From Geoalkalibacter ferrihydriticus DSM 17813 (lineage in GTDB: Bacteria; Desulfobacterota; Desulfuromonadia; Desulfuromonadales; Geoalkalibacteraceae), in assembly GCF_000820505.1 (NCBI RefSeq), contig NZ_JWJD01000006.1, forward strand, positions 681 through 64,680: a stretch of 64,000 nucleotides of DNA. The letters run 5' to 3'. Shown in pieces: positions 1 through 64,000 of the stretch; position 1 is the stretch's first letter, and each line of letters starts with the position of its first letter. The position numbers and the translations under genes are program-made. The notes under the pieces were generated by a model. It saw nothing but the letters and a program-made list of their open reading frames with translations, was not told where the DNA came from and searched no databases.

Positions 1-246
1 GCCGAGGAATCGGCAGCCGCCGCGCAGGAACTCTCGGGCCAGGCGGCGCAGTTGCGTCAACTCTTGCAGCGCTTCCGGCTTAAGGGGCAGGGCGGTTTCT
101 CGGCCCCGGCCGCTGCTGCCGCCTCGCAGCGCTCCCTTGCCGCCGCTGATGCTGGTGCTGTCTGGGGGGGAAGCAAAACCTCCGCTGCGCCAAAGGGCGC
201 GGCCGCTGCCATCGCCCTGGACGACGAGGAGTTCGGTCGGTACTAA
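1..246 (+). CDS. Methyl-accepting chemotaxis protein, C-terminal end (partial)
   Basis: Only the last 81 codons are in the window; the frame is open from base 1 to the TAA at 244-246. The visible part starts in the end of the cytoplasmic signalling helix ([14 protein letters not shown], the usual MCP ending), continues through a basic helix end (LLQRFRLKG), an Ala/Pro/Gly-rich flexible linker, and the terminal motif [11 protein letters not shown]. The next gene downstream has the same helix end and the same last 11 residues, so the two are tandem paralogues. The protein would be a membrane chemoreceptor that feeds CheA/CheW; the sensing domain lies outside the window, so the ligand cannot be inferred. 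Confidence 0.93.
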   Translation, partial: AEESAAAAQELSGQAAQLRQLLQRFRLKGQGGFSAPAAAAASQRSLAAADAGAVWGGSKTSAAPKGAAAAIALDDEEFGRY

Positions 247-346
247 GTGCTGTTGGGTATCTCCTTACCTTCGCCATGAGCGTCATGGCGGAATCAATGC
301 GCGGTTCCATTATGGGCCGTTGCAGTTCACAGGGCAGGTTTTATTC

Positions 347-376
347 AAGGACGCACGTATGTGCGTCCTTTTTTTG
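347..376 (+). terminator. Rho-independent terminator after the first chemoreceptor
   Basis: A perfect 10-bp stem (AAGGACGCAC at 347-356, GTGCGTCCTT at 361-370) with a 4-nt loop is followed directly by a T run. It closes the first chemoreceptor transcript and separates it from the next one. Confidence 0.9.
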
Positions 377-395
377 ATCAAAAAATTATTTAAAT

Positions 396-423
396 TAAAT
401 TTTCTTTTGAAATTGGCCGAAAA
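396..423 (+). promoter_or_regulatory. Sigma-28 (FliA)-type promoter candidate for the second chemoreceptor
   Basis: TAAATTTT at 396-403 and GCCGAAAA at 416-423, 12 nt apart, each differ by one base from the flagellar/chemotaxis sigma-28 consensus (TAAAGTTT, N11, GCCGATAA). The site lies in the AT-rich intergenic stretch about 107 nt before the chemoreceptor start. Sigma-28 control of chemoreceptors is established in many motile bacteria; its use here is inferred. Confidence 0.55.
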
Positions 424-529
424 GCATGCTAGCTTAGTTTTGGCTAATCGTTCTTGAGTGAATAACTTGGTTGCGCCGACATACGGGCAACAGCCAGCGG
501 AGCGACCGAAAACCAAGGGAGAAGGGCAC

Positions 530-2395
530 ATGGCATCGAAGCTCAACAGCATTCAGGCTAAAGTCGGAGGTCTGCTCGCACTGATTCTGGTGCTGGCCTT
601 CGGTCTCAGCACCGCCATCAACACCTTGCAGAGCGCCGCCCTGCTTGAAAAAAACGGCCAGGAGGCGTTGTCGGCATTGCGCACGTCGACGGAGGATCAG
701 GCGCGCAGCGTGTTCTACAGCCTGGAGATCGGCACCGACAATTCGGTGGCGGAAGGCGAAATGGATGTTTTTCAAGAGCTGATCGATGATCTGGGGCGGG
801 TGCCGGGGGTCATCGAAGTGGGCCTGACGGATCCCAAGGGCCGCATTGATTATTCCAACGTGCGCGCCTCTGTGGGCGGCGCCTTTCCCATGTCGAACAA
901 GGTTCAAGCGGATCAACAGCCCCTGGTCTTCAGTGAGGCGGGAGACATTCTGACCCTATCGCGCCTGAGCATCATGGAGAAGGCATGTCTGGATTGTCAT
1001 TTCGACGCCAAGGTCGGTGATGTCGCAGGGATACTGTTTGCGCGCTTGAGCCTGGAAGGCCTGCGCAGCATCGAAAGCTCCATGACGGCGGCTTTTGCCG
1101 AGGCGCGCGCCAAGAGCATCTCCACCGGCCTGTTGACCGGTGGCGGTGGCTTGCTGGTGGCCGCCCTGGCGGTGGTTGTTCTCCTCGGCCGGATGGTGCG
1201 CAAGCCCCTGTTGCAACTGGTGGGTATGGTGGAAGAACTTGGCCGCGGTCACCTCAGTCAGCGCCTCAATATTGAGAAGGGCGACGAAATCGGGCAGATG
1301 GCCAAGGCCATCGACAGTTTTGCCGATACCTTGCAGAACGACATGGTCGCCAACATGAAAAAGCTCGCCGCCGGTGACCTGGACTTTACCGTGGTCCCCT
1401 GCGATGCCCAGGACGAGATCCGCAATTCACTGCGCAAGGTCAGCGAAGACCTCAACAATGTGATGGGCGAGGTGCAGGGTTCGGGCGATCAGATCGCGCG
1501 CGGGGCCGATCAGGTGGCCGAAACCAGTCAATCCCTCTCCCAGGGTGCCACGGAGCAGGCCAGTTCGTTGCAGGAAATCTCGGCCTCCATCAACGAGATG
1601 GCCGCGCAGATCAAGACCAGCGCCGATCATGCCGTGCAGGCCGACGGCCTGTCGCGCCAGGCCAGCCAGTCGGCCGCGCGCGGCCAGCAGCAGATGCAGG
1701 CCATGGTGCAGGCCATGGGCGAAATCAACCGCGCCGGAGGAGATATCTCTAAAATCATTAAGGTGATTGACGAGATCGCCTTCCAGACCAACTTGTTGGC
1801 CTTGAATGCGGCAGTGGAAGCGGCGCGCGCCGGGCAGCACGGCAAGGGCTTCGCGGTGGTGGCCGAAGAGGTGCGCAATCTGGCCGCGCGCAGCGCCAAG
1901 GCCGCCAAGGAAACCGCCGAACTCATCGAGGTGTCGGTGGGCAAGGCAAAAAACGGTGGCGAAATCGCCGATCAGACCGCCACGGCGCTCGATGAGATCG
2001 TCGGCGGCATCACCAAGGTGTCTGATTTGATCGGCGAAATTTCGGCGGCGGCCAACGAGCAGGCCGAGGGTATCGGTCAGATCAATCAAGGCCTGGGGCA
2101 GATCGATCAGGTGACCCAGCAGAACACCGCCAACGCCGAGGAATCGGCGGCGGCCGCCGAGGAACTTTCCGGGCAGGTGCGCGATCTGCGCACGATGCTG
2201 CAACGCTTCAAGCTCAAGGGCGGCGCGCAACCGACTTCGGGTTTTCGTGTTGCTCCGGCCCCGGGCCCGGCGGTGTCGGCCAATTGGGGCGGGCCGAGCC
2301 CGTCGTCAGGGTCCGCGCCCAAGGCCACGGCCGGCAAGGCCGCGCCCGCCCAGTCCTTCATCGCCCTGGATGATGAGGAGTTCGGGCGCTATTGA
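530..2395 (+). CDS. Methyl-accepting chemotaxis protein with periplasmic CxxCH haem-c motif
   Basis: A 621-residue transmembrane chemoreceptor. Order of parts: TM1 at about residues 11-32; a periplasmic sensor to about 195 that carries a single CLDCH (Cys153, Cys156, His157), the covalent haem-c motif; TM2 at about 200-223; a HAMP region; a long signalling coiled coil with the hairpin tip core ([20 protein letters not shown]); and a linker ending [11 protein letters not shown]. Geobacter has chemoreceptors with periplasmic haem-c PAS-like sensor domains (GSU0582 and GSU0935 are the known examples), so redox or gas/ligand sensing is the likely role. The ATG at 530 follows a clear GGGAGAAGG site; an upstream in-frame GTG at 458 lacks one. 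A sigma-28-like promoter lies upstream. Confidence 0.93.
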
Positions 2396-2433
2396 GCAGT
2401 GAGTAGCGAATAGCGCGTAGGGGACGGTGGTTG

Positions 2434-2467
2434 CGCCGGGTGGGATTTTTTTCCTGCCCGGCGTTTT
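2434..2467 (+). terminator. Rho-independent terminator after the haem chemoreceptor
   Basis: Stem CGCCGGG (2434-2440) pairs with CCCGGCG (2457-2463), extended by GGGA/TCC pairs inside, and is followed by TTTT. Confidence 0.75.
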
Positions 2468-2521
2468 CATTTGCTGCACAAAGGCAAGTGCCGGTTATGA
2501 TTGGTGATGAGGGAGGTCGAT

Positions 2522-3259
2522 ATGAATAAGGCAGTTGCGGCGGCAATCATCACCGGAGCGGCGCGCGGCATCGGGCGGGCGGTCGCCGAGGAATTTCTGC
2601 GCGCCGGCTACCAGGTGATGCTGGCGGATCTTGACGAGGAGGGCGGACACCGCGTCGCGGCGCAGCTCGCCGAGATCGGCCGGGTGGAATTTGTGGCGAC
2701 GGATGTGTCCCAACCAGGAGAGGTGGAGCGTCTGGTGACCAGCACCGCCGCTCTTTTCGGCGGAATCGACGTTTTGGTCAATAACGCCGGAATCATGATC
2801 CGCAAGCCTCTCGAGGAACTCTCCTTCGAGGAATGGCAGCGAGTGCTGGCGGTCAATTTGACCGGCCCCTTTCTCTGCGCCCGGGCCGCCGCGCCTCATT
2901 TGCGCGCAAGGTGTGGCGCCATCATCAACATCGCCTCGACCCGCGCCCTCATGTCCGAGCTGCACACCGAAGCCTACAGCGCCTCCAAGGGCGGCCTGCT
3001 CGCCCTGACCCACGCCCTGGCCCTGAGTCTTGGTCCCGAGATTCGCGTCAACGGCATCAGCCCCGGCTGGATCGACGTCAGCGCCGGGCAGGAACCCTTG
3101 AGCGCCGCCGACCATGCCCAGCACCCTGCGGGGCGCGTCGGCACCCCGCAGGACATTGCCCGCGCCGTTTTGTTTCTGGCCGACCCGGCCAACGATTTTA
3201 TCACCGGGGAAAACCTGGTCATCGACGGCGGTATGACGCGCAAAATGATTTATGTTTAA
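2522..3259 (+). CDS. Short-chain dehydrogenase/reductase (SDR)
   Basis: A 245-residue classical SDR that should act as a soluble NAD(P)-dependent oxidoreductase. Visible motifs are the Rossmann glycine motif TGAARGIG near residue 14, NNAG, the catalytic Ser in IASTRA, the YSASK active site (Tyr and Lys), and the C-terminal GENLVIDGG typical of FabG/glucose-dehydrogenase-like members. The ATG at 2522 is chosen because GAGGGAGGT sits 5 nt before it; the upstream in-frame start at 2501 lacks such a site. It stands between two unrelated units and may be monocistronic. The substrate cannot be read from the sequence. Confidence 0.9.
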   Translation: MNKAVAAAIITGAARGIGRAVAEEFLRAGYQVMLADLDEEGGHRVAAQLAEIGRVEFVATDVSQPGEVERLVTSTAALFGGIDVLVNNAGIMIRKPLEELSFEEWQRVLAVNLTGPFLCARAAAPHLRARCGAIINIASTRALMSELHTEAYSASKGGLLALTHALALSLGPEIRVNGISPGWIDVSAGQEPLSAADHAQHPAGRVGTPQDIARAVLFLADPANDFITGENLVIDGGMTRKMIYV

Positions 3260-3358
3260 CCTCTTGCTCACACTCATTGAAATCTAACACTTGATGGTTA
3301 TGATGCGCCAAATTCGCCGAGGTGTGCGGCGTCGGGACAAGGCGGAAGGAACGACATC

Positions 3359-4051
3359 ATGAGTAAGGAAAACATTCTGGTCATCGAGGACGAGGAAGAC
3401 ATTCTCGCCCTGGTGCATTACAACCTGGCTAAAGAAGGCTATGTGGTGACCCCCGTCACCAGCGGCGAAGATGGTCTCAATGCGGCCGCCGGCCAGGTGC
3501 CGGATTTGATCTTGCTCGACCTGATGCTGCCTGGCATCGACGGGTTGGAGATCTGTCGGCGCCTCAAGAAAAATCCTGAAACGGCCGCCGTGCCCATCAT
3601 CATGGTGACCGCCAAGGGCGAGGAGGCCGACGTGGTGGCCGGTCTGGAACTGGGAGCCGAGGATTACGTGACCAAACCTTTTTCCAACAAGGTGCTTCTG
3701 GCGCGCATCAAAAACGTGTTGCGCCGCCATGCGCACGGGGCACAAGCATCCGGCAAGGACGATTCCCTGAGCATTCACGGCATCACCATCAATCCGGGTC
3801 GCAACGAAGTGCTGGTCGATGGCGATCCGGTGGATCTGACTTTTACCGAATTTCGCGTCCTGCATTTTCTGGCAAGCCGCCCCGGCTGGGTTTTTACCCG
3901 TTACCAGATCGTCAACGCCGTGCGCGGCGACGATTATGCGGTGACCGACCGCGCCGTGGATGTACAGATCGTGGGCCTGCGCAAAAAGCTCGGCACCTGC
4001 GGCAAATACATTGAAACTGTGCGCGGGGTCGGCTACCGCTTCAAGGACTGA
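3359..4051 (+). CDS. phoB: Phosphate regulon response regulator PhoB
   Basis: A 230-residue OmpR/PhoB-family regulator. The N-terminal receiver has the acidic pair ED at residues 10-11, phospho-acceptor Asp54 (LLDLMLPG), a Thr in VTAKG and Lys in TKPF. The C-terminal winged helix (from about 135) has the family signature FTEFRVLHFLASRPG and ends VRGVGYRFKD. It binds PHO boxes when phosphorylated and activates pst and phoA. The phoR kinase starts 5 nt after its stop and the pst operon follows, which fixes the identity within this large family. Confidence 0.95.
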   Translation: MSKENILVIEDEEDILALVHYNLAKEGYVVTPVTSGEDGLNAAAGQVPDLILLDLMLPGIDGLEICRRLKKNPETAAVPIIMVTAKGEEADVVAGLELGAEDYVTKPFSNKVLLARIKNVLRRHAHGAQASGKDDSLSIHGITINPGRNEVLVDGDPVDLTFTEFRVLHFLASRPGWVFTRYQIVNAVRGDDYAVTDRAVDVQIVGLRKKLGTCGKYIETVRGVGYRFKD

Positions 4052-4056
4052 TACTC

Positions 4057-5826
4057 ATGCGGCGGACACGCCTGTTCTGGCAGCTTTTTCCTTCCTACCT
4101 GCTTCTCACGGTGATGGTCCTCATCGCCGCCGGCTGGTATTTTTCAACGACCCTGAAGACTTTCTACCTCAACCAGTTAGCCGCGGATCTGACGGCGCAG
4201 GCGCGGCTGATCGAGCCTCAGATTGCTCCGCGATTCAACGCCGATGAAGCCGCCGCCCTCGATGCTCTGGCTAAGGATCTCGGCCACCGCGCCGGGGTGC
4301 GCATCACCCTGGTGCTGCCTTCGGGTGAGGTGCTCGCCGATTCCTTGCAGGATCCCCGTCTCATGGATAATCATGCCGCACGGCCGGAGATCGTGCAGGC
4401 TTTTGGCGGAAGCACGGGCATTGCTACGCGCTACAGCGCCACGGCCCGCGAATCCATGATGTATGCGGCGGTTCCGGTTTTTAACGACAAGGGAGACCTG
4501 GACGGAGCGATTCGTGTCGCCGTTGCGGTCACCGCAGTAGAGCAGACTTTGCGCGCGCTCTACCTTCGGGCTTTTGCAGGCGCGGTGGCAATTGCATTGC
4601 TTGCGGCGTTGCTTAGCTTGATTGTCTCCCGGCGCATCAGCCGGCCCCTGGAAGAAATGAAGCATGGGGTCAAGCGTTTTGCCGCGGGTGATCTCTCGGA
4701 GCGCCTTGCCGTCGGTGGCTCTGAGGAAATTCAGGCGCTGGGCGAGGCCATGAACCAGATGGCGGGCGAACTCGACGAACGTATCCGCACCGTTCTGCGT
4801 CATCGCAACGAGCAGGAAGCGGTTTTGTCGAGTATGGTGGAAGGGGTTCTGGCGGTGGACCTCGAGGCTCGTATCATCCGCATCAATCAGGCGGCGTTGC
4901 GACTACTAGGCGTGCGCGAAGATGTCAAAGGGCGACGCATTCAGGAGGTGATCCGCAAGGCTGACCTGCAGCGCTTCGTGGCCCGCGCCCTGGCGACCGC
5001 CGAACCGGTGGAGGATGACATTCTGCTGCGCGAGGAAGGCGAGCGTTTTCTGCAGGCGCACGGCACCGCTCTGCACGATGCCCAGGGGCAGATCGGTGCT
5101 CTTATCGTGCTCAACGATGTTACCCGCCTGCGCCGCCTGGAAACCATGCGCCGCGATTTCGTCTCCAATGTCTCCCACGAACTTAAAACGCCCATCACCG
5201 CGATCAAGGGATTTGTCGAGACTCTGCTTGACGGCGCCATGCAGGATCCTGACGATGCGCAGCGGTTTTTGGAAATAATCACCCGCCAGGCCGACCGCCT
5301 CAACGCCATAATTGATGATCTGCTCACTCTTTCGCGCGTCGAGCAGGGCGAGGAACAGAGCGGTCTGCCTCTGGAAAAAGAGCCCCTGCTCCCAGTCCTT
5401 GAAGCCGCGCTCCAGGCTTGCGCCTTGCCTGCCGCCGAAAAGAACGTGCGTCTCAATCTGTTCTGTTCTCCGGAGTTGACGGCGCGCATCAAGGCGCCGT
5501 TGCTGGAACAGGCTGTGGTCAATCTGCTCACCAACGCCATTAAATACAGCCCGCGCGACGGCAAAGTGGCCATCGAGGCGGCGCAGCTTCAGGGCAAGGT
5601 CACCATCCGCGTGCAGGACTGGGGGTGTGGTATCGCCAAGGAGCATCTGCCGCGGCTCTTTGAACGTTTCTACCGGGTCGACAAGGCGCGCAGCCGCAAG
5701 CAGGGCGGCACCGGCCTGGGCTTGGCCATCACCAAGCATATCGTGCAGGTCCACGGCGGAGAGGTCATCGTGCATAGCACGCCCGGCCAGGGCAGCACCT
5801 TCTCCATCCATCTTCCTCTTCCCTGA
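4057..5826 (+). CDS. phoR: Phosphate regulon sensor histidine kinase PhoR
   Basis: A 589-residue membrane kinase. Parts in order: TM1 at about 9-30; an extracytoplasmic segment of about 130 residues; TM2 at about 165-188; HAMP; a PAS domain at about 245-355; HisKA with phospho-acceptor His374 in FVSNVSHELKTPI; HATPase_c with the N box (LLTNAIKYS), G1 (DWGCGI) and G2 (GGTGLGLAI) boxes. It phosphorylates PhoB when phosphate is low, with the Pst complex and PhoU restraining it. E. coli PhoR has almost no periplasmic domain; this one has a substantial one, as in many non-enteric PhoR proteins. Co-transcribed with phoB. Confidence 0.95.
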   Translation: MRRTRLFWQLFPSYLLLTVMVLIAAGWYFSTTLKTFYLNQLAADLTAQARLIEPQIAPRFNADEAAALDALAKDLGHRAGVRITLVLPSGEVLADSLQDPRLMDNHAARPEIVQAFGGSTGIATRYSATARESMMYAAVPVFNDKGDLDGAIRVAVAVTAVEQTLRALYLRAFAGAVAIALLAALLSLIVSRRISRPLEEMKHGVKRFAAGDLSERLAVGGSEEIQALGEAMNQMAGELDERIRTVLRHRNEQEAVLSSMVEGVLAVDLEARIIRINQAALRLLGVREDVKGRRIQEVIRKADLQRFVARALATAEPVEDDILLREEGERFLQAHGTALHDAQGQIGALIVLNDVTRLRRLETMRRDFVSNVSHELKTPITAIKGFVETLLDGAMQDPDDAQRFLEIITRQADRLNAIIDDLLTLSRVEQGEEQSGLPLEKEPLLPVLEAALQACALPAAEKNVRLNLFCSPELTARIKAPLLEQAVVNLLTNAIKYSPRDGKVAIEAAQLQGKVTIRVQDWGCGIAKEHLPRLFERFYRVDKARSRKQGGTGLGLAITKHIVQVHGGEVIVHSTPGQGSTFSIHLPLP

Positions 5827-5840
5827 AAAGTGGGCAATTT

Positions 5841-5862
5841 GTAACTGTTCAGCACTCACCCG
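5841..5862 (+). repeat. Solo end of the GTAAC...TTCAGCA repeat family
   Basis: GTAACTGTTCAGCACTCACC starts here and shares its first 14 bases with the inverted end of the complete MITE at 26590-26725. I found no clear partner end or target duplication, so this is a degraded end just downstream of phoR. Confidence 0.5.
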
Positions 5863-5922
5863 CCACACCCTGCGGCACTGTCGGACGCCGCCGGATTCCC
5901 CCGCTCTTCGCTAACCAAAACC

Positions 5923-5961
5923 TAACACAATTCTATACAAACCCTGACAAACAGCGCTTAC
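5923..5961 (+). promoter_or_regulatory. PHO-box-like 11-bp phased repeats upstream of pstS
   Basis: Four A/C-rich half-sites start exactly 11 bp apart: TAACAC (5923), TATACA (5934), TGACAA (5945) and GCTTAC (5956). PhoB boxes are direct repeats with an 11-bp period (the E. coli half-site resembles CTGTCAT), and the position 140-180 nt before pstS suits an activator. The individual half-sites are degenerate, so this is a candidate only. Confidence 0.35.
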
Positions 5962-6100
5962 AAGAATGTTTGCGCACACAGTCTTCTTATCCGCAGGTAA
6001 CGCGCGCCTAACAAAAGATCGTCATTCTCTGCGTCATCGCGTTCCCGGGCAACCGGGAGGATAGAAAAACACTTTCAGACGTAGAGAAAAGGAGAAACAG

Positions 6101-7081
6101 ATGAAGGCAACAAAACGTTTCATGATTTGGGGGCTGACCCTGTGTACCGCCCTGGCGGTGGTGCCCAGTTCCTTCGCGGCCGGTGTGGATCCCGACCTGC
6201 CCAAGTACAGCCGCGCCTCCGGGGTCTCGGGCAATCTTTCCAGTATCGGTTCGGACACCCTGAACAACCTCATGACCCTGTGGGCCGAGGAATTCGCCAA
6301 ATTTTATCCCAACGTGCGTGTGCAGATCCAAGGCGCCGGCTCCTCCACCGCACCGGCGGCCCTCATCGAAGGCACCGCCAGCTTCGGTCCCATGAGCCGC
6401 CCCATGCGCGATTCGGAAATCCAGAACTTTGAGAATCGCCATGGTTACAAGCCTTATGCCGTGCCGGTGGCCGTCGACACCATCGCCGTGTACGTGAACA
6501 AGGACAATCCCATCGAAGGCATGAGCCTCGCGCAGGTCGACGCCGTCTTCTCTGTGGGCCGCCGCTGCGGTTCTCCCGCCGACATTACCCGCTGGGGCCA
6601 GTTGGGCCTGACCGGCGCCTGGGCCAACCGTGACTTCACTCTCTACAGCCGCAACGCCGTGTCCGGCACCTACGGCTTCTTCAAGGACAACGCCCTGTGC
6701 GGCGGCGACTTCAAGCCCTCCATCAATGAGCAGCCCGGTTCGGCGTCGGTGGTGCAGGGTGTCACCGAGTCCATCAACGGCATCGGCTATTCGGGCATCG
6801 GCTACATCACCTCAGGTGTGCGCGCCATTCCGCTGGGCAAGGAAGAAGGCAAGTTCTTCGAGCCTAATTCAGAGAATGCCGCCAGCGGTGACTACCCCCT
6901 GGCTCGTCTGCTCTATGTCTACATCAACAAACACCCCAACCGCGACCTCTCGCCCCTGGAGCGTGAATTCGTGAAGCTGGTGCTTTCCCAGGAAGGCCAG
7001 GAAGTGGTGGTGCGCGACGGCTACATTCCCCTGCCGGCGAGCATCGCCAAGAAAACCCTGAATGAACTCGGTATCAAGTAG
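6101..7081 (+). CDS. pstS: Phosphate ABC transporter substrate-binding protein PstS
   Basis: A 326-residue secreted protein with an N-terminal signal peptide cleaved near SSFAAG (residues about 20-27). The PBP_like/PstS core shows the phosphate-binding loops: GSDTL near residue 49, GAGSST in the next loop, and [12 protein letters not shown] later. It captures inorganic phosphate in the periplasm and delivers it to PstC/PstA. An AAAAGGAG site sits before the ATG. It opens the pst operon, and a stem-loop after its stop could uncouple its level from that of pstC. The form with a conserved GRRCG...W segment resembles the gamma/delta-proteobacterial PstS that pairs with long PstC and PstA proteins, as here. 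Confidence 0.95.
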
Positions 7082-7108
7082 GTATTGATTCTTGAAGACA
7101 AAAAGCGT

Positions 7109-7141
7109 AGCCCACTCTGTCGATTCCCGGCAGGGTGGGCT
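7109..7141 (+). promoter_or_regulatory. Intercistronic stem-loop between pstS and pstC
   Basis: AGCCCACTCTG (7109-7119) pairs with CAGGGTGGGCT (7131-7141), 11 bp with one G-T pair and an 11-nt loop, without a T run. A hairpin here could protect the pstS mRNA 3' end or cause partial termination, giving more binding protein than permease. Confidence 0.7.
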
Positions 7142-7189
7142 GCATGGCAAACAGGGCACCAGAAGCTTCCGCAACCGCCATCAATTTGG

Positions 7190-9481
7190 ATGAACATGAG
7201 TGACTCGAGTTCCAAAAATGCCGGCCAAGTAGAAAAAAACCAAAGCCGGTTGCCTGAGGAGGCGCGCCGTGCCCGCTTGAAAAAATGGCGCCGCACCAAG
7301 GATCGCATCTCCACCTACGGCGTATCGGCCGGTGGCCTGGGCGTGGTTTTCGCTCTGGCGCTGATCTTTATCTATTTGTTCTACGAGGTCTTCCCGCTGC
7401 TGCGTTCGGCGGAAATCGCGCCGGTGTCTTCCTACGTGTTGCAGGACGAGGACATCGCGCATTTCGCCCTGGAGCGTTATAACGAACTGGCCGCGGTCCA
7501 TACCCGCGACGGCCGGCTGCTTTTCCTTGAGGCGGCCGACGGCCGTTTGCGCAAAGAATTGCTCGTGGCTCTGCCCGAAGACGCCGCGGTGAGTTCCTTT
7601 GCCACCGGTGATCCGAGCGAAGGATTGTTTATCTACGGTCTCGAGGATGGCCGGGCGCTGATCGCGAGAACTGATTACCGCTTGAGTTATCCTCAGGATC
7701 GCCGCCACATCGAGCCGCAGATCAAATATCCCCTCGGTGCCGACGCGGTAAGAGTCGATCCCCAGGGAGCGGCTCTGCGCAGGGTCGCGGTGCAGGAAAC
7801 CGGCAACGGATTTAGCGTGGCTGCCGCCACCGAAGACGGACGCTTGCTGCTGGCGGTGTACACGGCGACGACCTCGCTGTTTACCGGCGAAGTCAGCCTG
7901 CGCCACCGGGAGTACGTGCTGCCGAGTCCGCCGCAGCAGGGCGAAAAGCTGCTCATCGACGGCGCCGGGCGCAACCTGTTCGTGGCCGATGCCATCGGCG
8001 CCATCCATTATTACGACATCAGCGATCCGGCTGCGGCGCACCTGGTGCACAGCGTTGCGGCGGTCGCCGCGGGCGAAACCGTCACTGCCCTGGAGTTTCT
8101 TAAGGGTTCTGTGTCGCTCATTGTCGGCGGCTCCGACGGCACCCTGAGCCAGTGGTTTCTGGTGCGCGGCGACGACAATGTGCAGCAACTGACGCGGATT
8201 CGCGACTTTTTGCGCCATGCCGGTGCCATTACCTCTCTGGCGCCGGAATACAACCGCAAGGGGTTCGTCGCCGGCGATGCCTCGGGAAGTATCGGCATTC
8301 ACTATGCCACCTCCCATCGAACCCTGCTGATGGAGCCGGTCAGCGATAAGCCGCTGCATCATCTGGGCCTTTCGCCTGTGAATACGGCGCTCCTTACCCT
8401 GAATGCGGATGGGTCGGTGCGGAATTTCGACCTGGATAACCGTCATCCCCAGGTGTCTCTCTCGGCACTCTGGGGTAAGGTCTGGTACGAGGGTCGCGAG
8501 GGGCCTACCTATGTCTGGCAGTCATCCTCGGGCAGCGATGATTTCGAATCCAAGTTCAGCCTGGTGCCCCTGACTCTCGGCACCCTTAAGGCCGCTTTCT
8601 TCGCCATGCTCTTTGCCGTGCCCCTGGCGATCATGGCCGCGGTCTATTCGGCTTATTTCATGACGCGCGCTCTGCGCGGCGTGGTCAAGCCCACCATCGA
8701 AGTCATGGAGGCTCTGCCCACGGTCATCCTCGGCTTTCTTGCCGGGTTGTGGCTGGCGCCTTTCATTGAGAAGAATCTGCCCGCCGTGTTCGCCATATTT
8801 CTGTTTATCCCCCTGGCCATGATCGCGGCGTCTTTTCTCTGGTCGAGCCTGCCGGCGGCTTTTCGCGCGCGGATCTCGCCGGGCTGGGAGGGCGCTCTGC
8901 TGGTGCCGGTAGTGTTGCTGGTCGGATGGCTGTGCGTATCCATGAGTCCGCTGGTCGAGGTGTGGTTCTTCGACGGCAGCATGCGCCAGTGGCTGACCGA
9001 CGTGGGCATTACCTACGACCAGCGCAATGCCCTGGTGGTCGGCATTGCCATGGGTTTCGCCGTGATTCCGACGATCTTTTCCATTACCGAGGATGCGGTG
9101 TTCAACGTGCCCAAGCATCTCACCCAGGGATCCATGGCCCTGGGCGCCACGCCCTGGCAGACGGTTCTGGGTGTGGTGATTCCCACCGCCAGCCCCGGTA
9201 TTTTTTCTGCGGTGATGATCGGTTTCGGCCGCGCGGTGGGAGAAACCATGATCGTGCTCATGGCCACGGGCAACAGCCCCATCACCAACTTCAACATCTT
9301 CGAGGGGATGCGCACCCTGTCGGCCAATATTGCGGTGGAGCTGCCGGAAACGGCGGTGGCCAGCACCCACTTCCGGGTTCTGTTTCTTTCGGCCCTGGTT
9401 CTGTTCGTGATCACATTTGTCCTCAATACCGTCGCTGAAGTGGTGCGCCAGCGCTTGAGAAAACGCTACAGTTCACTGTAA
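7190..9481 (+). CDS. pstC: Phosphate ABC transporter permease PstC (long form)
   Basis: A 763-residue inner-membrane permease, more than twice the length of E. coli PstC. After a cytoplasmic start and TM1 (about 48-68) comes a large extracytoplasmic region of about 370 residues (to about 440) with WD-like repeat character; then the BPD_transp_1 permease core with the EAA loop near GSMALGATPWQTVLGVVIP. The transmembrane core pairs with PstA to form the phosphate channel. The ATG at 7190 is chosen: an in-frame TTG at 7085 would put the intercistronic hairpin inside the coding region. The function of the large insert is unknown. Confidence 0.92.
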   Translation: MNMSDSSSKNAGQVEKNQSRLPEEARRARLKKWRRTKDRISTYGVSAGGLGVVFALALIFIYLFYEVFPLLRSAEIAPVSSYVLQDEDIAHFALERYNELAAVHTRDGRLLFLEAADGRLRKELLVALPEDAAVSSFATGDPSEGLFIYGLEDGRALIARTDYRLSYPQDRRHIEPQIKYPLGADAVRVDPQGAALRRVAVQETGNGFSVAAATEDGRLLLAVYTATTSLFTGEVSLRHREYVLPSPPQQGEKLLIDGAGRNLFVADAIGAIHYYDISDPAAAHLVHSVAAVAAGETVTALEFLKGSVSLIVGGSDGTLSQWFLVRGDDNVQQLTRIRDFLRHAGAITSLAPEYNRKGFVAGDASGSIGIHYATSHRTLLMEPVSDKPLHHLGLSPVNTALLTLNADGSVRNFDLDNRHPQVSLSALWGKVWYEGREGPTYVWQSSSGSDDFESKFSLVPLTLGTLKAAFFAMLFAVPLAIMAAVYSAYFMTRALRGVVKPTIEVMEALPTVILGFLAGLWLAPFIEKNLPAVFAIFLFIPLAMIAASFLWSSLPAAFRARISPGWEGALLVPVVLLVGWLCVSMSPLVEVWFFDGSMRQWLTDVGITYDQRNALVVGIAMGFAVIPTIFSITEDAVFNVPKHLTQGSMALGATPWQTVLGVVIPTASPGIFSAVMIGFGRAVGETMIVLMATGNSPITNFNIFEGMRTLSANIAVELPETAVASTHFRVLFLSALVLFVITFVLNTVAEVVRQRLRKRYSSL

Positions 9482-9495
9482 AGGTTTGTTGACTG

Positions 9496-11160
9496 ATGAA
9501 GACCTGGTTTAAAAGCGGCACTCCCTGGATATGGCTCACCGGTGGCGCCATGACCCTGTGCATGGTCATGGTGATTGGTCTGCTGCTGCTCATCGGCGTA
9601 CGCGGCTTCAGCCACTTCTGGCCCGCGGCTATCGTCGAGACCACCTATACCGCGCCCGGCGCCGAGCCCATGCGCCTGCTCGGCGAACTGTCGCGCAGTG
9701 AGACTCTGACGGCGGCGCAGATTCGTGAATCGGGCGTCGAGGTCGCCGAGGATCAGCTTTTCGTCACCCGCCATCTGCTCAAACAGGGTACCCGCGATCA
9801 GCTCGGGCGCGATTTTGTCTGGTATCTCGCCGATTACATGGGCGCCTGGCATTATCCGCAAGATGCGCTGATGCTTGAGCGGCGCGAGTGGGGCAATTTC
9901 TACGGCTATCCCGTCGAATTGCGCGAGGGCGACGCGGTCATCGCGCGTGGCGCGGATCTGCCCCGCGAGCTGGCCGCCCGCGTCAAACGCAGCAACGATC
10001 TTTTCGAGCAGATTCGGCGCATTGAGCGCAAGGATATCGGCGATATCAACATGCGTCTGGAGCGCATCCGTCTTGCCGAGCGGCGCCTGGAACTTCGCGA
10101 CGATGTTCCCGCTGCGGAGGTTCAGGCGCAAAAGGCGGAGTTCGAACAGACGCGCGCGCGGCTCGACGCCGAATATCTGGTGCTTCAGGGCAAACTTGAC
10201 CAGCTTTATCTCGATATGCGACGGGATACCCTGGTGGCGGAAATCATGGACGGTCGCCAGGTGGAGGTTTCCCTGGCCAACATCGTGCGCGCTTCCCAGC
10301 CCAACGCCATGGGGTTGCCGAGCAAGCTGGCCTATTACGGCGAGCGTCTGTGGGAATTCATCGCCGGTTATCCGCGTGAGGCCAACACCGAGGGTGGAAT
10401 TTTTCCCGCTATTTTCGGTACGGTGACCATGGTATTCGTCATGTCCATCATGGTTACACCCTTTGGCATCCTGGCTGCCATCTATTTGCGCGAATACGCC
10501 AAGCAGGGGCCGCTGCTGCGTCTCATTCGCGTCTCGGTCTACAATCTCGCCGGGGTGCCATCCATTGTCTTCGGTGTATTCGGTCTCGGGTTTTTTGTCT
10601 ACTTCATCGGCGGCGGCATTGATCGGCTGTTCTATCCCGAATCTTTGCCTGCACCGACCTTCGGCACGCCGGGCCTGTTCTGGGTGTCGCTGACCCTGGC
10701 TTTGCTCACCCTGCCGGTGGTCATCGTCGCCACCGAGGAGGGTCTGGCGCGCATTCCGCGCACGGTGCGCGAGGGCAGTCTCGCCCTGGGCGCCACCAAG
10801 GCCGAAACCCTGTGGCGCATCGTCGTGCCCCAGGCGACTCCAGCCATGATGACCGGCTTGATTCTGGCCATTGCGCGGGCGGCCGGCGAGGTGGCGCCGC
10901 TGATGCTGGTGGGGGTGGTCAAGCTGGCGCCGACCCTGCCCATCGATGGGCATTTTCCGTTTATCCATCTGGAACGCAAGATCATGCACTTGGGATTTCA
11001 CATCTACGATGTCGGCTTCCAGAGTCCCAACGTCGAGGCGGCTCGCCCCCTGGTCTATGCGACCGCCCTGACCCTGGTGATCATCATCGTCGCCCTGAAT
11101 ATGTCTGCGGTGGCGATCCGCAATCATCTGCGGGAAAAATACCGCAGCGAATCGGACTGA
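9496..11160 (+). CDS. pstA: Phosphate ABC transporter permease PstA (long form)
   Basis: A 554-residue partner of PstC. TM1 lies at about 14-38, followed by an extracytoplasmic insert of about 260 residues with a charged helical stretch (about 165-240), and then the permease core with five TM helices and the EAA loop [19 protein letters not shown]. The terminal KYRSESD is cytoplasmic. The start lies 14 nt after pstC. Long PstA and PstC proteins occur together, which suggests that their extracytoplasmic inserts contact each other or PstS; this is inference. Confidence 0.93.
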
Positions 11161-11176
11161 AAGGCTTGGACAAAAA

Positions 11177-12040
11177 ATGATGCTGAATGAACAATTGATG
11201 GCCAGATCGGTGGTTGCATCCCGCACTTCCGAGAATGAAAGGCCGAGCCGTCCCCGGCCGGCCGGCAAGGTCTCCCTGGATAAGGAAAGTTTCTGCCTCG
11301 AAGCGCGCAACCTTAATCTCTACTACGGCAACCAGCAGGCCCTGCGTGGAATCAATATCCGTATTCCGACCAATCGCGTCACCGCCTTCATCGGTCCCAG
11401 CGGTTGTGGCAAGTCAACCTTGCTGCGCTGTTTCAATCGCATGAACGACCTCATCGACATCTGTCGCATCGAGGGCGAGATTCTTCTCGACGGCGAAGAT
11501 ATCAACCGCCGCTCGGTTGACGTGGCCGATTTGCGGCGGCGGGTGGGGATGGTTTTCCAGAAACCCAACCCTTTTCCCAAGACCATCTACGAGAATGTCG
11601 CCTACGGCCTGCGCCTGCAAGGGGTAAGGAGTCGACAGGTGCTCGACGAGGCGGTGGAACACTCCCTGCGGGGCGCCGCCCTGTGGGAGGAGGTCAAGGA
11701 CCGGCTTAACGACAACGCTTTCGGTCTTTCCGGCGGCCAGCAGCAGCGCCTGGTCATCGCCCGCGCCATCGCCATCGAGCCCGAGGTCATCCTGCTCGAT
11801 GAGCCCTGCAGTGCTCTCGATCCCATCGCAACGGCGAAGATCGAGGACCTGATCGGTGAACTCAAGCAGCAGTACACCATCGTCATCGTCACCCATAACA
11901 TGCAGCAGGCGGCGCGCGTCGCCGACTACACCGCCTACATGTTTCTCGGCGATCTGGTTGAGTTCGGCGAAACAAGTCAGATTTTCAAGAAACCCAAGCA
12001 CAAGCAGACCGAAGACTACATTACCGGCCGATTCGGCTGA
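11177..12040 (+). CDS. pstB: Phosphate ABC transporter ATP-binding protein PstB
   Basis: A 287-residue cytoplasmic ATPase that powers the PstSCA importer. Walker A is GPSGCGKST (near residue 74), the Q loop is [19 protein letters not shown], the signature is LSGGQQQR, and Walker B is [12 protein letters not shown], all characteristic of PstB. The first 40 residues (to about VSLDKES) are an extension beyond the usual family start; an in-frame ATG at 11216-11240 is not available, so the ATG at 11177 or the following ATG at 11180 is used. Confidence 0.96.
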
Positions 12041-12054
12041 TCGAGGAAAAAACT

Positions 12055-12708
12055 ATGACCCTGCTCATGTTGCGCGAACTGGACAAAGTAAAAAAAGAAC
12101 TGCTGGAATTGTGCGCCATGGTCGAAGAAAGCGTGGCCAAGGCGATACAGTCGGTTGAACAGATGAATGTCGAACTGGCGCGCGAAGTGATCGCAGGCGA
12201 TGACGACATCGACGCAGCCGAGGTCGCCCTGGACGAGGAGTGTTTCAAGCTCATCGCCCTCTATCAACCGGTGGCCGTTGACCTGCGCTTCATCGTGGCG
12301 GTCATAAAGTTTAACAACGATCTGGAGCGTATCGCCGATCTGGCCGCTAACATCGCCGAGCGGACAGTGGCCCTGGCCGATATTGTCGATGTCCCGGCGC
12401 CTTTCAACTTTTCCGAGATGGCGCGCAAGGCGCAAGGCATGCTCAAGAAAAGTCTCGACGCCCTGGTCAATCTCGACGCCGACATGGCGCGTCGGGTCAT
12501 CTGCCTCGATGACGAGGTGGATCTGCTGCACAGCAATAACTTTCAGTTGGTCAAGGATAAAATCCGGCGCCACCCCGAGCATATCGATGCGCTGCTGCAA
12601 TATGTCACGGTTTCCCGGCATGTGGAGCGCATCGCCGATCTGTCGACCAATATTGCCGAAGAGGTAATCTATATCGTCGAGGGGGATATCGTGCGCCATT
12701 GCTTGTAG
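12055..12708 (+). CDS. phoU: Phosphate signalling complex protein PhoU
   Basis: A 217-residue all-helical protein with two PhoU repeats; the metal-binding E/D-rich helices (VIAGDDDIDAAEVALDEE, and VICLDDEVDLLHSNN in the second half) are plain. It links Pst transport to PhoR inhibition at the membrane. It is the last gene of the pst operon (14 nt after pstB) and is followed by a strong terminator. Confidence 0.95.
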   Translation: MTLLMLRELDKVKKELLELCAMVEESVAKAIQSVEQMNVELAREVIAGDDDIDAAEVALDEECFKLIALYQPVAVDLRFIVAVIKFNNDLERIADLAANIAERTVALADIVDVPAPFNFSEMARKAQGMLKKSLDALVNLDADMARRVICLDDEVDLLHSNNFQLVKDKIRRHPEHIDALLQYVTVSRHVERIADLSTNIAEEVIYIVEGDIVRHCL

Positions 12709-12743
12709 GCGCGATGGCGGTGCGCCGGAAAAAATTCGCTTCT

Positions 12744-12774
12744 AGGCCGTTTCCTTGTGGAACGGCCTTTTTTA
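12744..12774 (+). terminator. Rho-independent terminator of the pst operon
   Basis: Stem AGGCCGTT (12744-12751 region) pairs with AACGGCCT (12761-12768) around an 8-9-nt loop, followed by six T. Confidence 0.92.
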
Positions 12775-12826
12775 TGCCCCTCTTGTGCGCTATAATGTGC
12801 GGAATTTTCGCTGATCGGAGGTGCAG

Positions 12827-13276
12827 GTGCGGGGTAAGAACATCTCTCGAATTCTTTTGGGGGCAGTGGGGCTGTGTCTCTGCGCTGCGACCGCTCATGC
12901 CTTCTGCTTCGAGGAAGCGGGTGAGGAATACGGCGTCCCCGCCGGACTACTGTGGGCGATTGCCAAGGTTGAATCGAATTTCGATCCGTTGGCGGTGCAG
13001 TACAATGCCAACGGCAGTACGGATCACGGGGTGATGCAGATCAATTCCACATGGATCGGCCGCTGGCCGGATGTCAGCCCCGTCACTCTCGACGATCCGT
13101 GTACCAACGTGCGCATCGGCGCGCGACTGCTTGCCGACTGCATCACACGCCTCGGGTATACCTGGGAGGGGATAGGCTGCTACAATGCCGTCAGCCCCGA
13201 AAAACGTGCGCTCTATGCGCGCCGGGTGATCGCCGTCATCGAAGGCATGGCGCCGCGGGAAACTTTGCAGCCTTAG
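12827..13276 (+). CDS. Secreted lytic transglycosylase-like protein (SLT domain)
   Basis: A 149-residue protein with a signal peptide ending near ATAHA and an SLT-type goose-lysozyme-like domain. The catalytic Glu lies in AIAKVESNF; the downstream NANGSTDHGVMQIN and the terminal GxxCYNA (AY motif equivalent) fit the IpgF/VirB1-like family. It should cleave peptidoglycan glycan strands in the periplasm. Four Cys after the signal peptide could form disulfides. GTG at 12827 is preferred over GTG at 12821 because the GGAGGT site at 12817 then has normal spacing. No secretion or pilus genes lie next to it, so its cellular job is open. Confidence 0.85.
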   Translation: MRGKNISRILLGAVGLCLCAATAHAFCFEEAGEEYGVPAGLLWAIAKVESNFDPLAVQYNANGSTDHGVMQINSTWIGRWPDVSPVTLDDPCTNVRIGARLLADCITRLGYTWEGIGCYNAVSPEKRALYARRVIAVIEGMAPRETLQP

Positions 13277-13365
13277 CCGGTCTCTCTGCTGAGTTTCCGC
13301 TTGGATACATGAGAAATCATTTCAGATTCGCCTGCTTGCGGCGATGAAAGCCGGGATGGCTGGAT

Positions 13366-15312
13366 ATGCGTTTAAGGGTTTATCAGATTTTTCTCTGGAT
13401 TATCGTTTTTCTCGCCGTGACTCCCGCGGCCCAGGCGCGCTTGACCCTGGGAGCGGTGGAGCGACAGGATTTGGCGCTCTCTCAGGAAGCTTCCCTGCAG
13501 CAACTCGCGCAATATCTCGAACAGAACCTCGGCGAAGAAGTGCCCCTGAGGCTGTTTCACGAGTCGCAAACCCTGCTTCAATGGATGAGCCGTTTCCGCG
13601 AGGTGGATGTGGCGCTGCTCGATCAGGAGATTCTTCGCGGAGTGCCGGCCGGAGAAGCGTTGCCCGTCGTCGATTTTCAACGCCGTGGCCGCCCGGAATT
13701 GGCGCGGCAGGTGGTTGTTGTACGCCAGGGTCTGAGCCCTGCGCAGGTATCGCGCCTGCGCCAGGTGCTGTTGGACATGGAGCAGACCGCCGCCGGCCAA
13801 CAGGTGCTGGATGCCTTGGGAATCGCGCGTTTCGTCCCCCCGGGTAGCGGGCTTGCCAGAGAGACCGAAATTCCGCCTGCGTCCATCGCCCGGCAAGCGC
13901 CGGCCCCCGCATCTCTCCGCCCACAGCCTGCACCTGCGCCTGCGCCTGCGCCTGCGCCTGCGCCTGCGCCTGCGCCCGTTCAGGCACCGGAGCCTGCCGA
14001 CGCGCCTGGCCCTAGGGCCCTGCGCCCGACTGAGGGTCCGACCCCTGTGCCTCCTCCGGCGCTTGAGGCTCCAAGTCTTCCCGCCCCAGAGGCGAGCGCT
14101 CCTCCTGAACTGCAGCCGGCAGTGGAACCGCAATTGCCGGGCGAAACTCCCCGCGAAGAACCCGCCGTGTCGCCTGAAATTCCCGCGCCGGCAGAGGGGC
14201 CGCGAATCTGGCTCGACGATGGACCGGTTGCGCCTGCCCCCTCACCCCCCGTGGCACCCCTGCCTGAAACTGCGCCCGCACCTGGGCCCAGGGAGCGGGT
14301 CATTCCCGGGTGGCGCAAAGTTCTTGATGCCGCCATCCTCCTTGGGGCCGTCGGTGGTACTTTGTGGTTCTTCAGGCGCCGCCGGGCCGCACGGCAACCT
14401 GAGAAAATGGTAGGGAAATCAAAAAGTCGGGATTCACGTGATGCAGAAGGTTTTCTGCATGTTGCCGATCCGCAGATGTCCGGGGCAGGCCCCTTTTGCC
14501 CCCTACCTGAGTCTCGGCCCGCCATGGGAGCGCGGGCAGCAGGTCCGCCGCCCGCGGCGAAATCGGCGTCGGTGGAACTCAAGGGCCGACTCGATGCGGA
14601 CCGGGTTTTCTCTCTCTTGCGGACTCTGGAGAATTATCCGCGACCAGGCACCCTGGTGGTTGTCAGTCCTCACGACGAAAAGCGCATTCATTTCCGCAAG
14701 GGAACCATTTCAGCGGCGTTTTCCATTAATCGCGCCAATCGCGCTCAGGCCGGCTTTCTGATGAACAAGCTCGGCTACCTGTTAATCCGCATGGGTTTGA
14801 TTTCAGAGCAAGAGCGAGATCGCGCTTTGGAGTTCTGCACACAGAATCCAGGCATGCGTCTGGGTGAAGTACTGGTGCAAAGTGATGCGCTTTCGCCCGC
14901 TGATCTCAAACGGGCATTGCGCACCCAGGCCGAAGGGGTGATTTACTCCCTGTTCCTTTTTCCCGAAGGGGACTTTGAACTGATCGGCGAAACCCTGGAC
15001 TTTTCTCTCGACGACGATTTGGCGATTCCCGTACCGGACCTGCTCAGAGAAGCTGTGCGGAAGGAAGATGAGTGGAGCGGTTTTCGCGCCGACCTGCCTT
15101 CCCTCGACACGGTCATCGATTACGACGAGCAGGGACGGGAGAAGCTGGCGAGCGCTCGCATGACTCCTCACCAGCAGATGATCCTGTCCCTGGTTGACGG
15201 TCAGCGCAGTCTCAAGGATATTTGTCGCGAAGCAACCATGCTCGATTTTGAGATTTTTAAATTCATTTATCTCATGGTGCGGGCGCGCATTCTGAAACCC
15301 GTGACACCCTGA
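13366..15312 (+). CDS. Membrane protein: binding-protein-like N-terminus, Pro/Ala linker, TM, cytoplasmic PATAN (DUF4388) domain
   Basis: A 648-residue protein. It has a signal peptide (about 1-24); a periplasmic segment (25-165) resembling part of a phosphonate/phosphate-type solute-binding fold (LTLGAVERQD; ARQVVVVRQGLSP; a terminal helix QQVLDALGI); a Pro/Ala-rich spacer (about 165-315) with an (AP)n run; one TM helix (about 322-340); then a DUF4388/PATAN domain (about 400-545, LKGRLDADRVFSLLRTLEN) and a C-terminal helical winged-helix-like segment. PATAN domains are regulatory modules common in deltaproteobacteria. The architecture suggests transmembrane signalling of a periplasmic ligand or protein state; the proximity of the pst operon makes a phosphorus compound a testable guess. 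The solute-binding assignment is weak because only half of such a fold is present. Confidence 0.7.
   Translation: MRLRVYQIFLWIIVFLAVTPAAQARLTLGAVERQDLALSQEASLQQLAQYLEQNLGEEVPLRLFHESQTLLQWMSRFREVDVALLDQEILRGVPAGEALPVVDFQRRGRPELARQVVVVRQGLSPAQVSRLRQVLLDMEQTAAGQQVLDALGIARFVPPGSGLARETEIPPASIARQAPAPASLRPQPAPAPAPAPAPAPAPAPVQAPEPADAPGPRALRPTEGPTPVPPPALEAPSLPAPEASAPPELQPAVEPQLPGETPREEPAVSPEIPAPAEGPRIWLDDGPVAPAPSPPVAPLPETAPAPGPRERVIPGWRKVLDAAILLGAVGGTLWFFRRRRAARQPEKMVGKSKSRDSRDAEGFLHVADPQMSGAGPFCPLPESRPAMGARAAGPPPAAKSASVELKGRLDADRVFSLLRTLENYPRPGTLVVVSPHDEKRIHFRKGTISAAFSINRANRAQAGFLMNKLGYLLIRMGLISEQERDRALEFCTQNPGMRLGEVLVQSDALSPADLKRALRTQAEGVIYSLFLFPEGDFELIGETLDFSLDDDLAIPVPDLLREAVRKEDEWSGFRADLPSLDTVIDYDEQGREKLASARMTPHQQMILSLVDGQRSLKDICREATMLDFEIFKFIYLMVRARILKPVTP
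13933..13974 (+). repeat. Hexanucleotide repeat CCTGCG x 7
   Basis: Seven perfect copies of CCTGCG run in frame inside the Pro-rich linker, encoding alternating Ala and Pro. One related unit (CCTGCA) precedes them. Unit gain or loss would change linker length by two residues without a frameshift. Confidence 0.95.
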
Positions 15313-15327
15313 AGGAATAAAGCGATT

Positions 15328-16305
15328 ATGAGTTACGGAATCAAGACGATGGTTGTCGCATTTATCTGTTTTATGCTGCTGGGATTTTCTCAGATTGCCT
15401 CCGCCGATGAGTTCTCGGCCTGGCTCCAGGGGTTTCGCGACGAAGCCAGCGCAGCCGGCATCTCTGCGGATCTTCTTGAAGAAGCCTTTGCGGATCTCGA
15501 GCCCCTGGAACGAGTCATTGAGCTTGACCGGCGCCAGCCCGAGTTCGTCCAGCCGTTTCATGAGTATCTGGAGCGCCGGGTAACCGACGCCCGGGTGGCC
15601 GAGGGGCGCGAAATGATGGCGCGCCATGCCGCGTCGCTCAATCGTGTTGCTGAGCAATACGGTGTACAGCCGCGCTTTATTGTCGCTCTCTGGGGCCTCG
15701 AAAGCAATTACGGGCGACATACGGGAAGTTTTTCCGTGATCCAGTCCTTGGCGACCCTGGCTTATGAAGGGCGGCGCGGCGCTTTTTTCCGCAATGAACT
15801 TCTGCATGCTCTCAAGATCGTCGACGCCGGGCATATTCCCCTCGCCCGCATGACCGGATCCTGGGCCGGAGCCATGGGCCAGGCTCAGTTCATGCCTTCC
15901 ACGTTCAGCAACTTTGCCGTCGACGGCGACGGCGACGGCCGCATCGACATCTGGCACTCCATTCCCGACGTGTTCGCCTCGGCGGCCAACTATCTTTCCC
16001 GCCATGGCTGGCAGGACGATCAGACCTGGGGCCGGCCGGTGCGTCTGCCGCGGGGATTCGATGCCGATCTCGCCGGCCTGGACAAGCGTGCGCGGCTGAG
16101 TCAGTGGCAGCAACTCGGCGTGCGCCGCCTCGATGGCAGGGCCCTGCCGACCCGCGATCTGCAAGCCTCGCTGATTATTCCCGAAGGGGTTGATGGCCCC
16201 GCCTACCTGGTATATGACAATTTTCGCGTCCTTTTACGCTGGAATCGTTCCAATGTCTTCGCCGTGAGCGTGGGTACGCTCGCCGATCTCCTCGCCGCTC
16301 CCTGA
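15328..16305 (+). CDS. mltB: Lytic murein transglycosylase B (MltB family)
   Basis: A 325-residue exported protein with a signal peptide ending near QIASA (residue about 26). The MltB/SLT_2 fold is shown by the catalytic Glu in VALWGLESNYGRHTG, by SVIQSLATLAYEGRR, by MTGSWAGAMGQAQFMPSTF, and by a Ca-binding-like DGDGDGRIDIW loop. The signal peptide lacks a lipobox Cys, so this is likely a soluble rather than a lipoprotein form. It cleaves glycan strands to 1,6-anhydro products. Its start is 15 nt after the PATAN protein, so both are probably co-transcribed. Confidence 0.93.
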   Translation: MSYGIKTMVVAFICFMLLGFSQIASADEFSAWLQGFRDEASAAGISADLLEEAFADLEPLERVIELDRRQPEFVQPFHEYLERRVTDARVAEGREMMARHAASLNRVAEQYGVQPRFIVALWGLESNYGRHTGSFSVIQSLATLAYEGRRGAFFRNELLHALKIVDAGHIPLARMTGSWAGAMGQAQFMPSTFSNFAVDGDGDGRIDIWHSIPDVFASAANYLSRHGWQDDQTWGRPVRLPRGFDADLAGLDKRARLSQWQQLGVRRLDGRALPTRDLQASLIIPEGVDGPAYLVYDNFRVLLRWNRSNVFAVSVGTLADLLAAP

Positions 16306-16328
16306 TTTTCGACCGCAGTTTGGTTCTA

Positions 16329-16357
16329 GGTGCCCGCGCACCCGGATAATTTTTTTT
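16329..16357 (+). terminator. Weak terminator candidate after mltB
   Basis: GGTGC (16329-16333) pairs with GCACC (16338-16342); an eight-T run follows only after a 7-nt gap, so efficiency is doubtful. Confidence 0.35.
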
Positions 16358-16363
16358 CCGCCC

Positions 16364-16391
16364 TTGGAAATTCCCCGTGTTGACGTATAAT
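16364..16391 (+). promoter_or_regulatory. Sigma-70-type promoter for the small dsRBD-like gene
   Basis: TTGGAA (16364-16369), 16-nt spacer, and a consensus TATAAT (16386-16391). The predicted start of transcription is just before the hairpin at 16398. Confidence 0.65.
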
Positions 16392-16397
16392 GGAGGA

Positions 16398-16424
16398 CCA
16401 GAAGAGGTAAAAAATCTCTTCTGG
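16398..16424 (+). promoter_or_regulatory. Perfect hairpin at the 5' end of the leader
   Basis: CCAGAAGAG (16398-16406) and CTCTTCTGG (16416-16424) form a 9-bp perfect stem with a 9-nt A-rich loop. It would lie at the very 5' end of the mRNA from the promoter at 16364-16391, about 64 nt before the start codon. It could stabilise the mRNA or be a protein- or RNA-binding leader. Confidence 0.6.
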
Positions 16425-16487
16425 AGTAGCCCATTTGTGGTTTCCTATGTTCTATCTGGGACAGCGAGGGGTCGCGCGGAGGAGAAT

Positions 16488-16763
16488 ATGAGAGAGAGGC
16501 TGATCAGAATGAATCTGTGGGACGAGGGAGACAGGCGTAATCCGGCGCAAGATATGAATTGCGCCTGGAGTGTTCTGGCGCGGTTGGGGGCGCCGTATCG
16601 TTTTGGCGGGCGCACTCCGGATGGGCGGGTGGAGTTCCTGGTGCTTGATTTGGCGGATGGCCGAGTTGTCGCCTCAGGCTGCGGCACCACCTCGGAAGAG
16701 GCCATGTGCCGTGCCGCTCTTGCGGCCCGCGGTGTTCAAGAGACCAATGCGGTGCGCCATTGA
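16488..16763 (+). CDS. Small protein with dsRBD-like character
   Basis: A 91-residue protein. The region from NPAQDMNCAWSV through DGRVEFLVLDLADGRVVASG to SEEAMCRAALAARGV has the order and spacing of a double-stranded-RNA-binding domain: N-terminal helix, three strands with an RxEFxV pattern, then GxGTTxEEAxxxAA. It lacks the basic KKxAE motif expected at the last helix, so RNA binding is uncertain. GGAGGAG sits 4 nt before the ATG at 16488, which rules out the longer frame from 16377. It has its own promoter, leader hairpin and terminator, so it is a stand-alone gene. I cannot name the family. Confidence 0.75.
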   Translation: MRERLIRMNLWDEGDRRNPAQDMNCAWSVLARLGAPYRFGGRTPDGRVEFLVLDLADGRVVASGCGTTSEEAMCRAALAARGVQETNAVRH

Positions 16764-16780
16764 CGCGAGGCTTGCTCAGC

Positions 16781-16812
16781 AAAAAAGCGCCCTGATATCG
16801 GGGCGCTTTTTT
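16781..16812 (+). terminator. Rho-independent terminator, probably bidirectional
   Basis: AAAAAAGCGCCC (16781-16792) pairs with GGGCGCTTTTTT (16801-16812); the symmetric A/T runs allow use in both directions. Confidence 0.93.
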
Positions 16813-16837
16813 GTTGATGGGAAGCAATTGGCCGGCC

Positions 16838-16935
16838 TGCGCAGCAGCCGAGGGGGACATCGCTTGCGGTGAAGGCTCGCCTGCTGCTCGAATATTCGCC
16901 GGGGCACTCAACCGCAACGGGCTGCGGCGGGGTTT
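16838..16935 (+). repeat. Diverged internal copy of the MITE family
   Basis: The segment carries ATCGCTTGCGGTGAA at 16859-16873 and continues with a CTCGCC...CTCGAATATTC...GGCACTCAACCGC pattern that aligns, base for base with scattered changes, to the reverse complement of 26607-26690. The terminal GTAAC ends are missing, so it is a truncated copy. The rest of the 16813-17088 interval shows nothing else. Confidence 0.65.
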
Positions 16936-17088
16936 GACTTTGCCGCTGGATCATTGAAAAATCATGAAAATCCAGGAGATTGGAAGTAAGTAGAGGGTTT
17001 GGCTGATTTCAAGTGTCTGGGCGGGCTGTAGGGTTGCGAACGGAGATGGGGATGGTTAAATTAGGAAAAATCCTGAACTGGAGTTCCC

Positions 17089-18585
17089 ATGGCGATGTCT
17101 GCCGCAAATTCACCGTCTTCCCATCTCCCTGTCCCTGCTCCGGATCTTGTGGTTTGCAGCAGCGCGAACCAGTGGCGTATCGAGCGGATTTCCCCCGCTT
17201 TGGCGCAACTTTTGGGCACGGTCCACGGGCCTGTTGAAGGACGCAAGCTAGGCGTGGTTTTCGCGGATTGCGTACCGTCGCTGGTTGATCTGGCGCATGA
17301 GGCGGCAAGCCGCGGCGAGCCTCTTGAGGGCGTACCGGTACGACTGTCGAGAAACGGCGGCAGCGTGGCGCTGACGGCTCAAATTCATCCCGGCGGGCTT
17401 ACGGAGGATTATCGCGGTCAGCGTGTGCTGTTTCGATTTCAGCCTGCCGCTGCGCAAACGGCGGAGGCTGTGCAGGAGTTTCACGGCATTGTCGGTGGCA
17501 GTCCGGCCATCGCCGAAGTGGTACGAAAGATCGGTCTGTACGCGGCCTCTGACGCTTCAGTGGTGATCAGCGGTGAAACTGGGACCGGCAAAGAGCTGGT
17601 GGCGCGCGCCCTGCACCTTGAAAGTCCCCGCCGTCAGGGCCCCTACGTGGTGATGAACTGTGCGGCGATTGCCGAGGATCTTCTCGAGTCCGAGCTGTTC
17701 GGCCATGAAAAGGGTGCCTTTACCGGGGCGGTTCGCACCCATCGCGGCCGTTTCGAGCGAGCCCACGGCGGCAGTCTGTTTCTCGATGAACTCGGTGACA
17801 TGCCCCTGCATACCCAGGCGAAGTTGCTGCGCGTTCTTGAGGCAGGGCGTCTTGAGCGCGTCGGCGGCGAGCATGAACAGCAAGTGGATGTGCGGGTTCT
17901 CTGTGCCACCAATGTCCCCTTGGAGCGCGCCGTAAACGAAGGGCGTTTCCGCACCGACCTCTACCATCGTCTCGCCGTGCTGCGCATCCATCTGCCCCCC
18001 CTGCGCAGTCGCGGCGAAGACATTCCGCAACTCGTCCAGCACTTTCTTCATCTGTTCAACCGCAAATACGGCCGCGTCATACATCGCCTTACTCCCGAGG
18101 CCCTGCAGATCCTTCAGTCCTATGTGTGGCCGGGCAACGTGCGCGAATTGCGCAACGTGCTGGAGCGTGTCTATGTCGAAACCCAGGCCGAGGTTATCGG
18201 CGCCCGAGCCTTTGGCGAGTGGATTCGCGAGCGCCAGAGTTTTGCCCCCGGCGGCTGGGATGTGGAGGCCGGCATGGAACGTAGCCGCAACCAGTCTCCG
18301 ATTTTTACTCCCTTTCAGTCGCAGCGCTTGCCTCGCTCACTGCCGGCAGGCGGCGCAGGGGTCTTTGACGCGGAAATTGTGGCTTCGGAGGGGCTGGGCC
18401 AGTCGGATCGCTCGACGCGTCCGGCGCAACTCGACGCCGATAAAATCCGTCAGGCCTACCAGGCTGCGGACGGCAATCTTGCCGAGGCTGCGCGCCTTCT
18501 CGGAGTGCACCGGGCAACACTGTATCGTTATCTGCGCAAGCTCCGCCTGGAGCGCGAGGATCTCGGCAGCGGGGAGACGACTTGA
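17089..18585 (+). CDS. Sigma-54-dependent transcriptional activator (PAS-AAA+-Fis)
   Basis: A 498-residue enhancer-binding protein. The first about 135 residues look like a PAS sensor domain. The AAA+ domain (about 140-385) has Walker A GETGTGKE, the sigma-54 contact loop GAFTGA (in EKGAFTGAVRTH), Walker B SLFLDELGD, and the arginine region WPGNVRELRNVLERV. The end carries a Fis-type helix-turn-helix (NLAEAARLLGVHRATLYRYLRKL). It activates RNA polymerase with sigma-54 at distal sites. It has no adjacent kinase or receiver domain, so a ligand or cofactor bound by the PAS domain probably sets activity. No target can be named from the neighbourhood. Confidence 0.92.
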   Translation: MAMSAANSPSSHLPVPAPDLVVCSSANQWRIERISPALAQLLGTVHGPVEGRKLGVVFADCVPSLVDLAHEAASRGEPLEGVPVRLSRNGGSVALTAQIHPGGLTEDYRGQRVLFRFQPAAAQTAEAVQEFHGIVGGSPAIAEVVRKIGLYAASDASVVISGETGTGKELVARALHLESPRRQGPYVVMNCAAIAEDLLESELFGHEKGAFTGAVRTHRGRFERAHGGSLFLDELGDMPLHTQAKLLRVLEAGRLERVGGEHEQQVDVRVLCATNVPLERAVNEGRFRTDLYHRLAVLRIHLPPLRSRGEDIPQLVQHFLHLFNRKYGRVIHRLTPEALQILQSYVWPGNVRELRNVLERVYVETQAEVIGARAFGEWIRERQSFAPGGWDVEAGMERSRNQSPIFTPFQSQRLPRSLPAGGAGVFDAEIVASEGLGQSDRSTRPAQLDADKIRQAYQAADGNLAEAARLLGVHRATLYRYLRKLRLEREDLGSGETT

Positions 18586-18592
18586 GGCGTCA

Positions 18593-18608
18593 CCTGCGAC
18601 GTCGCAGG
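18593..18608. repeat. 16-bp perfect palindrome after the sigma-54 activator
   Basis: CCTGCGACGTCGCAGG reads the same on both strands. It begins 8 nt after the activator stop codon. It could be a regulator-binding site or a short hairpin; no T run follows. Confidence 0.6.
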
Positions 18609-18663
18609 ACGCAGCCGTTCCCGGAACTGCGGCGTCGCAAGCTCAAAGAAGAAAAAAGAGCTT

Positions 18664-18705
18664 TTGTTCAAGTCTTTGCTATTGTTCAAAAAAACTGTTC
18701 TTGAA
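18664..18705 (+). promoter_or_regulatory. TTGTTCAA repeats upstream of clpB
   Basis: TTGTTCAA occurs at 18664-18671 and 18682-18689, exactly 18 bp apart, and the related TGTTCTTGAA follows at 18696-18705. The last includes CTTGAA, the sigma-32 -35 element, although I do not see a good -10 at the right distance. This may be the heat-shock control region of clpB. Confidence 0.35.
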
Positions 18706-18776
18706 GAAAAGGGCATGAAGTTTGATTGCAGGGATGACTGGAGCCTGAACGTTTCGACCATCACACGAGGAGCATC

Positions 18777-21395
18777 ATGGATATCAACAAACTGACAGTA
18801 AAAACTCAGGAAGCCCTGCAGGCAGCGCAGAATCAGGCCCTTAAGCTCGGTCACGTGGAAGTCGACGGCGAGCATCTGTTGGCCGCGCTGGTCGAGCAAA
18901 GCGGCGGACTGGTGCCGCGCCTGCTGCAGAAAATGGATGTGGCCCCCGATGCCTTTGCCGCTGAACTGCGCCGCGAACTGGAGCGTCGCACCAGCGTTTC
19001 AGGTCCGGGCGTGGAAGCCGGAAAAGTTTACGTCACTCAGCGTTTCAACCGCCTGCTGATCAAGGCCGAGGAAGAGGCCAAGCGCTTGCGCGATGACTAT
19101 GTGAGCGTTGAGCACATTTTGCTGGTGCTGGCTGAAGAAGGCGGGGCGACCGCGGCGGGGCGGCTGTTCCAGAAGTTCAACCTGACCCGCGACCGCATTT
19201 TGCAGACGCTCACCGCCATTCGCGGTCATCAGCGCGTCACCAGTGCCGATCCCGAGGGCACTTACGAAGCTCTGGAGAAATATGGGCGCGATCTGGTCAA
19301 GGAGGTGCAGAAGGGCAAGCTCGACCCGGTCATTGGCCGTGACGGCGAAATCCGCCGCGTTATCCGCATCCTTTCGCGCAAAACCAAGAACAATCCCGTC
19401 CTTATCGGCGAGCCCGGCGTCGGCAAGACCGCCATCGTCGAGGGCCTGGCCCACCGCATCGTGCGCGGCGACGTGCCCGAGGGACTCAAGAAGAAAACCA
19501 TCTTCGCGCTGGACATGGGCGCACTGGTGGCCGGGGCCAAGTATCGCGGCGAGTTCGAGGAGCGTCTCAAGGCCGTGCTGACTGAAATCCGTGAGAGCGA
19601 AGGGCGCATTCTACTGTTCATCGACGAGCTGCACACCATCGTCGGCGCCGGCAAGGCTGAAGGCTCCATGGATGCCGGCAACATGCTCAAACCCATGCTG
19701 GCGCGCGGAGAACTGCACTGCATCGGCGCCACCACTCTGGATGAGTACCGCAAGCATATCGAAAAGGATGCCGCCCTCGAGCGCCGTTTTCAGCCGGTAC
19801 TGGTCGAGCAGCCTACGGTGGAAGATACGGTGAGTATCCTGCGCGGGCTCAAGGAGCGCTTCGAGGTGCATCACGGAGTTGCCATTCATGACAACGCCCT
19901 GGTGGCGGCGGCGACCCTTTCGCACCGCTACATCAGTGACCGCTTTTTGCCCGACAAGGCCATCGACCTGGTGGATGAGGCCTGTGCCACCATTCGCACC
20001 GAGATCGACTCCCTGCCCCAGGAACTCGACGAGGTGACGCGCCGCGTCATGCAACTGGAGATCGAGGAGGCGGCCCTCAGAAAAGAAAAAGATGCCGCCA
20101 GTCGCGCGCGGCTTGAAGCCCTGAGTCGCGACCTGGCTGAGCTGCGTCACCAGAACGACGTGCTGCGCGCCCAGTGGGAACAGGAGAAGGGCGCCATTCG
20201 CAAGGTGCAGGGCCTGCGCGAGGAAATCGAGAAGGTGCGGCAGCAGATCGGCGTGGCCGAGCGTGACTATGATCTTAACCGTGCAGCGGAACTGCGCCAT
20301 GGCCGGCTGCCGCAGCTCGAAAAGGAACTCCACGAGCACGAGGCGCAGCTCACCGGCGAGCAGGCCGGGCCGCGCCTGCTGCGCGAGGAGGTCACCGAAG
20401 AAGAAATCGCCGAAATCGTCGCGCGCTGGACGGGAATTCCCGTCACCCGCCTGGTGGAAGGTGAGCGCGACAAACTACTCAAGCTCGATGAGGTACTGCA
20501 CCAGCGCGTTATCGGCCAGGACGAAGCGGTGAGTCTGGTCGCGGATGCCGTGATTCGCGCCCGTGCCGGTATCAAGGATCCGCGTCGTCCCATCGGTTCG
20601 TTTATTTTTCTCGGACCCACCGGGGTGGGTAAAACCGAGCTGGCGCGCGCCCTGGCCGAAACCCTCTTCGACAGCGAGGACAACATGGTGCGCATCGACA
20701 TGTCCGAGTACATGGAGAAGCACGCCGTAAGCCGACTGATTGGTGCACCGCCTGGCTATGTAGGCTACGAGGAGGGCGGTCAGCTTACCGAAGCGGTGCG
20801 GCGCAAACCCTATGCGGTGATCCTCTTCGATGAGATCGAAAAGGCTCATCAGGACGTGTTCAATGTTCTCTTGCAGATTCTCGACGACGGGCGTGTCACC
20901 GATGCCCAGGGACGCACAGTCGACTTCAAAAACACGGTGATTATCATGACCAGCAACATCGGTTCACACCATCTCCTCGAAGGCGTCGACGCCCAGGGCG
21001 GCATCAAGGAGGGCGCGCGCACCCTGGTGATGAAGGAGCTGCGTGCCCATTTTCGTCCGGAATTTCTCAACCGTGTCGACGATCTGGTGCTGTTCAAGCC
21101 CCTGACCCTGGAGGAGATCAAGCGCATCGTCGATCTGCAGACCGAGGATCTGCGAAAGCGCCTGGCCGTGAGACGGCTGCAGCTGGAAATGACTGACGCC
21201 GCCCGCAGCTTTATCGCAGAAGCTGCCTATGATCCGGTGTACGGCGCGCGCCCCCTCAAACGCTATCTCCAGCATCAGCTGGAAACGCGCATCGGGAGAG
21301 CGCTGATCTCCGGAGACATTCGCGATGGAGCAACAATTCGGGTTGAGCTGGGCGCCGAGGGCTTGGACGTGACGCACCTCAATCCTGCTGAATAA
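18777..21395 (+). CDS. clpB: ATP-dependent disaggregase chaperone ClpB
   Basis: An 872-residue Hsp100. The order is: N-terminal Clp repeats (1-145); AAA-1 with Walker A GEPGVGKT and Walker [11 protein letters not shown]; the middle coiled-coil M domain (about 405-525), which distinguishes ClpB from ClpA/ClpC; AAA-2 with Walker A GPTGVGKT and [10 protein letters not shown]; and the D2 small domain ending ARPLKRYLQ. The pore loop [12 protein letters not shown] is present. It resolves stress aggregates with DnaK in the cytoplasm. An ACGAGGAG site precedes the ATG. Confidence 0.97.
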
Positions 21396-21408
21396 CACTG
21401 AGACCAGG

Positions 21409-21440
21409 GGCGCCGCCTTGGGGTGGCGCCTAATTTTTTT
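21409..21440 (+). terminator. Rho-independent terminator after clpB
   Basis: GGCGCCGCC (21409-21417) pairs with GGTGGCGCC (21422-21430), with one G-T pair, followed after TAA by seven T. Confidence 0.88.
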
Positions 21441-21546
21441 GCTTTACTCCACCGAAAAGAGCAAAGAAAGGATTGCAATCAAACGTAAAGCAAAATATAA
21501 TTAAGTTCCGCAAATTGTTCGGGCGCAATACAGGAGAAGTCAAGCG

Positions 21547-22398
21547 ATGGCGCAGCGCAAACGCTTTGGAGAAATTCTGGTCGAGGCAGGCATTATCAGC
21601 GAAGCCAGCCTGCGGCAGGCCCTGGATCAACAGAAAGGGTCTGGACGGCGACTGGGCCGCGTGCTGGAAGAGTTGGGCGTGGTTTCGGAAAAAGACATCG
21701 CGGTCACTTTGTCGCGGCAGTTTGGCTTCAAAACCGTGGGCGGTCTTGAAAGATACAGTTTCACGCCCGAAGTGCTGGAACTGGTCAGTGGTTCCCAGGT
21801 CCTGGAAAAGTTGATTTTTCCTCTTAAGAAGCAGGATAAGAGTCTGTTTCTGGCCATGGTCAATCCCCTGGATATGGAAACCATCGACAACCTGACCTTT
21901 CGCACGGGTCTCAAAATTGTTCCCTGTGTCACAACCCCCACCGAAATCCAGGCGGCTGCAAATAAATTTTACCTTGTCGACAAGCAGGAAGAGGCCTCGG
22001 ACTGGTGGACCATTCTCATTGTCGAAGATCAGGAACTGACCCGTGCCGCCGTCGCCGCCGCCTTGCGTAAGCAAGGTTATACGGTATTGCAGGCTGAAAA
22101 CGGCGCGGTAGGTCTCAAAGAGGCGCATCAGCACAAGCCGCACCTGATTGTCACCGACACCGTCATGCCGCGCATGGACGGCTATGAGTTATTTCGGGCA
22201 CTCAAAGGCAATCCTGCTACCGCAAATATTCCGGTTATTGCCATGTCCTCCAAATCCTCGCCGGAAGAAGAGGCCGCAGTGCTTGATATGGGCTATTTTG
22301 ACTTTATCGGCAAGCCGATCAATCCGGTGCGCCTGGCCGCACGCACGCGTCGTGCCCTGAAAATGACCTACGGCGAGGGCGACCCGCCTCCGCGGTGA
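21547..22398 (+). CDS. MshEN (T2SSE N-terminal) domain protein with C-terminal receiver
   Basis: A 283-residue protein. Residues 1-150 form an MshEN/GspE-N module with the paired motif KRFGEILVEAGIISEASL...ALDQQ then RRLGRVLEELGVVSEKDI...LSRQFG; such paired motifs bind cyclic di-GMP in characterised MshEN domains. Residues 155-275 are a CheY-like receiver with ILIVEDQE, phospho-acceptor Asp in TDTVMPRMDG, SSK and GKPI. There is no output domain, so it should act by protein contact, perhaps combining c-di-GMP and phosphorylation inputs for pili, secretion or motility. No such machinery is adjacent. Confidence 0.85.
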   Translation: MAQRKRFGEILVEAGIISEASLRQALDQQKGSGRRLGRVLEELGVVSEKDIAVTLSRQFGFKTVGGLERYSFTPEVLELVSGSQVLEKLIFPLKKQDKSLFLAMVNPLDMETIDNLTFRTGLKIVPCVTTPTEIQAAANKFYLVDKQEEASDWWTILIVEDQELTRAAVAAALRKQGYTVLQAENGAVGLKEAHQHKPHLIVTDTVMPRMDGYELFRALKGNPATANIPVIAMSSKSSPEEEAAVLDMGYFDFIGKPINPVRLAARTRRALKMTYGEGDPPPR

Positions 22399-22454
22399 AC
22401 GCTTAAGCGATTGAAACGCCAAGGGAAAAAAGGGAGGGCAAGTGGCGATTTTGC

Positions 22455-22482
22455 TTGCCCGGAAAAACGCACGCGGTATAAT
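22455..22482 (+). promoter_or_regulatory. Sigma-70-type promoter for the thioredoxin-like gene
   Basis: TTGCCC (22455-22460), 16-nt spacer, TATAAT (22477-22482). Confidence 0.6.
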
Positions 22483-22492
22483 ATAACCAATA

Positions 22493-22508
22493 AGGTCACC
22501 AATGACCT
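22493..22508. promoter_or_regulatory. AGGTCA-N4-TGACCT palindrome at the transcription start
   Basis: A perfect 6-bp inverted repeat around CCAA lies 10 bp after the -10 element, where a repressor would block initiation; it ends just before the AAGGAGGAG ribosome site. Confidence 0.45.
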
Positions 22509-22522
22509 GAAAGGAGGAGTTG

Positions 22523-22798
22523 ATGCGCATTGATGTCCTTTGCAAGCCCGATGGCGACAAGCGCTGCGAACGCACTTTGTCTCGTGTTCGTCAGGCGTTG
22601 GACAATCTGAGTCTTGAGGCTGAGGTGCACCTCTACCGCGATCAGCGCAAGATGATCGACAATCGTGTGTACGTTTCTCCGGCGCTGCTTATCGACGATA
22701 CCGTGCGGGTGGCCGGTCGGGTGCCGACGGTTGAAGAGATCGAGCGGTTGTTACGTGAGCGGCCCCGCTACCAGAAACGAATGCAGGCTGTCGCCTGA
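22523..22798 (+). CDS. Small thioredoxin-fold protein with non-standard Cys pair
   Basis: A 91-residue protein with the pattern of small redox proteins of the MTH895 type: beta strand (RIDVLC), helix, strand (EAEVHLYRD), the cis-Pro-like turn VSPALLIDDTVRVAGRVP, and the final helix TVEEIERLLRE. The usual CxxC is replaced by Cys7 and Cys15 (CX7C), so a normal dithiol active site is absent. GGAGGAG sits before the ATG at 22523. It stands alone between its own promoter and a terminator. A regulatory or metal/metalloid-binding role is as likely as a redox role. Confidence 0.65.
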   Translation: MRIDVLCKPDGDKRCERTLSRVRQALDNLSLEAEVHLYRDQRKMIDNRVYVSPALLIDDTVRVAGRVPTVEEIERLLRERPRYQKRMQAVA

Positions 22799-22810
22799 GA
22801 AAGCAGTTCA

Positions 22811-22874
22811 GTAGCTGTTCAGCATGCACCGCAGGCCGCTGCGGCGCGGTTGGGCCTCTCAGCTGAGCGACTAA
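22811..22874 (+). repeat. Short internally deleted copy of the MITE family
   Basis: GTAGCTGTTCAGCATGCACC at the left end matches the inverted right end of the complete element (26706-26725) at 19 of 20 positions. The right side (TCAGCTGAGCGACTAA) is a decayed opposite end, giving an element of about 64 bp. Confidence 0.6.
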
Positions 22875-22898
22875 GTTTCTTCTATTTTTAATGCACCG

Positions 22899-22928
22899 AG
22901 ACCTCCGGAAACGGGGGTCTTTTTTTTT
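22899..22928 (+). terminator. Rho-independent terminator after the thioredoxin-like gene
   Basis: AGACCTCCG (22899-22907) pairs with CGGGGGTCT (22912-22920) around GAAA, with one T-G pair, and eight T follow. Confidence 0.9.
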
Positions 22929-22945
22929 CCACCTGAATCCAGGCT

Positions 22946-24814
22946 TTATTCTCCGGGTGGTAGCAGAATCCCCTCTGAAACCGCAAATTCGACAAATTCC
23001 TCACCTTCGCGCCGGTTGATGCTGCCGGCAAAAATCTCGCGCGGCGAGCTCTTACCGTCGCTGCCTTGCAGAAGTTTGGCAAAATCCTCTTCCAGCGATT
23101 CGCAATAAACCTCGGCTCCGCGGCGCGCGAACAGCGCGGCGGAGCCGACCGGCCGAAACAGATTGATAAACTGATCAAGATCCATCTCTTCGACTTGCAA
23201 CAGGTCAATGATTTCATAACGAAAGCGCACCAACCGCGCGGCGGGATTGAGCCGCCAGGGAGTGGTCCACAGATCGAGACCGCGCAATTCCTCGTTTTCA
23301 ACGGGCAGAGTTTCAGGGCCGAGCAGGGTTTCGGCGAAGCTGTAGTGGTAACGGATGAGGTCGCGCGCCGCCGGCAGCAGATGGCTGCGTCCGACCTCGT
23401 TGAGCAGGTAGGCGGTGAATTCCATGTGTAAATCACGAATGGCGCGCGGCTGCCACTGCTCGGTGTCGAGAATCTGCTCCGTGGCAAGTTTTTTCTCGTT
23501 TTGCAGCCATGCCAGAAATTTTTCGAGCATCTTCAGCGCGCTGATTTGGGCACCGCGATGCAAGGGTGCGTAAAAGCCCACGGCACGCCCGCGGTTGTAG
23601 AAAATGTCTGCGGCGGCGGCCAGCAGGCGGGCTTTCAGCAGATCCGCTGGGGCAAAGTCCGGAGTTTCCATAACTTCATAGGGAGGAGCTTGCTGGGCAC
23701 GCAGGCCGAGGCGTTCGCGTTCGCGGTGCAGAACCGTTCCGGGCAGAACCGCAAGGGGAAAGATGTCGAGGTGGTTGGGGCGCAGATTCAAGGCGAAATC
23801 AAGGCTTTCGCCGAACCCGTCGAGGTTGTCGCCGGGAAGACCGTAGATCAGATCAAGGCCGAAGGTCACTCCTTCGGCGGCCAGAAGGTTTATTTTGTTT
23901 CTGAAATCTTCAGGGTCAAGGGAGCGATGAATGTTCTTTAGCACCTGGGGGTGGGCCGATTGCAGACCGATCTGTACCGAACAGGACAACCCGCTGAGCA
24001 GGCGGGCGCTCTCACGATCGAGAAAATCGGCTTTGGCCTCCAGGTGAAAGTGAATGTGGGGGGCCTTGGCGCTCAACAGGCGCAGAAGTTTTTTGCCGCG
24101 TTCGGGAGGATAGTTGAAGGTCGAATCGAGAATCCAGATCTGCTCGACGCGGCTGCGCACGAATAGTTCGAGTTCTGCTTCAAGACGCACCCAGGGCAAG
24201 GTACGGATGCGATTGCTGCCGCGACTGTCAAAACAGAAATCGCAGGCGAAGGGACAGCCGCGGGCAATTTCCCAGAGTACACCGCCGCCTGGAGAGGGCG
24301 TCAGCACCCCGCTGAGCCAGGGAGAGACAAGCGTGTTCAGGTCGGGCAGGGGAGCCGGCGGGCCTGCGACAATGCCTGCTTGAGTGCGGCGGTGTACGCC
24401 TGCCGGCGCTGAATCACTGTCGTTGAGAAACTCTTGCACTAGCTGCGGCAGAATCTGTTCACCCTCGCCCTGGACCGCGGCGTCGAAGCCGAGATCGGAA
24501 AGCAGCGCCCGGGGCGCCACTCCGGCTTCAGGCCCCCCGGCGACGAGTTTGAGCTGCGGGCGCTGTTCGCGTAACAGCGCGACCAGCGCCGCTGCGGTCT
24601 CAAGGTTCCATACGTAGAGAGGCACGGCAACCAGGGTCGGGTCGCTTGCCAATATCCGCCCGGCCATTTCTTCGGTGGTCATTTCGGGAAACAAATCCAC
24701 CAGGTGCGTTTGGCGACGCAGGTCTTCGGGCAGGGCCGCCGCGAGACAGCCGGCGGCCAAGGCGACTGCCTGTGCTGAGCGGCGAACATGAAGTGAGGCA
24801 ATGACGATTCGCAT
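22946..24814 (-). CDS. B12-binding domain radical SAM protein (DUF4080 type)
   Basis: A 622-residue enzyme. An N-terminal cobalamin-binding-like Rossmann domain (1-150: RIVIASLHVR, VAGGPEAGVAPRALL) is followed by a radical SAM domain with CPFACDFC (CxxxCxxC) at about 200 and GLDLIYGLPGD, then a long C-terminal DUF4080-type region. Proteins of this class often methylate or rearrange unreactive carbons, but the substrate here is unknown. It is the last gene of a minus-strand unit with the patatin (18 nt upstream) and the MXAN_5187-like gene. The typical DxHxxG cobalamin motif is not obvious, so cobalamin may bind base-on or not at all. Confidence 0.85.
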   Translation of the reverse strand: MRIVIASLHVRRSAQAVALAAGCLAAALPEDLRRQTHLVDLFPEMTTEEMAGRILASDPTLVAVPLYVWNLETAAALVALLREQRPQLKLVAGGPEAGVAPRALLSDLGFDAAVQGEGEQILPQLVQEFLNDSDSAPAGVHRRTQAGIVAGPPAPLPDLNTLVSPWLSGVLTPSPGGGVLWEIARGCPFACDFCFDSRGSNRIRTLPWVRLEAELELFVRSRVEQIWILDSTFNYPPERGKKLLRLLSAKAPHIHFHLEAKADFLDRESARLLSGLSCSVQIGLQSAHPQVLKNIHRSLDPEDFRNKINLLAAEGVTFGLDLIYGLPGDNLDGFGESLDFALNLRPNHLDIFPLAVLPGTVLHRERERLGLRAQQAPPYEVMETPDFAPADLLKARLLAAAADIFYNRGRAVGFYAPLHRGAQISALKMLEKFLAWLQNEKKLATEQILDTEQWQPRAIRDLHMEFTAYLLNEVGRSHLLPAARDLIRYHYSFAETLLGPETLPVENEELRGLDLWTTPWRLNPAARLVRFRYEIIDLLQVEEMDLDQFINLFRPVGSAALFARRGAEVYCESLEEDFAKLLQGSDGKSSPREIFAGSINRREGEEFVEFAVSEGILLPPGE

Positions 24815-24832
24815 CCGTGTGTCCCTTCGTGC

Positions 24833-25966
24833 TCAGGTCGCCGGGGCGGGTTTGCCTGGCGGCGACCTTTTGAGGTGTTCGGCGGTGCAGGCGATACCGT
24901 GCCGGTCAAAAATGGCCTGGGTTTCGTGGAATTTGTGCATCAGATGAGCCAGGGTCAGGTGGTAGCCGTGGGTCATGACCTGGCAGCGTGCTTCAAAGCT
25001 CATGGGGTTTTGCAGGAAAAACAGCGATTCCTTGGGATCGGGTTCAATCAGCAGGATGTCGACATCGGGATAATTGCGCCGCAGCAAATCGAGGCTCATG
25101 GACAGTTTGAGCCGATCGTCGATACGCTGGGCCTGATCCCAGACGTAGCTGATCCCCAGTTCGGCGATGCTCGAACAACGCCCGTAGGAGAGGGAGGGCA
25201 GGCAGCCATGGGAGCGATCGTTGAGCATCGGCACCAGGGGGTTGATAATCACGACCAGTTGCGCGCCGTGGGCGATGGCGATATCGACGTGAGCCACCTG
25301 TCCCACCGATCCGTCGATGAAAAAGCGCTCGCCGATCTTGTAGGGGCGGAAGAATGCCGGAATGGCGCAGGATGCGGTAATGGCCTGGCACACATGCAGG
25401 TCGCGCCAATTTTCTTCTCCGAAAACCACGCGTTCGCCGGAATCGACATCAATCGCCGGGATGAAAAGTTCCGGCCGAATCAAGCGGAACTGGTCGCGAA
25501 CTTGCTCCTGGCGAAAGGCTTCGCACAGGTATTGTTGCATGGGTTCGAGGGAGAAGAGGCCGGAGGGAAACTGTTCTTGGAGAATGTGAATCAGCTCGGA
25601 AGAGAAAAAGCGCTGACGGCGGCGCCGATAACTGCGGAAAATGGAAAGCAGGTCGCGGGTGAGATTCCACCAGGCGCCGAGCAGGCGGCGATACTCCACA
25701 CGGTAGATATCCGAGCGTTGAAAATTGAAGACTTGGCGCTCATTGCGGGCAATGGACTCAAACAGCGCGGCAGGCGCTATGCGGCTGGCGATCAGGGTGG
25801 CGATGACCGACCCCGCGCTGACGCCGATATAGGTATCGAAGCGCCGCACCGAAAAGCCCGGGGCGAAGAGACGCTCCAGCGCAGTGAGGCAGCCGATTTC
25901 GTAGGAAGCTCCCATAATCCCGCCGCCGGCGAGAATCAGAGCGGTTTTTGAGCGCGCACGGGCCAT
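24833..25966 (-). CDS. Patatin-like phospholipase
   Basis: A 377-residue serine hydrolase of the patatin/RssA type. The oxyanion loop GGGIMG (near residue 14), nucleophile elbow GVSAG (Ser in IGVSAGSV) and catalytic DG pair in FIDGSVGQ are all present. Several hydrophobic stretches are short, and there is no signal peptide, so a cytoplasmic or membrane-associated lipid acyl hydrolase is likely. It starts 9 nt after the stop of the upstream MXAN_5187-like gene. Confidence 0.88.
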   Translation of the reverse strand: MARARSKTALILAGGGIMGASYEIGCLTALERLFAPGFSVRRFDTYIGVSAGSVIATLIASRIAPAALFESIARNERQVFNFQRSDIYRVEYRRLLGAWWNLTRDLLSIFRSYRRRRQRFFSSELIHILQEQFPSGLFSLEPMQQYLCEAFRQEQVRDQFRLIRPELFIPAIDVDSGERVVFGEENWRDLHVCQAITASCAIPAFFRPYKIGERFFIDGSVGQVAHVDIAIAHGAQLVVIINPLVPMLNDRSHGCLPSLSYGRCSSIAELGISYVWDQAQRIDDRLKLSMSLDLLRRNYPDVDILLIEPDPKESLFFLQNPMSFEARCQVMTHGYHLTLAHLMHKFHETQAIFDRHGIACTAEHLKRSPPGKPAPAT

Positions 25967-25975
25967 GAGCCTCCC

Positions 25976-26506
25976 TTATTTTTTTGCGCGAACTTTGATG
26001 CGGGGTTTGCCGTTCTCAACAACAACCCGAAATTCCACTTCCTTTTGCCCGAAGGTGGCGCGGATTTTTTCGCGCTGCTCACTAAGGAAACGGGCAACTT
26101 TTTCGCGTTCGAAGCCTTCACTGTTGCCGGTTGCTCGCAGTTGCTGAAGCAGGTTTTCCACCTCGTCGTCGGCGGGGGACCGCAGGGTTTGCGACTCCGG
26201 CGCGGTTTTGGGCGGGATTGTGCCGCCGCGAACGAAACGCCCCTCATCCATCAGCCGCAGGATGCGATCCCAGTAGCCGGCGTAGCTGTGAAAGCGGGTG
26301 GCAAGATTCTGGTACAGAAAGCGCAAATCCGTCTGCACGATGCGCCGATTTGCGAAATGGCGCAGGCTGCGCGCCAGTTTTTCCCGTTGTTTGATCGGTT
26401 CGCGTTTTTCAACACCGGCAAAGTAGCGCTCATAGAGAATTTGCAGGTCTTTCAACTCCTTTTCGATGGAGACCAGTTCCATGGCAATGTTTTTGCGTTC
26501 GCTCAT
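25976..26506 (-). CDS. MXAN_5187 C-terminal-like protein
   Basis: A 176-residue charged helical protein. The segment ELKDLQILYERYFAGVEKREP, then the NRRIVQTDLRFLYQNLATRFHSYAGYWDRILRLMDEG pattern matches a domain found in deltaproteobacteria and named after Myxococcus MXAN_5187; its function is unknown. A C-terminal strand pair (VEFRVVVENGKPRIKVRAKK) follows a Pro-rich gap. GGAGGG sits before ATG 26506, which I prefer to the longer frame from 26572. It heads the patatin/radical SAM unit. Confidence 0.7.
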   Translation of the reverse strand: MSERKNIAMELVSIEKELKDLQILYERYFAGVEKREPIKQREKLARSLRHFANRRIVQTDLRFLYQNLATRFHSYAGYWDRILRLMDEGRFVRGGTIPPKTAPESQTLRSPADDEVENLLQQLRATGNSEGFEREKVARFLSEQREKIRATFGQKEVEFRVVVENGKPRIKVRAKK

Positions 26507-26581
26507 CGGCCCTCCGTGCTTCAAATATAATGGAGCGCCTTCGGGAATGCAAAATAATTGAAGTTTTATCAAGTGATTGAA

Positions 26582-26733
26582 ACTCTGCCGTAACTATTCA
26601 GCTGCAATCCCCGGTCGCGCCTCAGGCCGTGGCGGTTGTGTGCCGCGGTGAATGTTTGAGCCGCCGGCGAGTTTTCACCGCAAGCGATACCGCCGCGACC
26701 TGCGCGGTGCATGCTGAACAGTTACACTCTGCC
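26582..26733. mobile_element. IS66-like MITE with 8-bp target site duplication
   Basis: The element is 26590-26725 (136 bp). Its ends are imperfect inverted repeats: GTAACTATTCAGCTGCA on the left, and GTAACTGTTCAGCATGCA reading inward from the right. The identical octamer ACTCTGCC lies directly outside on both sides (26582-26589 and 26726-26733). Ends starting GTAA plus an 8-bp duplication are features of the IS66 transposon family. The element has no coding capacity, so it would be mobilised in trans. It separates the MXAN_5187-like gene from the glmU promoter. Confidence 0.85.
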
Positions 26734-26750
26734 AAAGGCCGCTGCCGGCC

Positions 26751-26779
26751 TTGACGCATGCGGGACTTTGCATGATAAT
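26751..26779 (+). promoter_or_regulatory. Sigma-70-type promoter of glmU-glmS
   Basis: TTGACG (26751-26756), a 17-nt spacer and GATAAT (26774-26779). A small hairpin (AAGGCC 26735-26740 with GGCCTT 26747-26752) overlaps the -35 edge. The MITE ends 26 bp before the -35. Confidence 0.7.
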
Positions 26780-26814
26780 GAAAATCTTTTTGGCGTTTTA
26801 CCAAAGGAGGGTGT

Positions 26815-28197
26815 ATGAGCGAGCAGAAACGGGCGGCAGTGATCCTGGCGGCGGGCAAGGGGACCCGCATGAAATCCGATCGGGCCAAGGTTCTACACCC
26901 TTTGGCGGGCTTGCCTCTGGCGGCTTATCCTGCTCGTATCTCCCGTGCCTTGGGCTGTGATCCCGCCGTGCTGGTGGTCGGCCATCAGGCCGAAGAGGTT
27001 GAGCAAGCCCTGGCCGGAGAAGGTCTGGGTTTTGCTTTGCAGGAAGAACAACTCGGCACCGGCCATGCCTTGCTCTGTGCCGCATCCGCGTTGGAGGGAT
27101 TCCGCGGTGATCTGCTGCTCTTGTGCGGCGACGTGCCCCTGATCCGCCGCGAAACTCTGGAGCGCCTGCTCGCCTATCACGCCGCCGAGCAGGCGGCGGT
27201 CACCGTCCTTACCGCCGAGCTTGCAAACCCGAAGGGTTACGGGCGCATCGTGCGCGATGGCGCCGAAGTGCTGCGCATCGTCGAGGAAAAGGATGCTTCG
27301 CAGAAGGAAAAGCTCATTCGCGAGATCAACACCGGCCTCTACGTGTTCGCCGCGCCCTTTGTCTTTGAGGCTCTGCGCGGGGTGGGGCGCGACAACGCGC
27401 AAAACGAATACTATCTCACCGACGTTCTGGCCGCGGCGCGCGCCGCCGGGAAAAAGGTGCGTGCGCTCAGCGTCAGCGATCCGGCCGAAGCCATGGGCAT
27501 CAATGATCGTGCGCAACTGGCCGAGGCGGCGCGCATCATGCGCGAGCGCATCAACCTGGAGCACATGCTTGCCGGGGTGAGCCTGGTCGATCCGCAGAAT
27601 ACCTATATCGATGCCGGCGTCGATATCGCCCCCGACACCCTCATCCACCCCAACGTCCACCTGCGTGGTGCCACGCGCATCGGCACCGGCTGTGAAATCG
27701 AACCGGGCGCGGTCATCAGCGATTGCATCCTGGGTGAGGGCGTACACGTGAAAGCCGGTACGGTGATGAGTGAAGCGCACATCGGCGATGCCTGCACCCT
27801 CGGCCCCATGGCCCACCTGCGTCCCGGCACGGTACTCAAGGGTGGCAACAAGCTGGGCAACTTCGTCGAAACCAAGAAGGCCGTGCTCGACGAGAAAGCC
27901 CAGGCCAGCCACCTCACCTACCTCGGTGATGCCGAGGTCGGCAGGAACGTCAACATCGGTTGCGGCACCATTACCTGTAACTACGACGGTGTCAACAAGC
28001 ACAAGACCATCATCGAGGACGATGTCTTCGTCGGCTCCGACACCCAGTTCGTCGCTCCGGTGCGCATCGGCCGCGGCAGTCTCATCGGTGCCGGCTCCAC
28101 CATCACCAAGGACGTGCCTCCGGGCGCCCTGGCTCTCTCGCGCGCCGAGCAGAAGACCATCGAGGGCTGGGCGGATCGCAAACGCAAGAAGAAATAA
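26815..28197 (+). CDS. glmU: Bifunctional N-acetylglucosamine-1-phosphate uridyltransferase/glucosamine-1-phosphate acetyltransferase GlmU
   Basis: A 460-residue cytoplasmic enzyme making UDP-GlcNAc for peptidoglycan and lipopolysaccharide. The N-terminal pyrophosphorylase domain has the loop LAAGKGTRMKSDRAKVLHPLAG, and GDVPLI; residues from about 255 form the left-handed beta-helix acyltransferase with hexapeptide repeats, ending in the catalytic NIGCGTITCNYDGVNKHKT region. GGAGGG precedes the ATG. glmS follows, so the two steps of amino-sugar activation form one transcription unit. Confidence 0.97.
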   Translation: MSEQKRAAVILAAGKGTRMKSDRAKVLHPLAGLPLAAYPARISRALGCDPAVLVVGHQAEEVEQALAGEGLGFALQEEQLGTGHALLCAASALEGFRGDLLLLCGDVPLIRRETLERLLAYHAAEQAAVTVLTAELANPKGYGRIVRDGAEVLRIVEEKDASQKEKLIREINTGLYVFAAPFVFEALRGVGRDNAQNEYYLTDVLAAARAAGKKVRALSVSDPAEAMGINDRAQLAEAARIMRERINLEHMLAGVSLVDPQNTYIDAGVDIAPDTLIHPNVHLRGATRIGTGCEIEPGAVISDCILGEGVHVKAGTVMSEAHIGDACTLGPMAHLRPGTVLKGGNKLGNFVETKKAVLDEKAQASHLTYLGDAEVGRNVNIGCGTITCNYDGVNKHKTIIEDDVFVGSDTQFVAPVRIGRGSLIGAGSTITKDVPPGALALSRAEQKTIEGWADRKRKKK

Positions 28198-28213
28198 TCA
28201 GCTATCCCCGGCG

Positions 28214-28282
28214 AGGGCGCACAGCGGTGCGCCCCTACGGAAAACCGAATTGACATCGTAGGGACGCACCGCTGTGCGCCCT
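28214..28282. repeat. 26-bp inverted repeat between glmU and glmS
   Basis: The arms 28214-28239 and 28257-28282 are reverse complements with a single mismatch, and each contains an internal palindrome (GCGCACAGCGGTGCGC). The sequence type (GGGCGCACAGCGGTGCGCCC with CCTACG) is a REP-like palindrome seen in many genomes. In the mRNA it would form a large hairpin between the two cistrons. Confidence 0.9.
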
Positions 28283-28311
28283 GATTTTCGGCACCACAAA
28301 AGGATCAGATC

Positions 28312-30141
28312 ATGTGCGGAATCGTCGGTTACCTCGGCCACCAGCAGGCCTCTCCCATCATTGTCGAAGGCTTGCGCCGCCTTGAGTACCGCGGCTACGA
28401 TTCGGCGGGCATCGCCACCCTCAACGGCGGGCGCATCGAGATTCGCCGTGCCCAGGGCAAGCTGATCAATCTGGAAAACCAGCTGCGCGAGCGCCCGGTG
28501 GTGGGCAGCCTCGGTATCGGCCACACGCGCTGGGCTACCCACGGCCGTCCCTCGGAAATCAACGCCCATCCGCACAAGGCCGGCGGCATCGTCGTCGTTC
28601 ACAACGGCATCATCGAGAACTATCTCGATCTCAAGGACAGCCTGCGCGAGCGCGGCCACAGCTTCAAGTCCGAAACCGACACAGAGATCATCTCCCATCT
28701 GGTGGAAGAGCACTACAAGATCAACGGCGATCTGGTCACGGCGGTGCGCGCCGCCCTCAAGGAAGTGCGCGGCGCCTATGCGGTGGCTATCATCTGTGAG
28801 CAGGAGCCCGACAAGCTGGTTGCCGCCAAGCTCGGCTCACCCCTGGTGGTCGGCCAGGGACAGGGCGAGAATTTCGTCGCCTCGGACATTCCGGCCATGC
28901 TGTCCCACACCCGCGAGATGATTTTCCTCGAAGACGGCGAGATGGTGATCGTCGACGGCGCCGGTCTGCATTTTACCGATCTGGTCGGAAATCCCCTGGA
29001 AAAAACGCCCAAAACCATTACCTGGACGCCGCTCATGGCGGAAAAAGGCGGCTACCGCCACTTCATGCTCAAGGAAATCTACGAGCAGCCCCGCGCTCTT
29101 GCCGATACTTTGGCTGGACGCATCCGCGAGGAGCAGGGGGATATCTATCTGGAAGATCTGGCCCTGAGCGATGCGCAATTGCGCGCCGTCAGCAAGCTCA
29201 ACATCGTTGCTTGCGGAACCTCCTGGCACGCGGCGCTGGTCGGAAAATTTCTCATCGAAAAACACGCGCGCCTGCCCGTCGAGGTCGATATCGCCAGCGA
29301 ATTCCGTTACCGCGATCCCATCATCACTCCCGATACCCTGACCCTGCTCATCAGCCAGAGCGGCGAGACAGCCGATACCCTGGCGGGTCTGCGCGAGGCC
29401 AAGGGCAAGGGCGGCAAGGTGGTGGCCGTCTGCAACGTGCTTGATTCCTCCATCGCCCGCGAAAGCCACGGCGTCATCTACACCCATGCCGGCCCGGAAA
29501 TCGGCGTCGCCTCGACCAAGGCCTTCACCACTCAGCTGGTGGCCCTGGTGCTCTTGGCCCTCAAGCTCGGCCGGGTGCGCGGTTTTCTGGATGCCGACGG
29601 TTGCCGTGCCCTGACCGACGAGTTGGTTAAGCTGCCGCGCAAGATCGAGGAAGCCCTGGAGCAGGACGAGGCCATCGAAGAGGTGGCGCGACTCTACATG
29701 AATGCGAGCGATTTTCTCTACCTGGGGCGCGGCAATCAGTATCCCATTGCCCTCGAAGGGGCACTCAAGCTCAAGGAAATCTCTTATATCCACGCCGAAG
29801 GCTATCCGGCCGGCGAAATGAAGCACGGCCCCATCGCCCTCATTGACGAGAATCTGCCGGTGGTGGTGCTGATTCCCAACAACGACACCCGCGAAAAAGT
29901 CATCTCCAACATGCAGGAGGTGCGCGCCCGCGCCGGAAAAGTGATTGCCGTCACCGACCGTGACGATCCCCTGGTGCGCGACAACGCCGATCAGGTGCTG
30001 CTTTTCCCGAGCATCTGCGATGACCTGATGCCGGTGATGCTGTCGGTGCCCATGCAACTGCTTGCCTACCACATCGCGGTGCTCAAGGGCACCGATGTGG
30101 ATCAGCCGCGCAATCTGGCCAAGAGTGTGACGGTGGAGTAG
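28312..30141 (+). CDS. glmS: Glutamine-fructose-6-phosphate aminotransferase (isomerizing) GlmS
   Basis: A 609-residue enzyme producing glucosamine-6-phosphate. The class II glutaminase domain starts with the nucleophile Cys2 ([10 protein letters not shown]) and has [15 protein letters not shown] and HNGIIENY; the C-terminal half has two SIS isomerase domains ([17 protein letters not shown]) and ends [13 protein letters not shown]. No glmS ribozyme is expected or visible. An AAAAGGA site precedes the ATG. Cotranscribed with glmU through the large inverted repeat. Confidence 0.97.
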
Positions 30142-30163
30142 GAGGGGAAAGGGGGGGCAATGC

Positions 30164-30448
30164 ATGAAATATCAAGATCTGCAACGAGCCCTGGACGTCT
30201 TCTGCCTGTCCGAGCGGGCCACCCTCAAGGAGATCAAGGCGCGCCACCGCGCCTTGGTCAAGCGCTGCCATCCCGATGCCGGCGCGGCCGATGCGGAACG
30301 TATCCGCGAGGTCAATGAAGCCTACCGAGTGCTGACTGCCTATTGCGGAAATTATCAATTCTCCTTCTCCCGTGAAGAATTTCTCCGCCAGGATCCCGAC
30401 GAGTGGTTCCGTCATCAGTTCGGCAAAGACCCCATCTGGGGCGGCTGA
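30164..30448 (+). CDS. Small J-domain protein
   Basis: A 94-residue protein that is little more than a J domain: helix II ATLKEIKARHRALVKRC, the HPD motif at residues 36-38, and helix III IREVNEAYRVLTAYC. The tail has aromatic and charged residues but no Gly/Phe-rich or zinc-finger region. It should stimulate a DnaK-type Hsp70. It follows glmS by 22 nt and may be read through from it; a conserved functional link to amino-sugar synthesis is not known to me. Confidence 0.85.
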   Translation: MKYQDLQRALDVFCLSERATLKEIKARHRALVKRCHPDAGAADAERIREVNEAYRVLTAYCGNYQFSFSREEFLRQDPDEWFRHQFGKDPIWGG

Positions 30449-30579
30449 ATTCTTGTCTCAGAAATAACCTTCTCTCCTGGTTGCTTGCCCATCTCCCTGC
30501 CCGGTGCGTGAAAAAACCCACAAGTTTCATTCAAGCATCAAATTGGGAGACGGCAAGCAAGCAAGCGAAAATGATTATT

Positions 30580-30972
30580 TCAGCTTTCCGCGCTTTTTGC
30601 TTCGGCCCCCATTTTTCGGTACTGCTTGACCGCCGCCCGCAGCGCACCGGCCGCCAGATTGGAGCAGTGCATTTTCTCCGGCGGCAGCCCATCGAGAGCC
30701 GCGGCAATGCTTTTTTCCGTGATCAGCATCAGCACCTCGTCGAGGGTTTTGCCCATGGCCATTTCGCTGGCGACCGACGAGGTGGCGATGGCCGCGCCGC
30801 AGCCGTAGATCTTGTATTTGATGTCGCGGATGCGATCCTCCTCGATCTTGAGGAAAATCAGCAGACCGTCACCGCAACCGGGATCGCCCGCCTGGACCAC
30901 AACGTTGGCATCGTCGATTACCCCGACATTGCGGGGGTTGGCGAAATGATCCATGACTTTTGGGGAATACAT
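30580..30972 (-). CDS. IscU/NifU N-terminal-like Fe-S scaffold protein
   Basis: A 130-residue scaffold with the three conserved Cys in their usual contexts: GDPGCGDGL, YGCGAAIATSS and EKMHCSNLAAGALR. The start MYSPKVMDHFANPRNVG is the classic IscU/NifU N-terminus. It would assemble or deliver [2Fe-2S]/[4Fe-4S] clusters. Unlike an isc operon, no cysteine desulfurase is beside it; instead it ends a minus-strand unit with DUF134, a BASS transporter and a NifX-like protein. An accessory role in cluster or metal-cofactor supply to that unit is inferred. Confidence 0.9.
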   Translation of the reverse strand: MYSPKVMDHFANPRNVGVIDDANVVVQAGDPGCGDGLLIFLKIEEDRIRDIKYKIYGCGAAIATSSVASEMAMGKTLDEVLMLITEKSIAAALDGLPPEKMHCSNLAAGALRAAVKQYRKMGAEAKSAES

Positions 30973-30994
30973 AGACCGCTCCTCTTCAGAAAAA

Positions 30995-31297
30995 TCAATC
31001 CTCTTCGCCGTCGGCAGCGATGATCAGGGCGCGTCCCTCAGCAAGAGCCTCGATGATCTTTTTGCGGCCGCTTGCCGTCAAGCGCTGCACGGTGCCGCGC
31101 GAAACCCCCAGGCGCTCACCAGCCTGCTCCTGGGTCATCCCCTCGCCGTCGCACAGATGCAGAGCGTCGAATTCATCATGATCCAGATAGATTTTCTCCA
31201 AATCCCGCATAGGGGTTCCCGCGGGCTTGAAGACCGAGCCATCGGGCGGGTGATGGGGACAGGCGCAGTTGCGTGGCTTTCTGGGACGTGGCGACAT
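30995..31297 (-). CDS. DUF134 (UPF0251) helix-turn-helix protein
   Basis: A 100-residue predicted DNA-binding protein. The N-terminus has Cys/His (NCACPHHPP) that may bind a metal or cluster; the middle matches DUF134 (MRDLEKIYLDHDEFDALHLCDGEGMTQEQAGERLGVSRGTVQRLT), a sigma-like HTH. Members occur next to NifX/MTH1175-like genes in archaea and deltaproteobacteria, as here. It may regulate this divergent region, but the target is unproven. Confidence 0.85.
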   Translation of the reverse strand: MSPRPRKPRNCACPHHPPDGSVFKPAGTPMRDLEKIYLDHDEFDALHLCDGEGMTQEQAGERLGVSRGTVQRLTASGRKKIIEALAEGRALIIAADGEED

Positions 31298-31307
31298 GCT
31301 GTTCTCC

Positions 31308-32336
31308 TCAGGCTGATTGACGCTCGGGCGGCGCGGCGCCGAACACCCGCGGAGTGAATTTGACGTACCAGGCAGCCGATTGCACTTGGATGATGTAGGC
31401 CAGGGCGATCACCAGCGCGGCTTCGGAACCTGCCGGCCCAAAAGCGTTGATGGCTACCGCCAGGGCGATGGAGAGATTGCGCATCACCGTGCCGTAGACC
31501 AGAGCGATGGCGTCGCCGCGCGGCAGCAGGCTTTTGCCCACCAGGGTGCTGAGCAGGTAGTTAAAGGCATAAAGAATGAGCAACGGCACGAAAATCACCA
31601 GCAACTGCTCGGGGCGCGCGGCGATGGCTTCGGCCTTGAGAGCGATGGCGATGAATACGATGCCCAGTACCCCGATGGTGGAAATCCCGGGAAAGCGCGG
31701 CGCCAGGTGTTGCTGAAACTCCGGCAAACCAAAGCGCCGCACCAGGATGCGCTGGGTGGCGTAGCCCGCGACCATGGGCAAAAAGACGATGAGGACGATC
31801 TGCTGAAAAACGCTCAGCAGATCGACGTCCACCGCCGCCCCCATCAATACCTGCACGTAAAAAGGCGTGGCCAGTGAGCCGAGAATCAGACCGATGACGG
31901 TCATTTTTACCGCCGCCGCCAGATTGCCTTTGGCAAAACCCGTCCAGGAGATGGTCATGCCGCTGGTCGGCACCAGAGCCGCCAGCAGCAGACCCAGCGC
32001 CATGAAGGGTCGGTCGGCAAAGAAGATCTTGCCCAAACCAAAGGCGACAAAGGGGATAACGGCGAAGTTGATGGCCTGTGTCAAAACCTGCGCCTTGGCG
32101 TCGCCACCCTCAAGAACCTGGCGGATTTTGAGGGTCACCATCATGGGGTAGACCATGAGAAAGGTAAACGGCAGGATCAGACTTTTGAGAAAGGCGGCGT
32201 CCACAATGACACCGAAAACAAACCCGACGAGCATCATGGCGGGGATGGCCAGAATCAGGTTCTGATTGAGTTTGGCGAGAATTTTCCACATGGTGTCTCT
32301 GCCGGCCTCTTTTTCAGTGGCTACAGCCATGGCCAT
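31308..32336 (-). CDS. Bile-acid:sodium symporter (BASS)/arsenic-resistance-like permease
   Basis: A 342-residue membrane protein with about ten TM helices. The sequence SLILPFTFLMVYPMMVTL, ALVPTSGMTISWTGFAKGN and YGTVMRNLSIALAVAINAFG places it in the BASS/Acr3 superfamily, often annotated as arsenic resistance. The Acr3-defining Cys in TM4 is absent here (Thr-Ser-Gly-Met instead), so arsenite efflux should not be assumed. The first ATG (32336) overlaps the end of the NifX-like gene by 23 nt, which suggests translational coupling; an internal ATG at 32291 is an alternative start. Confidence 0.8.
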   Translation of the reverse strand: MAMAVATEKEAGRDTMWKILAKLNQNLILAIPAMMLVGFVFGVIVDAAFLKSLILPFTFLMVYPMMVTLKIRQVLEGGDAKAQVLTQAINFAVIPFVAFGLGKIFFADRPFMALGLLLAALVPTSGMTISWTGFAKGNLAAAVKMTVIGLILGSLATPFYVQVLMGAAVDVDLLSVFQQIVLIVFLPMVAGYATQRILVRRFGLPEFQQHLAPRFPGISTIGVLGIVFIAIALKAEAIAARPEQLLVIFVPLLILYAFNYLLSTLVGKSLLPRGDAIALVYGTVMRNLSIALAVAINAFGPAGSEAALVIALAYIIQVQSAAWYVKFTPRVFGAAPPERQSA

Positions 32337-32694
32337 GACCGTGGCCCCCGCATACCTGCCCCGGAGTCAGTTCTAGAAGACTTGCCTCATTGTACAGATC
32401 CAGATTGTCGGCGACGGTAGCGCCCTGGGCCTGATAAACCTTAAGACCCGCCTGGCGCAGGCCGCTCAAGGCTCCAGCACCGATGCCGCCGACCACGATG
32501 GCCTCGACGGTCTCGCCCCCCAGGGCCTTGAGCGGGCTACACGCGCCGTGCTGGTGGTGCAGGTCACGGTTGGCGAGTTCACGCACTTCCTGAGTTTCGC
32601 TGTCGACCAGAACGAACAGGGGCGCCGAGCCGAAATGACCGTACACGGGGCTGTCCAGGCCTGCATTGTGTTCTACGGGAAAGCAGAGTTTCAT
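32314..32694 (-). CDS. NifX/NifB-type dinitrogenase-cofactor-domain protein (MTH1175-like)
   Basis: A 126-residue protein with the NifX/NafY fold: MKLCFPVEHNAGLDSPVYGHFGSAPLFVLVD, VVGGIGAGALSGLRQAGLKVYQ, ending in a His/Gly tail (GHGHGHGCSH) suited to metal binding. Family members bind Fe-S or Fe-Mo precursors. No nitrogenase genes are in view, so it is an orphan family member. GGAGGAAC precedes the ATG at 32694. It heads the minus-strand unit, opposite DUF5320-PadR. Confidence 0.85.
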   Translation of the reverse strand: MKLCFPVEHNAGLDSPVYGHFGSAPLFVLVDSETQEVRELANRDLHHQHGACSPLKALGGETVEAIVVGGIGAGALSGLRQAGLKVYQAQGATVADNLDLYNEASLLELTPGQVCGGHGHGHGCSH

Positions 32695-32714
32695 GGTGTT
32701 CCTCCTTAGTTGTT

Positions 32715-32730
32715 TTGTGCATAAGCACAA
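32715..32730. promoter_or_regulatory. Palindrome TTGTGC-N4-GCACAA before the NifX-like gene
   Basis: A perfect 6-bp inverted repeat with loop ATAA lies 21 bp before the NifX-like start. It shares the GTGCA/GCAC core with the palindrome at 32815-32833 on the other side of the divergent region. Confidence 0.55.
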
Positions 32731-32787
32731 TATAGGCTGTTTCATTCAAAAGTCAATATGCAATTTCCGCATTTTTTTTGGGGAATC

Positions 32788-32833
32788 TTGACAGGGAAAA
32801 TTTCCTTGGTAGTGTAGGTGCAAGTTGCACCTA
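32788..32833 (+). promoter_or_regulatory. TTGACA promoter and 9-1-9 operator before the DUF5320-PadR genes
   Basis: TTGACA at 32788-32793 is a consensus -35. The perfect inverted repeat TAGGTGCAA-G-TTGCACCTA (32815-32833) covers the -10 to +1 region, the position of a repressor site. PadR-family repressors commonly bind palindromes in their own promoter, so the nearby PadR gene is the leading candidate. Confidence 0.7.
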
Positions 32834-32860
32834 TTAACCCTAAACGGAAAGGAAATGCAC

Positions 32861-33115
32861 ATGCCAGGGAGAAACGGAACGGGACCCTTGGGTCAGGGGT
32901 CGGCAAGCGGTAGAGGCTGGGGAGTTTGCAGCGGACGTGAGGCGGAAACCGAGGCTTGGCGATCCGGAGGGAATCGCTTCCTGGGCAGGGGCTTGGGCCA
33001 GGGTCGGAGGCTGAATTGTCGTCGTGGCGTTGAAGGAGCTGGCCTTCGGAATGAAATCGCGCGCCTGGGAAAAATCCTAACCGGCCTCAAGGGTCGCCAG
33101 GACCAGAATAGCTAG
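32861..33115 (+). CDS. DUF5320 family small Gly-rich protein
   Basis: An 84-residue protein with the family start MPGRNGTGPLGQGSASGRGWGVC and a C-terminal helical coiled segment (LRNEIARLGKILTGLKGRQ). DUF5320 proteins are of unknown function and usually occur with NifX/NifB-domain genes, as here across the divergent promoter. Met at 32861 has an AAGG ribosome site at good spacing and gives the canonical start; 32855 is too close. Confidence 0.8.
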   Translation: MPGRNGTGPLGQGSASGRGWGVCSGREAETEAWRSGGNRFLGRGLGQGRRLNCRRGVEGAGLRNEIARLGKILTGLKGRQDQNS

Positions 33116-33152
33116 CCTGCGGAAGGTCTCTCGGAGAAAGAAAGGACAACAA

Positions 33153-33560
33153 ATGCCGCGCGGTTCCTGTCATCGCCACGGGCCCAAGCAGCCCTGCACC
33201 TGCGCCATGGGTAATCTCTATCGCTTCATTGAGCCGGTGGTGCTGTTTTTGCTGCGGGAAAAACAAGGGTCTTATGGCTATGAGCTTGTCGGAGAGTTGC
33301 AGGCGCACGCCCTGACCGACACACGCATTGAAAAAGGCGCGCTTTACCGCACCTTGCGCGCCTTGGAAGACAATGGCCATGTCGTGTCCAATTGGGAAAC
33401 CACCGGCGCGGGACCTGCGCGGCGTCATTATCAACTGACCTCCTCCGGCGCCAGGCACCTGGAGGAATGGGCAGAAGTGCTCGACAACCTGGCGCGTTCC
33501 ATGACCCATTTCGTGGGTGAAATTCGCGATCGGGGACGAGGCGGCACCGAGAGAGGCTGA
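33153..33560 (+). CDS. PadR-family transcriptional regulator
   Basis: A 135-residue winged-helix repressor: IEPVVLFLLREKQGSYGYELVGELQ, KGALYRTLRALEDNGHVVSNWE and RRHYQLTSSGARHLEEW are PadR hallmarks. The N-terminus (CHRHGPKQPCTC) has four Cys/His beyond the family core and may bind a metal or cluster, which would suit a metal-linked operon. Likely target: the paired palindromes between 32694 and 32861. Confidence 0.88.
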   Translation: MPRGSCHRHGPKQPCTCAMGNLYRFIEPVVLFLLREKQGSYGYELVGELQAHALTDTRIEKGALYRTLRALEDNGHVVSNWETTGAGPARRHYQLTSSGARHLEEWAEVLDNLARSMTHFVGEIRDRGRGGTERG

Positions 33561-33575
33561 GAGTCGGTTTTTACA

Positions 33576-33957
33576 TCAGCGATTCAAGCGCCAATCGTAG
33601 TCTTTCCATACGATGCGCGCACCTCTGTCCTTGTACTTGACGAATTCGCGGGCATCCCCCGGGTCGAGATAGCGCAGCAGCGTTTGCAGGATGCCTTGAC
33701 GATCGCCGCCGAAATCCGGCTTATACCAGCGGAAGATGGGAGAGAGTTCCAGCAGATTTTTTTCCGGGACAATATTCACTTCCGCGCCGTTGATGAAGCC
33801 TTTTGCGGCAATTTCAAGCTGATTATCCAGATCCTCGGCCGTATAGAAGTTGATGGGCGGACAGCGGCCAGAGTTCGACCTTGGGGCCGGCAGCAACTTG
33901 CGCGGGAAGGGCGGTGACCAATAATAGGGCCAACAGCATGTTGATAGCGGATTTCAT
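33576..33957 (-). pseudogene. DUF547 protein remnant with internal deletion and frameshift
   Basis: The minus strand starts with an intact signal peptide (ATG 33957, MKSAINMLLALLLVTALPAQ then VAAGPKVELWPL). Out of frame with it, from about 33885, comes the last third of a DUF547 protein: RCPPINFYTAEDL, ELSPIFRWYKPDFGG, and the typical end KDYDWRLNR. The two parts are in different frames (33957 and 33896 are 61 nt apart) and the roughly 150 residues between them are gone. DUF547 proteins recur near arsenosugar genes, so this is probably a decayed member of the same cluster. Confidence 0.75.
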
Positions 33958-33972
33958 GACGGACTGTCCTTT

Positions 33973-36114
33973 CTAGCCCCGCCGCCAGGCATGGAATTTT
34001 TCCACCCAGGTCAGTAGTTTCTCAGGGACATGGGCTTTTTTCCATTCGCCTGCGGCCATTTTGTTGGCTTCGGCCAGGGTGGGGTAGGGGTGGATGGTGC
34101 CGAGAATCTTGTTGAGACCCAGGCCGTGCTTCATGGCCAGGATGTACTCGGCGAGCAGATCGCCCGCGTGGGTGCCGACAATGGTTACGCCGAGGATCTT
34201 GTCCTTGCCGGGCGGGGTGATGATCTTGATCCAGCCGTGATCCTCGCTCTCGGCGATGGCCCGATCCAACTCGGCCAGCTCAAAAACCGTCACCTCGTGT
34301 TCGATGTTCTGGTCTCGCGCTTCGGCTTCGTTGAGGCCGACGCGCGCCACTTCCGGGTCGGTGAAGGTGCACCAGGGGATGACGCTGTAATCGGCGCGAA
34401 ACTTCTTGAATTCGCCGAACAGGGCGTTGACTGCCGCGTACCAGGCCTGATGGGCGGCGGTGTGAGTGAATTGGTAGGGGCCTGCCACATCGCCCGCGCA
34501 GAGGATGTTCGGGAAGTTGGTGCGCAAGAAGGGATCGGTGTCGATGGTGCCGCGCTCGCTCAGGCGCACGCCCAGCTCCTCCAGGCCGAATCCCGTCGTG
34601 CGGGCGCGGCGGCCCACGGCGACCAGGATGGCGTCGAAAGGCACCTCGACTTTTTGTCCCTGATGTTCGCACACCAGGATTTTCTCCTGGGCCTTGACCT
34701 GAACTTCCTTGGCGGCGTGTTCGGTCAGCACCCGTACGCCTTCGGCCTCGAAACGCTCGCGTACGAAGGCTGCGACATCGGCGTCCTCGCGGCTCATGAG
34801 CTGCGCAGCCATTTCCACCTGTGTCACTTGCGCGCCGAAGCGCGCAAAGGCTTGGGTCATCTCGCAGCCGATGGGGCCGCCGCCCAGAACCACCAGGCGT
34901 TTGGGCAATTCGCGCAGTTGCCAGAGATTGTCCGAGGTCAGATAATCCACCTGATCCAGCCCCGGGATGGGCGGCACGAACGGCTCGGCGCCGGTGGCGA
35001 CGATGATGTTGCGCGTGGTCAAAGTTCGCTCGCCGACCTGCACGGTGTAGGGTGATGTGATGCGCGCCTCGCCCTTGATGCATTCCACGCCAAGTTCGGT
35101 GTAGCGTTCCACCGAATCGTGCGGTTCGACTTTTTTTACCACCCGCTGCACCCGCTCCATCACCTCGGCGAAATCAAAATGGGTTTGCGATTTCTGCAGA
35201 CCGAATTCTGCCGCACGGCGGCCATAGGCGAGCATTTTCGCCGAGCGGATCAGCGCCTTGCTCGGAACGCAGCCGGTATTGAGACAATCGCCGCCCATCT
35301 TGTCCTTTTCGATCAGGGCCACCTTGGCCTTGACGGCGGCCGCGATATAGGCGCTGACCAGGCCGGCCGAACCGGCTCCGAGGACGACGATGTTGTAATC
35401 GAATTTTTTTGGTTTGGGAAAATCTTTGAGTGTTCGGCGTTTTTGCATGAAATCGACCCCCTTGCGGGCGATGAGAGGAAAGATGCCGAGCAGGGCAAAG
35501 GAAAGCAGCAGCTGCGGCGAAAGGATGCCGCCGAGCGTCTCGATCTGACCGAGTTGGGTGCCGGCGTTGACGTAGACCGCAGTCCCTGGAAGCATGCCGA
35601 GCTGGCTGACCCAGTAATAGGTCAGGGTACGCATGGGGGTGAGTCCCATCGCCAGGTTGATGACGAAAAAGGGGAAGATCGGCACCAGACGCAGGGTGAA
35701 CAGGTAAAACCCGCCGTCTTTTTCAATGCCCGCGTTGAGCGCCTTGAGACGTTTGCCGAATTTGCTCTGCACCCAGTCGCGCAGCAGAAAGCGGCTGACC
35801 AGAAAGGCCAGGGTCGCACCGATGGTGCTGGCGAAAGACACAACGATGAGTGCGGGTAAAAAACCAAACAGCGCGCCGCCGGCCAGGGTCATGACGGCGG
35901 CGCCCGGCAGTGACAGGGCGGTGACCAGAATATAGAAGAGAAAATAAGCGCCAAGCGTCAGGAAACGATTGGCGGCGTAGAATTGCTGAAACGCCTCCTG
36001 GCGGGCTTTGAGTTCGGTAAGAGTCAGGTAGCGCTGCAGATCGAAAACAAAGAACAGCGTGACCAATATGGCAATGGCCAGGAGGATGAGGATTTTTTTG
36101 CCGTTGCCTGTCAT
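33973..36114 (-). CDS. Fusion of TVP38/TMEM64 membrane domain and mercuric-reductase-like flavoprotein
   Basis: A 713-residue protein. Residues 1-225 form a TVP38/TMEM64 (SNARE-associated/DedA-like) membrane domain with several TM helices. Residues about 240-713 form a class-I pyridine-nucleotide disulfide oxidoreductase: FAD motif VVLGAGSAGLVSA, redox pair CLNTGC in GGDCLNTGCVPSK, NAD motif VVLGGGPIGCEM, and the dimer-interface TIHPYPTLAE. The MerA Cys-Cys C-terminus is absent, so mercuric reduction is unlikely; a membrane-tethered thiol or quinone reductase is inferred. It is 36 nt after the ArsS gene and probably acts with it. Confidence 0.9.
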   Translation of the reverse strand: MTGNGKKILILLAIAILVTLFFVFDLQRYLTLTELKARQEAFQQFYAANRFLTLGAYFLFYILVTALSLPGAAVMTLAGGALFGFLPALIVVSFASTIGATLAFLVSRFLLRDWVQSKFGKRLKALNAGIEKDGGFYLFTLRLVPIFPFFVINLAMGLTPMRTLTYYWVSQLGMLPGTAVYVNAGTQLGQIETLGGILSPQLLLSFALLGIFPLIARKGVDFMQKRRTLKDFPKPKKFDYNIVVLGAGSAGLVSAYIAAAVKAKVALIEKDKMGGDCLNTGCVPSKALIRSAKMLAYGRRAAEFGLQKSQTHFDFAEVMERVQRVVKKVEPHDSVERYTELGVECIKGEARITSPYTVQVGERTLTTRNIIVATGAEPFVPPIPGLDQVDYLTSDNLWQLRELPKRLVVLGGGPIGCEMTQAFARFGAQVTQVEMAAQLMSREDADVAAFVRERFEAEGVRVLTEHAAKEVQVKAQEKILVCEHQGQKVEVPFDAILVAVGRRARTTGFGLEELGVRLSERGTIDTDPFLRTNFPNILCAGDVAGPYQFTHTAAHQAWYAAVNALFGEFKKFRADYSVIPWCTFTDPEVARVGLNEAEARDQNIEHEVTVFELAELDRAIAESEDHGWIKIITPPGKDKILGVTIVGTHAGDLLAEYILAMKHGLGLNKILGTIHPYPTLAEANKMAAGEWKKAHVPEKLLTWVEKFHAWRRG

Positions 36115-36139
36115 CTCTTAATCTCCAGATAGTGTTTTT

Positions 36140-36160
36140 TGTGACCTCAACTAGGTCGCA
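36140..36160 (-). promoter_or_regulatory. Candidate bacterial SECIS hairpin of arsS
   Basis: On the minus strand GACCT-AGTTG-AGGTC (36157-36143) forms a 5-bp stem and 5-nt loop, extended outward by pairs after one mismatch. The loop begins 19 nt after the TGA (36174-36172) and has a G in its second position; bacterial SECIS rules ask for a G in the first two loop bases and 16-37 nt spacing. Confidence 0.6.
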
Positions 36161-37152
36161 ATCTCGCCCCCTCAGGTAAAGCCTGCACCGGCGGTGCAGG
36201 CATAGCAGTGATCGGCGGTGGCGATGAGAGTACCCTCGGCGGGCGGGGCAGGTAGGTCGCGCACATGGGTGCGTTTTTCACCCCGGCAGATGCCGGCGGC
36301 CAGATGAAAATCGCAATCGAAGACATAACCATCCCAGGAGATACTAATCTGCTCACGGCACATGAGTGCGGGGATCGTTTCCGGGTTGAAGGCCTGGGCC
36401 AGTTTGCGCATGTAGCCTTCATAGTTGCCTGAGTTTTCCAGCCAGTCCTGGAAACGTCCCAAGGGCGTGTTGGTCAGCGTGAACAGGTTGTTGAAAACCA
36501 GGCCCCAGCGTTTGTGCAGCTCGCGCCGGTAGCGTTTTTCCGTCGCCCCCTGATTGGCGGGCAGGAAGGCGCCGCCGGGGTTGACGGCCAGGTGAAGTTC
36601 CAGCCCTGAGCCTTCGCACCCATAGCCCAAGTCATTGAGGCGGTGCAGCATCGCCAGGCTTTTTTCCCAGACCCCTGAGCCTCTCTGCGCCTCGATCTGG
36701 GCTTCGCGCAGGGCCGGAAAGGAAACCACCAGGGCCACGCGATGCTTAATGCAGGCGTGCAGCAGTTGTTCTCGCTCAGGCCCGTTCAGCGCCGTCAGGT
36801 TGGAGCGCAGCATGAGCTTCGGCGTGACCTCTGCCAAATCGGCAAGAAAGCCCTCGATGCCGGGCACCAGTTCCGGGGCGCCGCCGGTGATATCGACCAG
36901 TTCGAAGCGGCTGCGGCGCGCAAAGGCGACGACCTCCTTCATGGTCTGTGCGCTCATGACTTTTTCACGCTGATGAGGTCCGGCCTCCAGATGGCAATGC
37001 CGGCAGGCGAGATCGCACAGCAGACCGACATTGATCTGCAGGATACGACAACGCTTGCGCGCCAGGGTCAATCCCTGCTGTTTCAGGGTGCAGCTGAAAT
37101 GCTCGAAATCCGGTGCCGGAACCTGAGCAGACGTTTTCCGTGGAATTCCCAT
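36151..37152 (-). CDS. arsS: ArsS-type radical SAM protein, predicted selenoprotein (Sec at the TGA 36174-36172)
   Basis: About 326 residues to the TGA, 333 codons if it is read as selenocysteine. The radical SAM cluster motif is CDLACRHC; the middle is typical of the rSAM/Cys-rich (ArsS, TIGR04167) family (DITGGAPEL, LRSNLTAL, PALMCREQISISWDGYVFDCDF, HCYACTAGAG). Family members end ...GxxCGG or ...GxxUGG. Here FT is followed by TGA, GGG, GGC, GAG, ATT, GCG, ACC, TAG, that is U-G-G-E-I-A-T-stop, so the TGA sits where the conserved Cys/Sec is expected. ArsS acts after ArsM in arsenosugar synthesis, making the carbon-arsenic bond to the sugar carrier. ATG 37152 has an AAAGGA site. Confidence 0.88.
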
Positions 37153-37165
37153 ACATTGAGTCCTT

Positions 37166-37498
37166 TTACAGCGAGAGCTTCTCGGCGATTTTGCGCATCT
37201 GGACGCCATGCACCAGAGAGGCCCCGCCGCGAATGGCGCCCGCCACGTGAAGGGCCTCGGTCATTTCCTCCAGATCGCAGCCCTGCTCCAGGCTGGCGCG
37301 GGTGTAGGCATCAATGCAATAGGGACACTGCACGCTGTGGGCGACGGCCAGGGCGATCAAGGCCTTTTCACGCGCACTCAGCGCCCCCTCGGCGAACACC
37401 GCGCCGTAGTAGTCAAAGAATTTGCGGGCCAATTCCGGCGCATCCTTGCCGATGGTTTCAAACAGGCCCAGATCATCGGGGTCGTAATATGTCTTCAT
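37166..37498 (-). CDS. Arsenosugar-associated peroxidase-like protein (CMD/AhpD family)
   Basis: A 110-residue AhpD-like protein: AREKALIALAVAHSVQCPYCIDAYTRASLEQG, ending GGASLVHGVQMRKIAEKLSL, which is the form annotated as the ArsS-associated alkylhydroperoxidase-like protein (TIGR04169). The CPYC pair is the redox or metalloid-binding site. Its gene ends 13 nt before arsS, consistent with joint translation. GGAGAAATTC precedes the ATG at 37498. Its partner ArsS carries the predicted Sec; this protein uses Cys. Confidence 0.88.
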   Translation of the reverse strand: MKTYYDPDDLGLFETIGKDAPELARKFFDYYGAVFAEGALSAREKALIALAVAHSVQCPYCIDAYTRASLEQGCDLEEMTEALHVAGAIRGGASLVHGVQMRKIAEKLSL

Positions 37499-37581
37499 GA
37501 ATTTCTCCATTGCAAAGTGACGTTATTGTCTGTCGACTTTCTTCGGCTGAGAGTTAAACATTAACGCAAACGTTTTCAGGC

Positions 37582-37710
37582 TCAACTGTCCAGCCGCGTG
37601 TTGCGCTTGCAGTCCAACATTTCGCTGCATCGCGCCAGTTCCATCTGTTCTTCTTCGCGCAACCAGGAAAACATATCCGCATTCCTGATGTACCAGAGCC
37701 GAGGTTCCAT
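37582..37710 (-). CDS. 42-residue ORF resembling the N-terminus of a Crp/Fnr regulator
   Basis: ATG 37710 has an AAGGA site 8 nt upstream and opens RLWYIRNADMFSWLREEEQM, followed by ELARCSEMLDCKRNTRLDS and TGA. That is the start of a Crp/Fnr cyclic-nucleotide-type domain (W.lRn.d.F..L.eee...la), cut off before the beta-barrel. It is probably a gene remnant; it could still be translated as a small Cys-containing protein because it lies in a compact unit between two CMD genes. Confidence 0.5.
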   Translation of the reverse strand: MEPRLWYIRNADMFSWLREEEQMELARCSEMLDCKRNTRLDS

Positions 37711-37734
37711 AATCGGATCCTTTCCCTACCAAGG

Positions 37735-38265
37735 CTAGAAATCGATTTCCACCTGCAGGGCATCGAGAAATTTGTTGAATCCGGCAAAAAGCTCCATGAC
37801 GCCCAGCGCCTCGACGATTTCGGCAGCATCGGCTCCGAGATCGCGCAGAGCCTTGACCTCGGAATCCTCAATGCGCAGCGGTGCGATGTTGGCCTTGCGC
37901 GCAAAGGCGATGAGCGCGCGCTCCTTGCGGCTGAATTCCGCCTGCTGCAGATCGTTTTCAATCGCCTTGATCTCTTCGCCGGACACACCGATGGAGCGCA
38001 GCGCCGCCTCGTGGGCCGCTACGCAGTAGTCGCAGCCGTTGTCTTTGGAGACCAGCACGGCGATGGCTTCTTTCGCCTTGCGCGCCAGAACACCTTCCAT
38101 CATCACCTTTTTCACTTTGAACCAGTTGGCTTCCAGCAAGGGTGGGTGGTTGGCGTAGGCGCGAAACAGATTGGGCACCATACCGAAGGCCTGTTTGATT
38201 TCGACAAAAATTTCGGCCGTGCGGGCTTGTGCGGATTGCGGATCGAGGGAGGGGATGCGGGTCAT
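37735..38265 (-). CDS. Carboxymuconolactone decarboxylase/AhpD-family peroxidase-related protein
   Basis: A 176-residue protein with the AhpD core: FGMVPNLFRAYANHPPLLEANW, ARKAKEAIAVLVSKDNGCDYCVAAHEAAL (CDYC redox pair and downstream His), and a second CMD half at the C-terminus. It belongs to the uncharacterised peroxidase-related branch. Such proteins act as hydroperoxide reductases or thiol shuttles. It follows the TetR gene by 17 nt and leads into the Crp remnant and the ArsS unit, so it is probably under TetR control. ATG 38265 has a GGAGAG site. Confidence 0.88.
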   Translation of the reverse strand: MTRIPSLDPQSAQARTAEIFVEIKQAFGMVPNLFRAYANHPPLLEANWFKVKKVMMEGVLARKAKEAIAVLVSKDNGCDYCVAAHEAALRSIGVSGEEIKAIENDLQQAEFSRKERALIAFARKANIAPLRIEDSEVKALRDLGADAAEIVEALGVMELFAGFNKFLDALQVEIDF

Positions 38266-38282
38266 GATGGCTCTCCGTACGG

Positions 38283-38897
38283 TCAATGGGATCGGCGCTG
38301 GTCCGAACCCGGATTGTTTGTGAAAAGCATCAGACGCAAAGTCTCGATGCAATTCTTCATCGGTTTTTCCGTTTTGTGCAGGCGCGATTGCATGATGCCG
38401 CCTTCCAGTACCGCGATGACATACTCGGAAAGATCCTCGGCACTGCGTTCGGCATGAATCGACCCCTCGTCCTGAGCCTGGGCGATGATAGCGGCCAGTT
38501 TCTGCTTCCACTGAAGAAAGACCTCGGCAGTCAGGTGCGCGAACGCGGGGACGGTATCGCTGGTTTCCAGGGCCGTATTGCCGAACAGGCAGCCGCCGAC
38601 AAAACCCCTGCCGCGATGGTAGGCAAGTGCCTGGTGCAGAAAGCTCTCCAGTTTTTCGGCCGCGCTCTCGCCCTCAAGGCCTTCATCGATAAAGTTCATG
38701 AAGTGATCACCGGCCTGGCGCAGATAGGCAAGGGCCAGGTCGTCCTTGCCGGGAAAATGAAAATACAGGCTGCCCTTGGTGACACCCGTTGCTTGCAGCA
38801 GATCGTTGATGCTGGTGGCGCCAAAGCCTTTGGTGCGAAACAGGCGGGCAGCATCGTCGAGGATTTTCTGTCGGGTTTTTTGGCCTTTGATTCCCAT
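38283..38897 (-). CDS. TetR/AcrR-family transcriptional regulator
   Basis: A 204-residue regulator: the N-terminal HTH (TRQKILDDAARLFRTKGFGATSINDLLQATGVTKGSLYFHFPGKDDLA) is standard, followed by an all-helical ligand domain of the TetR_C type (GGCLFGNTALETSD). It heads the minus-strand CMD/ArsS unit and has a matching palindrome in its promoter, so it is probably autoregulatory and controls the peroxidase-like genes. The inducer is unknown. Confidence 0.92.
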   Translation of the reverse strand: MGIKGQKTRQKILDDAARLFRTKGFGATSINDLLQATGVTKGSLYFHFPGKDDLALAYLRQAGDHFMNFIDEGLEGESAAEKLESFLHQALAYHRGRGFVGGCLFGNTALETSDTVPAFAHLTAEVFLQWKQKLAAIIAQAQDEGSIHAERSAEDLSEYVIAVLEGGIMQSRLHKTEKPMKNCIETLRLMLFTNNPGSDQRRSH

Positions 38898-38916
38898 ATG
38901 AATTCCTCAATAAAAA

Positions 38917-38972
38917 ACATACCGTTCGGTTTATTCTTGTTTCTACTGTATCGCGGAAATCATGGATGTCAA
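38917..38972 (-). promoter_or_regulatory. TetR promoter and operator
   Basis: Minus-strand promoter: TTGACA (38972-38967), 16-nt spacer, TACAGT (38950-38945). Downstream, the palindrome ACCGTTCGGT (38921-38930), flanked by AT-rich arms, has the ACCG-N2-CGGT form common to TetR operators and lies between the predicted start of transcription and the gene. Confidence 0.7.
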
Positions 38973-39225
38973 CCATGCTACGGTGTCTATGGACTTAATG
39001 TTAATGAGGGGCTCAAATAAAAACTATCGCGGTGATTACAGTTGGGCCGCTTTTTTTTCGCTGCGTTTGGAAGGAATTAAGACTGTCACCAGAACCGATG
39101 ACCGTTCAGGCAATGGCGGTGCAATCGTCGCGGAACCGTTGAATTGCCTGAGGGTGGAAAACTGGCGGTCATAAACCTGAGAGCGCTGGCGCAACGCTGA
39201 TCAGTCATAGGTGCATCACATTGTG
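38973..39225. other. Intergenic stretch without a recognisable gene
   Basis: Together with the promoter above, the TetR-SHOCT interval is 328 bp. I see no credible coding region; a T-rich run at 39051-39059 follows a short GGGCCGC without a clear stem. Confidence 0.5.
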
Positions 39226-39474
39226 TCAACCCTGCAAATCCTTTTTCATACGTTGGAACTCCTCGCGGGAAATATCTCCCTTGGCGTAGCGCTTCTCTAA
39301 AATTCCCAAGGCTGTTTCCGCGCGGGGCGGCTCTTGGCTCTGATCTGTACGAAAGACCAACAGGCGCACGACCATGATCACCCCGAAGATGGCGAATCCC
39401 CACAGGACTATCATGAAAATCCACATCAGCGGCCCCATCATAGGCATGCCGTTCATCATCGGATATACGGGCAT
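39226..39474 (-). CDS. SHOCT domain small membrane protein
   Basis: An 82-residue protein with one TM helix (about 16-40, PLMWIFMIVLWGFAIFGVIMVV) and a C-terminal SHOCT domain (ALGILEKRYAKGDISREEFQRMKKDL). The Met-rich N-terminus (PMMNGMPMMG) could bind copper. SHOCT domains occur in many short membrane proteins of unknown role. It lies 18 nt after the peroxiredoxin gene and may be co-transcribed with it. Confidence 0.85.
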   Translation of the reverse strand: MPVYPMMNGMPMMGPLMWIFMIVLWGFAIFGVIMVVRLLVFRTDQSQEPPRAETALGILEKRYAKGDISREEFQRMKKDLQG

Positions 39475-39492
39475 CTCGCAATCTCCCTTTCG

Positions 39493-40155
39493 TTAACGGT
39501 GGCGCAGATTGGGCAGGGTAAGCAAGATTTCTAGAATGTTCGACGGTTCAGGGCGTCGCGTGTGATCGGTATCGACATGGGCGTGATGGATGATGCCGTC
39601 GGGGCGCACGATGTAGCGCGCCGCCAGGGGCAGGCTCCAACTCTCGTCACCGTTATGCTTCGGCAGATCTAGACCGAATTTGAGATAAACTTCGCGTAAG
39701 GCGGGGGGAAGCACATGGACGATGCCGAATTTTTTGGCTAATGCGTTGCCGGGGTCACACAGCAGCGGATAGCTCAACTGATGTTTTTCGGCCAACCGCA
39801 GGGCGAATTCGGGGACCATGGGCGAAATGGCGACCAATCGGGCGCTGCTTTTTTCGATGTCGGCGTGCACGGTTTGCAGAGCATCCAGCTCCGCGTTGCA
39901 GAACGGTCACCAGGCTCCTCGGAAAAAATTCATGACCAGGGGCCCCTCAGCGAGAAGCTTCTGAGAGTCGAAGCGTCTGCCGTCGGCCGCATTCAGAGTG
40001 AATTCGGGAACGGCATCGCCTTCCCTGAGGGCTCGCTCGACGATGCCGGATTCAGCCAAGGCGCGTGCCGCCCGGCCCATGATTTTCTGCGATTCGGCGT
40101 CGGCTTTCTCCTGAAAACCCGATTTGATTTCTTTCAGTGTGCTTTGCAGGGTCAT
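39493..40155 (-). CDS. Predicted selenoprotein peroxiredoxin (AhpC/TSA family, UxxC active site)
   Basis: Two same-frame open stretches join across one TGA (39909-39907). Before it: ATG 40155 (AAAGGAG site), a helical start, then DAVPEFTLNAADGRRFDSQKL and LVMNFFRGAW. After it: PFCNAELDAL, SSARLVAISPM, LSYPLLCDPGNALAKKFGI and ARYIVRPDGIIHH. Read through, the site is FFRGAW-U-PFCNAEL, the WCPFC active site of AhpC/TSA-like peroxiredoxins with Sec for the first Cys. The product is 220 residues, a normal family length. It should reduce hydroperoxides. A SECIS-like hairpin follows the TGA. Confidence 0.9.
39876..39894 (-). promoter_or_regulatory. Candidate bacterial SECIS hairpin of the peroxiredoxin
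   Basis: On the minus strand GCGGAGC-TGGAT-GCTCTGC (39894-39876) forms a 7-bp stem with one G-T pair and a 5-nt loop containing GG. The loop begins 19 nt after the TGA at 39909-39907. Stem, GG in the loop and spacing all fit bacterial SECIS elements recognised by SelB. Confidence 0.75.
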
Positions 40156-40274
40156 GTTGTTCTCCTTTATGCTTGCAAGCATAACAGCAATTCGTATTTT
40201 TTCCCGAGCGTTAGGGCGGGTAACTCCCGTGGTAGGATTGAACAAGAGCCTGTCAACGGGCGGAGTCGCCAATC

Positions 40275-40659
40275 ATGTCCTTGACCACGACCTTGTTCAT
40301 AGCGCTGATCGCGGGGCTTTCCATCCCCGCTGGTGATTTTGATCGTTTTGCAGAAAATGCCTGAAGGGTTTGCCGCATACACCGAGATGTCGCAGAATGA
40401 AAAATCAGCCTCGCGATTATGGCTGATTTTCCTGGCCATTCCCCTGGTGGGGACGCTGTGCGCCTGGCTGGGATTCGCCTGGCTGGCGGCGGACCAGCAG
40501 ATTCTGGGCATCCTCATGTTGTTTTGCAGCGGTGGAATTCTCTATCTGATTTTCGACGACATCGCCCCTCGCGCCCATCTGAAACACAATGATTTTCCCG
40601 CGGTCGGAGCCGTCTCAGGATTTCTGCTGGGCCTGGTGGGGACGATGCTCATTCATTGA
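40275..40659 (+). pseudogene. ZIP-family metal transporter remnant with internal deletion
   Basis: ATG 40275 opens MSLTTTLFIALIAGLSIPAG, the first TM helix of a ZIP transporter. Just after it, in another frame (40333 is 58 nt downstream), the C-terminal part continues: LQKMPEGFA (the ZIP H/xNxPEG region with Met-Lys variation), then three TM helices ending GTMLIH. About half of a usual 230-residue protein is missing, with the frame lost at the junction. It converges on arsM. Confidence 0.75.
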
Positions 40660-40679
40660 GGGGTACACTTTCCCGCCCT

Positions 40680-41729
40680 TCAGCAGCACGCCTTCGGCGT
40701 GCTGTCCCCCGTCGAGGGCGTTGCCGGGTCGCAGGGGAAGGGGCCGAAATGCACTGATTTATCACCCGCGACCCGGAAATGTCTGGCGAAGCGGGTTTGC
40801 GAAACCATGCCGGCGGTGTTGCCGCACACCCGCAGGGGGCGGCCCGTTTCAAACAGATGATGGTCGTCGAGAGCAAAATGGTGAGGACATTCGGGAATGG
40901 TGCCGAGATAGACCGCGACCTGGCCGTAATCTTCGCAGATATCTTCCAGGGGCAGTTTGAAGGCGCGCACCGTGATGGAGTGAAAATCGATCATGCCCGC
41001 CTTGGCTTCCACCTCCTCATTGCCAAGTTCGATGCGGCGACTTGACATCATGCGGTAGTCCAGACATCCCAACTCGCGCAGCAGGCGGCGGAAATCCTCG
41101 ACATACAGCGCCCCGGCCAGACATTCGCCGTGCAGCACCGGGTCGGTGCGCAAGGCGTCCGGAATGCGCCGCCCCGCGAAGACATCGGAAAAATAAAGCT
41201 CGCCGCCGGGCTTGAGCACGCGAAAGATTTCTGAGAACACCCGACGCTTATCCGGAGAAAGATTGATCACACAATTGGACACCACCAGGTCGATGGAATC
41301 ATCGGCGATCCCCGCCCCCAGCAAATCCTCGATATAGCCCTGCCGGAAATCGAGGTTGGGTTTTGCATAACCGAAGCGCGCGGTCTGTCCCTCCAGATGG
41401 CGGCGTGCCACCTCAAGCTGCTCATGCGTCATGTCGAGACCAATGACCCGGCCCTGTTCGCCCACCAGTTTGGAGAGCAGATAGGCGTCGCGCCCGGTGC
41501 CGCAGCCCAGATCGAGCACCGTGCAGCCTTCCAGGGCCGCGGGGATGGGCGAACCGCAGCCGTAAAAGCGCTCGATGATTTCGCTGTCGATCTGAGCCAG
41601 AATGGAGCGATGGTGCGCCGGTACCGCCTCGATGCTGCAACAGGCGCTGGTTTTGAGATCCTTGCTGTTTTTGAGCACCTGGCCGTAGTAGTCTTTGACG
41701 GCGGCGAGGGTTGTCTCGGTGTTGCGCAT
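40680..41729 (-). CDS. arsM: Arsenite methyltransferase ArsM
   Basis: A 349-residue SAM-dependent enzyme. The SAM site is VLDLGCGTGRDAYLLSKLVG; the arsenic-binding Cys residues are in the conserved contexts TSACCSIE (Cys30/31), VVSNCVINLSPDKRRVF and LHGECLAGALY. It methylates As(III) to mono-, di- and trimethyl forms in the cytoplasm and supplies dimethylarsenic to ArsS. The C-terminus ends in CC, which may aid metalloid transfer. ATG 41729 has an AAAGGAAC site. A DUF3179 remnant lies just upstream; arsS is on the same strand 3.5 kb away. Confidence 0.93.
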   Translation of the reverse strand: MRNTETTLAAVKDYYGQVLKNSKDLKTSACCSIEAVPAHHRSILAQIDSEIIERFYGCGSPIPAALEGCTVLDLGCGTGRDAYLLSKLVGEQGRVIGLDMTHEQLEVARRHLEGQTARFGYAKPNLDFRQGYIEDLLGAGIADDSIDLVVSNCVINLSPDKRRVFSEIFRVLKPGGELYFSDVFAGRRIPDALRTDPVLHGECLAGALYVEDFRRLLRELGCLDYRMMSSRRIELGNEEVEAKAGMIDFHSITVRAFKLPLEDICEDYGQVAVYLGTIPECPHHFALDDHHLFETGRPLRVCGNTAGMVSQTRFARHFRVAGDKSVHFGPFPCDPATPSTGDSTPKACC

Positions 41730-41745
41730 GGGTATGGTTCCTTTT

Positions 41746-42195
41746 TTATTCAGATCGAAACAGTTCGCTGTCGGGGTGGATTTCCCTCCACACGAACCAG
41801 TAGGCGCTGATGTAGGGTACCCGCTCCCCATCCTGATCGGTGATGCGCAGTTCGCCCGTCACCTCGTCAAAGGAAAAGGAGAGAGTATTGGCCGCCAACC
41901 GATCTTTGAGTTTACCACTTTTGCGTAATTCTTCCAGGGGATAGGCCTTGGCCGTGCCGTCGAGAACCACCCCGGCCACCACCTCTTTGCCGGGAAAATC
42001 GGAAACCAGCTCGCGGAAAAAGCCGAACAGCCCGCTGCGGCTGCGGTAATAGTTTTCGTAGGGATCGCGGCTGTAATCGCGCACATGCCCGGTTTCGAGA
42101 GACAGCACGACGGTGTCTGGGTGATGTCGCTTCCATTGTTCCCAGGTGGCGCCGGCAAGAAGAACTGTCGTCCCGGTGACAATTGCAGGTATATT
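41746..42195 (-). pseudogene. DUF3179 protein, 3' remnant
   Basis: The minus strand encodes the last third of a DUF3179 protein: IPAIVTGTTVLL, TWEQWKRHHPDTVVLS, ETGHVRDYSRDPYENYYRS, KEVVAGVVLDGTAKAYP and ISAYWFVWREIHPDS. The frame stays open a little upstream but has no homology and no plausible start, so the gene lost its first two thirds. It runs straight into arsM. Confidence 0.7.
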
Positions 42196-42273
42196 TTTGT
42201 GCCATCTGGGCGGTTTTAGGGAGACAGGGTCGCAAAGAGGGAAAAGGAGGCGAGGGAAAAAACGGCCCTTTCT

Positions 42274-42855
42274 TCAAACAACCATGTACATGAGGATCAG
42301 GCGGCCCACTGCAAGACCGATGGTGGAACCGAGCAGGGCACCGACAAGGACGTCGGTGGGGTAGTGCAGACCGAGGAAGATGCGTGAAAACCCGATGAGG
42401 ATCGCCATGGGTAGAAAAATTCCCAGGGAACCCGGCAGCAGCACGGCCAGGGCGCCGCAGACCGCAAAGGCCGTCATGGTGTGGCCGGAGGGAAAGGAAA
42501 ACCTGTCCGGCGGCAACATCTGGCAGGGCAGATCGGCCCATATTTCAAAAGGGCGCGGTCGCCCGATGCGGTTTTTGACCAGGGTGAACAAGGCGACGCA
42601 CAGGGCGATGGATATGCCCGCCGCCAGCGCCGCCCAGCGCTCGACGGCGCCGCCGCAGGTGAGCAGGACCACAGCGGTCAGATACCACAAGGGGCCGTCG
42701 CCCAGACGGCTGGCCGCGCGCATGAGGGTGGTGACGGGTTGAAAGCGGCGCAGGTCGCAAACCCTCTGCATCATGCGGGCTTCAACCGGCGTTATGTGGC
42801 GTGCGTAATAATCGACCAGGCCGCCGTGGGCCTTGGCTTTTTTCGGGGTCAGCAT
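42274..42855 (-). CDS. PAP2-family phosphatase
   Basis: A 193-residue membrane protein with the three PAP2 motifs: KNRIGRPRP, SFPSGHT and SRIFLGLHYPTD. Six TM segments are suggested. It should dephosphorylate a lipid phosphate such as phosphatidate or undecaprenyl pyrophosphate. ATG 42855 overlaps the end of the glycosyltransferase gene. In the DGK-GT4-PAP2 order, the pair of kinase and phosphatase with a sugar transferase suggests turnover of diacylglycerol-based lipids. Confidence 0.9.
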   Translation of the reverse strand: MLTPKKAKAHGGLVDYYARHITPVEARMMQRVCDLRRFQPVTTLMRAASRLGDGPLWYLTAVVLLTCGGAVERWAALAAGISIALCVALFTLVKNRIGRPRPFEIWADLPCQMLPPDRFSFPSGHTMTAFAVCGALAVLLPGSLGIFLPMAILIGFSRIFLGLHYPTDVLVGALLGSTIGLAVGRLILMYMVV

Positions 42856-44072
42856 GATGGGTCTCCCTGAGAATCGCGGGCTTTCAGGCTCGCGGATGAT
42901 TGCGGGGCCCTGTCCTGGGCCGTTGTCGAGATCTGCGCGCCCGCGCGGGCCTGAAGATAAGCCTGGCGCACCACTTCGTTGATCTGGTGCCAATTCTGGC
43001 GCTGTGCAAAGGCGCGCGCGTTGGCGCCCGTGCGCCGTATCGCCTCCCCGTCGGCCAGAAAACGCGCCATGGCGCGCGTGAAGGCCGGAGCTGAAATTTC
43101 CGTGACCAGGTGTCCGGTCGTCCCATGGCAGACAATGTCTTGCGGGCCAGGGACTTTGAAGCCGATCACCGGCAGGCCTGAGGCCATGGCTTCGAGCATG
43201 ACGTTGCCGAAGGTTTCCGTGAGAGACGGAAAGGCCATGATGTCGGCGGCGGCATAGAGACGCGCAAGTTCTTCGCCCTGCTGGTAGCCGGTAAAGACCA
43301 CCCGCTGATCGGCTTCGGCAGCGAGCTTGGTGCGTAGAGGACCGTCGCCGATAAGCATTAGGCGTGCGCGCGGATCAGCCAGGTCGCGAAAGGCGTTCAT
43401 GAGCATCGGGAGGTTTTTCTCCGCAGCCAGGCGGCCGCAGTAAACAAAGACCACATCCTCTGGAGCAAAACCGAGTTCCCTGCGCTGCCGCGCATCGCGC
43501 TTGACCGGATCAAATCGCTCGCAATCGACACCCCGGCCCCAGGTGCCGACCCGCTCAAATCCCTCGGTGTGGAGTATGTCGCGGATAGAAGGGGTCGGAC
43601 AAAAGGTCCGCGCCGTTTGGTTGTGAAACCAGCGCAGGTAGCGCCAGACCGAAGTCTCGATGAATCCGAGCCGATAGGAAACCATGTACTGGGAGAAATT
43701 GGTGTGGTAGGAGCTGATCATCGGCACGCCGAGTTTTCTGGCCGCCAGCAGCGCGGCCCAGCCCAGAGGGCCTTCGGTGGCGATGTGGATCACGTCCGGC
43801 GCGATGTCGCGCAGAATGCGCCTGACGCGTCCGGGTCGGGTAAAGGGCAACAGTATTTCCGGGTAGTTGGGCAGGCTCAGGGCGCCGAAGGCGGTGACCT
43901 CAAGTCCGGGTTTGGCTTGCGGTGGATTGTCGCGGTAGCGCGGAATGAGCAGGTGGACGCTGTCACCTTGGGACTGCAGATGCGTGACCAGGCGATCCAG
44001 GGTTTTAGAGACGCCATTGATCTGCGGAAGATAGGTTTCGGTGACAAGGGCGATTTTCAACGGTTTTTTCAT
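42849..44072 (-). CDS. GT4-family glycosyltransferase
   Basis: A 407-residue GT-B enzyme: KIALVTETYLPQINGVSKTL at the start, SSYHTNFSQY, YCGRLAAEKNLPMLM, and the nucleotide-sugar EX7E motif in SLTETFGNVMLEAMASGLPVI. It resembles MgtA/SqdX-like glycolipid mannosyl- or glucosyltransferases. The ATGA overlap (44072-44069) with the upstream diacylglycerol kinase gene couples the two. Diacylglycerol or phosphatidylinositol-like acceptors are likely, by inference from the neighbours. Confidence 0.9.
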   Translation of the reverse strand: MKKPLKIALVTETYLPQINGVSKTLDRLVTHLQSQGDSVHLLIPRYRDNPPQAKPGLEVTAFGALSLPNYPEILLPFTRPGRVRRILRDIAPDVIHIATEGPLGWAALLAARKLGVPMISSYHTNFSQYMVSYRLGFIETSVWRYLRWFHNQTARTFCPTPSIRDILHTEGFERVGTWGRGVDCERFDPVKRDARQRRELGFAPEDVVFVYCGRLAAEKNLPMLMNAFRDLADPRARLMLIGDGPLRTKLAAEADQRVVFTGYQQGEELARLYAAADIMAFPSLTETFGNVMLEAMASGLPVIGFKVPGPQDIVCHGTTGHLVTEISAPAFTRAMARFLADGEAIRRTGANARAFAQRQNWHQINEVVRQAYLQARAGAQISTTAQDRAPQSSASLKARDSQGDPSC

Positions 44073-44938
44073 GCGGGCCTCAATATGGTCAGGGATTCTC
44101 GCGCGACGGTGAACTCCATAGGCAGGCGGCCGATGATGTCGCCGTCGGCCTGAACCGGCAGGGGCAGAGCGCAGCGCACATAGGCCTGAGTCGCCTTGCG
44201 GTACAGAACATCGGGCAGTTCCAGGTGTCGGCCGCGCGCGATGCCGGCAATGTAGCGGGTCAGCGGCAGGAGTCCGTGGCGGCGGAAAATGCACAGGTCG
44301 AGTTCGGGCAATTCAAGTCCGGCCAGGGGTGTTGCCTTAAAGTCGCCGCCGTAGTGGCGAGATTTTCCGATGATCACGCCGTAACCAGTGAGAATCTCTC
44401 CGTCCACCTCGATTTCCAACTGCTGGCTCGGTGGAGCGAGCAGGACGCGCAATCCGGTGAGCACATAGGCCAATTTGCCGAGCATTTTTTTGAGACCCAA
44501 ATCAAGTTTGTAAACGACCTGCGCATCAAAGCCGACCCCCGCCATCAGCAAAAAATGCCGGTTTCCGGCAACGCCAAGGTGAACACGCTGGGCGCGGCCG
44601 TCACAAATTGCCGCGATGGCTTCTTCAAGGTTGCTGCTTAGCCCGATTTCACGGGCAAAGACATTCGCCGTGCCAAGCGGCAGAATCCCGAGAGGGATAG
44701 CGGTCCCAGCCAATCCATTGATGATTTCATTGATGGTGCCGTCCCCACCGGCGGCAACCACGGCTCTGGGATTCTGTGCCATGGCTTGCTGACAGAGCAT
44801 GAGCCCGTCGCCCCTGCGCTGCGTGTACCACACATCAACCTTCGCCCCTCTGCGACGCAGGGCGGCGACCGACTGCTCGATCCGTTGCGGGCAGCGCCGC
44901 CCGGCGATTGGATTGGCAATAACAATGATAGGACGCAT
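44069..44938 (-). CDS. Diacylglycerol/lipid kinase (YegS/DgkB family)
   Basis: A 289-residue soluble lipid kinase: MRPIIVIANPIAGRRCPQ at the start, the nucleotide motif VVAAGGDGTINEIINGL and PLGTANVFAREIG. These proteins phosphorylate diacylglycerol or related lipids at the membrane. It heads the three-gene operon. ATG 44938 is chosen because it gives the canonical start; an upstream in-frame start lacks support. Confidence 0.9.
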   Translation of the reverse strand: MRPIIVIANPIAGRRCPQRIEQSVAALRRRGAKVDVWYTQRRGDGLMLCQQAMAQNPRAVVAAGGDGTINEIINGLAGTAIPLGILPLGTANVFAREIGLSSNLEEAIAAICDGRAQRVHLGVAGNRHFLLMAGVGFDAQVVYKLDLGLKKMLGKLAYVLTGLRVLLAPPSQQLEIEVDGEILTGYGVIIGKSRHYGGDFKATPLAGLELPELDLCIFRRHGLLPLTRYIAGIARGRHLELPDVLYRKATQAYVRCALPLPVQADGDIIGRLPMEFTVARESLTILRPA

Positions 44939-45282
44939 GCTCAGCTCCAGGAGCGAATGAAAAAAGGCGGCATGCCCACGCACCCCGCCCCTGTGGTGTT
45001 TCTGCTTTTATCTTTCCCTGCCTCTTTCACTTTTCCCTCGCTTCCAAAATTTCCCGAAGCATAGGGCCCGAATGTTTTGCTCGGGTTATGTCCCTGTCAA
45101 GGTTTGATTATTTTTGCGGATGTGGTGCTGAAACTTCGGCCGGAATTTCAACCCGTCGACGCTCATTGAAATTTATCGAAATATTGATGGTCCCATAACG
45201 GGGCCAAAACAATTCTTTTGGATAATTCCTTCGCAGGCGGCAGATGTCAGGTATTTCCCAAACCCCCGAAGGAGGAGAAGTC
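44939..45282. other. Divergent promoter region between lipid kinase and phoA
   Basis: 344 bp without a gene. A weak stem CCCGA...TCGGG lies at about 45067-45088. CTGTCAAGGTTTGATT at 45094-45109 is reminiscent of a PHO half-site but no 11-bp phased partner is convincing. The GGAGGAG site of phoA is at the end. Confidence 0.5.
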
Positions 45283-47007
45283 ATGTTCGAAAGAATGCGC
45301 AAAAATGCAACGGCTGTTGCGGTCAGTACCTGTTTGACCCTGGTGGCCACCAGTGCTTTTGCCGGTTGGGATTATGACCACCCGCGCAATAACGCCCGTT
45401 CCGGCAACCTCAAAAATGCCATCATCATGATCCCCGATGGCTGCAATGAAGCCATCCAGACCCTGGCCCGTTGGTACAAGGGCGACTCCCTGCATGTCGA
45501 TCTGATGCAACCGGGTACCGTAAAAACACACATGGCCAATTCGGTGATCGCCGGTTCGGCCGCGGCGGGGACGTCTGTTGCCACCGGTCACAAAACCACC
45601 GTGCGCTTTCTCGGCGTCGGTCCGCGCGAAAACGACCTGCTCACCGCTCTTGAACCCACCGCGGCCCCTTACGCACCCATCGCCAACATCATGGAAGCCG
45701 CCCAGCGTGAGGGCAAATCGGTGGGGTTGGTCGCAACTTCGCGCATCACCCATGCGACGCCCGCCGCGTTTGGCGTCCATATCCATAATCGCGGATGGGA
45801 CAATGAAATCATGGAACACCTGGTTTACAATAACTTCGACGTCGTTCTCGGCGGCGGCGCCCGGCATCTTCTGCCCCAGGGCGAATTGTACACCACGGCT
45901 TTCGGCGCTGAATGGGCGGGTTCCCGCGCCGATGGCGAAAATCTTATGGATGAGCTTCTGGAGCGCGGTTATCAATTCGTCGACAACAAGGATGACCTGT
46001 GGAGCATCTCTTCGGGCAAAGTCTGGGGCCTGTTCAACGCCAGCCATATGCAGCCCGACATCGACCGTGAATATTTCGCGCCCACCGAACCCTCGCTGGC
46101 AGAGATGACGGCCAAGGCCATTGAGATCCTGTCCCAAAACCCCAAGGGCTTTGTGCTGATGGTGGAAGGTTCGCAGGTCGATTGGGCCGGTCACAACAAC
46201 GACCCCATCTACATGGTCACCGATTTCCTCGCCTTCGACGAAGCCGTAGGCGTTGCCAAGGAATTTGCCAAAAACGATCGCAAAACCCTGGTCATGGCTT
46301 ATCCCGATCACAACACCGGCGGCATGACCATCGGCCATTACACCACGGCCGTTGGCTACACGGCGACCAAAGTCGAGGATCTGATCGACCCCCTCAAAGG
46401 GATGACAACGACCGCTAACGGCGTCATCGCCAGAATGTACGATGGGTCCGATTTCGCTCTGGCGCAAAGCGTGCGCGACAACTGGTCCATCGAGTTGAGC
46501 GATGAGGACATCGCCGAAATCCGCGCGTTGCAACCCTCCGTCGGCCTCAGCTATGCCCTGGCGCGCACCGTCAGCAAGAATCATACGGTCATCGGTTGGA
46601 CCACCCACGGCCACACCGGCGAAACCGTTCCTCTGTGGATGGTCGGCACCCCGGCCCCCAGTCGCGTCATCGACAACACCGAACTGGCCTATATCGCCGC
46701 CAATGCCATCGGTGTGGATCTCGACCGGACCACCCAGGAGTTGTTCGTCGATCTGGACGAGGTGACCAGTAACTACACCATCGACACCCGCGATCCCGCC
46801 AATCCGGTGGTTATGGTCGGCGGCGCCGCTCTGCCCGTGAGCAAGGATTACATGATCAAGAACAACGAGATCATCCAACTGCCCGGTCTCACGGTTTATG
46901 CGCCGGTGACTGGCAAGGTCTATGTCTCCCGGCAGGCAATAAAAGAGCTTGACCTGAACAAGAAACGGGGACAGCGCGGCGTGTTCCCGGCAATGGTGGT
47001 TCGCTGA
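45283..47007 (+). CDS. phoA: Alkaline phosphatase (PhoA superfamily)
   Basis: A 574-residue secreted enzyme with a signal peptide ending near SAFAG. Metal and active-site positions: first metal Asp in IIMIPDG, nucleophile Ser in AGSAAAGTS, VEGSQVDWAGHNND (Mg/Zn ligands), YPDHNTGGM, and the late HGHTGE His. In E. coli the nucleophile is Asp101-Ser102; here the Asp is Gly, and GMG after the first Asp is GCN. It should release phosphate from organic esters in the periplasm. GGAGGAG precedes ATG 45283. Confidence 0.92.
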   Translation: MFERMRKNATAVAVSTCLTLVATSAFAGWDYDHPRNNARSGNLKNAIIMIPDGCNEAIQTLARWYKGDSLHVDLMQPGTVKTHMANSVIAGSAAAGTSVATGHKTTVRFLGVGPRENDLLTALEPTAAPYAPIANIMEAAQREGKSVGLVATSRITHATPAAFGVHIHNRGWDNEIMEHLVYNNFDVVLGGGARHLLPQGELYTTAFGAEWAGSRADGENLMDELLERGYQFVDNKDDLWSISSGKVWGLFNASHMQPDIDREYFAPTEPSLAEMTAKAIEILSQNPKGFVLMVEGSQVDWAGHNNDPIYMVTDFLAFDEAVGVAKEFAKNDRKTLVMAYPDHNTGGMTIGHYTTAVGYTATKVEDLIDPLKGMTTTANGVIARMYDGSDFALAQSVRDNWSIELSDEDIAEIRALQPSVGLSYALARTVSKNHTVIGWTTHGHTGETVPLWMVGTPAPSRVIDNTELAYIAANAIGVDLDRTTQELFVDLDEVTSNYTIDTRDPANPVVMVGGAALPVSKDYMIKNNEIIQLPGLTVYAPVTGKVYVSRQAIKELDLNKKRGQRGVFPAMVVR

Positions 47008-47037
47008 TTTCCTAAGCTTTCTCTGCCGCTGTAACAT

Positions 47038-47074
47038 AAAAAGCCCCGCACTCCTTGGAGCGCGGGGCTTTTTT
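47038..47074. terminator. Bidirectional terminator between phoA and the lipoprotein gene
   Basis: AAGCCCCGC (47041-47049) pairs with GCGGGGCTT (47062-47070); A and T runs flank it on both sides, so it can serve both converging genes. Confidence 0.93.
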
Positions 47075-47098
47075 CCAATGGATGAGCAAGCGTCTGTC

Positions 47099-47569
47099 TC
47101 AATACACCTCGAAATAAATTGGATAATCAAAAATCGTATCTTTTTCGTGTCTCGCCCAGGGAATAAAATCGGAATCCATGATGAAGTCCGAAACTCTGTC
47201 AGCCAATGTCTCCGAAGATACAGTCGTTTCAAGTACCTCGACGGCAATCGGCTCGCCTGTGTATTCCACCCTGACCCGCACCAGAATCAGGCCGGCATGC
47301 AAGGGCTCACCTTGGGCGCGCAGCAGATTAAACAATACCTGCCCATTACACACGGCGGAGCGCATGTCGGCGATGAGACTCAACTCCGTGCGTGGCCCTT
47401 GAATGACTTTGAGTCCTTCGACCCGCTTGGGAATAATTTCCAGACATTCGCGTGGATCAAAGGTTGTCGGTCGTGGCTGACTGCAACCGCTTGCGAAAAT
47501 GCAGGTTGTCGCCAAACATACACACAGGAAAAACCTTGAAACCCAGGCGCGCTTTGAATCATTTGTCAT
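47099..47569 (-). CDS. Lipoprotein with AgmX/TonB-C-like domain
   Basis: A 156-residue protein with a lipobox at CIFASGC (Cys about 29). The remainder looks like an AgmX/PglI C-terminal domain: VCNGQVLFNLLRAQGEPLHAGLILVRVRVEYTGEPIAVEVLE then FIPWARHEKDTIFDYPIYFEVY, the G-V-V pattern of TonB-type C-termini. It is likely anchored to a membrane facing the periplasm. Function unknown. GGAG precedes the ATG. Confidence 0.7.
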   Translation of the reverse strand: MTNDSKRAWVSRFFLCVCLATTCIFASGCSQPRPTTFDPRECLEIIPKRVEGLKVIQGPRTELSLIADMRSAVCNGQVLFNLLRAQGEPLHAGLILVRVRVEYTGEPIAVEVLETTVSSETLADRVSDFIMDSDFIPWARHEKDTIFDYPIYFEVY

Positions 47570-47829
47570 TTTTTTCTCCTTGTCGTGAGATGTCTCTATG
47601 AACCGCTAAGGAGTCGTGTCATAGCGCGGAAATATTTTCTTAAGATGAGGCGTATTCATCAAATGGCGTCGAAAGCGCGCGGGCGCTAAGGAAAAAGCCC
47701 GGAGCGCTACCCTGATAATCAGAAATTAACCTGAATCTCGATTGCCTTTAACAAAATCTAAGGATATTGACGGGCGACCCAGGAAAAGCGCCTCCCGAGG
47801 GCGGCGCTCATTTTTCAGGAGCCTTGTCG

Positions 47830-49632
47830 ATGTCTCGAAACGCAGCCGCTGCTGACATTTTTCGTTTCCGGTTCAAACAAAAACCCTTGGCGCAAAGGGC
47901 GCTTTTTCCGCTGCAACGCGGTACCGAATATCTGTTGGCTCTGGACAAATGCCGGCGCATGTATGCGCATCTGCCCGAGGGCCCTCCCGAAAACTTTTGT
48001 GCACGGGCTCTTGACGCCTTACACGTTAAACTCCGGGTAAGCCCCGGCGATCTGGCGCGCATTCCGGTCCGGGGGCCCCTCATTGTGGTGGCCAACCATC
48101 CCTTTGGGGCCGTCGAGGGGCTGGCGCTGCTCAGCCTGCTGCAGCAGGTGCGGCCGGATATATGTGTCCTGGCCAATTCCCTGCTCCACCGGATTCCGGA
48201 GCTGCGCCTTTCCATGATTGCCGTAGACCTCTTCGGCGGCTTTGACGGCAAGCACAAAAACGTCGGTGGTTTGCGCAAAGGTCTCCGCCAACTCGCGCAG
48301 GGCGGGGTACTGGTTATCTTTCCAGCCGGTGAGGTGTCCCATCTCAATCTGAGCCGAGCGGCCATCGATGATCCGCCCTGGTCCCAGAGCCTGGCCCGTC
48401 TTGTGCGGGCTTCTTCGGCACCGGTGCTGCCGGTCTACTTCCCTGGGCGTAACAGTCTGGTATTTCAGGTGATGGGATTGATTCATCCGGTCTTGCGCAC
48501 CGCTATGCTCCCCCACGAATTGCTCAACAAGAGAATGCGAAGCCTTGAAGTGCGCATCGGATTCCCGATCGCCTTTCGTCGCCTGCACACAATGAGCAAC
48601 GCGGACATGACCGACTATCTGCGCAGCAAAACCTATCTACTGCGGCAGCGCGGCCAACCTGTCGCCGCCAGAACGCAAGCGCGCCCTGGCGAAAGCATTC
48701 GTCCGCCCATCTCCGCCGAGCTGCTGGAAAAGGAAGTCCTGGCAATTCCACCCGCGCAGTGCCTGTTCGAAAGTGGCTCCTATCAGGTTTTTTGCGCGGC
48801 GTCCGGTCAAATTCCTCAGGTGTTGCTCGAAATTGGCCGGTTGCGCGAGTTGACCTTTCGTGGGGTGGGTGAGGGGACCGGGCGGGCTTTGGATCTCGAC
48901 CCCTTTGATGCCTATTACACCCACCTGTTCGCTTGGCAGCGTGAAACCCGCGAAATTATCGGCGCATACCGTCTTGGGCGCAGCGATGAAATCCTTGCCG
49001 CCGCGGGCCCCCAGGGTCTTTATACCAACACGCTGTTTCGTTACCGTCCCGAATTTTTCAACGAACTAGGCCCGGCCCTGGAACTGGGTCGCTCCTTCGT
49101 CCAGCCCAAATACCAGAAAAGTTACAACCCCCTGATGCTGCTGTGGAAGGGCATCGGTCGCTTTGTGGCGAAAAATCCGCAGTATGCCAAGCTTTTCGGT
49201 CCCGTCAGCATCAGCCGCGAATACCAGCCCGCTTCCCGGAAATGGATGGTGAGCACCCTCGTTGACGCCTACTCCATCCCCGAGCTTGCCCGCATGGTCA
49301 AGGCGCGGCGCCCGCTGCGGTTGAAAGAAAACCGCTTCGGGTGCAAAGAGATCAACAAAATGACTTCGGACTTTGACGAGATGGAGTTGGTGGTGGCGGA
49401 CCTGGAAGCCGACGGCAAAGGTGTGCCGGTTTTGTTGCGCCAGTATCTGAGTCTCGGCGGTCGCTATCTGGCTTTCAATGTAGATGAAGACTTCAGTGAT
49501 GTCCTCGACGGACTGGTTCTGGTCGATCTGCGTCAAACGGACAGAAAAACACTTGAGCGTTATTGCGGACGTGCGGGCGCGGCTGAATTTTTAGCGCTTC
49601 ATGAGCACCGGGATTTGGCGGAAGGCTTTTAA
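47830..49632 (+). CDS. olsF: OlsF-like bifunctional ornithine lipid synthase (acyltransferase + GNAT)
   Basis: A 600-residue two-domain protein. The N-terminal half is a PlsC/OlsA-like acyltransferase (VVANHPFGAVEGLAL is the HX4D-like block, HPFG..E; and FPAGEVSHLNL). The C-terminal half is OlsB-like N-acyltransferase (PFDAYYTHLFAWQRETREIIGAYRLG, LELGRSFVQPKYQKSYNPLMLLWKGIGRFV). This order matches OlsF, which makes ornithine lipid in one polypeptide. Ornithine lipids replace phospholipids under phosphate limitation, fitting phoA and the pst genes nearby. ATG 47830 has an AGGAG site about 10 nt upstream. Confidence 0.85.
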   Translation: MSRNAAAADIFRFRFKQKPLAQRALFPLQRGTEYLLALDKCRRMYAHLPEGPPENFCARALDALHVKLRVSPGDLARIPVRGPLIVVANHPFGAVEGLALLSLLQQVRPDICVLANSLLHRIPELRLSMIAVDLFGGFDGKHKNVGGLRKGLRQLAQGGVLVIFPAGEVSHLNLSRAAIDDPPWSQSLARLVRASSAPVLPVYFPGRNSLVFQVMGLIHPVLRTAMLPHELLNKRMRSLEVRIGFPIAFRRLHTMSNADMTDYLRSKTYLLRQRGQPVAARTQARPGESIRPPISAELLEKEVLAIPPAQCLFESGSYQVFCAASGQIPQVLLEIGRLRELTFRGVGEGTGRALDLDPFDAYYTHLFAWQRETREIIGAYRLGRSDEILAAAGPQGLYTNTLFRYRPEFFNELGPALELGRSFVQPKYQKSYNPLMLLWKGIGRFVAKNPQYAKLFGPVSISREYQPASRKWMVSTLVDAYSIPELARMVKARRPLRLKENRFGCKEINKMTSDFDEMELVVADLEADGKGVPVLLRQYLSLGGRYLAFNVDEDFSDVLDGLVLVDLRQTDRKTLERYCGRAGAAEFLALHEHRDLAEGF

Positions 49633-49655
49633 TTTATGTCTCAAAGGAGTGCGAT

Positions 49656-49892
49656 ATGCTGACCCTGCTTTGGCTCTGGCCCGTATCGGCCCTGATCACG
49701 GTGCTGTTATATGCGGCGGTGTCGTTCTGGTTTGACGGCAAGTTCAGTTTGAGCGAATGGATCAAGCTGTGGTTGCTGATTATGGTTGTCCTCGGACCTG
49801 TGGGTACGCTGTTGAGTTTAAGGTTTTTGTGCAGCGTCATTTTCGAGGTGCACCGTGAAACGCGGCGCCTCAAACAGGTGGCTGCGCGCTGA
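49656..49892 (+). CDS. Small two-TM membrane protein
   Basis: A 78-residue protein with two TM helices (about 3-25 and 37-60) and a basic C-terminus (HRETRRLKQVAAR). AAAGGAG precedes the ATG. It follows olsF by 23 nt and overlaps the next gene. I do not recognise the family. Confidence 0.7.
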   Translation: MLTLLWLWPVSALITVLLYAAVSFWFDGKFSLSEWIKLWLLIMVVLGPVGTLLSLRFLCSVIFEVHRETRRLKQVAAR

Positions 49893-50643
49893 GATGGGCA
49901 AAGGCCTTTTTTTTCTGTGCGCAGTTGGAATTGTTCTTGTCACGTCGAGCCTGGCCATCTCTGCGCAACCTCTGGAGAATTATTGCTACCGGGAAACCCG
50001 TGGGAGCGACATCCGCTATTTTTCCTGGATTCTGGAAGGCGAAGATCCGCTGCTGCTCAACGCCGGCGACGGGGTGGAGCAGCATTTCAATGTCCTCGAT
50101 CCTCAGAAGGCTTCGCGGGTCTGGCATCTCACCAACGAGCGGGAAAAAACCGATCTCAGCATCCGGCGCAACGGCCGTAGCCTGCAGTTGACGGGTCTGT
50201 TTTTCGGCCGACATCTGGAACGCGTTGTCACCATTGACGATGCGCCCTGGTACCAGGCCTTGTCCGTGGGTCTGCGCAATCTTCTGCAAAGCCAAACTGC
50301 GACTCTGGAATTCTGGATGGTGCGCCCCGACACTCTCGACGTTCGCCGAATGCGGGCCGTACGACGCGCCCTGGAAGACATTGAGACCGAGGACGGCAAA
50401 CGACAGGCGCGCCATATTCGCATCACGGCCGTTGGTATCCCCTCTTGGGTCTGGCGCGGGGATTACTGGTTTGATGAAGACGCCGAGGTTTTTTTGCGCT
50501 ACCAGGGGCGCAGCGGCCCGCCGGGAGCGCCCCTGAATCTGATAGAGTTGTCGAGCAAGCCAGTGGCTGAGTGCTCGGCGGATTTTGGCACAAGCCTCAT
50601 GGATGTTGTGCGGGATTTCGAGAGTGGCGAGGAGAAAAGGTAG
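49855..50643 (+). CDS. Exported protein of unknown function
   Basis: A 262-residue protein with an N-terminal hydrophobic segment ending near SLAISAQ (about 37), so probably periplasmic. The mature part is beta-rich with the motif RGDYWFDEDAEVFLRYQGRSGPPGAP. The start is a GTG at 49855, inside the end of the upstream gene, with GAGG before it; ATG 49894 is an alternative. I do not recognise the family. Its position after olsF suggests an envelope or lipid role, by inference only. Confidence 0.65.
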   Translation: MKRGASNRWLRAEMGKGLFFLCAVGIVLVTSSLAISAQPLENYCYRETRGSDIRYFSWILEGEDPLLLNAGDGVEQHFNVLDPQKASRVWHLTNEREKTDLSIRRNGRSLQLTGLFFGRHLERVVTIDDAPWYQALSVGLRNLLQSQTATLEFWMVRPDTLDVRRMRAVRRALEDIETEDGKRQARHIRITAVGIPSWVWRGDYWFDEDAEVFLRYQGRSGPPGAPLNLIELSSKPVAECSADFGTSLMDVVRDFESGEEKR

Positions 50644-50666
50644 AGGTTCAGTTCCGGGGTTCGCGA

Positions 50667-51845
50667 TCAGGCGTCCCGCGCGGCAAAGCGCACCTGAAAG
50701 CAACAGCCCCGTCCGGGTTCGCTGTCGAGAAGAATGCCGCCGTCCATGGCCTGCACCAGAGTGCGCACCACATAAAGACCGAGACCGCTGCCCTTGACCT
50801 GTTCGCTGCCGGTGCGGCCACGGCAGAACTTGCGGAACACCAGTTCCTGCTCCTGGCGGGAAATGCCGGGGCCATGATCGCTGACCTCGACCCCGGCCAA
50901 GCGGTTCTGGGTCGGCAGCAAGCGAAGGCAAACCTCCTTGCCGATAGCGCTGAATTTGATGGCGTTATCCACCAGGTTCGAAATAATTACCTTGAGGGCG
51001 GCGCGATTGCCCTGCACGGGCACATAGTTGACCTGAGAATCCTCGCACAGCTTTAAATTGACGCCGCGACACTCGGCAAGGGGACCGAACAGCGCTACGA
51101 CTTCCTGAACAATTTCATGGAGATCGACCTCCTCCATGGGCAATGAAATGCCCTCGTTTTCGATCTGACCAATCATATGAAATTCTTCGGCTATCAGGCT
51201 GAGATAGTCGGAGCTGCGTTGGATGGCTTTCAGGTAGGTGTGGGCTTTTGCCGGGACCTTTTCATATCCGCCGCGTGACAGCAGACCGGAAAAGCCGCCG
51301 ATCACGACCAACTGGTTGCGCAACTCATGAAACAGCAGACTCTGGATATCTGCCGAAAGCCTCTCCCGGGAGCGCACCCGCGTCAGTTCCCGGCGCTGGC
51401 TCTGTTCGCGGCGGCGGCGTGTCACCAGGTTGTCCACCAGGGCCAGCACCTCGCGCGGCGAATAGGGTTTGGACACATAGGCATCGGCGCCCAATTCCAG
51501 GCCGCGCAGGCGATCCTCCAGATCACTGAGGGCGGTCAACATGATCACCGGAATCGTCGCCACGTCCTCATCGGGCACACTGCGCAACAATCGGCAGACC
51601 TCCCAGCCATCCAGATCGGGCATCATAATGTCGAGCACGATCAAATCCGGGCGCTCGCTTTCGATCATCCGGCAGGCATTGAAACCATCTGCGGCCGTGA
51701 TCGTCGCGAAGCCCTGTTGGTGCAGCGAGTAGGCAAGAAGCTCAGCCAGCTCAGGCTCGTCATCGACCACCAGTACGCGGCCGCGTGCGAAGTCGGTCGT
51801 TTCTTCGCAGGAATTTCCGTCAGCGATTTTTTCGATTGCGGGCAT
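50667..51845 (-). CDS. Receiver-histidine kinase hybrid (REC-HisKA-HATPase)
   Basis: A 392-residue soluble protein. The N-terminal receiver has VLVVDDEPE, phospho-acceptor Asp in IVLDIMMPDLDGWE and SKPYSPRE. A dimerisation helix with His in LLFHELRNQLVVIGGF follows, then HATPase_c boxes VIISNLVDNAIKFS, DHGPGIS and GSGLGLYVV. A REC domain before the kinase usually means control by another kinase. There is no partner response regulator adjacent and no TM segment. It faces the exported protein convergently. Confidence 0.92.
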   Translation of the reverse strand: MPAIEKIADGNSCEETTDFARGRVLVVDDEPELAELLAYSLHQQGFATITAADGFNACRMIESERPDLIVLDIMMPDLDGWEVCRLLRSVPDEDVATIPVIMLTALSDLEDRLRGLELGADAYVSKPYSPREVLALVDNLVTRRRREQSQRRELTRVRSRERLSADIQSLLFHELRNQLVVIGGFSGLLSRGGYEKVPAKAHTYLKAIQRSSDYLSLIAEEFHMIGQIENEGISLPMEEVDLHEIVQEVVALFGPLAECRGVNLKLCEDSQVNYVPVQGNRAALKVIISNLVDNAIKFSAIGKEVCLRLLPTQNRLAGVEVSDHGPGISRQEQELVFRKFCRGRTGSEQVKGSGLGLYVVRTLVQAMDGGILLDSEPGRGCCFQVRFAARDA

Positions 51846-52088
51846 GGACGTCAGCTTTCTTTGCGGGGGAAATCATTTTCGGATCGGCGCCTCATTTTTC
51901 ATGTCGCCTTGATATTCACGGCAAGAATAGAATCATTATTTAATATGGTGTTGTTAGGATGTGATGTGAAATACTTTAGCGTTTGAATGCCCGGGCACCG
52001 CCACTCATCCCTGGCAGACTATGGCAAAAAAAAGGGGCGCGCGAAGACCTGTCGGTGGCTGTCAATTTTACCTGGAAAGGCTCATGCA

Positions 52089-52766
52089 ATGATTCCCTGG
52101 GAACTGCTCGAAACGGCACAGATACCGGGTAGCGGCGGTGAGCTGCAGCTCTACCGGCGCAATACGGAATATTCGATCTGCATTCGCGGCGGGGGCGTGC
52201 TCATGAGTTCGCGGGCCCATGGCTCGGAGGATGCCCTGGGAGAGCTTGCCTGTCGGAAAATCGCCGGACGGCCGCAGCCCTGTGTGTTGATCGGTGGTCT
52301 GGGGATGGGCTTTACGCTGGCTGCCGCACTGCAACATCTGGCTGCCGATGCGACGGTGGTCGTGGCCGAACTGGTGCCGGCCGTGGTGGCGTGGAATCGC
52401 GGCATTCTGGGCGAGGTTGCGGGACATCCGCTGCGCGATGCCCGGACCAGGGTGCGCGAGGGCGATGTCGCCAGGATTCTCAAGGCCGAGCGCCGGGCTT
52501 ACGATGCGATTCTGCTCGATGTTGATAATGGCCCGGAGGGTCTGACCCGCAAGGGCAACGACTGGTTGTACACGCTGGAGGGATTGACGGCCGCCTATGC
52601 CGCTCTGCGGCCTGGAGGCGTTCTGGCCGTGTGGTCGGCCGATGCGGATCGCAGATTCACGCAGCGTTTGCGCAAGGCAGGGTTCAGAGTGAGCGAAAGT
52701 CGCGCGCGGTCGCACGGTACGAAGGGCGAGATTCACGCCCTCTGGCTTGCTGAGAGTGGTCCTTGA
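52089..52766 (+). CDS. Spermidine-synthase-like methyltransferase-fold protein
   Basis: A 225-residue protein with a Rossmann SAM-type fold: PCVLIGGLGMGFTLAAALQ, ATVVVAELVPAVVAWNRG, YDAILLDVDNGPEG and LRPGGVLAVWSAD. It resembles the spermidine-synthase-like family. The substrate is unclear; the D/NNGPEG pattern is typical for proteins annotated as spermine/spermidine synthases of unknown specificity. ATG 52089 has a GGAAAGG site; the upstream in-frame start at 51987 has none. Confidence 0.82.
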   Translation: MIPWELLETAQIPGSGGELQLYRRNTEYSICIRGGGVLMSSRAHGSEDALGELACRKIAGRPQPCVLIGGLGMGFTLAAALQHLAADATVVVAELVPAVVAWNRGILGEVAGHPLRDARTRVREGDVARILKAERRAYDAILLDVDNGPEGLTRKGNDWLYTLEGLTAAYAALRPGGVLAVWSADADRRFTQRLRKAGFRVSESRARSHGTKGEIHALWLAESGP

Positions 52767-52770
52767 GGTT

Positions 52771-53382
52771 TCAATACGTGGACGCGTCCGTAAATTCTTC
52801 AACCCGGCTCGCCTGTATCCGATAGCCGGCACTGCCCATGTCCGAATCAAGGCGTTCGACCTCCATCTTCCCCTGTACCCACACCGGCATCATGAGCCAT
52901 TGTGAAGGGATGGGCTTGGCGGGCAGCACATGGATGATCTGATTGGCCGGGGGCGGGGGGACATGGATGCAGGCACCGAAATATGGGACCAGCAGAAATT
53001 CGTGGATGTTGCGGTCGTCGCCCTCCAGGGGCACGACGAAACCGGCAATGCGCACGCGTCGGCCATCGAATTCTTCCAGCACCGGCGCCTCATTCCATTT
53101 TTCCAGGATGGTGTTCAACAATTCCATGGCACGGGGGTCGTCGTCTTCGAAGTCGTCGACGTTGAGGCTGTCGAGCCATTCCTGCGACAACCAGTCGGCC
53201 GGGACCAGATCATCCCAATCGATTTTTTGATAATCGCCGGATTTGCCGGGCTGTACCGGCTGAAGGCGCTCGCCGATCTGATAATCCCCTGGGGTTGTGG
53301 GGGGCTGTTGCGCCCCAACCGGATTGCAAAGAAAGGCCGTCCCGAGAAGGAGGCTGAACGCCAGTAAGAAGAGGTTTTTCAT
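52771..53382 (-). CDS. DUF3299 exported protein
   Basis: A 203-residue protein with a signal peptide (about 1-24, ending VGAQ) and the DUF3299 core: VRIAGFVVPLEGDDRNIHEFLLVPYFGACIHVPPPPANQI. The conserved CIHVPPPPxNQ suggests metal coordination by Cys and His. It is the last gene of the DUF2796-ABC unit, 4 nt after the permease gene. DUF3299 proteins co-occur with DUF2796 and LolD/FtsX-like genes, which points to periplasmic metal handling. Confidence 0.85.
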   Translation of the reverse strand: MKNLFLLAFSLLLGTAFLCNPVGAQQPPTTPGDYQIGERLQPVQPGKSGDYQKIDWDDLVPADWLSQEWLDSLNVDDFEDDDPRAMELLNTILEKWNEAPVLEEFDGRRVRIAGFVVPLEGDDRNIHEFLLVPYFGACIHVPPPPANQIIHVLPAKPIPSQWLMMPVWVQGKMEVERLDSDMGSAGYRIQASRVEEFTDASTY

Positions 53383-53385
53383 CGA

Positions 53386-54651
53386 TTAAATCCTTAGAGT
53401 CATGCCGTCGGCCAGGGAGTAGCGGTAGGCGCGCAGCGCAGGCACCAGGCTGGCCAGGAGGGCGGCGCCAACCACCGCGCCCAGTAAACGCCATTCCGAA
53501 GGTGCCGGCCACCCCAAACTGATGAGCAGACCGTAGTGCGCTTCAAGCCAGGGACCGATCGCCGCGGCCGTGCCGTAGAGCAGCGCCAGGCCGCCCAGGC
53601 AGCCGAGCAGACTCAGCACCAGGCTTTCCAAGGCCAGAAGCAAAAAAATCTGGCGTGGACCGGCACCGAGAGAGCGCAAAATCGCCAGTTCGCGGCGCCG
53701 CTCGCCGAGGCTGGCGGTGACCACCGCGACCAGCCCCGCCAGGCCCACCAGCACCACCAGGGCGGAAACGGCCAGCAGGGCCTTTTCTGCCATGCCGATC
53801 AATCCCCAGAGTTCCTGCAAAGTCGCGCCGGGCAGCACCGCAAGCAGTGGTTCGTCGCGGAAAGTGTTGACGTGGCGCTGTACCTGAAAAATTGCGGTGC
53901 GCGATTTAAGCCCCACCAGTGCGGCGGTCACGGATTTAGGCGCAAGGTCGAAGCGATGAACCTGTTCCGGGGCGATGCGCAGACCGGGAATGGGCGCGCC
54001 TCCCTGCCAGCCGAGATGGATCGCCTCGATGCCTTCCAGGCTCACCAGCACTGAGCGGTCCACCGGGGTGCCGGTGCGGGCGAGTACGCCGACGATGGTA
54101 AAGGGTTTGTCGTCGTGGGCGGCAAAGCTTACGCCCGCCCCGGCGCCGTGGCTGAGGATGATTTCCTGCCCGACTGCGTAACCGAAGCGTGCCGCGACTT
54201 CCGCGCCGAGCACGGCATCGAAGACCCGGGCAAAGGGCTCGCCTTCGGCGAAGTTGAGGGAGCGGTTGCGGCCGTAGCGGTAATGCTCGAAGTAGCCGCT
54301 GCTGGTGCCCACGACGCGAAAGCCGCGATGGGAATCGCCCAGGGAAATGGGCACCAGCCAGTCCACCTGGGGGTGAGCGGCAATCTGCTCGACACTGTCC
54401 CAGGAGATGTTGTTGGTCGGATTGCCGATGTGAAACACCGTATAGAGCAGCAGTTGCACCGGCCCGCTGCGCGCGCCCACCACCAGATCGGTGCCGGCGA
54501 TGGTCTGGGCGAAACCGGCGCGGGCATCATTGCGCAGTCGCTCGACTCCCAGCAACAGCGAAACCGAGAGAGCCACGGAAACAACCGTCAGGGCGACCGT
54601 CAGCCGCCGGTTGAGAATGCTGCGCCAACTCAGATGCCAGGCCGGGATCAT
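53386..54651 (-). CDS. ABC transporter permease (FtsX/MacB-like)
   Basis: A 421-residue permease with TM1 near 17-37, a periplasmic MacB-like domain of about 220 residues, and three C-terminal TM helices with the FtsX core (GERRRELAILRSLGAGPRQIF). The ATGA overlap with the ATPase gene couples the two. FtsX/MacB-type transporters export or do mechanical work rather than import, so a simple zinc importer model does not fit directly; it could move a metal-binding protein or lipoprotein. Confidence 0.88.
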   Translation of the reverse strand: MIPAWHLSWRSILNRRLTVALTVVSVALSVSLLLGVERLRNDARAGFAQTIAGTDLVVGARSGPVQLLLYTVFHIGNPTNNISWDSVEQIAAHPQVDWLVPISLGDSHRGFRVVGTSSGYFEHYRYGRNRSLNFAEGEPFARVFDAVLGAEVAARFGYAVGQEIILSHGAGAGVSFAAHDDKPFTIVGVLARTGTPVDRSVLVSLEGIEAIHLGWQGGAPIPGLRIAPEQVHRFDLAPKSVTAALVGLKSRTAIFQVQRHVNTFRDEPLLAVLPGATLQELWGLIGMAEKALLAVSALVVLVGLAGLVAVVTASLGERRRELAILRSLGAGPRQIFLLLALESLVLSLLGCLGGLALLYGTAAAIGPWLEAHYGLLISLGWPAPSEWRLLGAVVGAALLASLVPALRAYRYSLADGMTLRI

Positions 54652-55364
54652 GCCGAAGCCTCCGTCGGTTGGCGTTTGAGATCCTCGAGAGCGACCCGGC
54701 GTGAAAAGCGCCGGCTCAGGCGTGCGTCGTGGCTGACAAACAGCAGTGCCGCCCCGGCCGCCTCGCATTCAGCCAGCAGCAGGTCGAGAAAGGCTTGCTG
54801 ACGACCGGCGTCCAGGGCCGAGGTTGGTTCATCGGCAATCACCAGGGCCGGCCGACCGATGAGTGCGCGCGCCGCCGCCACGCGTTGCTGCTGACCCACC
54901 GAGAGTTCCGCGGCCGGCCGCTTGAGCAAACCTGTCTCAAGGTCGAGACGGGCCGCCAGCCGCCGGGCCTCTGCCGCAGGAGTCGTGCCGGCCTCTTGCA
55001 GGCGCTTGGCGCGCGCCGGCGAAAACCGGCAAGGCAGAAGAATGTTGTCCAGGGCGCATAAATAGGGGATCAGGTTGAACATCTGGAAAATAAAACCGAT
55101 GTGATCGGCGCGGAAGCGGTCGCGGGCGCCTGCCCTGAGGCCTGTCAGGGCATGGCCGTGCACCGCCACCTGGCCGCGCTGCGGCGCGAGAACCCCGCCG
55201 ACGAGGGCGAGCAGTGTGCTCTTGCCGCTGCCGCTGGGGCCATTCAGAAAGACCCCCTCGCCGGCGGCCTGCTCGAAATGGTCGATGTCAAGATGCCATT
55301 CCCGAGCGCCCGGCCAGTGAAAACTGACCTGGCGCAGGTCGATGGCGGGTGCTGCATTGGTCAT
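54648..55364 (-). CDS. ABC transporter ATP-binding protein (LolD/MacB-type)
   Basis: A 238-residue ATPase. Walker A GPSGSGKST, signature LSVGQQQRV (Val replaces Gly in LSGGQ), Walker B LVIADEPTSALD. It drives the adjacent FtsX-like permease. Starts and stops overlap with both neighbours by ATGA, so translation of DUF2796, this ATPase and the permease is coupled. Confidence 0.93.
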   Translation of the reverse strand: MTNAAPAIDLRQVSFHWPGAREWHLDIDHFEQAAGEGVFLNGPSGSGKSTLLALVGGVLAPQRGQVAVHGHALTGLRAGARDRFRADHIGFIFQMFNLIPYLCALDNILLPCRFSPARAKRLQEAGTTPAAEARRLAARLDLETGLLKRPAAELSVGQQQRVAAARALIGRPALVIADEPTSALDAGRQQAFLDLLLAECEAAGAALLFVSHDARLSRRFSRRVALEDLKRQPTEASA

Positions 55365-55924
55365 AGAGGCAGCCGGGGATTGCCCTTGCGCAGAGTCGAG
55401 GAACCCTGTCCGCGGGGTGTAGCGGTTTCCGCACGGATGCGCTCGGTGCGCGGAAAGACCTCGAACCAGCGCACTTCCACCGCGGTGAGGGCCTGGGGAT
55501 TGGCGCATTCCAGCTCATAAGTCAGGGTGATGTCGGCGTGGGAATGGCCGAGATCATGTTTGTCGTCGTGTTTGTGGTCGTGGGAATGTTCAGAGACATT
55601 CTGCGGCCAGGGAGATTGCAGATGTCGGTCCCGAAGTGTGCAGGTGGCCGCTTCCGGAAGCAGGAACAAGCGGTCAAACTGCGCCAGCATCTCCTCCATG
55701 TCCGCCAGGGCGGCGCGCTCCGCGTCCGTGCGCGGCCGATGCTCAAAGCCCACCAGATTGTCCAGTGGGCTTTCAATCTGGATCAGCAGAATCGGGCCAT
55801 CAACGGCGATGCGCAGATCGGCCGCTCCATGCTCGTGGACACCGTGGGACGAGTGGGCCAGAGCGGTGGCAGGCAAAACAAGGGTGAAGGCAAGAAGGCT
55901 GATCAGCAGTCGGAGCATGCGCAT
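55361..55924 (-). CDS. DUF2796 His-rich periplasmic protein (ZrgA-like)
   Basis: A 187-residue secreted protein: signal peptide to about residue 23, then HSSHGVHEHGAADLRIAVDG and an internal His/Asp-rich loop (SEHSHDHKHDDKHDLGHSH), both apt for zinc binding. DUF2796 includes ZrgA of the Zur-regulated zrg operon of Vibrio cholerae, which contributes to zinc uptake. Here it heads a DUF2796-ATPase-permease-DUF3299 unit with a Zur-like box upstream. Function by homology is zinc acquisition; not proven. Confidence 0.85.
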   Translation of the reverse strand: MRMLRLLISLLAFTLVLPATALAHSSHGVHEHGAADLRIAVDGPILLIQIESPLDNLVGFEHRPRTDAERAALADMEEMLAQFDRLFLLPEAATCTLRDRHLQSPWPQNVSEHSHDHKHDDKHDLGHSHADITLTYELECANPQALTAVEVRWFEVFPRTERIRAETATPRGQGSSTLRKGNPRLPL

Positions 55925-56025
55925 GCTCTCCTTTCGTTCAGGGGAAAAGGGCTGCAAGGCCTGGGGATAAGAGATTGGATAGGGCATCGGGCAAAATTTG
56001 ATCCGACGATCTTTCGTGTCATGAC

Positions 56026-56038
56026 GTTATATCATAGC
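56026..56038. promoter_or_regulatory. Zur-box-like palindrome upstream of the DUF2796 operon
   Basis: GTTATATCATAGC differs at two positions from the proteobacterial Zur core GTTATATTATAAC. It lies 102 bp upstream of the DUF2796 start. Confidence 0.45.
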
Positions 56039-56125
56039 CTGTTTTGCTGCGTCTACTTCAAGCTTCGCTGGGCAAGGTGAGAAGTTGGCTCCTTGGACTG
56101 GATTTTTGGGTGGAGGCGGAAAGGT

Positions 56126-56161
56126 GACGGGCACCTGGGGGAAGTTGTCCAGGTGCCCGTC
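56126..56161 (-). terminator. Perfect 13-bp stem-loop after the TonB receptor gene
   Basis: GACGGGCACCTGG (56126-56138) pairs perfectly with CCAGGTGCCCGTC (56149-56161). On the minus strand it follows the receptor stop by 24 nt; the T tract is short, so it may be a partial or Rho-assisted terminator. Confidence 0.65.
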
Positions 56162-56184
56162 GTCTGTCTCCGGGCTTCGTCGAA

Positions 56185-58272
56185 TTAAAAATCCATCTTG
56201 ACGCCGGCAGTGATCAAGCGCTCCAGACCGGGGAAAATTCCTTGAGGTGCACGGGAGGCCATATATTTCTTGTCAAAGAGGTTTTTGACCGAAGCAAACA
56301 TCTTGACGCGCTCCGTCAACTGGTAGTCGCCGTTGAGATGCCACAGACTGTAGCTGGGGATCAGCCCGGTCATGCCGTTGGCCGAGCCTTCGCGGGTGTT
56401 TGCGAAATCGGCAAACTGCTCGTCGACGAACTGGTAACTTAGGCCCGCGCCCCAGTTGTCCTGGCGATAGGACAGGGTCGCGTTGACCAGGTTTTCCGGC
56501 GCGTAGGGCAGGCGGTTGCCCTTGCGGTCAATGCCGCCGATGATGCGGGTACTGTCGAGCTTGGCGGTGGCCACGTGGGTCCAGTTGGCGTCGAGGCCGA
56601 AGCCCCAGCCGAGATCGGCGCCAATGCCAACTTCAAAGCCCTGGTTGAGAGTTTCGCCGGCATTGGTCAGCTCCGAGGTGGCGCCGCCGGCTTGGCTGGC
56701 CTGGATGATCTGGTTGCTGAAGTCGTAGCGAAAAGCGGCGATTTCATAACTCAGTCGGGGCAGGCTGCCACGCACGCCGAATTCATAATTGTTGCTGCGT
56801 TCGGCCTTAAGGTCGATGGCTACACCGTCGCTGGCGATGGCATCGGCAACGCGCGGCGGCGCGAAACCGCGATGGACGCCGCCGAACAGCACCAGGGCGT
56901 CCGCGGCCCTGTAGGTAGCACCGATGCCCGGCACCCATTCGGTGTTACGGCCCTTGTTGGTGAGGTTGACGTCCTGATTGTCCCAGCGGTGGATGGTACG
57001 TTCCTGGCGGTAGTGTTCCACGCGCAGTCCCGGCGTCACCGCCAGACGATCGGTGAAATGGACGCGGTTCTGCAGAAAAGCGGCGAGGGCATCGGCTTCA
57101 CGCCGATCGTCCTCGCGGATGACGCCGGAGCGGGCGTCGGCGGTGGCGCCGTTGACGCGCTGGTTATTCATTTCCTCGGTGTGCAGACGCACGCCGAATT
57201 CGGTTTCGTTGTGAATGCCCAACGCCAGGTGGTTGAGTTCCAGGCGCGTGTCGACGCCGGCGACGGTGAACTCACGCAGGCGTCCGCCGTTGGTGCCGCG
57301 CATTTCGTTGAGGCCGGTGCCGGCATTGAAGTCGAAATCCTCACGCCACCAGTCGCGCGTGGCATTATTGGCATAAATCAGGGTGCGCCAGGCCAGGTCG
57401 GGCGTGATCTGGAGTTCGTGGTTGAGATCGACCGAGTAGCGTTCGACCTCGATGCGGTCGTGGGCGGCTTTGTTCTGTCGCGGATCTTCCGCGAATTCGC
57501 GCTGGGTGAGTCCGAGATAGGTCGATTGGCTGTCCTGGTTGTAATAGGTCAGCTTGACGCCGACAAACTGGTTGGGGCCGATGCCGAACCCGGTTTTGAG
57601 CACCAGATCATCGACGTCGAAATCACTGTTGCGGCGGGTGCCGTCGCCGGTTTTCTTCAGGTAACTGATGCCGGCGGTGGCATTGTCCCAGGTTCCGCCG
57701 TAGTCAAACAGCAGCGAGCGGAAGTCCTGGTTGCCGCTGGTGAGGGTCAGGGAGCCGCCCGGCTCATAAGGGGGATTCTTGGTGACATAGTTGATGGCGC
57801 CGCCAATGGTCGAGGGGCCGTAGCGCAGCGAGCCGCTGCCCTTGAGTACGTCGATGCGCTCCATGCGCTCGATGGGCGGATGGTAATAGGCCGCAGGGTC
57901 GGTATAAGGCCCCAGGGCGATGGGCGCCCCGTCTTCCAGCAACATGACCTTCTTGCTCATGTCGGGATTGAGGCCGCGAATGCCGATGCGCGGGAAAAAT
58001 CCGTAACCTTCGGTTTCCACCGCATGTACGCCGGGTTCACGCCGCAGCGCATCCTGGGTGCTGAGCGGTCGGGTGGCTTCGAGTTTTTCAGCGGTAATGA
58101 CGATGGTGGAACCGGGGACGGTGTCGAGGGCCTCGGCCGTGGTGCCAATGACCTCGATGGTTGGCAGCTTGGCGATGGTTTCCTCGCCCGCTGCGGAGCC
58201 GGCGCCCGCCAGCAGGCTGGTGCCGAGCAACATGGGCATAATCAGGGCTTTTCGGGTGCGGGTGAATCTCAC
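56185..58272 (-). CDS. TonB-dependent outer-membrane receptor (FecA-like)
   Basis: A 695-residue receptor. A signal peptide ends near AGSAAGE; the TonB-box-like TIEVIG segment is at about 38-43, then the plug (residues about 50-165: TAEKLEATRPLSTQDALRREPGVHA, LEDGAPIALGPYTDP, DVLKGSGSLRYGPSTIGGAINYVT) and a 22-strand barrel ending in Phe (VKMDF). The plug type is that of iron-dicitrate/siderophore receptors. Start is GTG 58272 with an AGGAGGAAG site; upstream ATGs are out of frame or lack a ribosome site. Linked by Fur-like sites to the TonB/ExbBD operon across the divergent region. Confidence 0.93.
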   Translation of the reverse strand: MRFTRTRKALIMPMLLGTSLLAGAGSAAGEETIAKLPTIEVIGTTAEALDTVPGSTIVITAEKLEATRPLSTQDALRREPGVHAVETEGYGFFPRIGIRGLNPDMSKKVMLLEDGAPIALGPYTDPAAYYHPPIERMERIDVLKGSGSLRYGPSTIGGAINYVTKNPPYEPGGSLTLTSGNQDFRSLLFDYGGTWDNATAGISYLKKTGDGTRRNSDFDVDDLVLKTGFGIGPNQFVGVKLTYYNQDSQSTYLGLTQREFAEDPRQNKAAHDRIEVERYSVDLNHELQITPDLAWRTLIYANNATRDWWREDFDFNAGTGLNEMRGTNGGRLREFTVAGVDTRLELNHLALGIHNETEFGVRLHTEEMNNQRVNGATADARSGVIREDDRREADALAAFLQNRVHFTDRLAVTPGLRVEHYRQERTIHRWDNQDVNLTNKGRNTEWVPGIGATYRAADALVLFGGVHRGFAPPRVADAIASDGVAIDLKAERSNNYEFGVRGSLPRLSYEIAAFRYDFSNQIIQASQAGGATSELTNAGETLNQGFEVGIGADLGWGFGLDANWTHVATAKLDSTRIIGGIDRKGNRLPYAPENLVNATLSYRQDNWGAGLSYQFVDEQFADFANTREGSANGMTGLIPSYSLWHLNGDYQLTERVKMFASVKNLFDKKYMASRAPQGIFPGLERLITAGVKMDF

Positions 58273-58405
58273 AACATCTTCCTCCTGAATGGAAAAAACC
58301 TGCCGGAGGCAGGGGCCGATACCTGGTTGTCGGCCGAAATTACGGATAAGAGAAGCGGCTGTCTGGGCCTCTCCGGACAATGGCTCCTGCAGAGCCGGGC
58401 TTGGG

Positions 58406-58699
58406 TCATTGGGGCTTTTGTTCCAGCAAGCACTGCAAGCAGTCCCGCAGCGAGCAGAGCCCGCAGGAATGGACCTGGAGCAGGGGGATGTTGCTGTTGC
58501 GCGCGGCCTGCACCGCATCGCGTCGGGCGTTGTGCGAGACGCGGTTGGTAAACAGCACCACTGCATCGAAGCGGCGCAGCTTGCGCTCCATGTCGAGGGC
58601 CTGGTCATTGAATACCTTGAGTTTTAACCCTAGTTTTTCGGCTTCCTCGCGGTAGCGTCCCTCCAGTCGTTTCATTCCTCCGACAACGGCGATGCTCAT
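58406..58699 (-). CDS. DUF2325 Cys-rich protein
   Basis: A 97-residue protein of the DUF2325 family: MSIAVVGGMKRLEGRYREEAEKLG, then FDAVVLFTNRVSHNARRDAVQ, and a Cys cluster HSCGLCSLRDCLQCLL. The family is uncharacterised and often sits by metal-uptake genes. The four Cys at the end look suited to Zn or Fe-S binding. ATG 58699 has AAGGAG. It is the first minus-strand gene behind the Fur-like box, so it is probably metal-regulated. Confidence 0.82.
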   Translation of the reverse strand: MSIAVVGGMKRLEGRYREEAEKLGLKLKVFNDQALDMERKLRRFDAVVLFTNRVSHNARRDAVQAARNSNIPLLQVHSCGLCSLRDCLQCLLEQKPQ

Positions 58700-58765
58700 A
58701 AGATTTCTCCTTGAGTGAAAAATGCAATGCTGAGCGGTGTGATAATTCAGCCGCAAATTATTTGC

Positions 58766-58784
58766 AGAAATGATTTTCATTTTC
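58766..58784. promoter_or_regulatory. Fur-box-like site 1
   Basis: Minus strand GAAAATGAAAATCATTTCT matches the 19-bp Fur consensus (GATAATGATAATCATTATC) at 14 or 15 positions. It is 67 bp upstream of the DUF2325 start, in position to repress the DUF2325-receptor unit. Confidence 0.65.
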
Positions 58785-58836
58785 AGCCGTGGGATGGGCG
58801 AGGCCTAAGGTTCTGCGTTGTGGGATTTTGCTGAAA

Positions 58837-58853
58837 TTGAAAACCGTTGTCAA
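58837..58853. promoter_or_regulatory. Fur-box-like site 2
   Basis: TTGAAAACCGTTGTCAA is a 7-3-7 inverted repeat with one mismatch, and shares 13 of 17 positions with site 3 (58907-58923). Confidence 0.6.
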
Positions 58854-58878
58854 CAAGAAAGTTTTCTGCGATTTTTTC

Positions 58879-58926
58879 TTGACAGGCGTTGACTTTCCTT
58901 TATAAGTTGAAATTCGTTTTCAACTT
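58879..58926 (+). promoter_or_regulatory. Promoter of the TonB operon with Fur-box-like site 3
   Basis: TTGACA (58879-58884), 16-nt spacer, TATAAG (58901-58906). The perfect inverted repeat AAGTTGAAA-N5-TTTCAACTT (58904-58926), containing TTGAAATTCGTTTTCAA (58907-58923), covers the -10 and start of transcription, the place for Fur repression. Confidence 0.68.
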
Positions 58927-59176
58927 CAGTTTGGCGTTGGCGCGATCATGCCGGAATTTTTCTAAAGATGCCAGGCGGAGTTACCACCTATCTTTTTTTG
59001 GGTGGATACGAATTAAAAAAAAATGCTACCGTATCTTTATACAACTTTGACGCTCTCGTCGGGTAAAAGAGTCCTACCGCATTTCTTTCTTTTTCTTTGG
59101 ATTGCCCTCCTGGAGAGTTGCGGTGGGCGGTTGGTTTGGCCCGCCGGCGTCGCTGAAAAAGCAAAAAGGAGCTTTT
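58927..59176 (+). other. Long untranslated leader of the TonB operon
   Basis: About 250 nt lie between the predicted start of transcription and the GTG of the DUF3450 gene. A small stem (CCACC...GGGTGG near 58986-59005) with a T run between the arms is the only structure seen; no ORF with a ribosome site is convincing. Confidence 0.5.
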
Positions 59177-59995
59177 GTGATATTTTTACCAACCGGACCA
59201 GAAAAAAGGCTGCGGCGGCCTGACCGTCGCAGTTTCTGTCGTTTACGCTCCCTGGGTCTCGCCCTGGGGCTGATGGCTTTCATGGCCCAACCGTCTTTTG
59301 CCGCCGAGCAGGTCATCAAGGTGGAAGAGTCGACACTGCAGCAGGGGCAGGCCGCCCAGGGGCGCGTCGATGCCATGGCCGACGAGGCCGCCAAGTTGCT
59401 GCGCCAGTATCAGGAGGTGCAGCGGCAGCGCGAGAGTCTGGCGGTTTACAACGACAATCTGGAAAAGATGATCAGCTCGCAGGAGAAGGAGAAAGCCTCG
59501 CTGCAACGGCAGATTGAAAACATCCAGGTGACTCAGCGCGAGATCGTGCCCTTCATGCTGCGCATGCTCGCTGCTCTGGACGGTTTTGTCGATCGCGACG
59601 TACCTTTTATCTACCCGGAGCGCAAGGCACGCATCGAGGGGCTGCACGCTCTGATGGATCGCGCCGATGTTGCCGTATCGGAGAAGTTCCGCCAGATCAT
59701 GGAGTCTTACCAGAGTGAGGCCGACTATGGCCGCACCATCGAGACCTATCAGGGTGAGTTGACCCTCGGCGGTGAGGTGCGCAGCGTCGAGTTTCTGCGC
59801 ATCGGGCGTCTGGCCCTGGTATATCAGACCCTGGATCGGCGCGAAAGCGGCTATTGGCATCCGCATAAACGTGCCTGGGAACCTCTGGATAAGAGTTACC
59901 ACGGCGCCATTCGCCAGGGAATCCGCATTGCCAACCGTCAGGTTGCGCCAGATCTCATCCGGGTGCCGGTGGTGCTCTCGGAGGTGACGCGATGA
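59177..59995 (+). CDS. DUF3450 exported coiled-coil protein
   Basis: A 272-residue protein with a signal peptide ending PSFAA (about 44) and a long coiled coil (residues about 65-120, QYQEVQRQRESL, EKMISSQEKEKASLQRQIE), then the conserved DUF3450 end (EYLRIGRLALVYQTLD-type segment, here SVEFLRIGRLALVYQTL). It is the regular first gene of TonB2/Ttp-type operons. GTG 59177 is chosen (AAAAGGAG site 5 nt upstream); an ATG-like start at 59102 has none. Confidence 0.85.
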   Translation: MIFLPTGPEKRLRRPDRRSFCRLRSLGLALGLMAFMAQPSFAAEQVIKVEESTLQQGQAAQGRVDAMADEAAKLLRQYQEVQRQRESLAVYNDNLEKMISSQEKEKASLQRQIENIQVTQREIVPFMLRMLAALDGFVDRDVPFIYPERKARIEGLHALMDRADVAVSEKFRQIMESYQSEADYGRTIETYQGELTLGGEVRSVEFLRIGRLALVYQTLDRRESGYWHPHKRAWEPLDKSYHGAIRQGIRIANRQVAPDLIRVPVVLSEVTR

Positions 59996-61356
59996 AGCGG
60001 GGGTTGACGGTATTTTGCGTGTTTTTTGTGGTGCTTTATGCCGCCCCGAGCGTCATGGCCGCGGGCAGTCTTCAGGATTTTCTCAAGGAAGTTCAGCGCC
60101 AGGCCGGCACCGAGCGTCAGATCAACGCGGAGCGCGAGCGTGAATTTGGCGCGGACCTCGAAGCCGCCCGCGACCAAGTGCGCGAAGCGCAGCAGCGCCT
60201 GCGTCAGGAGCAACAGCGCCAGAGCAACTTGGCGGCCTCCTTTGACGCCAACGAGGCGGATCTGACCAAGCTTGAGGCGGAGTTGCGCGAACAGCAGGGC
60301 GGGCTGGGCGAAGTTTTCGGCGTGGTGCGTCAGAGCGCCGGTGATTTTCATGCGCAGTTGATGGGTTCTCTGGCCATGGCGGACCGCCCCGAGGCCCTGG
60401 AATTTCTCGCCGAGCTCAGCGGCGCGCGCACCCTGCCCGGCATCGAGGAGCTGGAGCGTCTGTGGTTGGTGGTGCTCGAGGATATGGTGAATGCGGGCGA
60501 GGTGGCGAAATTTTCGGGCGAGGTGGTCAGTCCTGACGGCCATAAACAGACCAAAAGCATTGTGCGGGTGGGGGCCTTCAATGCCGTCGCCGACGGCTCC
60601 TATCTGGCCCATGTGGAGGGGCGCAACCAGTTTCTCGAACTGCCGCGCCAGCCTGCGGGGCGCTATCTGGGTTTTGCCCGCGACCTTCAGGATGCGCCCG
60701 CCGGCGAGGTGCGTCCCTTTGCTCTGGATCCCTCGCGCGGCGCGATCCTCTCCCAGCTCGTACAGTCGCCCTCGCTGCTGGAGCGGGTGCGCCAGGGGCG
60801 TGAAATCGGCATGATCATTCTGGCGCTCGGCGTTTTCGGCATCGGCCTGTTCGCCGCGCGCTACACCTATCTGCACCTGGTCAATCACCGTGTCAAGGCG
60901 CAGTTGCGCAGCGGTGAGCCCGCGCAGGACAATCCCCTGGGACGGATTCTCGCCCTGTATGATGAAGATCACCAGCTGGCGCCGGAGACCCTGGAAGTCA
61001 AGCTCGATGAGGCGGTGATGCGCGAAATCCCGCGCCTTGAATGGGGCCTGACCACCATCAAGATCCTCGCCGCAGTCGCGCCCTTGCTTGGATTGTTGGG
61101 CACCGTGGTCGGCATGATCGAAACTTTTCAGTCCATTACCCTGTTCGGCACCGGCGATCCCCAGCTCATGGCCGGGGGCATTTCCCAGGCCCTGGTTACC
61201 ACGGCTTTGGGTTTGACGGTGGCGATACCCCTGCTGTTCCTGCACAACGTCGCTTCGGCCAAAAGCCGCTACCTGGTCAATGTCATGGAAGAGCAGGGCG
61301 CGGGGCTGTTGGCGCGCCACATGGAAAAGATGAGAGCCGACCCCGAGCATGTTTGA
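59992..61356 (+). CDS. Long ExbB/TolQ-family protein (TtpC-like)
   Basis: A 454-residue MotA/TolQ/ExbB protein: signal peptide (about 1-22), periplasmic coiled coil (about 30-115), then TM helices at about 263-285, 350-375 and 392-415 with the proton-channel core (AAVAPLLGLLGTVVGMIETFQSITLFGTGDP). TtpC of Vibrio TonB2 complexes has this layout and is required with TonB2. ATG overlaps the DUF3450 stop by ATGA. Confidence 0.88.
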   Translation: MKRGLTVFCVFFVVLYAAPSVMAAGSLQDFLKEVQRQAGTERQINAEREREFGADLEAARDQVREAQQRLRQEQQRQSNLAASFDANEADLTKLEAELREQQGGLGEVFGVVRQSAGDFHAQLMGSLAMADRPEALEFLAELSGARTLPGIEELERLWLVVLEDMVNAGEVAKFSGEVVSPDGHKQTKSIVRVGAFNAVADGSYLAHVEGRNQFLELPRQPAGRYLGFARDLQDAPAGEVRPFALDPSRGAILSQLVQSPSLLERVRQGREIGMIILALGVFGIGLFAARYTYLHLVNHRVKAQLRSGEPAQDNPLGRILALYDEDHQLAPETLEVKLDEAVMREIPRLEWGLTTIKILAAVAPLLGLLGTVVGMIETFQSITLFGTGDPQLMAGGISQALVTTALGLTVAIPLLFLHNVASAKSRYLVNVMEEQGAGLLARHMEKMRADPEHV

Positions 61357-61885
61357 GCAGATTTACGCCATACGCCAATTCTTCGATGCCGGCGGCCAGG
61401 TGATGTGGGCGATTCTGTTCGTCTCCATCGCCCTGTGGACGTTGATCATTGAACGCTACTGGTACCATTGGCGCATCTACCCGCAGGAGTTCGGCCAACT
61501 GCGGAAGCGTTGGGAGGGGCGAACGGATTGCGATCCCTGGCAGGCGCGCAAGATCCAAGAGCAGGAGATCTCACACTTACGTCATCAACTGCTTGGGTCG
61601 GTATTTCTCATCCGCACCTTCATCACCCTGTGTCCGCTGCTGGGTCTGCTCGGCACGGTGACGGGCATGATCCAGGTGTTCGACGTGCTCGGCTTTCACG
61701 GCACGGGCAACCCGCGCGCCATGGCCTCCGGGGTCTCCATGGCCACCATCCCCACCATGTCGGGGTTGGTGGTGGCGCTCTCCGGGTTGTATTTCAGCAT
61801 CGACCTGCAACGCCGCGGAACCGCCAAGACGCGCGTGGCCGCCGATGTGCTCTCGCAATATCTTGTCAAGGCGGAAAAGAAATGA
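61349..61885 (+). CDS. exbB: ExbB/TolQ/MotA proton-channel protein
   Basis: A 178-residue short ExbB: TM1 at about 12-34 (QVMWAILFVSIALWTLIIER), then a channel core with LIRTFITLCPLLGLLGTVTGMIQVFDVLGFHGTGNPRAMASGVSMA and TM3. It forms the proton channel with ExbD that energises TonB. Its start overlaps the end of the TtpC-like gene, and its stop overlaps exbD. Confidence 0.93.
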   Translation: MFEQIYAIRQFFDAGGQVMWAILFVSIALWTLIIERYWYHWRIYPQEFGQLRKRWEGRTDCDPWQARKIQEQEISHLRHQLLGSVFLIRTFITLCPLLGLLGTVTGMIQVFDVLGFHGTGNPRAMASGVSMATIPTMSGLVVALSGLYFSIDLQRRGTAKTRVAADVLSQYLVKAEKK

Positions 61886-62286
61886 GACGCAGACGTCATC
61901 GCAGTGAACGGGAAACAGCGGAAATCGACATGACGTCCATGATGGACGTGGTGTTCATCATGCTGATTTTCTTCATCGTCACCACCTCCTTCGTCAAAGA
62001 GGCGGGGATTGAGATCAATCGGCCCACGGCGGCGAGCGCCGAGCGCCAGGAGCGCGGCAACATCATGATTGCCGTCTCGGACACGGGCGCCATCTGGATC
62101 GATCAGCGCCAGGTGGATCTGCGCGCGGTGCGCGCCAATGTCGAGCGCCTGCGCGCCGAGAATCCCGAAGGGGCAGTGGTCATTCAGGCCGATGAGGCTT
62201 CGCGCACCGGTGTCCTGGTCCAGGTCATGGATCAGGTGCGCCTGGCGGGGGTCATGAACGTGTCCATCGCGGCGACCCGGCCATGA
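61882..62286 (+). CDS. exbD: ExbD/TolR-family protein
   Basis: A 134-residue protein with one TM helix holding the essential Asp in MTSMMDVVFIMLIFFIVTT, and a periplasmic domain ending VMDQVRLAGVMNVSIAA. It couples proton flow through ExbB to TonB. ATGA overlaps link it to exbB upstream and tonB downstream. Confidence 0.94.
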   Translation: MRRRRHRSERETAEIDMTSMMDVVFIMLIFFIVTTSFVKEAGIEINRPTAASAERQERGNIMIAVSDTGAIWIDQRQVDLRAVRANVERLRAENPEGAVVIQADEASRTGVLVQVMDQVRLAGVMNVSIAATRP

Positions 62287-62936
62287 CCGCGCAACTGCGC
62301 TATCTCGCTTCCTTGGGGATGGCCTCGGGGGTGGCGCTCGGGTTGTTCTGGCTGATGACCAGCCTGATCAGCGTAGACGGCACAGAGTTCGACCGCGCGC
62401 GGCAGCAGCCGCTGATGAATTTCATTCGCATGGATGACACGCCCCGTCCCGTCGAACAACGCCGGCGCGAGCGACCCAAGCCGCCCGAGGAACTCAAGCC
62501 CGCGCCGCAGATGCCGGCCGTGCCGACCCCGCAGAGTCCTTCACCCCAGGCCCCGCAAGTCGATGTGCCTCTGCCACAGTTCCGCCCCGATCTGGCGCTG
62601 AGCGGCGTACCGACGGCGGCTCCCGCTGGCCCCAGCGCTCCCACCGCCCCGGTGGCCTATTCCCAGCCCCTCACCCCCGTTTCCCAGGTGCCGCCGGTGT
62701 ATCCGCGCCGCGCCCTGATGCAGGGTCTTTCTGGCTGGGTGCGCCTGAACTTCGTTATCAATGCCGATGGTTCTGTCGGGGAAATCGAGGTCGTCGAGGC
62801 CAGCCCGCGGCGCGGCGTCTTCGACCATGAAGCGGTGCGCGCTCTGAGCCGCTGGCGCTTTAAGCCGCAGACCGTCGAGGGTCAGCCGGTGCCGGCCTAT
62901 GCGAGCATCACCATCAATTTCAATCTGGAAAATTAA
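62283..62936 (+). CDS. tonB: TonB-family energy transducer
   Basis: A 217-residue protein: cytoplasmic start, one TM (about 7-30), a Pro-rich spacer with KPPEELKPAPQMP and QSPSPQAPQ, then the TonB C-terminal domain (VPPVYPRRALMQGLSGWVRLNFVINADGSVGEIEVVEASP, FDHEAVRALSRWRFKPQ, ending YASITINFNLEN). It reaches across the periplasm to the FecA-like receptor. The start overlaps the exbD stop. Confidence 0.93.
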   Translation: MTAQLRYLASLGMASGVALGLFWLMTSLISVDGTEFDRARQQPLMNFIRMDDTPRPVEQRRRERPKPPEELKPAPQMPAVPTPQSPSPQAPQVDVPLPQFRPDLALSGVPTAAPAGPSAPTAPVAYSQPLTPVSQVPPVYPRRALMQGLSGWVRLNFVINADGSVGEIEVVEASPRRGVFDHEAVRALSRWRFKPQTVEGQPVPAYASITINFNLEN

Positions 62937-62938
62937 GC

Positions 62939-64000
62939 ATGGCGGCTTTATCGCGGTTTTTACACATGATGTTGCGGCCCCTCGGCGCTTTACTGGTTGC
63001 GGCGCTGCTGTGCCTGGCGGGCGCGGTTCCGGCAGTCCCCGCCGAGCCCTCGGTGTCGGCCCGCGCCCACGAGGCGTTGAGCGAAGCCCAGCACCTGCTG
63101 CAGGAGGAGCAATGGCAGGACGCCGAGCGGGCCCTGGCTGCTGTCATCGAAAGGTTCGCCGATGAGCCCTATGCCTTGGCTGCGGCCTGGCAAATGCGCG
63201 GTTATCTCTACAGTGAAAAGGACCGACCGCAAGAGGCACTGCGTGCCTATGATCGGGTTCTCGAACTTGAGGTACGCGACCCGGTCATGACGCAGCAGGT
63301 GCGCTACAACAGTGCCCAACTGCTGATGAGCCTGGACCGCTACGCCGAAGCCATTCAGCGTATCGACGCCTGGGTGGCCGCCGCCGAGAACATCAAACCC
63401 GAGCAACGGGTGCAGGCCGCCTGGATTTATTTTGGCGCCCAGGCCTACGCCACCGCCGCCGGCCACCTGGAGCAGGCCATCGAGGCCGCGCCGCAGCCGG
63501 CCGAGTCCTGGTATCAGATGCTGCTGGCCATTTACCAGAATGCCCAGGACCAGGCCGCGCTGAAAAAGTGGCTGCCGGTGGTCATCGAAGCCTATCCCCA
63601 CAACAAGAGCTACTGGCAACTGCTCTCTTCGGTGTATCTGCATTTGCAGGAGGATCGGCGCGCCGTGGCGACGCTCTCGGCGGCCTATCACAACGGCCTG
63701 TTGACCGAGGGGCAGGATCTGCTGCACATGGCGCGGCTCTACCTTTATGCCGGTGTTCCCCACAAGGCTGCGCGTACCTTGCAGGACGCCCTGCGATCGC
63801 AAAAAATTTCCGCCTCCGCCGCCAATTTTGAACTTCTGGCCGACAGTTGGCTGCAAGCCAGGGAGAATTCCGCCGCCGTCGCCGCTTTGGAGCGGGCGCT
63901 GGCGGCCGGTGGCGGACCTGTCGTAAGTCTCAAGCTCGGACGCCTGCTGGTGCAGGAGGAACAATGGGCCGAGGCGCGCGAGCATCTGCAGCAAGCCGCA
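62939..64000 (+). CDS. Secreted TPR protein of the TonB2-type operon (partial)
   Basis: The frame opens at ATG 62939 (2 nt after tonB) and is still open at the window end: 354 residues seen. A signal peptide ends near AVPAEP (about 37). The rest is helical with TPR-like repeats (ALSEAQHLLQEEQWQDAERALAAVIERF; AWQMRGYLYSEKDRPQEALRAYDRVLELE; and later repeats to LVQEEQWAEAREHLQQAA). TPR proteins of this type close TonB2/Ttp operons and are thought to assist complex assembly or contacts. Confidence 0.88.
   Translation, partial: MAALSRFLHMMLRPLGALLVAALLCLAGAVPAVPAEPSVSARAHEALSEAQHLLQEEQWQDAERALAAVIERFADEPYALAAAWQMRGYLYSEKDRPQEALRAYDRVLELEVRDPVMTQQVRYNSAQLLMSLDRYAEAIQRIDAWVAAAENIKPEQRVQAAWIYFGAQAYATAAGHLEQAIEAAPQPAESWYQMLLAIYQNAQDQAALKKWLPVVIEAYPHNKSYWQLLSSVYLHLQEDRRAVATLSAAYHNGLLTEGQDLLHMARLYLYAGVPHKAARTLQDALRSQKISASAANFELLADSWLQARENSAAVAALERALAAGGGPVVSLKLGRLLVQEEQWAEAREHLQQAA

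Follow-up and report, generated by a model that had tools for sequence, protein, structure and literature searches.

Judged from its sequence, an internal stop codon in a gene of Geoalkalibacter ferrihydriticus DSM 17813 is almost certainly read as selenocysteine (Sec), giving one complete redox protein of the antioxidant type. In the 64,000-nucleotide stretch of DNA that we analyzed (the window), a minus-strand frame is open from an ATG at 40155 to a TAA at 39495-39493, and its sole interruption is a TGA at 39909-39907. The gene comprises the following features:

39493..40155, minus strand: predicted peroxiredoxin (Prx)-like selenoprotein gene, 220 aa with Sec83 (single frame, Pfam, AlphaFold)
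40161..40167, minus strand: Shine-Dalgarno-like AAGGAGA, 5 nt 5' of the ATG (read in the sequence)
39907..39909, minus strand: in-frame TGA, predicted Sec U83 of GAW-U-PFC (TGA in >50 orthologues, TGC/TGT in others)
39898..39900, minus strand: Cys86 codon, second residue of UxxC (invariant alignment column; alignment to 2cx3 and 5epf)
39876..39894, minus strand: bacterial SECIS-type hairpin GCGGAGC-UGGAU-GCUCUGC (MFE, synonymous conservation, compensatory change)

Our data support one gene with a TGA at the first position of a CxxC motif, a conserved SECIS and complete Sec machinery. With high confidence, we interpret its product as a Prx-fold, thiol:disulfide-type oxidoreductase with a U83-P-F-C86 active site, the UGA at 39909-39907 being decoded through SelB and the hairpin.

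The preliminary description had noted two same-frame ORFs whose homology continues across the TGA, and both the frame and the domain match confirm it. With C replacing U, the joined protein matched Pfam AhpC-TSA (PF00578) at 2.1e-23 and 83 bits (cut-off, 26), compared to 16 and 47 bits for the separate halves (E-values of 0.011 for the N-terminal part and 3e-12 for the C-terminal part). A mechanical ORF list does give two ORFs, as expected if a short N-terminal protein were followed by a separate peroxiredoxin fragment from a GTG at 39870. Two such genes are hardly credible, however, since both the fold and the active-site motif extend across the TGA, a complete domain is present in neither half, and the orthologues are arranged alike. 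The predicted selenoprotein gene would probably be split or overlooked by standard annotation; the earlier expectation that two truncated genes would be reported fits with the subthreshold scores of all NCBIfam models on the joined protein (see below).

The TGA is widely conserved among relatives. A search of 136 genomes of the order returned 37 with a match at an E-value of 1e-10 or better; 32 genomes carried TGA-bearing full-length orthologues, and in all 30 of those read at base level the TGA aligned exactly with the Sec83 codon. Among 395 sampled genomes of the phylum, 26 had a match at 1e-30, with one TGA in nearly all, and about 20 further full-length orthologues keep TGA at this codon. 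Across the homologues read, the Sec83 codon was TGA in 53 of 62 and TGC or TGT in the other 9. Cys forms were found within the order, in genomes G003 and G091, and also as a plasmid-borne "peroxiredoxin-like family protein" in Pseudanabaena and Aureibacter. An unrelated residue at position 83 was seen in none of the orthologues, which always had TGA or Cys; the alignment of Sec and Cys homologues that had been proposed as a check thus came out in favor of a selenoprotein. An in-frame TGA aligned with the Cys of homologues is the pattern by which bacterial selenoproteins are recognized, and recurrence of TGA at one codon in more than 50 orthologues far exceeds chance expectation. On a maximum-likelihood tree, the Sec/Cys label required three changes, two of them forced by well-supported branches; conversions between Sec and Cys have therefore recurred, whichever way they ran, and some of the Cys branches are long.

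The ratio dN/dS was approximately 0.2 on both sides of the TGA. In the comparison with the closest relative, G042 (79% identical), dN was 0.125 upstream and 0.127 downstream of the TGA, and dS was 0.729 and 0.624, respectively, indicating that protein-level constraint is the same on the two sides. These results bear on whether a Cys-type Prx-like gene was simply broken by a change of TGC or TGT to TGA, in a pseudogene or through a sequencing error. Homologues with TGC or TGT at the Sec83 codon do exist, and remnants of decayed genes are found nearby; nonetheless, with the TGA shared by more than 50 independent genomes, purifying selection equal on either side of it and the hairpin conserved, this explanation is very improbable. 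Sequencing error in particular is excluded by the conservation of the TGA across so many independent genomes.

The hairpin has a perfect 7-bp stem and a 5-nt loop, as previously described, but the 19 nt given as its distance from the TGA is the distance to the loop, the stem beginning at 12 nt. The published bSECIS model (PMC13188914) calls for a loop of 3 to 9 nt, a stem of 4 to 16 bp, a G in the first two loop positions, a UGA-to-loop distance of 16 to 37 nt, and an MFE of at most -7.5. With G second in the loop and an MFE of -11.2 kcal/mol, the hairpin lies within every one of these limits, so the earlier statement that it fits bacterial SECIS rules holds. Equally stable structures arose in 1 of 200 shuffles; the folding energy of the 48-nt stretch around the hairpin was unremarkable (z, -0.69), and the evidence for the hairpin is therefore its conservation and not its energy. 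The bases at the loop ends are U and U here and are unable to pair, in contrast to those of the commoner loop, UGGAA. A search of positions 39300-40400 against Rfam, with E-values up to 1, matched no family.

Among 30 orthologues of the order (84 usable columns), the five codons most conserved at synonymous level were, counted from the Sec codon, +6, +10, +7, +9, and +5, all within the hairpin. Hairpin codons were identical at 0.80 to 0.93, compared to a mean of 0.38 elsewhere (Mann-Whitney P = 4e-5, an optimistic value, as the sequences are related). Each of the seven pairs was kept in 40 to 51 of 51 distinct sequences, and some compensatory change was seen at the outermost pair, which was G-C in 30 and C-G in 10. 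Furthermore, at least six of the seven pairs were present in the same register in 44 of 56 Sec sequences versus 4 of 80 Cys sequences, and an MFE of -7.5 or lower was reached by 46 of 56 versus 3 of 80, although part of this contrast reflects distance because the Cys set includes distant homologues.

The source genome (3.84 Mb, estimated to be 100% complete) was searched for Sec machinery. It encodes a tRNA-Sec (75 bits; cut-off, 47) with anticodon TCA (UCA), and selB, selA, and selD form one cluster at C1:138571-142956, each scoring over its cut-off. The lack of selB or selC, which had been named as a finding that would overturn the prediction, was thus not borne out: the genome contains selA, selB, selD, and tRNA-Sec. 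The selD gene (L013 1501-2427, minus strand; G000:C1:138571-139497) itself has an in-frame TGA, in SAGUAAKIG, and is a predicted selenoprotein gene, a second sign that this genome reads TGA as Sec. Together with the machinery, the conserved hairpin and the TGA in more than 50 orthologues sustain the original prediction of a selenoprotein. Across the order, selA was present in 31 of the 32 genomes with the TGA gene versus 114 of all 136 genomes (Fisher P = 0.026), which is weak evidence given that selA is common in the order and the relatives are not independent. selA was not found in the TGA-bearing relative G070, whose assembly is only 70% complete.

A changed code or nonspecific read-through, with TGA decoded as Trp, for instance, would likewise leave open a frame with one TGA. 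Yet of the 54 ORFs in the window that reach 250 aa, 33 terminate in TGA (the ORFs were counted mechanically, and a few may be spurious), so the genetic code has not been altered globally. Moreover, the non-TGA orthologues that were read have Cys, never Trp, at position 83, and the genome holds the full Sec machinery. We regard such a change as extremely unlikely, and Sec decoding remains the favored reading.

An AlphaFold prediction from 38 aligned orthologues (pLDDT, 96.1; pTM, 0.92) gave a Prx fold preceded by an N-terminal helical region with predicted helices at residues 3-17 and 20-35. The top Foldseek matches were Prx-fold proteins, namely, BcpB (5epf), Bcp4 (3hjp), PrxQ, and AhpE (probability, 1.00; TM by target length, up to 0.89), and the thiol-disulfide oxidoreductase ResA was within the top 50. 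Invariant residues in the orthologue alignment include R79, G80, W82, U/C83, and C86. Against Bcp proteins, including 2cx3 and 5epf, residue 83 aligned with Ser/Thr and Cys86 with the peroxidatic Cys; these motif residues, Ser/Thr and a peroxidatic Cys three positions later, are well established for peroxiredoxins. The TGA had been placed at the first Cys of the WCPFC of peroxiredoxins. This is true of the Cys homologues, but genuine peroxiredoxins have Thr or Ser there, with Cys86 at the position of the peroxidatic Cys. In the predicted active site, a UxxC motif of the thioredoxin type is carried by a Prx scaffold.

In the proposed mechanism, SelB with Sec-tRNA(UCA) would dock on the hairpin at 39894-39876, whereupon the ribosome would read the UGA at 39909-39907 as Sec; we infer that this insertion takes place in the cell. 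The Sec83 selenolate could then attack the substrate, and Cys86 would resolve Sec83 as a selenenyl-sulfide. A peroxide or disulfide may thereby be reduced with electrons from a thioredoxin-type donor, which would recycle U83/C86.

Selenoproteins termed "Prx-like," with UxxC instead of TxxU, have been described previously (PMC1088965), and Geobacter species are listed among their carriers (PMC1794560). This group (the "Prx-like" or "Prx-like 1" of Zhang and Gladyshev) has been reported from Geobacter, other deltaproteobacteria, and marine metagenomes (PMC1088965, PMC2398784, PMC1794560, PMC13188914). The UxxC motif and a Cys86 at the peroxidatic position place our protein with these published Prx-like thiol:disulfide oxidoreductases. 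Its PF00578 domain with W-U-P-F-C and the bSECIS just 3' of the TGA are common to the group, and no difference was found, the type member WP_010940744.1 having been compared by description only. Thus, the family is already known, and the present gene is a well-supported further example. The Cys-containing "peroxiredoxin-like family proteins" (WP_281009795.1 of Pseudanabaena and WP_309940617.1 of Aureibacter) align over their full length at 42 to 45% identity and share the N-terminal region and the motif (FYRGxWCPYC), but they have TGT or TGC in place of the TGA and the hairpin is usually absent.

Two other assignments were rejected. TxxU peroxiredoxins (PrxU) have a thioredoxin/Prx fold and an active-site Sec in common with our protein, which differs in having UxxC, with Sec at the Thr/Ser position (residue 83) and Cys86 at the peroxidatic one; the NCBIfam PrxU model scored 18 of the 270 bits needed. 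SelL-related redox proteins (NF040769) gave the best NCBIfam match, over the same domain stretch, at 51.7 bits (cut-off, 120), and no NCBIfam model reached its cut-off on the joined protein. Separately, we observed another Prx-like group (about 30% identity) in which an in-frame TGA occupies the corresponding position (FYRGGW-U-PYC; L163 5875-7094 in G123, L170, L172, and L173). In G123, its gene adjoins the orthologue, so that two predicted selenoprotein genes are adjacent.

Downstream of the Prx-like gene are genes for a SHOCT protein, a TetR regulator, two CMD/AhpD-type proteins, ArsS, and a flavin disulfide reductase with a VTT domain; upstream is an arsenite-methyltransferase-like gene that falls below its family cut-off (193.8 of 263 bits). 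The better-defined neighbors are as follows:

38283..38897, minus strand: TetR-family regulator (Pfam TetR_N and TetR_C_13; also next to the Prx-like gene in G042 and G438)
37735..38511, minus strand: AhpD/CMD peroxidase-related protein, coordinates of the listed ORF, whose start may be further in (TIGR01926, 97 bits, over cut-off)
37166..37510, minus strand: ArsS-associated AhpD/CMD-type peroxidase-like protein, CxxC form (TIGR04169, 189 bits, over cut-off)
36172..37209, minus strand: ArsS radical SAM protein, a possible partner in function (TIGR04167, 356 bits, over cut-off)

In the reductase (33973-36114, minus strand), a VTT (DedA/TVP38-type) membrane domain is fused to a MerA-like flavin disulfide reductase, and the fusion also lies near ArsS in several relatives. 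On the other side, a ZIP-type metal transporter gene (40333-40659, plus strand) retains only the C-terminal third (profile positions 211-317 of 323, below cut-off) and is apparently a remnant, and a gene for a DUF3179 protein (41746-42108, minus strand) is partial (profile positions 146-230 of 292) and apparently truncated.

ArsS lies close to the Prx-like gene in G042, G100, G438, and G473. The TetR-CMD-ArsS-reductase set around the gene is kept in G042 and G438 and partly in G100, G473, and G455; it was not found there in 13 other relatives, some with short contigs. A literature search for ArsS or arsenosugar together with selenoproteins returned nothing useful. That the gene is linked in function to the adjacent ArsS/ArsM/CMD cluster is at most suggested by these data. 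It is rather unlikely that the selenoprotein is a functional component of that cluster, for example in keeping trivalent arsenic intermediates or thiol carriers reduced; if it is, selenium chemistry serves organoarsenical biosynthesis.

The gene is a clean case in which standard gene calling would lose the active site of a redox enzyme. As current NCBIfam models fall short on the joined protein, its more than 50 TGA-bearing orthologues with a common SECIS are well suited to seed an annotation model. Sec and Cys forms recurring in one family, with Sec at the Thr/Ser position of peroxiredoxins, are a useful pair for studying the contribution of selenium.
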